From an uncultured Lachnospiraceae bacterium (GTDB lineage: Bacteria > Bacillota > Clostridia > Lachnospirales > Lachnospiraceae), in assembly GCA_947063675.1 (NCBI GenBank), contig CAMSTM010000006.1:1-45402 (forward strand): DNA of 45,402 bases, given 5' to 3'. Each line of letters begins with the position of its first letter. The first letter of the stretch is position 1. The notes below the pieces were generated by a model. That model had not been told where the DNA came from. It searched no databases and saw only the letters and a program-made list of their open reading frames with translations. A program made the position numbers and the translations under genes. Below, piece after piece: positions 1 through 45,402 of the stretch.

Positions 1-927
1 CTGCTTTTGGTAATTGTATTGCTGCTTCGATTTGAATTAAGCGCTATCGTACCGTATTTTATAATCTATACTACTCTCATGCTAAAGCTGGAGCCAATAT
101 CTTACGGTATTATCAGTGCTATGAATCGTATACAATTTTCAAATAAATCTTACCAGGTTGTCAGTGAAACCCACACTCGTTACCTTACGTACCAGCAAAG
201 GCTGGCTTCCGAAGAACAGAAACGAAAAATCACCCCCTCTCTCCAGCACGAACTTACTGTGCGCAATCTGACATTTGGCTATCCGGGAAAAAAGCTGTTA
301 TTTGAAAATGCGCAGATGGACATACCCGCCGGGAAAAGCGTAGCCCTGATTGGTGCATCAGGTTCGGGAAAAACTACTTTCCTTGACCTGCTGCTTGGAT
401 TATTACACCCACAGTCCGGTTCCATATGCTTTGACGGATACGATCTTGTCAGTGGCACCGACTCTGAGGGAGCGTGCAATGCATTTCTCGGCGAGATTGT
501 CAGCTACATTCCCCAGACCGTCTATTTAAATGGAGAAACCGTTCGGCATAACGTTGCATTTATGGAAAGCTATGATAATATTAACGAAAAACGGGTCATC
601 GAAAGCCTGAAAGCTGCGCAAATCTGGGATGATGTGCGCGAAATGCCTCAGGGACTTGACACTCTTATCGGTGAAGAAGGCGTCGCTATCTCCGGGGGAC
701 AACGGCAGCGCATTGCACTGGCAAGAACAATTTATAAGGATTCCGAGCTGCTGATTCTGGATGAAGCAACCGCTGGTCTCGATAACCAGACTGAAAAAGC
801 GGTCATGGACTCTATTTTCAGTATTAAAAATAAAACCATACTGCTCGTCACCCACCACATGGCGTTGGCAGAACAATGTGATATTATATATCAGATTGAA
901 AACAAAAAAATCATACGTGTGCGTTAA
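1..927 (+). CDS. ABC transporter, TMD-NBD fusion, 3' part (partial at window edge)
   Basis: The reading frame is open from base 1, so the true start lies outside the window; about 308 residues are visible. They begin with the last transmembrane stretch of an exporter-type membrane domain and continue into a complete nucleotide-binding domain: Walker A GASGSGKTT, signature [13 protein letters not shown], Walker B LLILDEATAGLD and H-loop THHMA. This order (membrane domain fused to ATPase) is that of half-transporters exporting lipids, peptides or drugs, which act as dimers in the inner membrane. ATP hydrolysis would power export; the substrate cannot be read from this fragment. It converges on the M20 amidohydrolase gene with only 6 bp between the stop codons and no clear terminator. 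Upstream partners, possibly a second half-transporter or a peptide precursor, are not visible. Confidence 0.9.
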   Translation: MLLVIVLLLRFELSAIVPYFIIYTTLMLKLEPISYGIISAMNRIQFSNKSYQVVSETHTRYLTYQQRLASEEQKRKITPSLQHELTVRNLTFGYPGKKLLFENAQMDIPAGKSVALIGASGSGKTTFLDLLLGLLHPQSGSICFDGYDLVSGTDSEGACNAFLGEIVSYIPQTVYLNGETVRHNVAFMESYDNINEKRVIESLKAAQIWDDVREMPQGLDTLIGEEGVAISGGQRQRIALARTIYKDSELLILDEATAGLDNQTEKAVMDSIFSIKNKTILLVTHHMALAEQCDIIYQIENKKIIRVR

Positions 928-933
928 TGCCTC

Positions 934-2055
934 TTACATAAACAGTTCCGCCAGATATTCCGCCGCCGGCAGTATCGCCCGCTTATCCACACAAAATCCC
1001 GGCTGATGAATCAACTGGCCTTTGCCCGTTCCTACTTTAATATAGCAGCCCGGAATGTTCTCCTCAAAAAAGGCAAAGTCGTCCCCGCCCATAGAGCTTT
1101 CTTCGGGCACAACGGCAAATCCCATCTTCTCTGCCAGCCAAATACACGCTTCCGCCATCCTTTTGTCATTGTATGTGGCGGGCGGGCCGGCAATCCATTC
1201 CGTTTCCGCCGATGCGCCGTAAGCCGCCGCCGTTCCCTTCGCAATTTCCTGAAGTCGCCTTTCAAATAAAATCCTGTCCTCCGGGCTCATGGTACGTACG
1301 GTTCCTTCCAGAACCGCCTCTTCCGGTATCACATTCCACGTATTCCCTGCCGTTAATCTGGTGACGCTGAGGAGTGCCGGATGAAAGGCATTGATATTCC
1401 TGGTGACTACCGTCTGCAGCGCCTGAATGATGCCTGCCGCTGCCGGAATCGGGTCAACCCCGTCGTCCGGGTGCGCCCCGTGGCATCCAACACCTTTTAC
1501 GCTAATCACAAATCTGTCTACCGCCGCCGTCACGTAGCCTTCCCTGATTCCAAGCGTCCCGGCTTCGTTGGTGGGGTCTGCATGGATTCCCCAAATCCGC
1601 TCCACGTCCTCCATCACGTCAGTTTCCAGTACCTTAAGCGCGCCGAGAGAACTTTCCTCCCCCGGCTGGAAGATAATTTTTACCGTCCCGGCAAGCTTAT
1701 CTTTTCTTTCATTTAATAAGAGCGCACAGCCGATTCCCGCCGTAATATGAAAATCATGCCCGCAGGCATGCATTTTTCCATCATACTCGGAAGCATAGGG
1801 GAGATTTGTCTCCTCACGGATTGGCAGAGCGTCTATATCGCAGCGAAGGGCCTGTACCGGCCCTTCCTTTGCACCTCTCACTATAGCCACAAGCCCTGTC
1901 TCCAGCGCACATGGCAGGATTTCCACTCCCGCTTCCGTAAGAACCACACGAATCTTATCCGTAGTTTCATACTCCTCATAGGACAGTTCAGGATGGCGGT
2001 GAAACCACTCGAACCATTCCGTTAATTTCTTTTCCAAATTCTTATGATTTTCCAT
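934..2055 (-). CDS. M20 family amidohydrolase / N-acyl amino acid deacylase
   Basis: 373-residue metallohydrolase of the M20D type (hippurate, N-acyl-amino acid or IAA-amino acid hydrolases). Visible signatures are MHACGHD at residues 95-101, which carries metal-ligand Cys98 and His100, a downstream PGEE with the catalytic glutamate, a central dimerisation segment containing GCHGAHPDDGVDP, and near the C-terminus MGGDDFAFF and IHQPGF with the last metal-binding His. Length is slightly shorter than the usual 380-400 but no motif is missing. No signal peptide, so cytoplasmic. It is the last gene of the peptide-transport operon, 124 bp after the second permease, with no strong promoter seen in that gap; a GGAAGGTG ribosome site precedes the ATG. 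By position it probably hydrolyses amide bonds of imported dipeptides or N-acylated amino acids. The exact substrate is not predictable. Confidence 0.9.
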   Translation of the reverse strand: MENHKNLEKKLTEWFEWFHRHPELSYEEYETTDKIRVVLTEAGVEILPCALETGLVAIVRGAKEGPVQALRCDIDALPIREETNLPYASEYDGKMHACGHDFHITAGIGCALLLNERKDKLAGTVKIIFQPGEESSLGALKVLETDVMEDVERIWGIHADPTNEAGTLGIREGYVTAAVDRFVISVKGVGCHGAHPDDGVDPIPAAAGIIQALQTVVTRNINAFHPALLSVTRLTAGNTWNVIPEEAVLEGTVRTMSPEDRILFERRLQEIAKGTAAAYGASAETEWIAGPPATYNDKRMAEACIWLAEKMGFAVVPEESSMGGDDFAFFEENIPGCYIKVGTGKGQLIHQPGFCVDKRAILPAAEYLAELFM

Positions 2056-2179
2056 CCGTTTTCACCTTCCCTTTTTCCTTCGGCAAATTTTCCCATGTAT
2101 CAATCCGCTTCCAATTACCTTAAGCTCAAACGCCGTTAGAAGCTTTAAATCCGAACTGTCGCCACTCTTTTAACTCGGG

Positions 2180-3121
2180 TTATCTCCCGCTGTTAGGGTC
2201 CAACGCATCTCTCAAAGCGTCCCCGATAAAGTTAATCGCCATCACAAGCACCACTATCAAAAGTCCCGGTGGTATCCAGAGCCATGGCTGCTTTGTCAGC
2301 ACCGTCAGTGACTGGGCGCCGTTTAACATATTTCCCAGGCTGGGCGTGGGAGGCTGTACCCCCTGTCCTAAAAAGCTCAGCGCTGCCTCGTCCAGCATGG
2401 AAAGCGCCAGAACCGAAGTGGCGTACACCAGAATCGGAGCCACCGTGTTAGGAAGAATTTCCGAAAACAAAATATGCCTAAGGGGCATTCCTGCCACAAT
2501 ATTTCCCTTGATGAAATTCGTCTCCCGGAGATTCAGCACGTTTCCCCGCACCAGCCTTGCAATGCCCGGCCAGTCAACAAATCCCAGAATCAGTATGATA
2601 TTCCAGAGTCCCGGCTTAAAAATAGCCGCTGCCACCAGAACCAGCAGAATATAGGGAAAGGACATCACCATGTCCGTAAAGCGCATGATAATCATATCCG
2701 CCACGCCGCCAAAATACCCGGCGACCAGTCCCAGAATCACGCCCACCACTGTTGAGATTAAAGTTGCCATTATTCCCACCAGAAGGGATATCCGCATGGC
2801 ATACAAAAGCCTGCTGAACACGTCGCGCCCAATCTGGTCGGTTCCCAGCCAGAATTCCTTACAGGGGGCGCCGCTGAAAGTCCCCACAATCTCGTCCGGC
2901 TGATAGGGGGCAATTATGGGCGCAAGGAGCGCCGCTCCGCCGAGGACAATCACCACTATCAGGCTGACCAGCGCAAGATGATGGCGGCGGAACCGCCGAA
3001 ATACCGTCTGCTGATAACTTTCGCTGGCGATATCTGCCTTTCCGCCCGGCTCTTTCCCTGCATCAAAGCCTGAAATTTTGCTTATTTTCCATTTTTTCTT
3101 AGAAGTAAAATCCCGTTTCAT
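2180..3121 (-). CDS. Peptide ABC transporter permease, DppC/OppC type
   Basis: Second inner-membrane permease of a peptide importer (BPD_transp_1 family, about 313 residues). An N-terminal cytoplasmic stretch rich in Lys is followed by a first membrane segment (HHLALVSLIVVIVLGGAALLAP region), the OppC-type LGTDQIGRDVFSRLLYA motif, then five further membrane segments and the cytoplasmic EAA loop around GNIVAGMPLRHILFSEILPN, which contacts the ATPases. The frame is open to 3193, but the ATG at 3121 is preferred because AGGAGGGGCGGA lies directly before it and because the longer form would overlap the previous gene's coding end. It follows the DppB-type gene with a 10-bp gap. It is expected to form a heterodimeric channel with that protein. 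Confidence 0.93.
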   Translation of the reverse strand: MKRDFTSKKKWKISKISGFDAGKEPGGKADIASESYQQTVFRRFRRHHLALVSLIVVIVLGGAALLAPIIAPYQPDEIVGTFSGAPCKEFWLGTDQIGRDVFSRLLYAMRISLLVGIMATLISTVVGVILGLVAGYFGGVADMIIMRFTDMVMSFPYILLVLVAAAIFKPGLWNIILILGFVDWPGIARLVRGNVLNLRETNFIKGNIVAGMPLRHILFSEILPNTVAPILVYATSVLALSMLDEAALSFLGQGVQPPTPSLGNMLNGAQSLTVLTKQPWLWIPPGLLIVVLVMAINFIGDALRDALDPNSGR

Positions 3122-3131
3122 TCCGCCCCTC

Positions 3132-4079
3132 CTAATCCAGTTGAATCGTGGGGTCCACCAAAGCATACAGAATATCCGTAACCAGATTGGCAACCAGCAC
3201 CACCACAGCCGACAGAAGGCACACTCCCATAATCACAGGATAATCCCGGCTGCTGATTGCGCTCATTGTCATAAGTCCCAGCCCCGGCCATGAAAACACC
3301 TGCTCGATAATCACCGCGCCGCCGAAAAGCACAGGAATCTCCATACCGATTACCGTAACTATTGGAACCAGCGCGTTGCGAAGCGCATGCTTGTTAATCA
3401 CCTTAAAGCGTCCGATTCCCTTTGCCCGGGCCGTCCGCAGATAATCCTGCTGAAGGATTTCAAGAACAGCGCTTCTGATATATCTGATATTACTGCCTGC
3501 CATGGAAGTCGCAAGCACCAGCACCGGCATCACCATATGCCTGGCCACATCCAGAAAGCCCCCTTCCGTTCCAAGGGTAGTCATACCGCTGGAGGGAAGC
3601 CAGCCAAGCTTTACCGTAAAAACATAAATCAGAAGGAGGGACAGAAAAAAGCCCGGTATGCTGCTTCCCAGAAAGGAAAAGGTCACCACCGCATAGTCTC
3701 CTTTTGAATACTGGTGGACAGCGCTGTAAATTCCTGCCGGAACAGCCATGAGAAGGCTCACCAGAAGGGACACGCCCATAAGGAGAAGGGTAGGCCCTAA
3801 GTGGCTTCCTATCATTTCGCTGACCGACTGGTAGGATTTGATGGAATATCCCATATTTCCATGAAGAAGCTGTCCCAGCCACACAAAATACTGTATATAA
3901 AAAGGCTTGTCCAGACCCAGCGCTATTTTCCGCGCCTCCACGGCGGCCTCCGATACCCTCGGCCCCTGAAGCATTTCCAGGGGACTTCCCGCCATGCACA
4001 TGATGGCATAATCTATGACGGTTATTCCAATCAGCACGGGAATGGCAATCAAAATTCTTTTAATAATGTACTTACCCAA
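3132..4079 (-). CDS. Peptide ABC transporter permease, DppB/OppB type
   Basis: First inner-membrane permease (about 315 residues), with an N-terminal membrane helix (YIIKRILIAIPVLIGITVIDY region), the DppB-type periplasmic region around LGLDKPFYIQYFVWLGQLLHGNMGYS, and the EAA loop TARAKGIGRFKVINKHALRN. The frame extends to an ATG at 4211, but that would bury 120 bp inside the preceding ATPase gene and add a non-homologous N-terminus. A TTG at 4079 preceded by AGGAGG at a 7-base distance gives the normal start GKYIIKR, so I choose TTG. The gap to the upstream ATPase stop is 11 bp. It pairs with the DppC-type protein to form the translocation pore. Confidence 0.92.
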   Translation of the reverse strand: MGKYIIKRILIAIPVLIGITVIDYAIMCMAGSPLEMLQGPRVSEAAVEARKIALGLDKPFYIQYFVWLGQLLHGNMGYSIKSYQSVSEMIGSHLGPTLLLMGVSLLVSLLMAVPAGIYSAVHQYSKGDYAVVTFSFLGSSIPGFFLSLLLIYVFTVKLGWLPSSGMTTLGTEGGFLDVARHMVMPVLVLATSMAGSNIRYIRSAVLEILQQDYLRTARAKGIGRFKVINKHALRNALVPIVTVIGMEIPVLFGGAVIIEQVFSWPGLGLMTMSAISSRDYPVIMGVCLLSAVVVLVANLVTDILYALVDPTIQLD

Positions 4080-4090
4080 TTCAGGTCCTC

Positions 4091-5101
4091 CTATTCCAGT
4101 TCCGCTGTGGTTCTTCCAACGATGGGGCAGGCGGCTTCGTGTCCGGAGCCCGGCCGCACCTCCGAAAGCGCCGGCTCCTTCTGCCTGCAGATTTCCGCAG
4201 CGTAGGGACACCTCGGGTGGAAACGGCAGCCTGACGGGGGATTGGTGCTGTCCCCTATTTCTCCTTCCAGAAGGCTTCGGGTCTTTTCCCTTTCCCCGGG
4301 GTCCGGCACCGGCACGGCGTTTAAAAGCGCCTTTGTATACGGGTGAACCGGATGGTTAAAAATCTCCTTTGTTTCGCCTGTTTCCACTATTTTGCCCAGA
4401 TACATGACGGCGATTCTGTCGCTGACATAATTTACCGCGCCAAGACCGTGACCCACAAAAAGCAGGGTGAGGTGCAGCTCCTTTTGCAGGCTTTTGAGGA
4501 GATTTAAGATTTGCGCCTGTATGGATACGTCCAGGGCGCTGACCGGCTCGTCGCAGACGATAAATTTGGGATTTAAGGAAAGCGCCTTTGCGATTCCGAT
4601 TCGCTGTCTCTGTCCGCCGGAAAATTCATGGGGATACCTCCCTAAAACATTCCTTGACAGCCCCACCATATCCAGAATTTTCAATATTTCCTTCTCTACC
4701 GTATCTTTAGCGGCGAGCCCGTGGTACAGCATGGGCTGCGCCAAGATTTCAAAGATATGCTTCCGGGGGTTTAAGGACGAATAGGGGTCCTGAAACACCA
4801 TCTGGAGCTGTGTCCTTATTTTCTGCATTTCCGCTTTTTTCAGTCCGGCAAGATTGGTTCCCTGATACAGAATCCTGCCCTCTGTGGGAGTTTCAAGCCC
4901 TACAAGCTGGCGCCCGATAGTGGATTTTCCGCAGCCGGATTCCCCTACCAACCCCAGGGTCTCACCTTCCATTATGGAAAAATTTATCCCGTCCACCGCT
5001 TTCACATAGCCGGTTGTATGATTGATGATTCCTCCCTTTATGGGATAATATACCTTTAAATTTTCAGCCTGAATCAGAGGGATGTTCGATTTATCTTTCA
5101 T
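4091..5101 (-). CDS. Peptide ABC transporter ATPase, DppF/OppF type
   Basis: 336-residue ATP-binding subunit with Walker [15 protein letters not shown]-loop [12 protein letters not shown], signature [15 protein letters not shown], Walker [13 protein letters not shown] and H-loop GHGLGAV (the usual TH of the switch is GH here). The C-terminal oligopeptide-transporter extension is present, with the cysteine-rich segment [14 protein letters not shown] typical of OppF/DppF proteins. Its ATG at 5101 overlaps the end of the upstream ATPase gene by 11 bp with a GGAGGGGGG site inside that gene, indicating translational coupling. It should form an ATPase heterodimer with the DppD-type protein on the cytoplasmic face. 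The H-to-G or T-to-G wording at the switch should not be over-read: the conserved His is kept. Confidence 0.93.
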
Positions 5102-6077
5102 TGATTATCCCCCCTTCTTTCATCACCACGCATTTTGCCACATGATGGGGGCCAAATTCGTAATCTTTCTGCGGATTGGCACACTCGGCTCTGCGGTATC
5201 TGCAGCGCTCCGCAAAGCGGCATCCCGTAATACCGTCGTAGTTTTCCGGTACAATGCCCGGTATGGCAAAAAGCTGCCTGTCCGCGCTGTCCCGTATAGT
5301 GGGAACCGTATCCAGAAGCGCCATAGTATAAGGATGTCCGGGGTTTTCAAACAGTTCCTTTACCGGCGCTTCCTCTATAATCTGTCCCGCATACATGACA
5401 AGAACCCGGTCCGCCGTATTGGCAACCAGGCCGATATCATGGGTAATTAAAATCATGGACATTCCTGTTTCTTTCTGCAGCTGCCCAAGCAGCTCCATAA
5501 TCTGCGCCTGAATCGTCACGTCCAGCGCCGTTGTGGGCTCGTCCGCAATAAGGAGCCTCGGATTGCAGGACAGCGCCATTGCAATCATTACCCTCTGGCG
5601 CATTCCGCCGGAAAGGGTGTGGGGATACTTCTTCATTGTTCCATGAGCGTCCGGCATCCCCACTCTTGTAAGAAGCGCCTCCGCCCTCTTTGCCGCATCC
5701 TCTTTTGAAAGATGCATATGCGTTCTGATACTCTCTGTTATCTGACTCCCCACTGTAAAAACAGGATTTAAGGATGTAAGCGGGTCCTGAAAAATCATGG
5801 TAATTTCGTTTCCGCGAATCTTATCAAACTCCTTTTCCGTCATGGAAAGAAGGTTCTTACTGTCAAACAGGACAGAGCCGTCAGTGACAGCTCCGCCCCT
5901 TCCTAACAATCCCATAATTGACAGCGAGGTTACACTTTTTCCACATCCCGACTCCCCTACAATGCAGACAACCTCTCCTTCGTCCACATGAAAATGAATA
6001 TGGTCCACACTGATGGTTTTTCCATAGTCGCCTTTAAAGGTGGTAGTCAGCCCCTGTACTTCCAGTAAATGTGACAT
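5091..6077 (-). CDS. Peptide ABC transporter ATPase, DppD/OppD type
   Basis: 328-residue ATP-binding subunit: Walker [15 protein letters not shown]-loop [18 protein letters not shown], signature [15 protein letters not shown] (the GGM variant is standard for DppD/OppD), Walker [13 protein letters not shown] and H-loop ITHDIGLVA. The C-terminal extension contains [14 protein letters not shown], the cysteine cluster of this subfamily. The ATG at 6077 has GAGG at a 9-base distance. It lies 66 bp after the binding-protein gene and overlaps the next ATPase gene by 11 bp. All features support an active energy-coupling subunit of the importer. Confidence 0.94.
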
Positions 6078-6143
6078 CGCATTTCCTCACCTACACGTGC
6101 ACCTGCATTCCCGGCGCACTTCCATACAAAGCAATAATGCTGA

Positions 6144-7838
6144 TTATTCTGCAACGTCCCAGTTATGCACGTCGTTAAAGAAGCCGTACGCGCTGGGCTG
6201 CGCGCCGCTTAAGCGATTGCTTACCGCTCCCTGGGCGCTGATAATATATGCGGAGAACATGGGAACATCCTCCTGGACGGTTTTATCTACAATTGAATAT
6301 AAAGCCTTAATCTCTTCCACATCGCTGGTCTCCTGGGTTTTCACCAGAGCGTCTCTGATGGTTTCGCTGGAATAACCGGTCCAGCTTCCCTCCCCGCCAA
6401 GGAGCCAGTCCACATCCGGATAAGGGTCAACCGGCGCATATGTGTACTGAACCGCAAGAATGTCGTAATCTGTGGTTCCCGCAATCGTCATAAGAGTAGC
6501 CAAATCGACCGTCTGAACTTCCACCTTGATTCCCACAGCGGCCCACTGAGCCACCAGAACCTGCGCGCCGTTTACAAAGGTGTTGTCTCCCGAATTAACG
6601 TAAAAACGCAGTGTCTGAGAACCGTCCCATCCGGCCTCCTCAAGAAGCGCCTTTGCCTTTTCCGGGTCATAGGGAATCGGGGTAACGCTCTCGTCAAAGA
6701 ACGGGCTTGCCGATGAAAGGAAGCCGTCTACCACCTCTCCGTGTCCTTTTAAAAGCTGGTCCACAAGCTGCTGCCTGTCGATTGCATAAACAAGCGCCTG
6801 ACGCACTTTTGCATCGGGAATATTTGCCGTCTGGATAAATGCGGACTGGTTGGTGATTGGCGCTCCATATACAGTTTCCACATTTTCAAGAGCTTCTATA
6901 CTTTCAAAGTCCTCCTGGGGCACTGCCGTCATTGTGTGATGGGTAATGTCGATTTCCCCCGACTGAAGTCCTGCATAAATCTGGCTGGCGTCCACAATTC
7001 TGATATTTAATTTGTCAATCCTGGGCGCGCCTTTCCAGTAGTCGGCATTCGCCGTATAGGAAATATAATGGTCGTTATCATAATCTGTCAGAAAATACGG
7101 GCCGCTGATGACGTCAGGGTGGTTGAACCAGTCAGCCGTGGTCAGCTCCGCCTCGCCGAACTTCTCGATGATATGCTTCGGCATCGTGTGAAGATATCTG
7201 GCATAGGTATTTTCAAAGGTGGTAAGCGCCATAGGATATTTGGAAATAAACTGAACCGTCTTGTCGTCAATAATCCGGATTCCTTCCACGCTCTCCGCGC
7301 CCTCTTCCACATAGCCGTCGTCGCCCACACCCTCAAAGGCATAAAGCATCAGCGTCGTGTTGTTTACAACAGGGCTTGCCAGGCGGCGCACGGTATATTC
7401 TACGTCGGCAGCCGTTACAGGCGTTCCGTCCGACCAGGTTGCCTTTTCATCAATATGCACTGTAAAATGAATATTGTCCTCTGTTGTAATAGAATCTGCC
7501 AGCATATTCTGGAAATTCAGGTCCTTGTCAAGCTCCACTAACGGCAGGAACATAAGTCCCACCGCATACTTGTTTATTTCCGTCTGGTCAATGGCAAAAG
7601 GGTTGATGCCGCCAAGGGAATCCGTAACGCCTACGTTTACAATTTTTTCTCCGGGCGCTGCCTGTGCGGCTCCTCCGTTACCTTCATTTTCTTCGCCCGT
7701 ACTGCCTCCCACTGTTTCACCCTGTGTCTCATTTATTGTATCGCCCTGATTGTTGTCGGAATTTCCGCAGCCGGCCATAGCCAGTGTAAATGCCAGTACC
7801 ATCAGAAGGCTGATAATGCTTTTGATTGATTTCTTCAT
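6144..7838 (-). CDS. Peptide-binding lipoprotein (family 5 extracellular solute-binding protein)
   Basis: 564-residue secreted binding protein heading the importer operon. The N-terminus is a lipoprotein signal: Lys-rich start, hydrophobic core, and lipobox LAMAGC, then an Asn/Gly/Glu-rich linker. The mature part shows family 5 (SBP_bac_5) landmarks: the ATWSDGTPVTAADVEYTVRR region, VRQALVYAIDRQQLV, and YDPEKAKALLEEAGW. It should capture di- or oligopeptides outside the membrane and deliver them to the two permeases. The frame continues upstream in-phase to a GTG at 7943 with a Cys-rich extension, but no ribosome site precedes that GTG; the ATG at 7838 has a GAGGGATACT site and gives a normal signal peptide. 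Ligand could also be an opine or nickel chelate, as in sister groups. Confidence 0.93.
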   Translation of the reverse strand: MKKSIKSIISLLMVLAFTLAMAGCGNSDNNQGDTINETQGETVGGSTGEENEGNGGAAQAAPGEKIVNVGVTDSLGGINPFAIDQTEINKYAVGLMFLPLVELDKDLNFQNMLADSITTEDNIHFTVHIDEKATWSDGTPVTAADVEYTVRRLASPVVNNTTLMLYAFEGVGDDGYVEEGAESVEGIRIIDDKTVQFISKYPMALTTFENTYARYLHTMPKHIIEKFGEAELTTADWFNHPDVISGPYFLTDYDNDHYISYTANADYWKGAPRIDKLNIRIVDASQIYAGLQSGEIDITHHTMTAVPQEDFESIEALENVETVYGAPITNQSAFIQTANIPDAKVRQALVYAIDRQQLVDQLLKGHGEVVDGFLSSASPFFDESVTPIPYDPEKAKALLEEAGWDGSQTLRFYVNSGDNTFVNGAQVLVAQWAAVGIKVEVQTVDLATLMTIAGTTDYDILAVQYTYAPVDPYPDVDWLLGGEGSWTGYSSETIRDALVKTQETSDVEEIKALYSIVDKTVQEDVPMFSAYIISAQGAVSNRLSGAQPSAYGFFNDVHNWDVAE

Positions 7839-7960
7839 AGTATCCCTCACTTCCTCACTGCTCTTTTTATTTGCGGAGATTGTGGACGCAGCGCAGACAC
7901 AAATAATTCTCTCCTCTTTAATACAGCACCAGGCGCATTTCACGTCCGATGCTGATTTTT

Positions 7961-7985
7961 TAACAGTTGGTTCATTATACTGTTA
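7961..7985. promoter_or_regulatory. Inverted repeat overlapping the peptide-operon promoter (putative operator)
   Basis: TAACAGT (7961-7967) and ACTGTTA (7979-7985) form a perfect 7-bp inverted repeat with an 11-bp spacer. The pair brackets the -10 element (7974-7979) and the expected transcription start, the position used by repressors that block RNA polymerase. Half-site centres are 18 bp apart, close to two helical turns. The regulator is not identifiable. It does not resemble a CodY box. Confidence 0.55.
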
Positions 7986-8002
7986 CAGGGTCGAAATGTC
8001 AA
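7974..8002 (-). promoter_or_regulatory. Consensus sigma-A promoter of the peptide-transport operon
   Basis: On the minus strand TTGACA (7997-8002) is followed after exactly 17 bp by TATAAT (7974-7979), a perfect match to the housekeeping consensus. The start of transcription is expected near 7967, about 130 nt ahead of the binding-protein ATG. Confidence 0.85.
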
Positions 8003-8196
8003 TATTCTCCAAACTAAATTTAAAAAAACTTCCGCGAAGCCTCTGTAAAACTTCATATATGAAAGTATCTGTGTTTTACGCCGGTATTATAAGCAGTATT
8101 TTATTTTTAAATTGAGCGGCAGATTGCGGGCATAGTACGCTTTTGCATAGCCAGGGAATCAATTTTCAGATTCCGGTGATGCGCAAAACCTCATTC

Positions 8197-8225
8197 TTGA
8201 CAAATCCCGCAAACAGCAGTATATT
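8197..8225 (+). promoter_or_regulatory. Sigma-A promoter of the C39-like peptidase gene
   Basis: TTGACA (8197-8202), 17-bp spacer, TATATT (8220-8225). It lies 46 bp before the ATG at 8272, which has a GGAG ribosome site at 8261-8264. Confidence 0.8.
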
Positions 8226-8271
8226 ACAATCACTTTGCATATACTTTTAAACATTTTAATGGAGTACCTCA

Positions 8272-8871
8272 ATGAAAAACTTACTGAACTATCAGACCAC
8301 CGAATACGACTGCGGCCCCGTTTCCATATTAAACGGCATCCGCTATCTCTTTGAGCGGGAGGAGATTTTTCCCGACCTTGTGAAATTTATCATGCTCTAC
8401 TGCATGGATACATATAATGAAGCGGGCGAGCTCTGCAAGCACGGTACCTCGCCCGCTGCTATGAGCTACATGACCTGCTGGCTCAATCATTTCAGCGAAA
8501 GGAAAAACTTTCCGCTCCGCTGCGAGCATTACTCCGGGGATACCGTGAGCCTTACACCCGGAAGCCCAATATGGCAGGCTCTTGAAAAGGGAGGCGTGGT
8601 GGTTCTGTATCTCTATCTCGACGTGGGCCATTATGTCCTTCTGACCGGACTTGAGGGCGAGAGGGTTCTGCTTTTCGACCCCTTTTACGAGGAGGAGGAC
8701 GACCCGGATTTGGATAAGGAATATGCCACGGATGAAATTGCATTTATCAGCGACACACCTAAGGAAGCCAACCGCAGCGTTGCTATCTGCCGCCTGAACC
8801 GCACTTCCAAAGACTACTATGAGATGGGCGAGACAGTCTGCCGGGAGGCGCTTGTTATGTATCATATTTAA
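8272..8871 (+). CDS. C39-like papain-fold cysteine peptidase, stand-alone
   Basis: 199 residues, monocistronic. Near the N-terminus YDCGPVSILNGI carries the catalytic-type Cys14 of the C39/papain-like fold, preceded by the Gln7 that would form the oxyanion hole. GHYVLLTGL at about residues 122-130 provides the His, and LLFDPFYEE the Asp. Thus all members of the Cys-His-Asp triad are visible. Known C39 domains remove double-glycine leaders from bacteriocins at the N-terminus of ABC exporters; related stand-alone domains cleave other peptides. No signal peptide or membrane segment is seen, so it acts in the cytoplasm unless exported otherwise. It has its own promoter and terminator. No precursor peptide with a GG leader is recognisable next to it, so the substrate is unknown. 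Confidence 0.8.
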   Translation: MKNLLNYQTTEYDCGPVSILNGIRYLFEREEIFPDLVKFIMLYCMDTYNEAGELCKHGTSPAAMSYMTCWLNHFSERKNFPLRCEHYSGDTVSLTPGSPIWQALEKGGVVVLYLYLDVGHYVLLTGLEGERVLLFDPFYEEEDDPDLDKEYATDEIAFISDTPKEANRSVAICRLNRTSKDYYEMGETVCREALVMYHI

Positions 8872-8879
8872 TATTAAAG

Positions 8880-8916
8880 TGCTGTAAAATTTTTCTTTGA
8901 TTTTTACAGCATTTTT
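8880..8916 (+). terminator. Intrinsic terminator after the C39-like gene
   Basis: TGCTGTAAAA (8880-8889) pairs perfectly with TTTTACAGCA (8902-8911) around a 12-base loop and is followed by TTTTT (8912-8916). It starts 8 bp after the stop codon. Confidence 0.85.
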
Positions 8917-8938
8917 AATCTAATATTTATATAAGCAT

Positions 8939-8977
8939 AAAAGAGGTATCGCAAAACCTTCCCGTTTTGAGATACCT
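8939..8977 (-). terminator. Intrinsic terminator of spoVT, possibly bidirectional
   Basis: AGGTATC (8944-8950) and GATACCT (8971-8977) pair, with an inner AAAAC/GTTTT pairing. On the minus strand the hairpin is followed by CTTTT, suiting spoVT, which ends at 9001. On the plus strand it is followed by TTTTT, so it may back up the preceding terminator. Confidence 0.75.
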
Positions 8978-9000
8978 TTTTTGTCTGCCCTGAAACACAT

Positions 9001-9546
9001 TTACTGTTCCATCTGCCTTCCCAGAAAGCCGGCTGCCGACTGTATCAGCTTCTGCTCCACTTCTCCCATCTTCCCTTTCTCACCGTTATCAATCAGCACC
9101 ACGCCGCCAATCATATCTCCCTCGCAGATAATAGGCGTTATTGCCTCCTGGGTAAAGTCGTCCGTGACGTCCTGGGTAATGGGGATAAAATCCGAATCCT
9201 CCTTCGAGGCAAGAATCATTTCCCTGTTGTTCAGCTTTTCCTCCAGCTCCTTGCTGATGGATTTCCCTAAAAGGCTCCTGTACCCGCCGGAAACGGCAAT
9301 GAACTGATCCCTGTCCGCGATGAGCGCCGTCCTTCCCGATGCCTGCGAAAGGCTTTCCGCATACTGCTTTGCAAATGTATTCATTTCCCCAATAGGAGAA
9401 TATTTTTTTAATATTATCTCGCCTTCCCTGTCGGTAAAAATTTCCAGCGGGTCGCTTTCTCTGATGCGGAGGGTCCGCCTGATTTCCTTTGGTATAACAA
9501 TGCGCCCCAAGTCGTCTATCCGCCTGACAATGCCTGTTGCTTTCAT
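9001..9546 (-). CDS. spoVT: Stage V sporulation protein T
   Basis: 181-residue transcription factor. The N-terminal SpoVT-AbrB DNA-binding domain is clear (MKATGIVRRIDDLGRIVIPK, then EIRRTLRIRESDPLEIFTD), and the rest is the GAF-like sensory domain of SpoVT (about residues 55-181, including GRTALIADRDQFIAVSGG and FTQEAITPIICEGDMIGG). The length matches the Bacillus protein, about 178. In Bacillus SpoVT acts in the forespore under sigma-G, tuning late spore genes; presence here argues for a spore-forming lineage. The ATG at 9546 has GGAGG at a suitable distance. It is monocistronic, with its own terminator. A forespore-type promoter was not convincingly found in the 158 bp upstream. Confidence 0.93.
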   Translation of the reverse strand: MKATGIVRRIDDLGRIVIPKEIRRTLRIRESDPLEIFTDREGEIILKKYSPIGEMNTFAKQYAESLSQASGRTALIADRDQFIAVSGGYRSLLGKSISKELEEKLNNREMILASKEDSDFIPITQDVTDDFTQEAITPIICEGDMIGGVVLIDNGEKGKMGEVEQKLIQSAAGFLGRQMEQ

Positions 9547-9704
9547 TTATCACTTCCTCCATTTCCTTCGTTCGCTCATTCTCTTATTGTAAACATAAAT
9601 CCCTGTCCTTAAACAGTTATTTAAGTTTCCTGCTTTACACAAGTCATGGAGTTATTATCTGTAAAAAATGGAGAATTATTCTTTGTTTTTTGCAATTAAT
9701 TTTC

Positions 9705-11177
9705 TCACCCGTTATAAAAATCCGACGGACTCTGCCCCGTATAAGCCCGAAACATGCGGCTGAAATAAAACTGGTCCTTATACCCCACCTGCTCCGCAAT
9801 ATCTTTAATATACAGCTTCTGCCCAGGAACGCTCATCAGCTCCTTCGCCCTCTCCATCCGAAGTCTGGTCAGGCACACCGTAAAGGACTCGTCGCCGTAT
9901 TTTCTGAGCAGCTTGCTCAAATATGGCTGTGAAATCCCCATCTCCCTCCCAACGGAAGCAAGCGTCAGCTGTCTGGAAAAATTATCCCCTATATATTTCA
10001 TCACTTTTTCATAATATTCACGGGTATCCATCTTCTCAAACACAGGATTTTCTTCCGAACCGACAAACAAAATCTGGTCGATATTTTCACTCAGCTCCTG
10101 CATATTTTCAGCATTGGCAAAAGCCTCCTCAACCAGGAACCCCAGTTCTCCCTCGCAGGACAGCTTTTCTCCAAACTCCTGCAAAACGTACAGGATATGG
10201 TTAAACATATTTTCCACCCAGAGCTGTGGACGTTCCTCCTCCCCCCACAAAAGCAGAAGCCGCTTTACCTCCTCCCGCGCCTTCTGACGGTTCTTCTTTT
10301 TACAATACGCCTGAAGGGGATACAGATAATCCTGAATATTCCCCTCCCGTTCGGCGCTGCCGGGTTCCTCCAGATGAATCACTCTGCTCTTCCCTAATAC
10401 AAGCTTTCTGGCCAGAGTCTGATACAGCTTATCAATGGTATCCGCCAGCCCCATAGTCTTCACCGGCTCATCTGACGTTACCACTGTAAAATATTCTGTG
10501 CCTGATTTTTGTTTTTCTATCTCTGACTGTATCAGCCGAAGAAAATCATGTTCCTCTATCAGCTCATGGGGGCAGATACAGAGCATCTCCCTCTCGTCTC
10601 TCCCGTAAATCAGCATCCTCTCATTGATATCGGAAAAAATTTCCTTTCTTCCATATCCTGAAAAACGGCATGGAAGTCCGTTCATGCGGATTATCGCAGC
10701 ATAATAAAGTCCTTCCGGGAAATATCTGTCGATTATTTTCTCCGAAATCCCGTCTCCGGCACACAATTTTCGGATAATCAGATTTCTGTTCCTCCAATAC
10801 TGCACCTTCAAACGCTCTTCCATATTCTCCAGCATCCTCTGCAGCTCCAAAGGCACCACAGGCTTTAGGATATAATCGCTGACGCCCAGCCTGATGGCAG
10901 ACTGCGCATAGCTAAAATCCGAGTAACCGCTGACAAGCACAATAATAATATCTTCCTTTTCCTCCACAATCCGCTTTACCAGCTCTATTCCGTTAAGTAC
11001 CGGCATCCGTATATCAGTAATCAGGACATCCGGTTGAAGCTGCCTTACTTTCTTTAACGCTTCACCGCCATTGCTCACGCTGCCCGACACATAATACCCT
11101 GGGCACTTTCTGGCAATAATCGTTTCAATATGCTTACGCGCTGCAGGCTCGTCATCTGCTACCAGTACGCTGTACAT
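9705..11177 (-). CDS. YesN-type response regulator with AraC DNA-binding domain
   Basis: 490 residues. The N-terminal receiver domain (about 1-120) shows the acidic pair in VLVADDEPAARKH, the phospho-acceptor Asp in VLITDIRMPVLNG, and the conserved Lys in YILKPVVP. A long central linker follows. The C-terminal about 100 residues form two AraC-type helix-turn-helix units (LTLASVGREMGISQPYLSKLLRKY and IKDIAEQVGYKDQFYFSRMFR). Its start overlaps the kinase gene by 26 bp, so the pair is translationally coupled. Such pairs sit with CUT1 transporters in Firmicutes and activate uptake and hydrolase genes when the kinase senses sugar. The likely targets are this operon and the divergent glycosidase gene. 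Confidence 0.93.
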   Translation of the reverse strand: MYSVLVADDEPAARKHIETIIARKCPGYYVSGSVSNGGEALKKVRQLQPDVLITDIRMPVLNGIELVKRIVEEKEDIIIVLVSGYSDFSYAQSAIRLGVSDYILKPVVPLELQRMLENMEERLKVQYWRNRNLIIRKLCAGDGISEKIIDRYFPEGLYYAAIIRMNGLPCRFSGYGRKEIFSDINERMLIYGRDEREMLCICPHELIEEHDFLRLIQSEIEKQKSGTEYFTVVTSDEPVKTMGLADTIDKLYQTLARKLVLGKSRVIHLEEPGSAEREGNIQDYLYPLQAYCKKKNRQKAREEVKRLLLLWGEEERPQLWVENMFNHILYVLQEFGEKLSCEGELGFLVEEAFANAENMQELSENIDQILFVGSEENPVFEKMDTREYYEKVMKYIGDNFSRQLTLASVGREMGISQPYLSKLLRKYGDESFTVCLTRLRMERAKELMSVPGQKLYIKDIAEQVGYKDQFYFSRMFRAYTGQSPSDFYNG

Positions 11178-12933
11178 TTGCTTCCCTCTCCGTTTTTACT
11201 CCAATAGTAACTGCAGTCCCGCGCTCCTTTGTATTTTCCAGCTCAAAAACCAGCTTATCCGCATATAGAAGATACAATCTCGCATACAGATTCAGCAGTC
11301 CCATACCGCCTATTTCCATTTCAATCGCACTGTTGCGCACGTGAATCTTTTCCCTGATTTCCTTTATCCCCCGGCGCAGGTCATGCAAAACGTCTTCCTT
11401 TATTCCCTCGCCATTATCCTCCATTCGGATATACCATCCTGTATTATCCCGAAAGCCTCTTACCTGAATCCGCATTACCACATCTTCATTATTATAGCCG
11501 TGGAGAACACTGTTTTCAATTAACTGTTGAAGGACGATTTTGGGCAGGATTTCCTTTTCTATGGACTTGTCACAGGTAATCGTTACCTGAATCCGCTCCT
11601 CATAACGGAACTGCAGCAGATTCACATAGCGTTTCATGTAATCCAGCTCGTCCTTCACCGGGGCGTATCTTTCCACATTACTGGTGGAATACCGCAGCAT
11701 ACCGGCCAGATTTCCGCAGATTTCACAGATTCCCTCATCGCCGTCCTCAAGCCCCCTGGTGGAAATCACATTCAGAACGTTATAGAGAAAATGCGGATTT
11801 ACCTGCGCCTGCAGCGCGTCGAACTGTGCCTGCAGCTGTAAAATTGACAGCTTCTTTTCCGTGTCCGCCGCTTCTCCAAGGCGTTTTAAAAGATTTTCAT
11901 AGGCATGTCCAAAAGCTACAATCTCATCATCGGTGGTATTGATTCTCACCGCCTTAGCGATGTCTGTGGTTTCCGTCTGTTCCATCAGGACCCTGATTTC
12001 ATGAATTGGCTGTGTCAGACGATTGGATATCAGAACGATAAACAACATAAACAGGCCGAATACACATACAATAAGTAAAAATGCAAAAAACAGAGTATTC
12101 TTTTCCGCCCTGCCCGTCATTTTCATATTTTCCGCCAGAATCATCCTGACACCGGCTCTGGTGGTGCTGACAGAAACCAGGCAGTCCCCGAGCCGGTAAT
12201 TTCCGTCATCTTTTCCTTCTGCCAGATTCATAAACATTTCAGTCTGTCCGTCCGCATCGGAATACAGCACGGTATTGTCCGGCAGAACCGCTATGATGTT
12301 GATGCTGTCATCTGGAAGATAAAACATTTCCTCCAGCACAGAAGCCTTCTGCTGCACCTCAATATAACCCATTTTCTCGCCCTGAATGGCCCGAATCATG
12401 GAAAAAATTTCTTCCTTTTTATCTCTTTTCCAGTTATCCTTGTGTACGCCTGTCAGAAACGGTTTCCCGAAAAGCGAATCCGCCTCCCCGAGCCACTGAT
12501 TATTCTCCTCGCCCATGACAATATCAATGAACGATTCGTCATTGTTCATGGTGCAGTAGACCAGATTTCCATTGGGATTAAAGAAAATTACCCGGTAAAA
12601 ATTTGACAGAAGATAGTTATTGCTCAGCTTATTTCTCAGCGTTGTCTCATGAGCTATCCGCATCCTGTCATAGTACTGATTATCAGAATTGGAAAGCCCT
12701 CTGATGGCGTCAAGCATGTCCATATCGGAAAGTATATAATCCGTGACCTGATTCATAACGTCATAGGCGCTGTCAAACTGAATTGAAAACTGCCTTGAAA
12801 GAAAGTTCAGATTGTCAACCTTTTCCATCCGCAGCTCCCTGATATTGAAATAGCACCACAATAAACCAAGGAGCAGCGAAAGGACAAAGGCCAGAGCCGC
12901 ATAAGATAAAATCATTTTACGCCTGAAACGCAT
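11152..12933 (-). CDS. YesM-type sensor histidine kinase
   Basis: 593 residues. Two membrane segments (about 8-28 and 280-305) bracket a large extracellular sensor region; a HAMP-like segment with RLTQPIHEIRVLM follows. The kinase core is of the His_kinase/HATPase type found in YesM/LytS: ALQAQVNPHFLYNVLNVIS holds the phosphorylated His, QLIENSVLHGY is the N box, and MEDNGEGI and GMGLLNLYARL are the nucleotide-binding motifs. It starts 7 bp after the second permease gene and overlaps the regulator gene. It likely senses a sugar directly or through the binding protein and phosphorylates the YesN-type partner. Confidence 0.93.
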   Translation of the reverse strand: MRFRRKMILSYAALAFVLSLLLGLLWCYFNIRELRMEKVDNLNFLSRQFSIQFDSAYDVMNQVTDYILSDMDMLDAIRGLSNSDNQYYDRMRIAHETTLRNKLSNNYLLSNFYRVIFFNPNGNLVYCTMNNDESFIDIVMGEENNQWLGEADSLFGKPFLTGVHKDNWKRDKKEEIFSMIRAIQGEKMGYIEVQQKASVLEEMFYLPDDSINIIAVLPDNTVLYSDADGQTEMFMNLAEGKDDGNYRLGDCLVSVSTTRAGVRMILAENMKMTGRAEKNTLFFAFLLIVCVFGLFMLFIVLISNRLTQPIHEIRVLMEQTETTDIAKAVRINTTDDEIVAFGHAYENLLKRLGEAADTEKKLSILQLQAQFDALQAQVNPHFLYNVLNVISTRGLEDGDEGICEICGNLAGMLRYSTSNVERYAPVKDELDYMKRYVNLLQFRYEERIQVTITCDKSIEKEILPKIVLQQLIENSVLHGYNNEDVVMRIQVRGFRDNTGWYIRMEDNGEGIKEDVLHDLRRGIKEIREKIHVRNSAIEMEIGGMGLLNLYARLYLLYADKLVFELENTKERGTAVTIGVKTEREANVQRTGSR

Positions 12934-12940
12934 ATTTTTA

Positions 12941-13771
12941 TTACCCCTTTACAGCTCCCGCCACCATTCCGTCAATTATCTTTTTGTTAAAAAAGATAAA
13001 TAAAATCAGCATGGGAATCGTAATTACCAGTACATCGGCAAACATCAGATTATAGGAGCTTTCATATTTTCCCTTAAAATTATACAACGTAAGCTGAACC
13101 GTTGCATTGGCATTTCCCGGAAGAAAATACAGAGGATTGGTAAAATCATTAAAAATATTTACCGCATTTAAAATAATTACCGTTGACGTCACCGGTTTTA
13201 ACAACGGAAAAACAATTTTCGTAAATATCTGGAAAGGACTGCAGCCGTCAATCAGTCCGGCCTCCTCCAGTTCCTTCGGTATGGTTCCCATAAATCCGCG
13301 GTACAGCATGATAGTAAACGGAATACATAACGCCACCTCCACCGTTATCATTCCAAACAGAGTCTTGTAAATATGCATTCCCTGCAGCACCCAGATTGTG
13401 GGCAGGATTGCCGGAGGCACCATCAGCCCGGACATAATCAGCGCATTGGCAACCGTCATCGTCTTGTCCGAGCGCCTCTGCAGCACATAGCCTGCCATGG
13501 AGCCCACAAGAATCAAAATTGCCACCGAGAAAAATGCAATCAGCAGACTGTTTTTAAATGCCGTAATCAGCATGTAGTTATTGGCCTTTAACACTTCCAG
13601 ATAATTCTCAAAATGAATCTCCGTGGGCAGAGCCAGTGACATCAGATTGGCTTCCTTCTTATTTTTAATGGAGTTTAAAAACATATACAGGAAGGGCGTC
13701 ACAAATATAAACAGGCACAGAACCATTCCGACCACATCACCTATGAGCGTTAATACTTTTCTTTTTTTCAT
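12941..13771 (-). CDS. CUT1 sugar ABC transporter permease, MalG type
   Basis: 276-residue inner-membrane permease with six predicted membrane segments. The first follows the basic MKKRKVLTLIGD start. The cytoplasmic EAA loop EEAGLIDGCSPFQIFTKIVFPLLKP is well conserved and contacts an ATPase. Start and stop of the adjacent permease overlap as TGATG, so translation is coupled. Like most CUT1 loci in Clostridia there is no ATPase gene here; a shared MsmK/UgpC-type ATPase elsewhere presumably energises it. Confidence 0.94.
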   Translation of the reverse strand: MKKRKVLTLIGDVVGMVLCLFIFVTPFLYMFLNSIKNKKEANLMSLALPTEIHFENYLEVLKANNYMLITAFKNSLLIAFFSVAILILVGSMAGYVLQRRSDKTMTVANALIMSGLMVPPAILPTIWVLQGMHIYKTLFGMITVEVALCIPFTIMLYRGFMGTIPKELEEAGLIDGCSPFQIFTKIVFPLLKPVTSTVIILNAVNIFNDFTNPLYFLPGNANATVQLTLYNFKGKYESSYNLMFADVLVITIPMLILFIFFNKKIIDGMVAGAVKG

Positions 13772-14631
13772 CAGGAATCCACCTCCCTGCTCAGCAAAAA
13801 CTTCTGCAGCGGAAATGCCAGCAGAGCAATCATAATAAACATAATTACGTTACCTGCTGTGGACAGACCGTAGAATCCTGCCGCATACTGCTTGTATACA
13901 ATGGAGGCCATTACGTCCGTTGCGAATCCGGGACCGCCTCCTGTCATTGCCCAGATAAGGTCAAAGCTGCGCAGTCCGCCGATAAAAGAGAGAATAATGA
14001 CGGAGTTCATGGCCGGGCGCGCAAGGGGCGCTGTGATTGCAAAAAGCTTCTGGCGGCCGTTTGCGCCGTCGATTTCCGCCGCTTCGTAATAGGTTCTGTC
14101 AATGGACTGAATGCCCGCCACATAAATGACGGTGGCGATACTCAGTCCCTTCCAGATATCCACGCCTATAATGGAAAATAACGCCAGGTCCGGGTTCCCC
14201 AGCCAGTTAATCTTACTTTCCACAAAGGTGGAAAGCGCACGGTTAATCAGTCCCCGGGTGGGATGCATCATGGCTGTAAAGGTAATGCCAATCGCCATGG
14301 TACTTACCAGATTAGGGAAGAAAATAATTGAACGCTGTATGTTTTTTGTTTTGATTTTTCCTGTCAGGAATACTGCAATAAAAAAGGCCAGAATTACTTT
14401 AATTCCGCTGGTGAGAACCGCGTATATCAACGTGTTTTTAATACCGATATTCAAAGAGCGTTCAGAAAAAAACATTATAAAATTGTCCAGCCCGGTAAAC
14501 CGCCAGTTCTTAAAATCCCACACCGTCATACTGAAAAAGAAAGAGGCCATTGTAGGGATGATAAAAATGAGAAGAAAAACTATCATGGCAGGCACAAGGA
14601 ACCAGGTGGAATACATCTTTTTTTTATTCAT
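13771..14631 (-). CDS. CUT1 sugar ABC transporter permease, MalF/LplB type
   Basis: About 286 residues, six membrane segments, EAA loop YEAAEIDGANGRQKLFAITAPLARP. The frame is open to a TTG at 14637, but the ATG at 14631 directly gives a typical MNKKKMYSTW start with AAGGA upstream. It forms the pore with the MalG-type protein. A 190-bp gap containing a stable stem-loop separates it from the binding-protein gene, which probably sets a higher level for the binding protein. Confidence 0.93.
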   Translation of the reverse strand: MNKKKMYSTWFLVPAMIVFLLIFIIPTMASFFFSMTVWDFKNWRFTGLDNFIMFFSERSLNIGIKNTLIYAVLTSGIKVILAFFIAVFLTGKIKTKNIQRSIIFFPNLVSTMAIGITFTAMMHPTRGLINRALSTFVESKINWLGNPDLALFSIIGVDIWKGLSIATVIYVAGIQSIDRTYYEAAEIDGANGRQKLFAITAPLARPAMNSVIILSFIGGLRSFDLIWAMTGGGPGFATDVMASIVYKQYAAGFYGLSTAGNVIMFIMIALLAFPLQKFLLSREVDS

Positions 14632-14784
14632 TGGCAAATTCCTTATTTTAAGTCCCGCAGACGCCTCTTAAGCGCACCTGGTCTAAATCAATTCCCGGCC
14701 GCTTAGAGCATGCGTCCGCAAATCGATTTTGCGCTTTCGGGCATCTGCTGTTTTTAAGTTCCGCAGTTTATAGTTACGATAGTC

Positions 14785-14820
14785 GGAAACAGCCGCTTGC
14801 ATTCCGCAGACGGCTGTTCC
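14785..14820 (-). other. Intercistronic stem-loop between binding-protein and permease genes
   Basis: GGAAACAGCCG (14785-14795) pairs with CGGCTGTTCC (14811-14820) around a 15-base loop, one base unpaired in the longer arm. On the minus strand it lies 10-46 bases after the binding-protein stop. No T-run follows in either direction, so it is more likely an mRNA-stabilising or processing structure than a terminator. Such structures commonly raise binding protein over permease levels. Confidence 0.6.
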
Positions 14821-14830
14821 AAAAAATTTC

Positions 14831-16240
14831 CTACTTCCAGTCAAGTCCAAGCTGAACCGCCTGCTTCAGACAGTCATCGTCATACGCTTTTGCCGCTTCT
14901 TCCGCTGAAATCTGTCCGGTTCCAACTTCCTGGGTAATCTGCTCACAGCTTGCGCCCTTAACTGCCGTCTGATATTCCAGCGCCGTGCATGCTTTTCCGG
15001 CATCGATATACGCCTGCTCATCCTTCACGGCATCAAATGCATCGTCGGGAAGGCTGACTCCCTTGACAATAATCGGCCCTGCGGGAGGCTGCACTTCCAG
15101 ATAGGTCGCAATTGCCTCATCAGATAACCAGAAATTTAAAAACCGCAGTACATCATCTACATGCTCGCTGGTCTTGTTTACATAAAATCCGCCTGCAGGC
15201 CATGTGGTAATTCCATGGTTATTGGCATCATCGCCGGGAACCCCGAAAGCTCCAATCTTATTTACATCATCACCATAATTACTGTAGAGGTTATTTAAAA
15301 CACCGTCAGAAGTGATAATCCAATGCGCACCGTCGCCGTTTATCAGCATATCGCATGCAATGTTGTAGGTAGTGGCTGTGTAATCTTCATTATAATAAGG
15401 CGCAAGGTCGGCAGCCTTCTGCCAGCTCTTTAAGCCTGCCGGGTCAGACGCATATTTGGCTTCACCGGCCTCAAACTGTGCTGCGAAATCAGGATTTTCC
15501 GCCTGAACATTGTAGTGGTCTCCAAGATAGATAACCTGTGTGGTCCAGCTCTCTGCAAAGCTTCCGATTACCGCAACCTCACCCGCATCCTTAAGTACGT
15601 CACAGTTCTTCAAAAAGTCCGCCCAGGTATGGGGCACTTCCAGATTATACTCTGCATACAGCTCTTTATTATAAAGAATAACGCCGGCTCCGCTGCACAA
15701 TCCGGCAGGCGCACCGTAAATCACTCCGTCTACCGTTACCGCGCTTAAGAAAGACTCGTCCAGCTTACTAATGAAAGGCTGGTCAGACAAATCCAGGAAA
15801 TATTCGGAAGGATTTAAGATGGAGAACTTACATCCTGAATTATACAGGCAGATATCGGACATATCTCCTGACGCCAGTCTGGTCTTTACGATATTGTCGC
15901 CGTCTCCGCCGCCCACACGTGTTTCAATTTCCACCGTGATTCCCAGTTTTTCCTTTGCAAGGGCGCAAACTGCCTCGATTCCTGTTGTGGTTGTTTCCTT
16001 ATCCACCAGCATGGTGATGGTTGCTTCCTTATATTCTCCGTCCGCCGCCGTATCTGCCGAAGCCTCGCCTTCGGTGCTGTCCTTTGCAGGAGCCGCCTCG
16101 TCCTGAGCGCTGTCTGCTGCGGGAGCCGCCGCTTCATTTCCGCCGCTTTCCGATGAGCTGTCATTTCCGCCGCCGCATCCGGCTAACAGCCCAACCGTCA
16201 TTGCCGCTGCCATAAGAACACTTAAAACTTTCTTTTTCAT
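14831..16240 (-). CDS. Sugar-binding lipoprotein of CUT1 transporter
   Basis: 469 residues. It starts MKKKVLSVLMAAAMTVG with lipobox LLAGC, so it is a lipid-anchored extracellular protein, followed by a Ser/Asp/Ala/Glu-rich linker to about residue 70. The mature domain has family 1 binding-protein features such as ILYNKELYAEYNLEVPHTWADFL and WPAGGFYVNKTSEHVDDVLRFL. It is the first gene of the five-gene operon with the two permeases and the YesM/YesN pair. The ATG has AAGGAGG at good spacing. The divergent GH106-like glycosidase suggests the ligand is a rhamnose-containing oligosaccharide, but this is only context. Confidence 0.93.
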   Translation of the reverse strand: MKKKVLSVLMAAAMTVGLLAGCGGGNDSSSESGGNEAAAPAADSAQDEAAPAKDSTEGEASADTAADGEYKEATITMLVDKETTTTGIEAVCALAKEKLGITVEIETRVGGGDGDNIVKTRLASGDMSDICLYNSGCKFSILNPSEYFLDLSDQPFISKLDESFLSAVTVDGVIYGAPAGLCSGAGVILYNKELYAEYNLEVPHTWADFLKNCDVLKDAGEVAVIGSFAESWTTQVIYLGDHYNVQAENPDFAAQFEAGEAKYASDPAGLKSWQKAADLAPYYNEDYTATTYNIACDMLINGDGAHWIITSDGVLNNLYSNYGDDVNKIGAFGVPGDDANNHGITTWPAGGFYVNKTSEHVDDVLRFLNFWLSDEAIATYLEVQPPAGPIIVKGVSLPDDAFDAVKDEQAYIDAGKACTALEYQTAVKGASCEQITQEVGTGQISAEEAAKAYDDDCLKQAVQLGLDWK

Positions 16241-16543
16241 TGCTTTCCTCCTTCATAAATTTACATCTCTTTTTCGTTTCTCTTTACTTAAGTAAGATAA
16301 TATTATTTTAGAGATTACAGTAAAAAATCTCCATGGACAATCCAATCATTTATGATGGATTTCCCGATTATTGCAGAAGATATTTGCATTTCTTCATATA
16401 ATAATCACAAAAAAAGAATAATCACCCCACTTTCATCACACAAAATGCATATTCTTTTTCTTATTTTTACACTATGCTGTGTACATCATTGGCAAATGAT
16501 TTCACAACACCCCCGCGGTAACACGAAAGGAGAATCAAGGTAA
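16241..16543. other. Divergent regulatory region between CUT1 operon and GH106-like gene
   Basis: 303 bp without a gene. It contains a 12-bp perfect palindrome TTACTTAAGTAA (16284-16295) just downstream of an AT-rich TATTAT box on the minus strand, a 10-bp perfect inverted repeat AAAAAGAATA/TATTCTTTTT (16411-16420 and 16450-16459), and ATCATT-GGCA-AATGAT (16486-16501). These are candidate sites for the YesN-type or other regulators. Promoter cores for both directions are probable but not close to consensus. Confidence 0.5.
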
Positions 16544-19500
16544 ATGCTTTACAAGAAAAACGGCAGCCCCTCCCTTGCGAAGGAGCTGTTTCAAAACCCT
16601 ACCAGCGAATACAGAGGCGCGCCCTTCTGGTCCTGGAACTGCAAGGTAAATAAAGAAGATATCGACCATACCCTGGAAGACCTTCACACTATGGGAATGG
16701 GCGGCGCGCACATTCACTGCCGTACCGGTATGGACCTTCCTTATCTTGGAAAAGAATTCATGGATATGGTTCATTATTCCCATGAAAAATCAAACAGCCT
16801 CGATATGATTACCTGGCTTTATGACGAAGACCGCTGGCCTTCCGGCGCCGCGGGCGGTCTGGTGACCAAAAACCCCGAATACCGGATGCGCTTCCTTGTC
16901 TTTTCACCGGAAGAGCTTCCTGAAAAGGAAGACGTAAAATCCGAATACGGCGGTTCCTCCGCCCAGCCGGTAAGCAGCGGCAACCGCAAATTCCTGGCAA
17001 AGTACGCCGTCAGGCTGGAAAACGGATATCTGACCTCCTATCGGCTCCTTGCTCCGGACGCAAAGGAACCGGAAGGCTCTGATATCTGGTATTTATACAG
17101 GGAAATTGCCGGGAACGACCCCTGGTACAACAATCAGGCTTATGCGGACACCTTAAATCCCAAAGCCATAGACAGATTCATCGAGCTCACCCATGAAGCC
17201 TATTACCGGGAGCTGGGAGAGAGCTTCGGCGATACGGTTCCCGCGATTTTTACGGACGAGCCGCAGTTCTGCCACAAGCAGACTCTTGGATTTGCGGAAG
17301 AAAAGAAAAAAGTCATCCTGCCCTTTACGGATGATTTCCCCGAGACCTACGAAAAGGCCTACGGCTGCAATTTCTTTGAAAGCTTTCCCGAATGTATCTG
17401 GGAGCTTCCCGAAGGCGCGGTTTCCGTAAACCGTTACCATTACCATGACCATATCTGTGAACGGTTCGCTACCGCCTTTGCGGACAATATCGGCGGATGG
17501 TGCCGTAAGCACAACATTGCCCTGACGGGCCATATGATGGAAGAACCCACTCTGATGTCGCAGACCGCTGCGTTGGGAGAGGCCATGCGCTCCTACCGCT
17601 CCTTTGACCTTCCCGGCATCGACATGCTCTGCGACTGGCGGGAGCTGACCACCGCCAAGCAGGCTCAGAGCGCGGTTCACCAGTTTGGGTATGAAGGCAT
17701 GCTCAGCGAGCTCTACGGAGTTACCAACTGGAATTTTGATTTCCGCGGCCACAAGCTGGCCGGCGACTGGCAGGCTGCCTTAGGCGTTACCATAAGAGTG
17801 CACCACTTAACCTGGACCTCCATGGCAGGCGAAGCCAAGCGCGATTACCCCGCGGCCATCGGCTATCAGTCTCCCTGGTACCGGAAATATTCTATGATAG
17901 AGGATTATTTTGGGCGTCTTAACACCGCCCTTACCAGAGGAACGCCTGAGGTAAAGGTGGGCGTTATCCACCCTGTGGAATCCTACTGGCTCTACTGGGG
18001 CGCAAAAGAACAGACCGACGGCATCCGTCAGGAAATGGACTACAATTTCCACAAGCTTACGGAATGGCTTCTTTACGGACTCATTGATTTTGATTTTATT
18101 TCCGAAGCCCTCTGGAAGGACCAGACGCCGGACGAAGCCCTTGATGCCGAAGGCGATTTGATGACAGGAAAAATGAAATACGACGTGATTGTGGTTCCCA
18201 ACTGCGTGACCATCCGCAGAAGCACCTTAAAGCGCCTTATGGCTTTCCGCAAAAGAGGCGGACGGGTCATCTTTACCGGAACGGTTCCTTCCCATGTGGA
18301 CGCCCTTGTGTGCGGCGACGCCGCCGACTTTGCGGATACCTGCGAGAAGATTGGATTTGCGGAAAATCTGCTGCTCTCCGCGCTCCTTCCCGCAAGAACC
18401 GTAGACGTCCACAATCAGCTCGGCGTGCGGACGGATAATCTGATTTATCAGATGAGAGCTGACAACGGCAGCAAGTGGCTCTTCCTTGCCCACTGCCGGC
18501 CAATGGCAAATCCTGATATTCCTCAGCGCGAGGAGCTTACCATAAAGATTTCCGGCGCTTACCGCCCTGTGCTTTATGACGCTATGACCGCAGAAACCAG
18601 AGAGGTCCCTTACTGCCATACGAAAGATTCGGCTGGCAGTACGGCAGATTGCAACGCAGTCTGGAATACGATTATAGAGGAAACCGTGTTTGACCATGAT
18701 TCCCTGCTGTATTTACTGGTTCCGGAGGACGCCGGCAATTCATCTCAGATAACTGCAAAAGCCGGAGAAACTGCCGCAAAGACACAGGTTGTACTTCCTG
18801 ATTTTATGGATATTTCACTGGAAGAACCCAATGTCAGGATTCTTGATATTGCAGAGGCAAAATTTGACGACGGAGACTGGCAGGCTCCCGACGAAGTTCT
18901 TCGCATAGACAATAAATTCCGCGAAATTCTGGGGTATCAGCTTCGAATGGACGCTTTCCCGCAGCCCTGGGTGTTCCCGGATTCTGAGGAAGTCCGGCAT
19001 AAGCTCTCTCTCCGTTTCCGCATCGACTCGGAAATTGCAGTCAAAGCGCCTTTACTTGCCTTGGAACAGGCGGAAAAAACCAAATTGTATTTGAACGGAC
19101 AGGAAGTGGTCTCCGAAATCAACGGCTACTTTACGGACCGTTCCATCCAGACGGTCACTCTGCCCGATTTACAGCCAGGTGAAAATATCCTGATTGCAGA
19201 AATGCCTTACTACAATAAATTTAACGTGGAGGCCATGTATCTTCTGGGAGACTTCGGCGTAAAAGTTGCCGGCCGCAGCTGTACGCTCACTCCTTTGGTA
19301 CAAAGACTTGCTTTCGGAGATATCTGCACACAGGGACTTCCTTTCTACGGCGCCAGCATTACTTACAAAATTCCTGTCACCGTATCCAGGGACTGCAGCC
19401 TGAACGTAAGCGTTACCCAGTTCCGCTGTCCCGTTATGAGCGTGGCTTTAGACGGCAGGGACTGCGGCAATATTGCCCTTTCCCCTTATGAGCTTACCAT

Positions 19501-19705
19501 ACCGAATGTCTCCGCCGGCAGTCATCTTCTGGAAATTACTGCGTTCGGAAACAGAATTAACAGCTTTGGAACCCTCCACAACTGTAACCACACGGAAACC
19601 TGGATAGGCCCCAACGCATGGAGAACCACAGGCCCCGAATGGGCTTATGAATACCAGCTCCATGAAAGCGGGATTTTAGTCAGCCCGGTGGTGACAGAAA
19701 TTTAA
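16544..19705 (+). CDS. GH106-like glycoside hydrolase (alpha-L-rhamnosidase family)
   Basis: 1053 residues without a signal peptide, so intracellular. The N-terminal segment EYRGAPFWSWN, then GMGGAHIHCRTGMDLPYLG and ITWLYDEDRWPSGAAGG, is characteristic of GH106-type alpha-L-rhamnosidases and their relatives in Clostridia, which have a catalytic barrel followed by beta-sandwich domains. IFTDEPQF (about residue 240) and LTGHMMEEPT contain acidic residues likely to belong to the active site. The C-terminal about 300 residues look like a galactose-binding-type jelly roll (LYLNGQEVVSEINGYFTD region). It has a hairpin terminator. Divergent arrangement with a CUT1 operon suggests import of the oligosaccharide and cytoplasmic hydrolysis. 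The substrate could be a plant pectin fragment or a rhamnosylated glycoside; specificity within the family is unproven. Confidence 0.85.
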   Translation: MLYKKNGSPSLAKELFQNPTSEYRGAPFWSWNCKVNKEDIDHTLEDLHTMGMGGAHIHCRTGMDLPYLGKEFMDMVHYSHEKSNSLDMITWLYDEDRWPSGAAGGLVTKNPEYRMRFLVFSPEELPEKEDVKSEYGGSSAQPVSSGNRKFLAKYAVRLENGYLTSYRLLAPDAKEPEGSDIWYLYREIAGNDPWYNNQAYADTLNPKAIDRFIELTHEAYYRELGESFGDTVPAIFTDEPQFCHKQTLGFAEEKKKVILPFTDDFPETYEKAYGCNFFESFPECIWELPEGAVSVNRYHYHDHICERFATAFADNIGGWCRKHNIALTGHMMEEPTLMSQTAALGEAMRSYRSFDLPGIDMLCDWRELTTAKQAQSAVHQFGYEGMLSELYGVTNWNFDFRGHKLAGDWQAALGVTIRVHHLTWTSMAGEAKRDYPAAIGYQSPWYRKYSMIEDYFGRLNTALTRGTPEVKVGVIHPVESYWLYWGAKEQTDGIRQEMDYNFHKLTEWLLYGLIDFDFISEALWKDQTPDEALDAEGDLMTGKMKYDVIVVPNCVTIRRSTLKRLMAFRKRGGRVIFTGTVPSHVDALVCGDAADFADTCEKIGFAENLLLSALLPARTVDVHNQLGVRTDNLIYQMRADNGSKWLFLAHCRPMANPDIPQREELTIKISGAYRPVLYDAMTAETREVPYCHTKDSAGSTADCNAVWNTIIEETVFDHDSLLYLLVPEDAGNSSQITAKAGETAAKTQVVLPDFMDISLEEPNVRILDIAEAKFDDGDWQAPDEVLRIDNKFREILGYQLRMDAFPQPWVFPDSEEVRHKLSLRFRIDSEIAVKAPLLALEQAEKTKLYLNGQEVVSEINGYFTDRSIQTVTLPDLQPGENILIAEMPYYNKFNVEAMYLLGDFGVKVAGRSCTLTPLVQRLAFGDICTQGLPFYGASITYKIPVTVSRDCSLNVSVTQFRCPVMSVALDGRDCGNIALSPYELTIPNVSAGSHLLEITAFGNRINSFGTLHNCNHTETWIGPNAWRTTGPEWAYEYQLHESGILVSPVVTEI

Positions 19706-19722
19706 AACATACTGTATTAACC

Positions 19723-19759
19723 GGAAAACGGCACAGCCTGCAGGCTGTGCCGCTTTTCC
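19723..19759 (+). terminator. Hairpin terminator after the GH106-like gene
   Basis: A 22-bp perfect palindrome made of GGCACAGCCTG and CAGGCTGTGCC (19730-19751) is extended by GGAAAA/TTTTCC outside. It begins 18 bp after the stop codon. The T-run is part of the stem (19754-19757), so termination efficiency is uncertain, but the position and stability support a terminator. Confidence 0.7.
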
Positions 19760-19810
19760 TGTGCGCCCGGCGGCGCGCGTTTCCATAAGGTAGTCCTCCG
19801 TTCCCGTCCC

Positions 19811-19838
19811 TTGACAGATTCGCCCATGCCGATATAAT
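19811..19838 (+). promoter_or_regulatory. Sigma-A promoter of the AraC gene at 19918
   Basis: TTGACA (19811-19816), 16-bp spacer, TATAAT (19833-19838). The regulator gene starts 79 bp later. Confidence 0.8.
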
Positions 19839-19917
19839 TTACTATAAGAGCGCCGGAAAGGGTCTGCGCAGACAGCCGGCAGCGGACGCAACATTTAACT
19901 CGAAAAGGGGAACTGCC

Positions 19918-20820
19918 ATGGAGCTTCATAACATGACGCCGGACGAAATTTTTCCGAAAAAAAATCTGCCGTTATTTATCGGCAAATACTATCACACCAA
20001 CTTCGCGGACCTTAATCTGCATACCCATGATTTCATTGAAATCGCCTATGTCTGCGACGGAAAAGGCTACCATGTTTACAACGATACCACCTATCCCGTG
20101 TCCAAGGGCGACCTGTATATCATCAATTCCCGGACGCCCCATTGCTTTTATCCCACAGACCAGAATAACTCCGAACATCTGGTGGTTTACAACCTGTGCT
20201 TCCTTCCGCAGTTTATCGATACCATCAACATCCGTCTCTCCATTTTAACGGAGCTGACGGATATTATGCTGTATAAATCTCTTTATGAGGAGGAAATCAT
20301 CTACACGCCGGATTTAAAGCTCTCCGGCTCCATGCGCGCGGAAATCGAACAGCTTTATGAAAAAATGTATATGGAGTTTACTTCCGAGGAGCTTAATTAT
20401 ATGGATATCCTGCGTCTTTCCCTCTGCGAGCTGCTCCTGAAAATCCACAGATTTTATAAGATTAACCATACTCAGACGGAAAGTACGGTTTTCAGATACC
20501 GCCGCCAGTTGATTTCCGACTGTATCCAGTATCTGCGGGAAAATTATTCCCAGAAGATAACCATAGATGAGCTTTCCAACAACTTTTTCCTGAGTAAAAG
20601 CTATCTTTCAAGCCTGTTCAGGCAGGCTACCGGCTCCAGTGTGGTGGAATATCTGCAGCATATCCGAATTGACAAAGCCTGCGAGCTGCTCACCGGCACC
20701 GACCTTTCCATCACTGAAATCAGCGCATTGGTGGGCTATACCGACTATCGCTTTTTTAATAAATCCTTTAAAAAAATAACCGGCTGTACTGCACAGCAGT
20801 ACCGGAAAAACAGAGCCTGA
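19918..20820 (+). CDS. AraC family transcriptional regulator with cupin sensor
   Basis: 300 residues. The N-terminal cupin-type sugar-binding domain has HTHDFIEIAYVCDGKGYHVY and KGDLYIINSRTPHCF. The C-terminal about 100 residues carry two AraC-type helix-turn-helix units (ITIDELSNNFFLSKSYLSSLFRQ and ITEISALVGYTDYRFFNKSFKK). It has its own consensus promoter and an AAGGGG ribosome site. Downstream of the GH106-like gene and not in its transcript, it may regulate that glycosidase or the neighbouring CUT1 operon; the YesN-type regulator is a rival candidate. Confidence 0.92.
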   Translation: MELHNMTPDEIFPKKNLPLFIGKYYHTNFADLNLHTHDFIEIAYVCDGKGYHVYNDTTYPVSKGDLYIINSRTPHCFYPTDQNNSEHLVVYNLCFLPQFIDTINIRLSILTELTDIMLYKSLYEEEIIYTPDLKLSGSMRAEIEQLYEKMYMEFTSEELNYMDILRLSLCELLLKIHRFYKINHTQTESTVFRYRRQLISDCIQYLRENYSQKITIDELSNNFFLSKSYLSSLFRQATGSSVVEYLQHIRIDKACELLTGTDLSITEISALVGYTDYRFFNKSFKKITGCTAQQYRKNRA

Positions 20821-20832
20821 AACCGGCTCTTT
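20811..20832 (+). terminator. Weak hairpin at the end of the AraC gene
   Basis: AGAGCC (20812-20817) and GGCTCT (20825-20830) pair around the stop codon, followed by only TT. It is short, and listed only because no other terminator separates the converging genes. Confidence 0.3.
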
Positions 20833-20855
20833 AGCATGAACTGCATCCGCCGGTA

Positions 20856-21854
20856 TCAGGCTTCGACACCTTCCCCGTCAAAGGGCGGGATAAAGCTCTC
20901 TTTTGCCGTATCGCCCTCCTGGATAAAAGCGTTTTCCACTCCCAGCAAAAGGGCATAATCCACCACCGATTCGTATTCTCTTTTGGTGACCTTCCGGCAA
21001 AGCTCCCTGTAATCGCCTCCTTTTGCGCATCTTTCCGGAAAAATCTCCTTAAGCCGCTCAAAAGGCGTATACTGGTTCATCAGGCTCAGATACACTTTAT
21101 TGCCGTAAGTTTCATGAACATATCTGATGACATCCCTGGCGTTTTGTTTGTGGCCGGGCAGAAGCAGGTGCCTTACAATCACGCCCCGCCGCATCATTCC
21201 CCGCCCGTCAAAAAGCGGCGCTCCCAATCCCTGAACCATCTCTGAAAGAGCCGCCTTCGCCACAAAAGGATAGTCCGGTGCGGAGGAATACTTTTCCGAA
21301 AGCTTTTCATCCATATATTTAAAGTCCGTGAGAAAAATATCCACTACTCCTGAGAGCCTTCTGATTGTCTCCCTCTTTTCATAGCCGCTTCCGTTATAGA
21401 CAACGGGAATTACAAGCCCTCCGGCTTTCGCCTTTAGTACAGCCTCCATCACCTGAAGCACATAGTGGTCGGGGGTAACCAGATTGATGTTTTCCGCCCC
21501 TTTCTCTTGCAGTTCCAGAAAAATCTCCGCAAGACGCTCCGCCGAAACAGGCTTTCCTCTCTGTCCGGCAGCAATCTCATAATTCTGGCAGTAGACACAC
21601 CGCAGATTACAGCCCGAAAAAAACACGGTCCCGGAGCCTCTTTCCCCGGAGATACAGGGCTCCTCCCACATATGCAGCGCCGCTCTTGCCACAAAAATCC
21701 GCCCGTCCGAACGGCAAAATCCCAGCTCGCCTTGTTTACGCATGACATTGCATTCTCTGGGACACAAATTACAGGGGGAAACCGTTAACCCCGGCGCAGC
21801 TTTCTCTCCTGCCAAAGCTGCGGCCGCCGGCAATTTATTCTCCATACCGCTCAT
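20856..21854 (-). CDS. Radical SAM protein, PflA/PflX-like (COG1313 type)
   Basis: About 332 residues. The radical SAM cluster motif is FSGCNLRCVYCQN (CxxxCxxC), preceded by a cysteine-rich N-terminal segment CNLCPRECNVMRKQGELGFC. GSGYEKRETIRRLSGVVDIFLTDFKYMD and RHLLLPGHKQNARDV are typical of the stand-alone proteins annotated as pyruvate formate-lyase activating enzyme homologues. They use S-adenosylmethionine and an iron-sulphur cluster to make a radical; the target of this subgroup is not established. No formate-lyase gene is nearby. The start is uncertain: ATG at 21854 (GGAAG upstream, chosen), 21845 or 21908. Each choice overlaps the preceding membrane-protein gene, suggesting coupling. 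Confidence 0.85.
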   Translation of the reverse strand: MSGMENKLPAAAALAGEKAAPGLTVSPCNLCPRECNVMRKQGELGFCRSDGRIFVARAALHMWEEPCISGERGSGTVFFSGCNLRCVYCQNYEIAAGQRGKPVSAERLAEIFLELQEKGAENINLVTPDHYVLQVMEAVLKAKAGGLVIPVVYNGSGYEKRETIRRLSGVVDIFLTDFKYMDEKLSEKYSSAPDYPFVAKAALSEMVQGLGAPLFDGRGMMRRGVIVRHLLLPGHKQNARDVIRYVHETYGNKVYLSLMNQYTPFERLKEIFPERCAKGGDYRELCRKVTKREYESVVDYALLLGVENAFIQEGDTAKESFIPPFDGEGVEA

Positions 21855-23229
21855 CCCATTCTTCCCGGGGAATTGCCGTAATATTTCCCACATCATAGTA
21901 AATCTCATAAAAACGGTTAATCCAGTAATCCTTATCCTCCGTCATATCGGACTCGTGGGCTGTGCTGAAAATCGTTTCAAATTCTTTCCGAAGCTGAGGC
22001 ACCACCACAATACCGTCTCCCTCCGGGTCGTTTTTGTCCGCCAGAATCAGTTCGATTCTCTCATTTTCTTCCCTGTAAATCCTTGCAAGATTCACCAGAT
22101 TATCCAGATAGGTAAACACAAGCCACAGGCACAGTACGCTGACCAGACCGTATTTTGCGGCCCTAATCGCCTGCTCCTGGTCCGCCACATCCACAATTCC
22201 CTGAATACAGGCGATAAACAAAAAGACGCCCGCACCGAAAAAGGCTCTGTTCATAGGAGTCGGCGCCAGTGCCAGCGCGTAGCCTGTAGCCACAGCCGCC
22301 GCCAGGAATATAACCGTCTCGTTGTTTCGAATCTGCTGCCAGCTTCTCAGCTTTCTCTGCAGAACCAGAAACACCACCACTATGGCGGTAATCGCAATCA
22401 CCGTAAAGAACAGTTCCTCCAGATTCATGGTGATTTTGTAGGTTCGCGACAAAAGCCCCACAATCCCCGTGTACTCTCCCTCCGACATGGTTGCGCTCCG
22501 CTTCCTCACGCCGGGGGCGGACACCATGCCAAGCAGCCCTATGCACATACCGCAAAGCCCGGAAATCATAAAGGGATATATGCTTCTCTGCCCCCTCTTT
22601 CTCCTGCTCTGCCAGAAGTTAAGTCCGAATATCAAAACCAGCAGAAAGCCGCCGCCGGAGCTGTTCTCATTGCACCACCCGGCCAGTATGCCGAAAAAGA
22701 ATGCAACAGCCGCCAGCAGGGTTCCATGCTTTAGCTTATCCGCCCTTGCCAGAAAATATCGGTAAAAGGTGACAAAACCCAGAATGAAAACGCTTCCCCA
22801 CAAATAATTGCACGCGCCGCATATCCAGAGCATGGTCTGTCCGAAGCTCACCGCAAACCTCCACAAAAAGGTAATCACAAGCAGGAGCACAAATATATCA
22901 TATTTTCTTTTGCGCCGGATATTTGCGTACATCAGAAGAATCAGCCCTATGAACATAAGGCTGTTCACAAGATTAAACACCTGCTTGCTCACCGACAAAG
23001 ACAGCCGTACATTAAACTGCCCGACCACCCTTCCGCTGTTGGAAAGATATTCCCCGTACTGCTGCTTCACCAGCGCTCCCAGGCTGTCCGCCTTTGACAC
23101 GTCCATAAGATAAGCGTAATCGTCCGACCAGTAAGGGGTCAAAAAATTGTATGCATAAATCATAAAAAAAGAGGCTGCTATTATCAGCCAGAACAGCTGC
23201 TTTCTATGCTTTTCCCAAAATCCTGTCAC
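21835..23229 (-). CDS. Polytopic membrane protein, DUF6056-like (possible GT-C glycosyltransferase fold)
   Basis: 464 residues with about ten hydrophobic segments. The N-terminal helix is followed by an outside loop with the acidic pair in PYWSDDYAYL, as in GT-C membrane transferases whose first loop carries a catalytic Asp. GACNYLWGSVF and AGWCNENSSGGG are motifs I associate with DUF6056 proteins. These are thought to act on lipid-linked sugars or polymers at the outer membrane face, but no member's activity is known to me. The start is a GTG at 23229 with AAAGGAAACAAAA in front. It overlaps the radical SAM gene. Confidence 0.65.
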   Translation of the reverse strand: MTGFWEKHRKQLFWLIIAASFFMIYAYNFLTPYWSDDYAYLMDVSKADSLGALVKQQYGEYLSNSGRVVGQFNVRLSLSVSKQVFNLVNSLMFIGLILLMYANIRRKRKYDIFVLLLVITFLWRFAVSFGQTMLWICGACNYLWGSVFILGFVTFYRYFLARADKLKHGTLLAAVAFFFGILAGWCNENSSGGGFLLVLIFGLNFWQSRRKRGQRSIYPFMISGLCGMCIGLLGMVSAPGVRKRSATMSEGEYTGIVGLLSRTYKITMNLEELFFTVIAITAIVVVFLVLQRKLRSWQQIRNNETVIFLAAAVATGYALALAPTPMNRAFFGAGVFLFIACIQGIVDVADQEQAIRAAKYGLVSVLCLWLVFTYLDNLVNLARIYREENERIELILADKNDPEGDGIVVVPQLRKEFETIFSTAHESDMTEDKDYWINRFYEIYYDVGNITAIPREEWDERYGE

Positions 23230-23278
23230 TTTTGTTTCCTTTCCTGCGTTTTATTTCGCCCTGCCAATCAGCCTGTTT

Positions 23279-24877
23279 TCAAACCAAAACTTCAATCAGC
23301 GTCTTTCCTCCGCTTTGGCGCTCCCTCACCCCGGTTTCTTTTTTCTTATTAAAGCTGAAGGTCACCAGATAACCCGTATCCTGATGATAATCCTCCATAT
23401 ACCCAAGGAGTTGTTTCTCTCCGCTTTCATGATATTTCTCTCCCCGCCAGATTTTCATTTCTATCACAAAAATCTCTCCCCGATAATAAACCATCAAATC
23501 CGTACGGGACCGGCTTCTCGTAAGAGCTTCCATAGAATAGTTTCCTGTGCCGTTGATAATAGGCCTTAAATAAAGAAGAAAATATTTCCTTCCTTCTTCC
23601 TCCACAAACTTCTTCCCCATATGCGCATATAAATCCGTAAAATGTTCCGCAAATTTCTCCATTACCAGCCGCATATTAAGCCTGCCGCCATCTATGAACT
23701 GATTTTTGTCCTCCAAAGCCGCATCGCAGATTTCCACGTTCTTCATTTCGCTCATAGACAGATAATAATCAGATAACAGCGTATCAAAAATCCTGTTGGC
23801 CGGAACCACAAGCCCGTTCGCCTTTTTTATAATCCCAAACATTGCCGCCAAATCAATCACCGGATTAGACGCCACATAAGCGGTTCCTTTTCCGTTAAAA
23901 ATATGCTCCCGCAACATTTTATCCAGCTCGGGATAATTGATTACCTTGCCAATCAGGGATTCAAACAGGGTATTTTTTTCTGACAAAAGCAACTTCTCCG
24001 CTTCCTCAAAACCGTCAAGTGTCCACGCTTCAGCTTTTCCGCCCTTTTCGCCGCTGACCTTTTCATCCATCAGCTGACACAGTCTGGAAACAAGAAACGG
24101 GTATCCTGAAGTTTCATCGTAAAGCCTCCCGGCCATTTCGTCAATATCCATGCCGGTATGGTAATCCGCTTCGTATTCCTCCAGCATTCCGGCAATCCCT
24201 TCTTTAGACAGGCTCATATCCACATCAAAATCAGCCGCAATATTCCAGGGGCTGTTAACCTTATGTTCTTCCTCCGGCCGGATTTTTCTCTTTAGATTCT
24301 TCACATCATACACTCCTGCCAAAATAACAGACTGGAAAGCGGGCTGAACCATTCTCCTTATATATCCGGCACGGAGTTGTGCAAGAAAATCCAGAAACAC
24401 CTGATTGTTTGCCGCACTGTCAACTTCATCTATCATAAGAACTATTGGCTTGTCCAGAGCAGCGCAGATATCGCTGAAATCTTCAAAAAGCTCCTGTAAA
24501 GTAAACTCCCTGTTATCGTCATTTATATTTCCCTGAAGCTGTGCAACCGCTTCCTCAGCCTCTGCATGGTTCTCCAAACCTTTTCTTTTTAAAATTCTCA
24601 AAAATGATTTTGCAAATGCCTGAGAAAAAGAATTTGCATCTCTGAATTTGACATTGTCAAATGTCTGAAAATCCATTGAAACAACATAATAATCCCCTTG
24701 CAGATAATTCTCAAGCGCCATCAGCGTCGTAGTCTTTCCGTACTGCCTTGCTCTGTTGATTGTAAAATACTTTCCGGCATCAACCATAGCCTTCACCTTG
24801 CGCAGCCGCTCGTCAATGTTTACCATATAATGTATTTCCGGCATACATACTGCCGTCACGTTAAATTCCTTTGCCAT
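23279..24877 (-). CDS. AAA-ATPase-like protein fused to PD-(D/E)XK nuclease-like domain
   Basis: 532 residues. The N-terminal AAA-ATPase-like domain has a variant Walker A, NRARQYGKTTTL, and Walker B IVLMIDEVD. The C-terminal domain shows the nuclease-fold signature RTDLMVYYRGEIFVIEMKIWRG, with Asp and a Glu-x-Lys pair, typical of PDDEXK_9-type domains. This two-domain family is abundant in gut Bacteroidetes and Firmicutes; its role is unknown, and mobile-element or conflict functions have been proposed. The frame is open to 24940, but the ATG at 24877 starts MAKEFNVTA, the usual N-terminus. It is flanked by unrelated membrane-protein genes with 40-100 bp gaps, so operon membership is doubtful. 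Confidence 0.85.
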   Translation of the reverse strand: MAKEFNVTAVCMPEIHYMVNIDERLRKVKAMVDAGKYFTINRARQYGKTTTLMALENYLQGDYYVVSMDFQTFDNVKFRDANSFSQAFAKSFLRILKRKGLENHAEAEEAVAQLQGNINDDNREFTLQELFEDFSDICAALDKPIVLMIDEVDSAANNQVFLDFLAQLRAGYIRRMVQPAFQSVILAGVYDVKNLKRKIRPEEEHKVNSPWNIAADFDVDMSLSKEGIAGMLEEYEADYHTGMDIDEMAGRLYDETSGYPFLVSRLCQLMDEKVSGEKGGKAEAWTLDGFEEAEKLLLSEKNTLFESLIGKVINYPELDKMLREHIFNGKGTAYVASNPVIDLAAMFGIIKKANGLVVPANRIFDTLLSDYYLSMSEMKNVEICDAALEDKNQFIDGGRLNMRLVMEKFAEHFTDLYAHMGKKFVEEEGRKYFLLYLRPIINGTGNYSMEALTRSRSRTDLMVYYRGEIFVIEMKIWRGEKYHESGEKQLLGYMEDYHQDTGYLVTFSFNKKKETGVRERQSGGKTLIEVLV

Positions 24878-24980
24878 AAATCCACTTTCCTTCCCTCGTG
24901 AATTATTTATTATTGTACCAAAACTCGGCGTTCTTTCCAACTATTATTACAGCTTTCTGTTATTACAGCTTTCCTCATTC

Positions 24981-26651
24981 TCATTTTGCCCGGAACCCAT
25001 CTGTAATGTCATCGCCAATCAGCGCGCTCCTCTCCAGCATGAAATCATAGCATGTCCCCGGAAAAACATGATAGCTGTTAATTTCCTCCCCCGCGGAATA
25101 CCAGACAATATTTCCGTTCATCTCGCAGCTCTCCATATTCCCCTTTTCATAATCTTTCTGCACAATATAATAAGGGTCCTTTAACGTCTGTTTCACAAAC
25201 ACACCGGCCTCGGTAATATACTGGTCCCAGTAAGGGCTCACCGAGACTATAATGCAAAACAAAAGACTCCCTGCTGCAATCCCGTAAAACCCTCTTTTTT
25301 CACTGCTTAAATACTCCCCTGCCGCCATCATAATTACGGCAATCAAAAACCCAAGGCCGTATCTGATAAAAGGCGCCATAAAAAACCATACCCCGAGATT
25401 TCCCCATATGACAAGCCGGAGTACCGCAAGCTCCGGCCGTATTTTCTGCTTTCTCATCACTTTGGCCGCAAATGTCAAAAGCTCCAGTAACGCACTTAAA
25501 ATCGCCGCTCCCAGAAACATTTTCTCATAGCGTAACTGATTTTCCCACCAAATAGGAAGCCACTCCCTTACCGGCATGTCTGCCTTTGCCACATCGTACA
25601 GGCAGCGCCCCCAGACCTTAATCTGATTTGCGTCATGCACCAGATATTCCTCCGGTATTTTCCATTCCGGTGCAAAAAGGTCGATGCCGTTAAAGGGATA
25701 AAGAAGCCACCCGGAAATCAGATAATTTCTGATTAAAAACGGACATAAAACCAGGCACCCGCAGAAAAGATAACCTGCAATTTCCTTCCATCTTTTATCC
25801 CTGATAAGGCAAAGTGCCGGCCAAATCACAATCAGCGCAAGAAGCCCCGCCGAAAATTTCAGTGTGGCGGTATAGACCGCCGCAACGGACAGCAGAGAAT
25901 ACAGGATGGTATCCGAATCCCCCTCCAGCAGATTTTCGCACCATGCGGTAATCACAAACAATACAAAGAACATGGCGGCATAGTCCGTGGCCGGAGACAT
26001 ACTGCGGGTCACATTCACCAGCGTATAAAACAAGATGCCGATTCTCATCATATCTGTAACATGGTTTTCATGCCGGCGGAAATCCTTAAGTCCATGGAAA
26101 GCATACAGGCACATTGCCGTCTCCAGAAAACCGGTGGTGGTATGCAGCGCCGGGCCGGGCAGCCAGCCCAGGCTGAAAACAGCCGCAAAAGCCAGATAAG
26201 AACTGTTATAGGCATAGTGAAGCTGCAGATTGCCAAGTCCCTTAATCACCCCGTACTCCTCGTAGATTCGTATTGCCGCCGCATGGTAAATGTTGGTATC
26301 CGTATGAAATTCGCCTCTGGATGTAAAAAAGGCAATCAGCAAAATAAAGCAGCAGTAAAAAAATCCTTCCCATGAGCATACCACAGGACGGCATCTCTGC
26401 CACAGCGCCCCAAGCCTGTTTTTGCTCTTATATCCTGCAAAAATCGCCGCTCCCAAAAGCAGCATGTGGGCAAGCCCTCCCACCTTTGCGAAAATACTGA
26501 AAAATTCCGCATATACGGTAATGGTTATTACTCCCGCAATCAGGCAATAAATTAAGGTAAAATATCTGTTTTTGAACAGGCTCAGGATTCCTGTTCCGAT
26601 TAATGTGCAGACTGTAAACATATACAGCCAGCTTAAGACCGTTAAAAGCAT
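24981..26651 (-). CDS. Large polytopic membrane protein, LIC_10190-like
   Basis: 556 residues with about twelve hydrophobic segments. The loop after the third helix, SRGEFHTDTNIYHAAAIRIY with EEYGVIKGLGNLQLHYAYNSS, matches the conserved pattern I recall for LIC_10190-family membrane proteins (D-x-x-x-YH, GLGNL, NSS). These are probably glycosyltransferase-like, acting on surface glycans. The ATG at 26651 lies at the edge of a 144-bp region with a good minus-strand promoter and putative operators shared with the divergent small regulator gene at 26796. No signal peptide besides the first helix. Substrate unknown. Confidence 0.65.
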   Translation of the reverse strand: MLLTVLSWLYMFTVCTLIGTGILSLFKNRYFTLIYCLIAGVITITVYAEFFSIFAKVGGLAHMLLLGAAIFAGYKSKNRLGALWQRCRPVVCSWEGFFYCCFILLIAFFTSRGEFHTDTNIYHAAAIRIYEEYGVIKGLGNLQLHYAYNSSYLAFAAVFSLGWLPGPALHTTTGFLETAMCLYAFHGLKDFRRHENHVTDMMRIGILFYTLVNVTRSMSPATDYAAMFFVLFVITAWCENLLEGDSDTILYSLLSVAAVYTATLKFSAGLLALIVIWPALCLIRDKRWKEIAGYLFCGCLVLCPFLIRNYLISGWLLYPFNGIDLFAPEWKIPEEYLVHDANQIKVWGRCLYDVAKADMPVREWLPIWWENQLRYEKMFLGAAILSALLELLTFAAKVMRKQKIRPELAVLRLVIWGNLGVWFFMAPFIRYGLGFLIAVIMMAAGEYLSSEKRGFYGIAAGSLLFCIIVSVSPYWDQYITEAGVFVKQTLKDPYYIVQKDYEKGNMESCEMNGNIVWYSAGEEINSYHVFPGTCYDFMLERSALIGDDITDGFRAK

Positions 26652-26721
26652 TTGATTTTCTCTTTCTTACTTCCCGTTTATACCATCCCGCGCAGTTATA
26701 CATGCCGGTTTATTACTGTTT

Positions 26722-26772
26722 ATATAGTAACTATATGAATGGGATTCGTCAAGCAATTACTTTTCATATAGT
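26722..26772. promoter_or_regulatory. Three ACTATATG/CATATAGT half-sites in a divergent promoter region
   Basis: ATATAGT-A-ACTATAT (26722-26736) is a 15-bp palindrome, and ACTATATGAA (26730-26739) recurs inverted as TTCATATAGT (26763-26772), a perfect 10-bp inverted repeat. The copies overlap the -10 region of the minus-strand promoter and a TATAGT box on the plus strand. They are likely operators of the adjacent Cro/C1-type regulator. Confidence 0.55.
26724..26752 (-). promoter_or_regulatory. Minus-strand promoter for the LIC_10190-like gene
   Basis: TTGACG (26747-26752), 17-bp spacer, TACTAT (26724-26729). The spacer and -10 contain two of the repeated half-sites. Confidence 0.6.
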
Positions 26773-26795
26773 ATGTATGTAAAGGCAGGTATCTT

Positions 26796-27038
26796 ATGAA
26801 AAATGAATTATATACAATGAATCAGTATGGTAAAATAACGATTGATATTAAGACCTTCATGGATGAAAAACGCATTAACAGAAACATGCTGGCAAGAGCG
26901 ATTAATGCCCGCTTTGAAGTCATCGACAAATGGTACGGCGGGCATGTTGAAAAAATCGATGCGGATGTGCTTGCACGTATCTGCTTTGTACTGGAGTGTA
27001 CCCCGGGGGATATTATTCAATACACGGAATCCGACTGA
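26796..27038 (+). CDS. Small Cro/C1-type (XRE, YozG-like) transcriptional regulator
   Basis: 80 residues. ITIDIKTFMDEKRINRNMLARAINARFEVIDKW contains the DNA-binding helices, followed by DADVLARICFVLECTPGDIIQYTESD, the typical end of the short HTH_26/YozG group (often written LARICxxLxCxPGDIIxY). It forms most of a single DNA-binding domain with no sensor domain. The ATG follows an AAGGCAGGT site. The three inverted half-sites just upstream point to autoregulation and control of the divergent membrane protein gene. The gene ends 120 bp before mutS2, which has its own likely promoter. Confidence 0.88.
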   Translation: MKNELYTMNQYGKITIDIKTFMDEKRINRNMLARAINARFEVIDKWYGGHVEKIDADVLARICFVLECTPGDIIQYTESD

Positions 27039-27058
27039 CTCTTTTAATTCCGAAAAGG

Positions 27059-27087
27059 TTTTCAATTCCCGGAGAATTATGTATAAT
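27059..27087 (+). promoter_or_regulatory. Probable promoter of mutS2
   Basis: TATAAT (27082-27087) lies 17 bp after TTTTCA (27059-27064), which is a weak -35. The mutS2 ATG is at 27159. Confidence 0.5.
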
Positions 27088-27158
27088 AGGCACAGTGTTA
27101 CATTTTCATGCGCCGGATTGCATGTCTTTGCATTGCTGTGGGGACAGGGAGAAAATTT

Positions 27159-29549
27159 ATGAACGAAAAGGCTTTACGCACATTAGAATATACTAAAATT
27201 ATCGATTTATTAACCGGGAAGGCCACCTCCGAGCCGGGGAGGGCCCTTTGCAGGGATTTAAAACCTTTTGATAACCTGTCCGACATCACCATTGCCCAGC
27301 AGGAGACTTCGGACGCGCTTTCCATGCTTTTTGCCAAAGGCTCCACTTCCTTTGGCGGCAACAGGGACGTTTCTTATTCCCTGCGCAGCCTGGAAATCGG
27401 CAGCTCCCTGTCTGCTTCCGAGCTTTTAAAAATCGCCGGTCTCTTAGATAACGTAAGCAGAATAAAAGCTTACGGAAAAGGCGCACGGGGGGAGGATGCG
27501 GAAACCTCCCTGACCGGCTACTTCCAGACGCTGGAGCCTTTGACCGCCCTGGCTAAGGAAATCAGCCGCTGTATTCTTTCCGAGGATGAAATTGCCGACG
27601 ATGCAAGTCCGGGCTTAAAGCATGTGAGACGCTCCATTGCCCTCACCGGCGACAAAATCCACTCCCAGTTAAATTCCATGGTAAACGGTTCTTATAGAAG
27701 CTATTTGCAGGACGCCGTCATTACCATGCGCGACAACAGATACTGTATTCCCGTAAAGGCGGAGTATAAAAATCAGGTGTCCGGCATGGTTCACGACCAG
27801 TCCTCCACCGGCTCCACCTTTTTTATCGAGCCTGCCGCCATTGTGAATCTGAACAACCAGCTGCGGGAGCTTGCCATCAGGGAAAAAGAGGAAATTGAGG
27901 CCGTTCTGGCTTCCTTAAGCGGAAAGGCCGGCGAGCATATTCATGAAATCAGAGAAAATCAGCGGGCAATGACCGCTCTGGACTTTATATTTGCAAAGGC
28001 CTCCCTTGCCATGGAGGAAAATGCAACCATGCCCCTTTTTAACGAGGAGCATTATATCAATATCCGAAAGGGACGCCACCCTCTGCTGCCGCCTAAAAAG
28101 GTGGTTCCCATTGACATCCATCTGGGAAAGGATTTTGACCTTTTGGTTGTCACCGGCCCCAACACCGGCGGCAAAACCGTTTCCTTAAAGACAGTGGGGC
28201 TTTTTACCCTGATGGGGCAGGCAGGCCTTCACATTCCGGCCCTTGACCGTTCCGAGCTTTCCCTGTTTACGGAGGTCTTTGCGGACATCGGCGACGAGCA
28301 GAGCATCGAGCAGAGTCTCAGCACCTTTTCCTCTCATATGACCAGTATTGTATCCATATTGAAAAATGCGGACGAAAACTCCCTGTGCCTTTTTGACGAG
28401 CTGGGCGCCGGCACCGACCCTACAGAGGGCGCCGCGCTGGCCATTGCCATTTTAGACCACCTCCACAACAGAGGCATCCGCACCATGGCGACCACCCACT
28501 ACAGCGAGCTTAAAGTGTATGCCCTTTCCACCTCCTTTGTGGAAAACGCCTGCTGCGAGTTTAACGTGGAAACCTTAGCCCCCACCTACCGGCTCCTTAT
28601 CGGAATCCCCGGAAAGAGCAACGCCTTTGCCATTTCCTCCAAGTTAGGGCTCCCGGATTATATCATTGAAGCTGCCAGAGGGCAGATTACCACCGCAGAC
28701 AAGAGCTTTGAGGACTTGCTCACCGACCTTGAAAACAGCCGGGTAACCATTGAAAACGAGCGTCTGGAGATTGCCTCCTACAAAGAGGAAATCAAAGCCC
28801 TGAAGGAAAAACTTCAGGCAAAGAATGAAAAAATAGACAAAAACAAAGACCGCATTCTGCGGGACGCCAACGAACAGGCCAGGCAGATTCTGCAGGACGC
28901 CAAGGATTTCGCCGACGAGACCATCCGCGTCTATCAGAAGGCCGGCCCCGGCGCTTCCCTGAAGGATTTGGAAAAGACAAGAGAGCGGCTCCGGGGTGAA
29001 ATCGGAAAGAAAAACGAAAAACTGACAGTAAAAAATCCCGCCGGCGAAAAGGGCGGGAAGCTGAAACCGGAACAGCTCAAACTCGGCGACAGCGTGAAGA
29101 TTGTCACCATGGGGCTTACGGGCACTGTGAGCAGTCTTCCCGACCACAAAGGAAATCTTTTCGTACAGTGCGGAATTATGCGCTCCCAGGCAAACGTAAA
29201 AGATTTGGTGCGAATTGCGGACGAGACTCCTCCCGGAATTTCCGCCCTGCAGAAAAGCCGTTCCGGCCACTCAGGCAATATTAAAATGTCAAAGTCCATG
29301 TCGATTTCTTCTGAAATCAATTTACTTGGCCGTACCGTGGACGAGGCGTTAGTGGAACTTGACAAATATCTGGACGACGCTTATTTAGCCCGCCTTACAA
29401 ACGTCAGAGTGGTGCACGGCAAAGGAACGGGAGCCCTGCGGAGTGCAGTCCACAATCATTTAAAGAAAATCAAATACGTGAAATCCTACCGTCTCGGCGA
29501 GTTCGGGGAGGGGGACAGCGGCGTGACGATTGTTACTTTCAAAGAGTAG
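27159..29549 (+). CDS. mutS2: MutS2 family ATPase/endonuclease
   Basis: 796 residues, close to the usual 785. Order: N-terminal core and clamp region, ATPase domain with Walker A TGPNTGGKTVSLKT, a conserved STFSSHMTSI, Walker B CLFDELGAGTDPTEGAAL, and the switch HYSELK; then a long coiled coil (about 510-620, rich in Glu/Lys) and a C-terminal Smr domain with HGKGTGALR. MutS2 suppresses recombination and, in Bacillus, rescues collided ribosomes through the Smr domain. Here the Smr leading motif reads INLLGRTVDEA rather than LDLRG. The frame is open to 27108, but MNEKALRTLEY at 27159 is the normal N-terminus, with AGGGAGAAAATTT ahead of it. The two-component genes begin 24 bp after the stop and may share its transcript. 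Confidence 0.95.
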   Translation: MNEKALRTLEYTKIIDLLTGKATSEPGRALCRDLKPFDNLSDITIAQQETSDALSMLFAKGSTSFGGNRDVSYSLRSLEIGSSLSASELLKIAGLLDNVSRIKAYGKGARGEDAETSLTGYFQTLEPLTALAKEISRCILSEDEIADDASPGLKHVRRSIALTGDKIHSQLNSMVNGSYRSYLQDAVITMRDNRYCIPVKAEYKNQVSGMVHDQSSTGSTFFIEPAAIVNLNNQLRELAIREKEEIEAVLASLSGKAGEHIHEIRENQRAMTALDFIFAKASLAMEENATMPLFNEEHYINIRKGRHPLLPPKKVVPIDIHLGKDFDLLVVTGPNTGGKTVSLKTVGLFTLMGQAGLHIPALDRSELSLFTEVFADIGDEQSIEQSLSTFSSHMTSIVSILKNADENSLCLFDELGAGTDPTEGAALAIAILDHLHNRGIRTMATTHYSELKVYALSTSFVENACCEFNVETLAPTYRLLIGIPGKSNAFAISSKLGLPDYIIEAARGQITTADKSFEDLLTDLENSRVTIENERLEIASYKEEIKALKEKLQAKNEKIDKNKDRILRDANEQARQILQDAKDFADETIRVYQKAGPGASLKDLEKTRERLRGEIGKKNEKLTVKNPAGEKGGKLKPEQLKLGDSVKIVTMGLTGTVSSLPDHKGNLFVQCGIMRSQANVKDLVRIADETPPGISALQKSRSGHSGNIKMSKSMSISSEINLLGRTVDEALVELDKYLDDAYLARLTNVRVVHGKGTGALRSAVHNHLKKIKYVKSYRLGEFGEGDSGVTIVTFKE

Positions 29550-29573
29550 ACGCCGGAATAAACGGAGAAAGCT

Positions 29574-30275
29574 ATGGTAAACAGACAAAAAATATTAATT
29601 GTAGACGACGACAACAATATTGCGGAATTAATTTCCCTGTATCTCACAAAGGAATGCTTTGAAACCAGGATTGCAGGCGACGGGGAAAGCGCCCTGCTTC
29701 TTGCAGATTCCTTTGCGCCCAACTTAATTTTGCTGGATCTGATGCTGCCCGGCATCGACGGTTATCAGGTATGCCGGGAAATCCGCGCGAAATCCTCCAC
29801 CCCCATCATCATGCTCTCCGCCAAAGGGGAAATTTTTGACAAGGTGCTGGGATTGGAATTAGGCGCCGACGATTACATGGAAAAACCTTTCGATTCCAAA
29901 GAACTGGTGGCAAGAGTAAAAGCCGTACTCCGCAGATACAAACCGGCTCCCGCCGCCGCAAATGCGCCGGATGTGGAATGTGTGGAATATCCCGACCTTA
30001 TTGTAAACCGCACGAACTACTCCGTTATCTATCGGGGAAAAACCGTAGAGATGCCGCCCAAGGAGCTGGAGCTTTTATATTTCCTTGCCTCCTCGCCCAA
30101 CCATGTATTTACAAGAGAACAGCTCCTGGACCAGATATGGGGCTACGGATATATCGGAGACACCCGAACCGTCGATGTGCACATCAAACGCCTCCGCGAA
30201 AAAATAACCGACCACGCAGGCTGGAGGATTGCCACCATATGGGGCATCGGCTATAAGTTTGAGGTAACACGATGA
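29574..30275 (+). CDS. OmpR-family response regulator
   Basis: 233 residues. Receiver domain: ILIVDDDNNIAELI, phospho-acceptor Asp in LILLDLMLPGIDG, switch Ser in IIMLSAKGE and Lys in YMEKPFDSKELV. A linker rich in Ala/Pro leads to the winged-helix DNA-binding domain (VEMPPKELELLYFLASSPNHVFTREQLLDQIWGY, then TRTVDVHIKRLREKI). GGAG precedes the ATG. It overlaps the kinase gene by 4 bp (ATGA). The target genes are unknown. Confidence 0.94.
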   Translation: MVNRQKILIVDDDNNIAELISLYLTKECFETRIAGDGESALLLADSFAPNLILLDLMLPGIDGYQVCREIRAKSSTPIIMLSAKGEIFDKVLGLELGADDYMEKPFDSKELVARVKAVLRRYKPAPAAANAPDVECVEYPDLIVNRTNYSVIYRGKTVEMPPKELELLYFLASSPNHVFTREQLLDQIWGYGYIGDTRTVDVHIKRLREKITDHAGWRIATIWGIGYKFEVTR

Positions 30276-31696
30276 GAAAAACCCTCTACCTGAAATTTCT
30301 GCTTGCTTACCTGATTTTCGGCTTCTTCGGTTTTATCGTAGTTGCCACCTTTGTAAGCAATATGACCATGGAGCAGCTAAAACGGGAGCGTGCGGAAGCC
30401 CTTTACCGGGAGGCAACCTTAATTGCCAACACCTACGCTTCCGACTTATACAATAATGAAACCTCGCTGGACACGGTAAAAAAGCAGCTGGACGCTTTGG
30501 ACACCTACCTTTCCGCCACCCTGTGGATTATCAACCCTTCCGGCAGGATGGTCCTGAACTCCAAAGCGCCTGTTGATGTGGAAAATGAAACCGTAATCGA
30601 GGGCTTCGACCCTACCGGCACTGAAAATTCCTACTATACCACAGGAACCTTTTTTGACAGCTTTGCGGAAGACCAGCTCAGCGTGTTTGCCCCCATCACT
30701 TCCAATTTTAAAGTGAAAGGATATGTGGTGATTCACTATCCCTTAAGCAACATTACCGCCTCCTGCAACAGCCTTTTAAACATTTCCTATCTGATGCTGA
30801 TTATCCTGTTCCTGCTTTCCATGATTATTCTTATCTTTTTTACGGAAATGGTATATTTGCCTCTGCGCAAGATTACCGAGGCCACGGAGCAGTATGCCTC
30901 GGGAAACATGCATTATGAATTTCAGATAGAAAGTGAGGACGAAATCGGCTATCTCGGCGCAACCCTTTCTTATATGGCAAGCGAGATTGCCCGTTCCGAG
31001 GACGACCAGAAAAAGTTTGTGGCAAACGTTTCCCACGATTTCCGCTCCCCCTTAACCTCCATCAAAGGATACCTGGAGGCCATGCTGGACGGAACCATCC
31101 CCACCGAGCTTTATGAAAAATACGTGACTATCGTATTAAACGAAACGGAGCGGCTGATTAAGCTCACCAACAGTCTGCTGACATTAAATAATTTAAATAC
31201 AAAGGGAATGCTGCTGGACAAAAGTATTTTTGATATCAACCGCGTTATCAGGGACACTGCTGCCTCCTTTGAGGGAACCTGTAAGAGCAAGACCATGGCC
31301 ATAGAGCTGATTTTGACCGGCGACGAGCTCTATGTGAATGCGGATGTGGGCAAAATCCAGCAGGTACTCTATAACCTTCTGGACAATGCAATAAAGTTCA
31401 GCCATTTTGACTCTATTATTAAGATTGAAACCACGGAAAAACACAACAAGGTTTTTATTTCCGTGAAAGACAGCGGAATCGGTATCCCGAAAGACGATTT
31501 AAAGCTCATCTGGGACAGATTTTATAAATCCGATTTATCCCGCGGCAAGGATAAAAAAGGGACGGGGCTTGGATTGTCTATTACGAAGGAAATTATCCAC
31601 GCCCACGGAGAGCATATCAATGTTATCAGCACGGAGGGGGTCGGGACGGAGTTTATTTTCTCGCTGCCGCTGGGGGATGACGGGGAGGATGATTAG
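30272..31696 (+). CDS. Sensor histidine kinase, HisKA type
   Basis: 474 residues. Membrane helices at about 8-30 and 165-190 flank an extracellular domain; a HAMP-type segment (YLPLRKITEATEQYASG) follows. The HisKA box FVANVSHDFRSPLTSIKGYL contains the phosphorylated His. The ATPase domain shows the N box LYNLLDNAIKFS, VKDSGIGIPKDDL, and GTGLGLSITKEI. It is translationally coupled to the regulator by an ATGA overlap. The extracellular domain gives no hint of the signal. Confidence 0.94.
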   Translation: MRKTLYLKFLLAYLIFGFFGFIVVATFVSNMTMEQLKRERAEALYREATLIANTYASDLYNNETSLDTVKKQLDALDTYLSATLWIINPSGRMVLNSKAPVDVENETVIEGFDPTGTENSYYTTGTFFDSFAEDQLSVFAPITSNFKVKGYVVIHYPLSNITASCNSLLNISYLMLIILFLLSMIILIFFTEMVYLPLRKITEATEQYASGNMHYEFQIESEDEIGYLGATLSYMASEIARSEDDQKKFVANVSHDFRSPLTSIKGYLEAMLDGTIPTELYEKYVTIVLNETERLIKLTNSLLTLNNLNTKGMLLDKSIFDINRVIRDTAASFEGTCKSKTMAIELILTGDELYVNADVGKIQQVLYNLLDNAIKFSHFDSIIKIETTEKHNKVFISVKDSGIGIPKDDLKLIWDRFYKSDLSRGKDKKGTGLGLSITKEIIHAHGEHINVISTEGVGTEFIFSLPLGDDGEDD

Positions 31697-31839
31697 GAGA
31701 TGAGGCAAGGGCGGGACGCTCGTAAGGTTTTGCCTTAATTGGTGACATTTTTATTTGTTGTTTACTTTTACCAAGGGTATCCTGTCTCACATGGTGTCTG
31801 CCTTTGCCTGTTTCAGCAGCGTAATTTTATATACCTTTC

Positions 31840-32325
31840 CTAACTGTGCCAGGATTCCTCTGTTACCTCAATGACAGTTGCCAGAAATGTTATCTCCTGC
31901 GTATTATCCGTAAAAGCAGGCGTTTCTGTCCGTAACATATTTGCATAATGGCTCAATGCTTCACACGGTTCATATTTTGTTTTATAGCCGACACCATCAA
32001 TCACAAGGAACGGACTATATGCCATGATGCCTGTCTGCGTTCCGTCAGCCATGACCAATGTAAAGGTAACGCCCTGTCCGGCATACTCTGTGTAAGAATT
32101 ATCTTTATTATAGATAACAACATCTTTTAGTAAGTCCACTAACTCCTCAATTTCTGTAATTTGAATCGTTACGTCTGGCGGCGTTAATCGAACCGTGGCA
32201 GACAGGATTTGAACTGCCTCCAAATTTTTATATGGTTTCCTGCCGCCGGCAGCAGCAAATACAAACATAAGAATAATTGCTGACACTATACAAATCAACG
32301 AAATGATAACCGCCCTTTTTCTCAT
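31840..32325 (-). CDS. Hypothetical membrane-anchored protein, possibly 3'-truncated
   Basis: 161 residues from the ATG at 32325, chosen because AGGAAG stands 6 bases before it; in-phase starts upstream at 32340 and 32349 lack this. The N-terminus is a basic tail with a hydrophobic helix (RAVIISLICIVSAIILMFVFA region), likely uncleaved, so the protein faces outside. The next about 110 residues resemble small extracellular domains with alternating beta-strands (TFTLVMADGTQTGIMAYSPFLVIDG). The C-terminus ITFLATVIEVTEESWHS looks like the first strand of a second domain cut short. I do not recognise the family. No partner gene is adjacent; the strong terminator at 32375-32434 separates it from the glycosidase operon. 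Confidence 0.7.
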   Translation of the reverse strand: MRKRAVIISLICIVSAIILMFVFAAAGGRKPYKNLEAVQILSATVRLTPPDVTIQITEIEELVDLLKDVVIYNKDNSYTEYAGQGVTFTLVMADGTQTGIMAYSPFLVIDGVGYKTKYEPCEALSHYANMLRTETPAFTDNTQEITFLATVIEVTEESWHS

Positions 32326-32374
32326 AATCAACTTCCTCATAAAAGTCAATGAAACCTGTTCCTGAAAGAGTCCT

Positions 32375-32434
32375 TATAAAAACGCCAGTGGCTGGTACGT
32401 TTTATCACGAACCTGCCACTGCTGCGTTTTTATA
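32375..32434 (-). terminator. Terminator of the GH51/GH31 operon, possibly bidirectional
   Basis: An outer stem TATAAAAACGC/GCGTTTTTATA (32375-32385 and 32424-32434) and an inner stem CAGTGGC/GCCACTG (32386-32392 and 32415-32421) form a long hairpin with a 2-base bulge. It lies about 60 bp after the GH31 stop. The T5 tract is part of the stem, as in many bidirectional terminators. Confidence 0.75.
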
Positions 32435-32496
32435 GAGCGAGAGCGTGCCGACGAAGGAATATGACTCTCTGAGCGCCGCACCGCCAACTATAACAT

Positions 32497-34494
32497 TTAT
32501 AACATCTCCACCAAATATTCCTGTCTTCCATCCCTTAAAAACACCGGCAGAGTTTCAATAGGCGCGTCTATCTCATAACTCTTACCGCCCTCATAGCGCT
32601 TTCCGCTTCCTGCCTGTACCCATTCCGCGCCCTTTGGCAGATATACCTGCCTGCTTCTTGCACCCTTGTGCACCACGGGCGCCACCAGAATATCCGGGCC
32701 GAACATATAGGAATCCGTAATATCCCAACAGTTGCTGTCCTCCGGGAACTCATAAAACAGCGTTCTCATAACCGGACTTCCCTTTTCATGGGCCTGCCGC
32801 ATAAGCTCTCTGGTGTAATCCCTCATGCGTTCCCGAATCCCGATAAATTTTTTCAAAACCGGATAAGCCTCCTCCCCGAAGCTCCAGATTTCATTGTCCG
32901 CTCCGGTCTTTTCCCTTACTTCCCCGGCCTTATTGACAATCGGGGTGAAAGGAAGCCTGCTGCCGTGAATCCGCATCACCGGGCAGAAAGTTCCAAACTG
33001 GAACCACCGGATAAGCAGTTCCCTGAAATTTTCGTCCTCCGTCACGCCGCCGTGAAAGCCGCCGATGTCCGTAGTCCACCAGGGGATTCCTGCAAGTCCC
33101 ATATGAAGTCCCGCGCATATCTGCTTCCGCAAATCCTCATAAGAGGAAAAAATATCGCCCGACCATACCAGCGCGCCGTATTTCTGGCTCCCTGCCCACG
33201 CGCATCTGATAAGGTTTACTATCTCTGTCTGGCCGTTTGCTTTCTGCCCCTCATAGAAAAGCCTTGCGTATTCTCTGGGATAAATATTTCCTTTTTCCGC
33301 AACCGGCCCCGCATAATAGCGGTAATTGTCAAAATCATAGTCCCCAAGCTCCGGCTCGGCCACGTCCAGCCAAAAAGTATGAATGCCGAGGTCCGCGTAA
33401 TTTTTCTTTATCTTTTCCCAGACATACTGCCGGGTTCTCGGATTAGTGGGGTCCATAAAAACATTATTGCTGTCAAAGAGCATCTGGACGTCAATACCCG
33501 CATTTGTTTTTACCAAAAGCCCCTGCTGCTTCATCTCCTCGTAATTTTCACTCCGGGTATCCACCTGGGGCCATACGGAAACCATGGTCTCGATTCCCAG
33601 CTCGTGGAGCCGCTCCACCATTTCCTTCGGATTAGGGAAGTACTCCTCGTCAAACCGATAGTCGCCGCACCGAAGCCAGTGAAAGTAGTCAATCACCAGA
33701 ACGTCCAGGGGAATTTCCCTCTTTTTGTACTCTTCGGCAATTCTGATAACCTGTTCCTGATTATAGTAGCGCAGCTTGCACTGCCAGAAGCCCAGCCCGT
33801 ATTCCGGCATCATCGGTGCTTTGCCTACAGCCTCTGCATAATTTTCTTCAATTTCCGCCGGCGTATCCCCCGCGGTAATCCAGTAATCCAGCTGCTTCGT
33901 GCTCTCCGCCACCCACTCGGTGGTATTTAAGCCGAAATGTACCTCGCCGATTGCCGCATTGTGCCAAAGAAATCCATACCCCAGACTGGAAACATAAAAC
34001 GGAACGCTGGCCTGGGAATTTCTGTGCGCCAGCTCCAGATTACATCCCTTCAAATTCATTTTTTCCTGCTGGTACTGCCCCATTCCGTAAATCTTTTCTA
34101 AAGGATTGGACTCAAAAGAAGCTTTCAGCCGGAAACCTCCCCCGGGCAGCGTTTTATAGTGGCGGGCTCTCTTACAAAGCGCTCCCCCGTCGGAAATTTC
34201 TCTCAGCAGCACCTCGTTTTTCTGATTTAAAAAGGTAATCTGCAGGGCGTTTCCCCATGTCTGCACCTCCAGTACCGCCTTGATTTTGCCGTTGGTAATG
34301 CTGGCCCGCCTTTCCTCAATCTTTATTTCCGGCGAAAGCGGCGGCGGCGGAAGAAGCGCAATGCTTTCCTCCGAAATATCGTCAAGAATCCCTCCTCTTA
34401 CCCTGAGGCTGTCCGCTGCCCAGCCTTCAACCTTTACTGTTTCCCCGTTTTCCCTGAAAATTAAAGTGCCGTTTTTTTCCTCGAAATAATTCAT
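32497..34494 (-). CDS. GH31 alpha-xylosidase (YicI-like)
   Basis: 665 residues, cytoplasmic (no signal peptide). The N-terminal beta-sandwich is followed by the GH31 barrel: PEYGLGFWQCKLRYYNQEQVI, IDYFHWLRCGDYRFDEEYFP, nucleophile Asp in FWLDVAEPELGDYDF, and general acid Asp in VWSGDIFSSYEDLR, then WWTTDIGGFHGG. The KxRY/YY and DYFHW spacing fits alpha-xylosidases acting on xyloglucan-type or isoprimeverose ends rather than alpha-glucosidases. It is shorter than YicI (about 770), the difference being mainly a shorter N-terminus. It starts 20 bp after the arabinofuranosidase stop, with AAGGAG, so the two form an operon and likely act together on hemicellulose oligosaccharides. Confidence 0.92.
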   Translation of the reverse strand: MNYFEEKNGTLIFRENGETVKVEGWAADSLRVRGGILDDISEESIALLPPPPLSPEIKIEERRASITNGKIKAVLEVQTWGNALQITFLNQKNEVLLREISDGGALCKRARHYKTLPGGGFRLKASFESNPLEKIYGMGQYQQEKMNLKGCNLELAHRNSQASVPFYVSSLGYGFLWHNAAIGEVHFGLNTTEWVAESTKQLDYWITAGDTPAEIEENYAEAVGKAPMMPEYGLGFWQCKLRYYNQEQVIRIAEEYKKREIPLDVLVIDYFHWLRCGDYRFDEEYFPNPKEMVERLHELGIETMVSVWPQVDTRSENYEEMKQQGLLVKTNAGIDVQMLFDSNNVFMDPTNPRTRQYVWEKIKKNYADLGIHTFWLDVAEPELGDYDFDNYRYYAGPVAEKGNIYPREYARLFYEGQKANGQTEIVNLIRCAWAGSQKYGALVWSGDIFSSYEDLRKQICAGLHMGLAGIPWWTTDIGGFHGGVTEDENFRELLIRWFQFGTFCPVMRIHGSRLPFTPIVNKAGEVREKTGADNEIWSFGEEAYPVLKKFIGIRERMRDYTRELMRQAHEKGSPVMRTLFYEFPEDSNCWDITDSYMFGPDILVAPVVHKGARSRQVYLPKGAEWVQAGSGKRYEGGKSYEIDAPIETLPVFLRDGRQEYLVEML

Positions 34495-34514
34495 GTGATT
34501 TCTCCTTATCTGTT

Positions 34515-36035
<1,521 letters not shown>

Positions 36036-36153
36036 TCAGCAGCCGCCCTCCCGTCATTGTTCCTTTGTCCGGGCAGTTACTGTTTTCTGTTCCGTATTAA
36101 CTCCATTATAAATCCGAAGGAATTGCTTTCCCATCTCATTTTCTCCGGTGTAT

Positions 36154-36183
36154 TTGACTTTTCTTCCGGTCATATGTTATTCT
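36154..36183 (+). promoter_or_regulatory. Promoter of the AraC gene at 36207
   Basis: TTGACT (36154-36159), 18-bp spacer and TATTCT (36178-36183), with an extended -10 TG at 36175-36176. On the other strand a TATAAT (36105-36110) with a poor -35 probably serves the arabinofuranosidase operon. Confidence 0.6.
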
Positions 36184-36206
36184 CGAAACAGAAAGGGAGA
36201 ATTTTT

Positions 36207-36998
36207 ATGTACAAGTTGAATTTTTGTGAATACAACCGTTCCAATCAGGACTACGACACTATTTTCCGCCCCTTGGGAAGCGGCGATTACCTTTTCCTCA
36301 TGTTTAAATCCCCCATGAAGGTCTATTTAGAGGACCGGCTTGTCATAACCCGGGAAAACGCCTGTATTCTTTATACCCCCGGTACGCCTCAGCACTATCA
36401 GGCTGTTCGCCGGTTTTACAACAGCTATCTTCACTTTTCTTCCGATAAAAATCCGGCTGAGTGTTTCCGTCTTCCCGAAAACACTGTTTTTTATACGAAC
36501 AACGCAGACCATATAAATGCCTGTATCTCCCGATTGCAAATGGAATATTTTTCACCGATTTCCTACCAGGAAGAGGCCGTTCATTCCCTGATAACCCTTT
36601 TGTTTCTGACCATCGCCCGCGGACTCACAGAAGCTTCCGCCCAAAGAGAAAACGCCGGAAATCTCTATCCTATATTTCAGAATCTGCGTCTTAAAATGCT
36701 CACCGAGTGCGGAGAGGACTGGAACATGGAGCGTCTCTGTAAATGTATAAATATGGAAAAGAGCCAGTTTTACGCCTATTACCGCAGCTTTTTTTCCTCC
36801 ACCCCCAAAAATGATTTGCTCCGCGCCCGTCTGGAAAAAGCAAAAAACCTGCTGAGCAATGAGGCCCTGCAGGTAAAAGAAGTTGCGCATCTGTGCGGTT
36901 TTCATAATCAGGCGCATTTTTCCCGGTATTTTAAAACATACTGCGGGTGCGCGCCGGGAGAGTATGCGCAGCGGATATTGCCTCATGAGGAATTATAA
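36207..36998 (+). CDS. AraC family transcriptional regulator
   Basis: 263 residues. The N-terminal domain has the AraC-type sugar-sensor look (RPLGSGDYLFLMFKSPMKVYL, ACILYTPGTPQHYQAV). The C-terminal about 100 residues are the DNA-binding pair (WNMERLCKCINMEKSQFYAYYRSFF and VKEVAHLCGFHNQAHFSRYFKTYCGCAPGEY). The frame is open upstream to 35784 across the arabinofuranosidase gene, but ATG 36207, with AGGGAG, is the true start. It is divergent from, and likely controls, the GH51/GH31 operon, probably in response to arabinose or xylose. Its 3' end is 7 bp from the convergent DAC-like gene. Confidence 0.92.
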   Translation: MYKLNFCEYNRSNQDYDTIFRPLGSGDYLFLMFKSPMKVYLEDRLVITRENACILYTPGTPQHYQAVRRFYNSYLHFSSDKNPAECFRLPENTVFYTNNADHINACISRLQMEYFSPISYQEEAVHSLITLLFLTIARGLTEASAQRENAGNLYPIFQNLRLKMLTECGEDWNMERLCKCINMEKSQFYAYYRSFFSSTPKNDLLRARLEKAKNLLSNEALQVKEVAHLCGFHNQAHFSRYFKTYCGCAPGEYAQRILPHEEL

Positions 36999-37005
36999 GC
37001 GGTAC

Positions 37006-38454
37006 TTACACTTTCTCTCCACCAGTATCAGCTATTTCCACATCTATCCCGCCGTCCTCTGAAATAATAACCGCAAAGCACTGATTGCACTCATATCCTC
37101 TGCAGCCTACCAGCCAGTTCACATAATTTTTCAGGGAATTATATCTTGCCCCTCTGGCCATATCCGCTTCAACAACGCTTTCGCCATCCAGTATCGCGCC
37201 AATCGCATGTATATTTCCCTGGTAATCCGCTATCAATGCTCCGTCTATAGCCGATAGTCCAATCAAAAGTTCCCTGAACCTCTTTTTTTCTTCCTCACCA
37301 TACTCTGATTTAAGAATGGAAACGGGCTTTATTCTGCATAAACGATTATTTCTGTCAAGCCTGTCAAGCTCATCTTCAAACGCTTTGCCATCTAAGAATA
37401 CCGCCGAAGTTCCATGCGCCTGTTCCTTCAAAGCATAAATAGTATCCTTAATATCCTTTTCATTCTCTAAATGTAATGCGTCAAGTCCTATCACTTCTGT
37501 CTGTTTTTCATCTGAAAAATGAAATTTTCCTTCTTCATAATGCAAAAGCTCCTTGCCGTTACCTGTCAGCCTCCATTTTAAATAGCCATTAAATGTAATC
37601 TGATTTCCAACACTTTCTCCCAGGGTCGCAATTCCCCTCATCACCTGTTCTTCCCCTTCCCTGCCAACTACCAGTACCCTTTCGCCTTTTGCCGTTTCAA
37701 GAACTTTCCTGACAAATCTGAGGTTTCCACTGGAAAACTTCCATTTACTGCTGTTCCTTCCCTCAAAGGATATCTCCATTTGGCTTTGCGGCATTTCTCC
37801 TAAATAAATTCTGGAAAATAATTCTCTCTTTTCATATTTCCTTGCAGAAATAAGAGAGATAAATTCTCTGTCAATTCCCCCTGATTTTTTACAGAGACTT
37901 TCCGTATAGTTATTTCGAATCCCCTCTTTATTTTTCACAGCCCGGAACAGCCTTTCCTCTATGTAGGGTATCTGTTTATAATAAGACAGAAAAATCAGGT
38001 CCGACACTTCTTCTCTGGTTTTCTCCATAACTTCCCCAAGTATCGCTGATACAGCTTCTCCCCATATCTTCCCGCGTACCAGCCAGAGGATGTCCTTTTT
38101 ATTTCCAAGTCCCCTTTCCTTTATCCTGGAATCATTTTTGCCTCTTTCGCAAAAATAATATATAAACTTTTCCTTTTCTGCAAACTTTTTGAGCGCTTCG
38201 TCAATTTTTTCATCTGATTTAGCATTTTCTGCATCTAAAACTGCCAGAAAATACTTAAGCCACACTTCGTTTTCTTTCGTACCGGAAAAAACCGACCAGC
38301 TATACTCTTCAGAACCGACAATCCATGGATATTCTTTTTGAGAATTTCTTATAAATAAAAAGAATTGTACCCCTTCCGCCAGCTCAGAAAAACTATCTTT
38401 CAGTTCCTTTTCAAATGCCCCGGCAAAAACCTGAACCTGCTCGTCAAGCATCAT
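37006..38454 (-). CDS. Protein with C-terminal DisA-N/diadenylate-cyclase-like domain (predicted nucleotide sensor)
   Basis: 482 residues, second gene of a two-gene operon. The N-terminal about 250 residues are unrecognised, Lys/Glu-rich and mainly helical. From about 250 a beta-rich part with ETAKGERVLVVGREGEEQVMRG and TFNGYLKWRLTG leads into a C-terminal DAC-like domain: LIGLSAIDGALIADYQGNI (DGA at 404-406), RGARYNSLKNYV (434-445), and FAVIISEDGGIDV. This matches diadenylate cyclases, which have DGA, then GTRHRAA, then VIVVSEE. Here the RHR triplet is RYN, so catalysis is probably lost; sensor-type DAC relatives of conflict systems (DACNV/DACND-like) are the best analogues. Three Cys in nine residues (C451, C456, C459) are unusual. 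The ATG at 38454 has AAAGG at 7 bases; the gap to the metalloprotease-like gene is 14 bp. Confidence 0.75.
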   Translation of the reverse strand: MMLDEQVQVFAGAFEKELKDSFSELAEGVQFFLFIRNSQKEYPWIVGSEEYSWSVFSGTKENEVWLKYFLAVLDAENAKSDEKIDEALKKFAEKEKFIYYFCERGKNDSRIKERGLGNKKDILWLVRGKIWGEAVSAILGEVMEKTREEVSDLIFLSYYKQIPYIEERLFRAVKNKEGIRNNYTESLCKKSGGIDREFISLISARKYEKRELFSRIYLGEMPQSQMEISFEGRNSSKWKFSSGNLRFVRKVLETAKGERVLVVGREGEEQVMRGIATLGESVGNQITFNGYLKWRLTGNGKELLHYEEGKFHFSDEKQTEVIGLDALHLENEKDIKDTIYALKEQAHGTSAVFLDGKAFEDELDRLDRNNRLCRIKPVSILKSEYGEEEKKRFRELLIGLSAIDGALIADYQGNIHAIGAILDGESVVEADMARGARYNSLKNYVNWLVGCRGYECNQCFAVIISEDGGIDVEIADTGGEKV

Positions 38455-38468
38455 CCTTTATCCTTTCT

Positions 38469-41159
38469 TTATCTGCCTCTTTTGCATTTATCCAAATCGT
38501 CTTCCAGCTTTTGCTGATAGGTATCTATGTATTTCCGAATATCCAGAATTATTGTCTCAACATTCTCTTTCGAAAATGCATGAAACATTTCCAGAATTTC
38601 TTTCTGCATTACTCCCATATTTCCTTCCATCTGGGATGAAAAATTTTTACGGCACTTTACCAAGTACTGTAACGCCTTTTCCAGAACAGAACTATGATAT
38701 ATAATCTCTTCCTTCTCCTGAACTTCCCAGAGCTCCTTTTTATAGTTTTCTCCATAGATACGCATCTTTTCCCACAGGACAGAAGCCAGAACCGAAATAT
38801 CCCCTTCCTGCTCTGATATCTCAATCACCTCATCAAACGACCATTTCTGCGGGCAGTCGTCTTCGTTGCTTATCATACACAGACACACTAAAGCTCCACG
38901 AACAAGCCCCTCCGTCTGTCCAATCAGTGTTTCAAGGCCTATTCCCTGGTCATATGCACCAAGAAGAATGGATTTCAAATACTCTTCCATTGACAAATCC
39001 AGAAGCATCACCGCGCCTAAATCAGCAAAGCACTCTTTTAACAGATACATTAATTTATCAATAACTGCATAGGCTCCCCAATCAGAAAGATTCCACTCTG
39101 AAACTCGGCAAAACTCCAACAACCATTTTTCCAGACTATTTTCAAGTCTTTCCCCATCTCCTCTCGCCTGTTCGCCGCTTTTTCCTTTACTCAGTTGATA
39201 AATAAACTCTCTATTGGGCAAATATGCATAAATTTTCTGTTCCTCGCATATCCAGCACAAATGCTCCAACATCAGTTTTTTTAGCATATCGCTATGATAT
39301 CCATACTGATGTATACGTTTTTTCCAGTATTCCCTTCCCTTTTCTCTGTCAAGGCTCTTTCTGTTAAAACGTTTTTCTATAAACTTATCATTATCCTCCC
39401 ACTCCATGTAGCTTTCCAGCTGCTGTACTATTTCATTTTCAAGTGCCTCCCAATAGCTCCCTCCCCCTTCCAGATGAGTTATTTCATTAAAGTGTTCTTC
39501 GTCCCCAAAATATCCAGCCAATTTCTCATATAGATACCTCACCACGACCTCTGAAACCATTCTTACCAGACACTCATACCGAAAATCTCGCTGCCTGATT
39601 CCCCTTCCGACAAAATGACTCACCTCATGGGCCATCATTACGAACATCAGCCATGGACTGTAAACCTGCTTTTCCGGCATATCTACAAGAAACAGTCTTT
39701 TATCTTCTATCAGCTCCGGATAAATCTCCCTTACCTGCATATTATTGGCCACTCCGGGGCATGTCAGGAACTCATATTCATGCCTTTTCTTTTCACTTGC
39801 CCCCAGTTCGTTTAAAAGCGATTTCAGATTATAAATAACAGCATTATAAAATGCATTCATTTTTGCCGGAGTTTCATATATGCGAATGTTAAAATCCGGC
39901 ACCTCCGTAAACTGCCTGTCGGACCGCATAGAGTTTTGCGCATACATATTAAAGCTGGTCAGGAAATCATAAAAATAACCATATTTATCTTCATCTTCTC
40001 TTTTATCCGCCTCTTTCACCATAGTGACCAGCATTTTCATTGGTCTGAGTGCAGACACAAAAATATAATCATGAAAAGACGACTTTTCATATTTTTCCAA
40101 TGAATTCAGCACAGACAATATTTCTTTTCTTACCATTCGTCCTCTGCCGCTTTCATTATCCAATCTCAGCACCTGACATTCTTTTCTCAGGCTTTCGCTT
40201 ACCGTAACAGCTTTATCTCCGCCACTTCCCCCGTCCTTTTCTCTGACCCCTCTTTCTTTTCCTTCCTCACCTAAAATGGTTGTAACTCCAATAATATTTT
40301 TCTGATAAATGGAGCTTGAGTGATTCAGCGCACCGGTTTCGTCCTGATAAAATGAGAGAAAAAGGCTCCATGGGATTCCTTTCATAATAATCAATTCATC
40401 ATTGCAGCCCAAAACAGCCTTCTTTTCTGTTTTTATACCAGTTGCTTCTCCAGACCATTTATCATTAATTACATTGTATACTTCTTTGATTCCTCCGGGA
40501 TATTTTTCAATAATATGAATATACGCAGAATCCAGAATTCCGTTTAATCCGGCAATTTTATCTGAATTATTGAGAAACGATTTCCTTATGGCCGGAATCG
40601 TGTAGCTGTAATATAAATTCCAACCATTTTGACTCAAAACAGAACTCCCGTCGCCTGTGTGAAAACTGTCTATCAGCTTTGTCCCGGCGGAGTACTCCTC
40701 ACATGCCAATACCAACAATAAATCGCTGCTGTCCAGAGTTAAATAGGAAATTGCGCATACCCCTTTATTTGCGGATAAATCTCTCTCCAAACGCCTTCTG
40801 TTATAGCATAGCCCGTTCAGGTTCCCTCCATTGACCTCATCCTGTATCAAAATCAAAAAAAGAAAAGGATATTTATCACTTTCTATATTTTTCCAAAACT
40901 GCATATCCTCCTCGCAGCTATCTTCTTCCGTACGAAAGCCAAAAATAGTCTGCTCTGTATAACTTCCGTCTAAATGCAGCTTTTCTGATTCCAGATACAA
41001 CCACATTTTTTCAAAATTCCAGATTCCATCCTCCAAAAGATTGTCCCCAATATTCACACCGTCGAAATATCCATATGCCAGGTATTTCCAGTCCCTGCTC
41101 GTCTTCGCCGGAGGAAGGAAATCACTGTAAAGAGTAAACGGCCTGCATATATTCCTCAT
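38469..41159 (-). CDS. Large putative zinc metalloprotease with unknown N-terminal region
   Basis: 896 residues, cytoplasmic (no signal peptide or membrane helix). The first about 300 residues look like alpha/beta repeats of ferredoxin/ACT type (YLAYGYFDGVNIGD at 28-41; CAISYLTLDSSDLLLVLACEE at 135-155) with a segment LGCNDELIIMKGIP at 250-263. I do not recognise the family. A low-complexity linker with Gly/Lys/Glu (295-320) follows, then a helical region. MMAHEVSHFVGRG (508-520) is a canonical HExxH zinc motif, and LLKECFADLGAVMLL (706-720) supplies a plausible third ligand Glu709 and Asp713, as in gluzincins. The 190-residue spacing between them is long. The ATG at 41159 follows GAGAGG. It precedes the DAC-like gene by 14 bp. 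I infer that nucleotide sensing controls proteolysis, but no substrate is evident. Confidence 0.75.
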   Translation of the reverse strand: MRNICRPFTLYSDFLPPAKTSRDWKYLAYGYFDGVNIGDNLLEDGIWNFEKMWLYLESEKLHLDGSYTEQTIFGFRTEEDSCEEDMQFWKNIESDKYPFLFLILIQDEVNGGNLNGLCYNRRRLERDLSANKGVCAISYLTLDSSDLLLVLACEEYSAGTKLIDSFHTGDGSSVLSQNGWNLYYSYTIPAIRKSFLNNSDKIAGLNGILDSAYIHIIEKYPGGIKEVYNVINDKWSGEATGIKTEKKAVLGCNDELIIMKGIPWSLFLSFYQDETGALNHSSSIYQKNIIGVTTILGEEGKERGVREKDGGSGGDKAVTVSESLRKECQVLRLDNESGRGRMVRKEILSVLNSLEKYEKSSFHDYIFVSALRPMKMLVTMVKEADKREDEDKYGYFYDFLTSFNMYAQNSMRSDRQFTEVPDFNIRIYETPAKMNAFYNAVIYNLKSLLNELGASEKKRHEYEFLTCPGVANNMQVREIYPELIEDKRLFLVDMPEKQVYSPWLMFVMMAHEVSHFVGRGIRQRDFRYECLVRMVSEVVVRYLYEKLAGYFGDEEHFNEITHLEGGGSYWEALENEIVQQLESYMEWEDNDKFIEKRFNRKSLDREKGREYWKKRIHQYGYHSDMLKKLMLEHLCWICEEQKIYAYLPNREFIYQLSKGKSGEQARGDGERLENSLEKWLLEFCRVSEWNLSDWGAYAVIDKLMYLLKECFADLGAVMLLDLSMEEYLKSILLGAYDQGIGLETLIGQTEGLVRGALVCLCMISNEDDCPQKWSFDEVIEISEQEGDISVLASVLWEKMRIYGENYKKELWEVQEKEEIIYHSSVLEKALQYLVKCRKNFSSQMEGNMGVMQKEILEMFHAFSKENVETIILDIRKYIDTYQQKLEDDLDKCKRGR

Positions 41160-41182
41160 AAGTAAATCCTCTCATATATATT

Positions 41183-41212
41183 AAAGCCCGTATTTACTTG
41201 ACGGGCTTTTTT
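41183..41212. terminator. Hairpin terminator/attenuator in the leader of the metalloprotease operon
   Basis: AAAGCCCGT (41183-41191) pairs perfectly with ACGGGCTTT (41201-41209) around a 9-base loop. On the plus strand TTT follows (41210-41212). On the minus strand the arm ends TTTAATATAT, a weaker U-tract, so it may attenuate the operon. The minus-strand loop contains the TAA (41194-41196) of the short frame 41194-41415. Confidence 0.7.
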
Positions 41213-41415
41213 AGTACACTTCCTGTAATTTTTATATCATCTCTGCAAGGCTTCTTTATTGCAAATCCGGATACGCCTTTTGAGTTGATATTGGCATCTT
41301 CATTCGAATTTAACCTCCAAAAATCACTCGGTTTCCTACGTGACGTTACCGATTTTTCGATTTCGTTCCGGCTGAATGTAATTCCTGATAACCTTCTGCT
41401 CAATCCTCTCTCCAT
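41194..41415 (-). CDS. Short basic leader protein (73 residues), unrecognised
   Basis: An ATG at 41415 has AGGAG at a 7-base distance, a strong ribosome site. The product is very basic (many Arg/Lys; SRRKPSDFWRLN and FAIKKPCRDDIKI) and matches no family I know. Its stop lies inside the loop of the leader hairpin at 41183-41209, and it ends 34 bp before the metalloprotease ATG. It overlaps another short frame (41336-41567) in a different phase. It could be a translated leader controlling the operon, a small independent protein, or the remnant of a broken gene. Codon use gives no strong support. Confidence 0.45.
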   Translation of the reverse strand: MERGLSRRLSGITFSRNEIEKSVTSRRKPSDFWRLNSNEDANINSKGVSGFAIKKPCRDDIKITGSVLKKPVK

Positions 41416-41567
41416 AGTATTTCTCCTGTCCGCCGCTGAATTCGATTAATATCGTGAAATTCAGGGTAATTGTTTCCGCACCGCCTGTCTGGTCATGTGT
41501 ATAAGGAACTCGTAAAAAACTGACAAAAACAAGACAAGAAAACAATAATAAAGCTTCTTGTCTCCAT
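41336..41567 (-). pseudogene. Short secreted-like frame, broken or phase-variable at a T6 tract
   Basis: An ATG at 41567 with GAGAG at 6 bases begins METRSFIIVFLSCFCQFF, a signal-peptide-like N-terminus, but this frame stops at 41493 after 24 codons. In the +1 phase, right at a T6 run (A6 at 41514-41519 on the plus strand), a frame continues to 41336 with LRVPYTHDQTGGAETITL and FTILIEFSGGQEKYYGE. That frame has only a TTG start (41545). Joining them by losing one T would give a coherent 77-residue protein with a signal peptide. I see this as either a frameshifted gene or slippage control. Function unknown. Confidence 0.4.
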
Positions 41568-41612
41568 ATTATGCTCTCTTTGTTCTTTTGCTATTCAAAA
41601 AAGAGTATTTTC

Positions 41613-41641
41613 ATTATATCATACAGGAATTTTACCTGCAA
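41613..41641 (-). promoter_or_regulatory. Promoter of the metalloprotease/DAC-like operon
   Basis: TTGCAG (41636-41641), exactly 17 bp, TATAAT (41613-41618) on the minus strand. Transcription would start near 41606, giving a leader of about 450 nt before the metalloprotease ATG. Confidence 0.75.
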
Positions 41642-41824
41642 TGATTTTTCAAAATTCGACAATAAATGACGGCAAAGCAGAAAGTTTAATTCCCCTTTTA
41701 CTTCAATTAAATAAATTATATCATCACTTTATCATCAATTACAATATACCTATAATTCCTTATATATTGCTCTTTAGCTCTTAAGTTCAAAAGCAGGATG
41801 GGGGCAGAAAAAGCATTCCCCATA

Positions 41825-41854
41825 TTGAACCACAAACATCTTTTATGATAAGAT
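41825..41854 (+). promoter_or_regulatory. Promoter of trmL
   Basis: TTGAAC (41825-41830), 18 bp, TAAGAT (41849-41854), with an extended -10 TGA directly before it. Confidence 0.55.
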
Positions 41855-41931
41855 ACAACTGTAGTCAAAAAGATACAATTCGATTGCTTATATAACAGTA
41901 CACTGTGATACACCAGAAAAGGAGCCCCCGC

Positions 41932-42426
41932 ATGCATATCATCCTGCATCAGCCTGAAATCCCCGCCAACACCGGCAATATCGGCAGAACCTGTGTCGCC
42001 ACCGGAACGGACCTTCATTTGATAGAGCCTCTCGGCTTCCGCCTTACCGAAAAAGATTTAAAACGCGCCGGAATGGACTACTGGGAGCATCTTGACGTGA
42101 CCCGCTACATGAATTTTGAAGAATTTAAGACCATGCATCCGGGTGCAAAAATCTGGATGGCGACCACGAAAGCAAGGCGCCTTTTCACGGAAGCAGCCTT
42201 TGGCCCTGACGATTTTATCATGTTCGGAAAAGAAAGCGCCGGAATCCCTGAAGAAATTCTTGTAGAATATGAAGAAACCTGTATCCGCATTCCCATGCTG
42301 CCGCAAATCCGTTCCTTAAATCTGTCCAATTCCGTGGCTGTCGTTCTCTATGAGGCTCTCCGCCAGCAAAATTTCGCGCAGATGCAGCTTGCCGGGGAAC
42401 TGCACAGGCTGCACTGGAAGCAGTAA
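41932..42426 (+). CDS. trmL: tRNA (cytidine(34)-2'-O)-methyltransferase
   Basis: 164 residues of the SPOUT superfamily, whose knotted fold binds S-adenosylmethionine. Motifs: IPANTGNIGRTCVATGTDLHLIEPLGF near the N-terminus, MFGKESAGIPEEIL in the middle, and IPMLPQIRSLNLSNSVAVVLYEALRQ at the C-terminus. TrmL methylates the wobble ribose of tRNA-Leu. The frame is open to 41905, but the ATG at 41932, with AAGGAG 7 bases before, gives the standard MHIILHQPEIP start. It is followed after 139 bp by the SIMPL lipoprotein gene; they may share a transcript. Confidence 0.95.
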   Translation: MHIILHQPEIPANTGNIGRTCVATGTDLHLIEPLGFRLTEKDLKRAGMDYWEHLDVTRYMNFEEFKTMHPGAKIWMATTKARRLFTEAAFGPDDFIMFGKESAGIPEEILVEYEETCIRIPMLPQIRSLNLSNSVAVVLYEALRQQNFAQMQLAGELHRLHWKQ

Positions 42427-42565
42427 ATCCGTTCAAATCCGTATTGCAGACAGTGCCTGGCTTTTTTACCCGCAATACACGCGCTCCCCGCTCATTTTAT
42501 TTTCCGCCTTCCCCATAAATCTCCCTGTCTTTCTCCGTATCTATAACAGAAGGAGGTTTTCAACC

Positions 42566-43399
42566 ATGAAAAAACTATATCTCTTATTAGCCACCACTCT
42601 TTTAACCGCCGGCCTTACCGGCTGCGGCAGCTCCCGCTCCGGCGGTCAGGCCGCGCAGGATTTACCCGCCGCAAAGGATACCGGCAGCCAGCCCGCTCCG
42701 GAAATCCCAGCCAGCCCGGCGGCGCCATCCCCGGCCGGAGGCTACGGCACAAACTCCATCACTGTAAACAGCAGCGAAAAGGTAACCGTGATTCCCGACA
42801 TTGCAGAAATCGTTTATGCAGTCCGCACGGAAGCAAAGGAGCCTTCCGACTGTCAGCATCAAAACGCTGCGGCGGTCAGCCAGGTAACTGCGCTTTTAGC
42901 CTCTTTGGACATTGCGGAAACTTCCATACAGACATCAGATTTTCATATGAATCCGGTTTATGACTATAGCAACAACAGAAGCCGGGTTGTAGGATATGAG
43001 GCCGTTACCAGCCTTACCGTTTCGGACCTGCCAATTGACGGTCTGGCGCAGATACTTTCCCAGTCTGTTTCCACAGGCGTCAACACCGTCCAGTCCATCA
43101 CCTATCAGGCCAGCAAATACGACGAAAGCTATCAGGCTGCTCTTGCCGCAGCCGTAAAGACCGCCAGACAGAAAGCCCAAGTGCTGGCGGACGCCGCCGG
43201 ATGCCAGGTCGGTCCCGTTATCAATATCAGGGAAACCAGCGGTTACTCCGAGGCAAGGTATAACGACTCAGCCCTCACAAACCAGTACCGCTCCGCCGCC
43301 AAAATGAAGGAGTTTGAGGATTCTGCCGGCAGCATCATGCCCGGTGAAATCCAGGTGGAGGCCGGTATTGTGGTGGAATATGCGCTGACCCCACAGTAA
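42566..43399 (+). CDS. SIMPL (DUF541) domain lipoprotein
   Basis: 277 residues. MKKLYLLLATTLLTAGLTGC is a lipoprotein signal with the modified Cys at 20; a Pro/Ala/Ser-rich linker follows to about 65. The rest is a SIMPL domain (NSITVNSSEKVTVIPDIAEI, SLDIAETSIQTSDFHMNPVYDY, ARQKAQVLADAAGCQVGPVINI, GEIQVEAGIVVEYAL). These extracellular domains occur in many bacteria and have been linked to signalling and oxidative stress, without a defined activity. The ATG has AAGGAGG upstream, although the frame is open to 42350. The stop lies in a short inverted repeat (43391-43426) without a T-run. Confidence 0.93.
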   Translation: MKKLYLLLATTLLTAGLTGCGSSRSGGQAAQDLPAAKDTGSQPAPEIPASPAAPSPAGGYGTNSITVNSSEKVTVIPDIAEIVYAVRTEAKEPSDCQHQNAAAVSQVTALLASLDIAETSIQTSDFHMNPVYDYSNNRSRVVGYEAVTSLTVSDLPIDGLAQILSQSVSTGVNTVQSITYQASKYDESYQAALAAAVKTARQKAQVLADAAGCQVGPVINIRETSGYSEARYNDSALTNQYRSAAKMKEFEDSAGSIMPGEIQVEAGIVVEYALTPQ

Positions 43400-43426
43400 G
43401 GACTTATAAGGCACATTGTACTGTGG

Positions 43427-44260
43427 TCAGACCGTTTTCTCCTTACAGCTTTTCCGGTAGGCGGAAGCCGTCTGGCCGCAGCTTTTCAAAAAGCTCTGGG
43501 CAAAATAACTCTGAGAGGAAAATCCCGAATACCGCGCCACCTCCGTGATGCTGTAATCCGTATTAGCCAGCAGCGCTTTACTGGCTTTAATCCGGGCCTG
43601 GCACAGGTATTGGATGGGTGAACAGCCGCAGTGTAATGTAAAGGCATGGGCCATATAGTACTTATTTAAATGGGAAAATTCCGCAAGGGAATCCAGCGTG
43701 ATATTCTGTGTATAATTCGCATCAATATACCGCTTGATTTTGATACACTCCTTATTGACCTGTATGCGGGGCGCTTCCTCAAGGGCAAAATTCATCCTTC
43801 TGCCGAGTCGTATAACCAGTATTTCCAGCAGGTTCTGGCAGACCACCTCATAGTCTCTGTTTTTTTCCTCCATCTCTCTCAGCATGGCGGTCAGCAGAAA
43901 GCCCAGGTCCTTCCTGCTGTTTTCGCAGTTGAAAATCATACAGTCCTTTTTCCCCTCAAGAGTAAAGCTCTGCCCTTCCATTCCGATAGTCACATATTCC
44001 AACGGCGTAGACGGCGAGGAAATTTCCGTGTGCGATATGCCTGCATTGACAATTACAAAATCATCCTTTTCAATAGGGTATTCCTCGTCTTCAAACAAAA
44101 AACTGCCGGAGCCGTCTTTCACATAGAAAAGTTCCACAAAAGGGTGAATATGAGGCTGGCTGGGCCAGTCGTTTTCATATCTGGAATGGGTAATGTAAAG
44201 CAGCTTGCCCTGTATGGTTTCCCCGGCGGAACGGGGCAGCGGATAAATGGAAGTCCCCAT
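43427..44260 (-). CDS. AraC family transcriptional regulator with cupin domain
   Basis: 277 residues. Cupin half: HIHPFVELFYVKDGSGSFLF and IEKDDFVIVNAGISHTE. DNA-binding half: ITLDSLAEFSHLNKYYMAHAFTLHCGCSPIQYL and ITEVARYSGFSSQSYFAQSFLKSCGQTASAYRK. A GAGGAGG site precedes the ATG. It is divergent from the sugar-binding lipoprotein gene at 44610 with 349 bp of repeat-rich sequence between, so it likely controls that transporter locus. Confidence 0.92.
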   Translation of the reverse strand: MGTSIYPLPRSAGETIQGKLLYITHSRYENDWPSQPHIHPFVELFYVKDGSGSFLFEDEEYPIEKDDFVIVNAGISHTEISSPSTPLEYVTIGMEGQSFTLEGKKDCMIFNCENSRKDLGFLLTAMLREMEEKNRDYEVVCQNLLEILVIRLGRRMNFALEEAPRIQVNKECIKIKRYIDANYTQNITLDSLAEFSHLNKYYMAHAFTLHCGCSPIQYLCQARIKASKALLANTDYSITEVARYSGFSSQSYFAQSFLKSCGQTASAYRKSCKEKTV

Positions 44261-44609
44261 CAGCTTACCTCCTCAAAAGAAAAACAGACTGTCTTATCTT
44301 CTCAATCATAGCATGGACGGCATCCGAAAACAAGATATATAAATCCCCTCCCTCCTGTCGGGCAAAAAGCTGTCTGGAAGGACTTTTTCCCCATTCTGAT
44401 TATCCAATTTGCCATTTTTATTTTGATGGCATTTTTATTTTTTATGGAATCCGCTCAAAAAATTTTAGCAAAAATTCCGCATAAAATTATTCCAAAAGCA
44501 AGATATATAAAAAATAAGCCAAGATAATGGTTGTAATGTATTCTTTATTGCGATATACTTGTAGCATAAGAATGGCGGTAGACAACCGCCGGAAGAAGGA
44601 GGACTTTAA
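44261..44609. other. Divergent control region with direct repeats between AraC gene and sugar-binding protein gene
   Basis: 349 bp without a gene. CAAGATATATAAA occurs twice in the same direction (44331-44343, 44499-44511), and CATTTTTATTTT twice with a 17-bp period (44413-44424, 44430-44441), the latter within TGCCAT/ATGGCA arms. Direct repeats are how AraC-type proteins bind DNA. The plus-strand promoter is at 44531-44559. Confidence 0.6.
44531..44559 (+). promoter_or_regulatory. Sigma-A promoter of the sugar-binding lipoprotein gene
   Basis: TTGTAA (44531-44536), exactly 17 bp, TATACT (44554-44559); ATG 51 bp downstream with AGGAGG. Confidence 0.8.
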
Positions 44610-45356
44610 ATGAAGAAGAAACTAATCAGTTTACTGGTAACGGCAGCTATGGCGGCCACACTGCTTGCAGGCTGCGGCAATACCGAAAAGCCCGCAGAGG
44701 ACAGCGCTCCTGCCGAGGCAGAAACCTCTACAGATGACGCAACTCCCGCTGAGGATACAGCCCCTGCTGAGGATACGGCTGCCACAGACGACGCAGCTCC
44801 CGCTGACGGTGCGGCTAACTATGATGGCGTTACCCTGACAATGTGGTCCATGTGGGCAAACACCGAGCCTCAGGGCAAGGTTCTTCAGGAAGCGGCAGAC
44901 GCTTTCTCCGCACAGACTGGTGCAACCGTTAATATTGAGTGGAAGGGCAGAGACATCAAGACAATTATCGTAACCGCCCTTGAAGCAAACGAAAACGTTG
45001 ATATCTTCGAAGAAGATTATCAGAGAATAGCAAGTACATATTCCCAGTACTGCCTTGACGTTACAGACATGGCAGAAGCTGCAGGTTACGGCGATATCGG
45101 TTTCCAGTGTTTCGTTGACCAGCAGAAAGAATGGGCCGGCGCTTTTAACAGTATCGCAGAACAGCCTCAGGTAGGCGGTATCTTCTACAACAAAGATATC
45201 TTTGATGCAGCCGGAATTACTACTCTTCCCGCAACCTGGGATGAGTTCCTGGCAGCCTGCCAGGCAATGGTAGACGCCGGTTACGAGCCTATGGCACTTG
45301 ATGATGCTTACGCTGATTTCTCTCTCGGATATCACTTATCCAGACACGTTGGCTGA
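44610..45356 (+). pseudogene. Sugar-binding lipoprotein of a CUT1-type transporter, interrupted
   Basis: 248 residues before a TGA at 45354-45356; full-length relatives have 430-480. The start is normal: MKKKLISLLVTAAMAATLLAGC (lipobox LLAGC), then an acidic Ala/Pro/Glu/Asp repeat linker to about 70, then a family 1 binding domain (LTMWSMWANTEPQGKVLQEA, YNKDIFDAAGITTLPATWDEFL). The last in-phase residues YADFSLGYHLSRHVG still fit the family, but the frame then stops, and the remaining 46 bases are open in another phase, reading ADANGLVEAMKRAARDE, which does not look like a binding protein. This could be a real truncation, a rearrangement, or a misassembly at the end of the sequence. If intact it would bind an oligosaccharide under control of the divergent AraC protein. 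Confidence 0.75.
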
Positions 45357-45402
45357 TGCGAATGGATTAGTGGAAGCTATGAAAAGGGCGGCACGGGATG
45401 AA

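Follow-up and report, generated by a model that had tools for sequence, protein, structure and literature searches.

Two adjacent minus-strand genes in a 45,402-nucleotide stretch of DNA from an uncultured Lachnospiraceae bacterium (contig CAMSTM010000006.1; this whole stretch is the window) raise the question of what a large protease-like protein does beside a protein resembling diadenylate cyclases (DAC). The initial annotation had proposed that nucleotide binding by the second protein switches on proteolysis by the first. We arrive at a different arrangement, in which the pair is, with a probability of roughly 0.5, a two-component conflict module of sporadic occurrence that probably moves horizontally, its most likely role being abortive-infection-type anti-phage immunity. 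The coordinates of both reading frames are confirmed, as is the spacing of 14 bp (38455-38468) between the protease stop and the DAC start:

38469..41159, minus strand: protease-like protein P0001, 896 aa, N-terminal domain plus gluzincin-like metalloprotease domain
37006..38454, minus strand: nucleotide-cyclase-like partner P0002, a 482-aa DACNH-DAC protein

The pair has a G+C content of 0.402, compared with 0.483 in the remaining window, in keeping with the A+T richness first judged by eye, and it is flanked by an AraC-type regulator on one side and a SpoU-type methylase on the other. Relative to the copy in genome G022, the protease gene has a dN/dS of about 0.17 and the in-frame part of the DAC gene one of about 0.35. 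No Rfam match was found at the locus at the gathering threshold. Within P0001 we distinguish the following parts:

Residues ~1-330 of P0001: N-terminal domain, with GYFD at 30-33
Residues ~330-896 of P0001: gluzincin-like metalloprotease domain
39615..39629, minus strand: HEVSH (511-515), the zinc-binding/catalytic HExxH motif
39021..39035, minus strand: ECFAD (709-713), an ExxxD motif in which E709 is a candidate third zinc ligand

The zinc-protease signature seen at the outset holds throughout the family. H511, E512, H515 and D713 are invariant in 26/26 aligned relatives and E709 is kept in 25/26 (L060 has D), while alignment A5 has H511, E512 and H515, and likewise both E709 and D713, invariant across 18/18 rows. 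Judged from these alignments, conservation of the two motifs is beyond what chance would leave. A gluzincin signature consists of HExxH plus a downstream glutamate in ExxxD, and this combination is present in the P0001 family, for which we accordingly speak of a predicted zinc site and a predicted fold. P0001 has no match above threshold in Pfam, NCBIfam or PADLOC, no Pfam family is common to more than one of the 26 protease rows, and PADLOC HEC-01B is matched by one row of the 26, at 4e-4. A relation to the SAVED-fused Lon protease CalpL, to which the initial annotation had pointed, is not seen; with E values of up to 1 admitted, Pfam shows neither a SAVED nor a Lon domain in P0001. The PDB profile search for the protease family listed no protease. 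For both proteins, four rows were listed per profile search, all of which we read as chance, including the best row for the protease profile, RNase L (E 0.001, profile positions 545-720, downstream of HExxH).

The N-terminal domain behaves as a unit of its own. It and the protease half are encoded as separate genes in three loci (L015, L016 and L017) and, judged by position, likewise in L046. Since its profile matches 13/17, 15/16 and 0/6 protease loci of three sets, this domain diverges strongly outside the DAC group, although each of D33, W89 and G251 is kept in 24/26 rows. A resemblance to Lrp/AsnC-like RAM repeats was a hint only (hhalign P 0.011 for the whole domain and 0.004 for its second half, probability <10%) and was set aside.

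The DAC-like C-terminus claimed for the second protein is borne out by three motifs, to which a domain match can be added:

37666..37866, minus strand: DACNH domain match, residues 197-263 (PF21750, 22.6 bits, below the cut-off of 27)
37237..37248, minus strand: IDGA (403-406), DAC motif 1; D404 and G405 invariant in 21/21 rows
37135..37155, minus strand: RGARYNS (434-440), at the RHR place of canonical diadenylate cyclases; G435, N439 and S440 invariant in 21/21
37051..37062, minus strand: SEDG (465-468), where the CdaA-like protein of this genome has SEET; S465 and D467 invariant in 21/21

P0002 itself has no match to the Pfam DAC family PF02457. In alignment A9 (21 rows), at E up to 0.01, PF21750 DACNH matches 18/21 and PF02457 matches 11/21, and it is through this family that P0002 is assigned a putative DACNH domain followed by a DAC domain. 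Against NF053872 (DS2_3_antiphage) it scores 88.7 bits (E 2.8e-25, residues 198-472), where the curated cut-off is 630 bits. All 19 untruncated partners (19/19) keep the DAC motif, and all 19/19 have [RK]-[YFH]-N-S in place of RHR. By its motifs, P0002 is a protein that retains those of a DS-2-like cyclase subtype. The DAC domain is absent from the partner in L070 and L071, which counts against the reading we prefer.

Recurrence of the pair in other genomes, which the initial annotation named as the way to check its proposal, is observed. Fourteen genomes of the family bear the protease; going by the nearest partner gene on the same strand, 9 of them pair it with a DAC-like protein, 4 with a membrane protein and 1 with a SIR2-type protein. 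A scan seeded with the DAC-type protease subclade yielded a DAC partner in 16/16 loci, a figure biased by its seeds; the 9/4/1 split is less biased. Six of those 16 loci repeat earlier ones and were counted once, and 2 have lost the DAC domain. Over all 32 loci, the partner is a DAC in 21, a membrane protein in 7 (L015, L016, L017, L046, L047, L049 and, tentatively, L060, whose partner lies 428 bp off), a SIR2-type protein in 3 (L050, L057 and L149) and not recognisable in 1. Excluded from this count were L059 (partial), L061 (contig end), L062 (a weakly matching protein of different appearance) and, in G668, a weak match containing stops, while L078 was counted as DAC despite a partial protease and L070 and L071 despite the missing domain. 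The locus without a recognisable partner, L058, has an ATPase-like gene 132 bp upstream and likewise counts against our reading.

Gene order varies. Four loci (the window, L013, L040 and L043) have the protease first and the remaining 17 DAC loci have the DAC first, yet adjacency is retained across both orders. Protease and DAC distances are correlated (Mantel r 0.882, 17 pairs, 0/5000 permutations as high; species relatedness not corrected for). Chance adjacency is ruled out by the 21 DAC-type loci, the two gene orders and the correlated distances. The protease tree, which has long branches and does not include L149, needs four changes of partner label, and the DAC type may have a single origin, compatible with the supported branches of that tree. 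The two trees place L048, a DAC-first locus on a long branch, differently: its protease falls among those of DAC-first loci, its DAC among those of protease-first loci.

In L050 and L057 the SIR2 partner scores above the SIR2_2 cut-off of Pfam and is also matched by PADLOC models for ThsA, LmuA and Dsr proteins; the partner in L149 is SIR2-like as read by eye. The membrane partners did not form a single homologous family at the sensitivity used. Both kinds of protein are often used in killing infected cells. From these exchanges the protease looks like a constant core, and the DAC like the occupant of an exchangeable slot otherwise filled by SIR2-type or membrane proteins.

These observations bear directly on the mechanism proposed initially. 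In a broader form, infection would lead the DAC protein to make or sense a nucleotide that in turn switches on the metalloprotease, which would be the killer. P0002 keeps the cyclase motifs and is related to the cyclase of a CBASS-like system, gating by cyclic nucleotides has a precedent among Lon-type proteases (CalpL), and the N-terminal domain could act as the nucleotide sensor. Against this, P0001 contains no recognised nucleotide-binding sensor domain in Pfam, NCBIfam or PADLOC, and its 26 rows share no Pfam family. The DS-2-like cyclase motifs of P0002 also leave its proposed part as a sensor that turns the protease on unsupported. Because 10/32 loci (one of them tentative) pair the protease with a membrane or SIR2-type protein and no adjoining DAC, the switch cannot in general be a DAC nucleotide. 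We therefore consider a nucleotide-gated protease unlikely, and we favour a sensor-protease with a swappable effector because the protease looks constant and the DAC slot exchangeable.

The same pairing and exchange data also fit a logic akin to toxin-antitoxin systems, in which the protease, as constant controller, would degrade a toxic partner in healthy cells, and inhibition of the protease or of expression by a phage would free that partner. Most toxin-antitoxin pairs have small antitoxins, unlike this large protease with its additional domain at the N-terminus. By sequence this logic and activation are indistinguishable, and nothing found speaks directly against the former; we judge it somewhat less probable still than nucleotide gating.

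The module is sporadic. Its protease occurs in 14/397 genomes of the family, own included, which argues against a fixed part of the family core, and matches fall to 7/392 in the order (two weak), 2/391 in the class (both counts including the own genome) and 2/398 in the phylum, namely the own genome and one weak, different-looking match; a search of relatives with P0001 matched 5/98 genomes, again own included. Genomes G002 and G006 have orthologues of the flanking AraC-type gene and of what is presumably a glycosidase gene but lack the pair. A fixed core gene or housekeeping operon is ruled out by this spread and these flanks, and the module probably moves horizontally. The protease was not found in a plasmid collection, a phage collection or two viral-contig scans, nor was the DAC protein in the phage collection; DAC relatives occur in seven plasmid records, with 16-58% of the query covered.

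Proximity to defence genes, also expected initially, did not emerge clearly. Among 120 neighbour proteins of 26 loci, scanned with no control set, 38 PADLOC families were matched at E up to 1e-15, yet the best 25 of these are each matched by only 1 or 2 proteins, one gene (L049:10489-11862) yields many of the matches, and no clear defence-island signal was seen. Neighbouring Pfam families (best 25 of 97) are mostly metabolic or regulatory. Three elements lie upstream of the pair:

41194..41415, minus strand: small ORF, 73 aa, with a Shine-Dalgarno-like sequence; 34 nt separate its end from the protease gene
41183..41209, minus strand: hairpin between the small ORF and the protease gene, with the small ORF stop codon in its loop in the predicted fold
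41715..41744, minus strand: candidate promoter-like site, TTGTAA-18-TATAAT, second hexamer preceded by TG, ~555 nt upstream

The single promoter first suggested for the pair has this one candidate site, but it lies in a region rich in such sites (21 versus 12.6 expected), which leaves it plausible only. Whether the small ORF belongs to the unit is uncertain. Its copy in G022 has the same size and differs at 4/73 amino acids; elsewhere a comparable ORF is absent in 11/27 loci and present in 16/27, and among these 16 only window/L013 and L014/L068 are related pairs, with no common motif seen. As a conserved third gene it was rejected, being unrelated or absent outside G022. The upstream ORF, the mostly metabolic or regulatory neighbours and the description in conflict systems of zincin peptidases with small, rapidly diverging substrates (PMC7159879) would all suit a role outside defence, in which the protease matures a small protein, for instance the product of this ORF, and the partner signals stress via a nucleotide, NAD+ or the membrane. 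The patchy occurrence of the ORF, the match of SIR2 partners to defence-type models and a spread differing from that of a housekeeping role speak against it, and we hold it to be as improbable as the toxin-antitoxin logic.

For the sensor-protease with an exchangeable effector, we infer an anti-phage function that would run as follows. A phage, or cell damage caused by it, would be sensed by the N-terminal domain, and the metalloprotease, as constant sensor and switch, would become active and turn on the adjoining effector, most simply by cutting it. SIR2-type versions would then drain NAD+ and membrane-protein versions permeabilise the membrane. In the window, the DACNH-DAC protein would be unleashed, using up ATP and producing c-di-AMP or a related nucleotide in overwhelming amounts. 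More tentatively, and with rather less confidence than in the module as such, we suggest that an undescribed sensor-metalloprotease family forms the core of a defence class whose plug-in effectors are SIR2 proteins, membrane pores and nucleotide cyclases, and that the diadenylate-cyclase-type enzyme of the window itself kills, by ATP drain or by a flood of c-di-AMP or a new nucleotide, rather than making a messenger that gates another effector. If right, this would add a metalloprotease-controlled branch to bacterial immunity, show that a DAC can fill an effector slot, make the role of DACNH-type cyclases found with CBASS directly testable, and give a function to gut Lachnospiraceae proteins that have no family in the libraries searched. 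No functional test of any member was found; the sequence evidence makes the pair a good candidate for a virus-defence system that has yet to be described.

The pair can be compared with several known systems. P0002 shares the D-G and S-E-[ED] motifs and their order with CdaA and DisA (PF02457) and has a DGA motif (IDGA); unlike them, it has R-Y-N-S for R-H-R-A, and the genome carries one separate canonical DAC (L129). CalpL is a type III CRISPR-associated serine Lon protease with a SAVED domain; like it, P0001 would be a protease within a nucleotide-linked conflict system, but one with an HExxH/ExxxD metalloprotease signature. With SIR2-effector systems (Thoeris ThsA, Lamassu LmuA, Dsr1/Dsr2) there is a link through two protease loci of the same family that carry a matching SIR2 partner, whereas the window's own partner is a DAC; other Thoeris, Lamassu or Dsr genes do not appear among the best 25 of the 38 neighbour PADLOC families. 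Zincin MPTase / FxSxx-COOH systems, for which PMC7159879 describes a link to VMAP and FtsH ternary systems, also set a metallopeptidase beside a gene for a small, rapidly diverging protein, but ternary-system genes were not recognised beside the window pair. A further parallel, through the partner, is DS-2, described in PMC13092281 as a CBASS phospholipase, a cGAS-like enzyme and a DAC (NF053872), the last of which is needed for phage defence, since mutation of two predicted catalytic residues abolished it. The DS-2-like plasmid protein L126 has R-Y-N-S and S-[ED]-D, as does P0002, but I-D-G-T for I-D-G-A and a DACNG domain, which was not detected in P0002. P0002 is of the same DACNH-DAC kind as the DS-2 protein, though distant (its score lies far below 630), and in place of an adjoining CD-NTase and phospholipase it stands beside a metalloprotease.

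The two adjacent genes described in the initial annotation were recovered at its coordinates, 14 bp apart, together with a small open reading frame (ORF) and a hairpin ahead of them:

37006-38454, minus strand: P0002, the 482-aa DACNH-DAC protein
38469-41159, minus strand: P0001, the 896-aa metalloprotease-like protein
41183-41209, minus strand: hairpin whose loop holds the stop codon of the small ORF
41194-41415, minus strand: small ORF of 73 aa with a good Shine-Dalgarno-like sequence, ending 34 nt ahead of the protease gene

The motifs HEVSH (511-515) and ECFAD (709-713) lie in P0001 where they had been placed, and the pair is indeed more A+T-rich, with a G+C content of 0.402 against 0.483 for the remainder of the window. 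A relative's genome, G022, carries a copy at the same site (DNA identity 93.6% across 7.9 kb), and comparison with this copy puts dN/dS at ~0.17 in the protease gene and, over its in-frame part, at ~0.35 in the DAC gene, as expected for genes under selection for their protein. We note that the DAC gene match in G022 falls into two pieces (L013, 13290-13540), the first short and containing a stop, through sequencing error or real damage, and that the long ORF there holds the later piece only. The G022 copy of the 73-aa ORF is equal in length with 4 changes, and locus L040 shows, at the corresponding place, a predicted hairpin and a 64-aa ORF of unrelated sequence. The 73-aa ORF may encode a leader peptide or a substrate, or may have arisen by chance.

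P0001 has no match above threshold in Pfam, NCBIfam or PADLOC. By alignment, its family consists of two parts: an N-terminal domain, marked by a G-Y-F-D motif, and the protease domain. Together, HExxH and a distal ExxxD make up a gluzincin signature, and both are invariant in all 18 rows of the protease alignment; in a larger set of 26 rows, H511, E512, H515 and D713 show no exception and E709 a single one. The two parts are encoded by separate adjoining genes in L015, L016 and L017, and likewise, by position, in L046, which marks the border between the two domains. A profile of the N-terminal domain matches 13/17 loci from the Lachnospiraceae profile scan, 15/16 from the scan seeded with the DAC subclade and 0/6 from further genomes. 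Three residues of the domain, D33, W89 and G251, are shared by 24/26 protease rows each. An N-terminal domain is thus general but diverging. Kinship with the RAM domains of Lrp/AsnC proteins is only a hint.

Counting the window's own genome each time, the protease-domain profile matched 14/397 genomes of the family Lachnospiraceae (13/334 genera), 7/392 of the order (the last matches weak) and 2/398 of the phylum (the last match weak), and a full-length profile matched 2/391 genomes of the class. Bearers include Blautia sp. An81, a [Clostridium] symbiosum MAG, Parablautia muri, whose protease is identical to that of G029 from the window's genus, and MAGs mostly labelled Lachnospiraceae. Of the copies seen, one alone carries a non-Bacillota label (L074, a MAG labelled Muribaculaceae); its protease groups with Lachnospiraceae sequences in the tree, and the contig may therefore be mis-binned.

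A search of genome neighbourhoods, proposed as a check on the pair, reveals that protease and DAC recur together at 21/32 protease loci; the partner is a membrane protein at 7, a SIR2 protein at 3 and none at 1 (L058, with no recognised partner beside the protease). Among the 14 Lachnospiraceae genomes, a DAC-like partner occurs in 9 (own genome, L039-L045 and L048), a membrane protein in 4 (L016, L046, L047 and L049) and a SIR2-type protein in 1 (L050), and three same-genus genomes add DAC (L013, L014) and membrane partners (L015, L017). When contigs of 84,980 species were scanned with the DAC-type protease subclade, a same-strand gene of the DAC family preceded the protease at all 16 loci, 2 of these genes being truncated ahead of the DAC domain. 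Further genomes contribute SIR2 partners at L057 and L149 and, at L060, a gene 428 bp from the protease that is tentatively taken as a membrane partner. The L050 and L057 partners score 62.5 and 56.6 bits against SIR2_2 (cut-off 24.5) and match the PADLOC ThsA, LmuA and Dsr proteins; that of L149 was read as SIR2 by eye from GAGV, TYNYD and HVHG stretches, which we take to be SIR2 motifs. In the membrane partners, hydrophobic segments number three to four and lie in the N-terminal half for 6/7; mutual homology is seen within L015-L017 only. At L014 (P. muri, G029), the DAC-protease pair is preceded by a protein of 1358 aa (8543-12619) that has TPR matches and a C-terminus that to us looks DUF2971-like; a 334-aa protein resembling it precedes the DAC at L018.

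P0002 scores 22.6 bits against Pfam DACNH, under the cut-off of 27, and 88.7 bits against NCBIfam NF053872 (DS2_3_antiphage; cut-off 630). In an alignment of 19 protease partners and 2 others, DACNH is matched by 18/21 rows and DAC by 11/21. The motifs D-G-[AS], [RK]-[YFH]-N-S and S-[ED]-D are kept in 19/19 untruncated protease partners and differ from the DGA, R-H-R-A and SEET of the own genome's canonical cyclase (L129); P0002 is thus a divergent DAC subtype. In two closely related MAGs (L070, 5897-6883; L071, 5891-6883), the partner keeps DACNH without the DAC catalytic domain. At L019 (9027-11915), a DACNH-DAC protein directly adjoins a protein that by eye is HD-domain-like, not a protease, and DACNH-DAC proteins may therefore pair with proteins of several kinds.

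Across 16 other pairs (G022 left out), proteases share 15-33% identity with the window's protease, and DACs 19-25% with its DAC. Protease and DAC distances correlate over 17 pairs (r 0.882, uncorrected for species relatedness; 0/5000 permutations as high). In the protease tree, which has several long branches, the window belongs to a supported DAC clade of four rows (99/96), the two SIR2 versions that were included group in a clade of their own (100/99), and a single origin for the DAC type is compatible with the supported branches. On this tree, the labels of the partners (DAC, membrane, SIR2, none) require 4 changes, against a minimum of 3 and 9.3 when shuffled. The loci in protease-first order (window, L013, L040, L043) form a clade of the protease tree. 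L048, a DAC-first locus on a long branch, joins this group in the DAC tree, where a weakly supported branch (87/64) separates protease partners from six other DACs.

The protease with its N-terminal domain is the constant part and the partner the varying one. SIR2 proteins and membrane proteins are both common among killing effectors. The simplest reading is a sensor-protease upstream and an effector downstream, the DAC being the effector in the window's genome: a phage trigger would act on the system, the protease would cleave its partner, and the DAC partner would yield a nucleotide product. The initial annotation had proposed the reverse direction, a nucleotide bound by the DAC-like protein switching on the protease; such gating leaves protease versions without a DAC unexplained, and we consider it rather unlikely. 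A toxin-antitoxin logic of protease and partner, which by sequence looks the same as activation, seems quite improbable.

Neighbours were scanned without a random control (120 proteins at 26 loci; at most three ORFs per side, each of 100-1000 aa) and matched 38 PADLOC families at E up to 1e-15. Among the matches listed (25 of the 38), each family, including HerA, RdrB, AriA and AbiLi, was matched by 1-2 neighbours, and an AbiLi-like ATPase gene near the membrane-partnered L049 (10486-11862; PADLOC E 4e-66) is behind many of the matches. Among the Pfam matches listed (25 of 97 families), most belong to metabolism or regulation; resolvase, recombinase and phage-integrase domains each occur in two proteins.

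The accessible part of the open-access literature yielded no DAC-plus-metalloprotease system. One of the closest known systems is DS-2, which the DefensePredictor paper describes as a phospholipase, a cGAS-like enzyme and a DAC, with defence abolished by mutating two predicted DAC catalytic residues (PMC13092281). On the Citrobacter plasmid NZ_CP029730.1 (typed IncC,IncP, conjugative), genes for a patatin, a nucleotidyltransferase and a DACNG-DACNH protein stand in a row (L126, 1800-5474); judged by its predicted proteins, this operon is DS-2-like, its third gene being annotated "hypothetical". The DACNG-DACNH protein carries I-D-G-T, R-Y-N-S and S-D-D; L125, another plasmid relative, has R-L-N-A.
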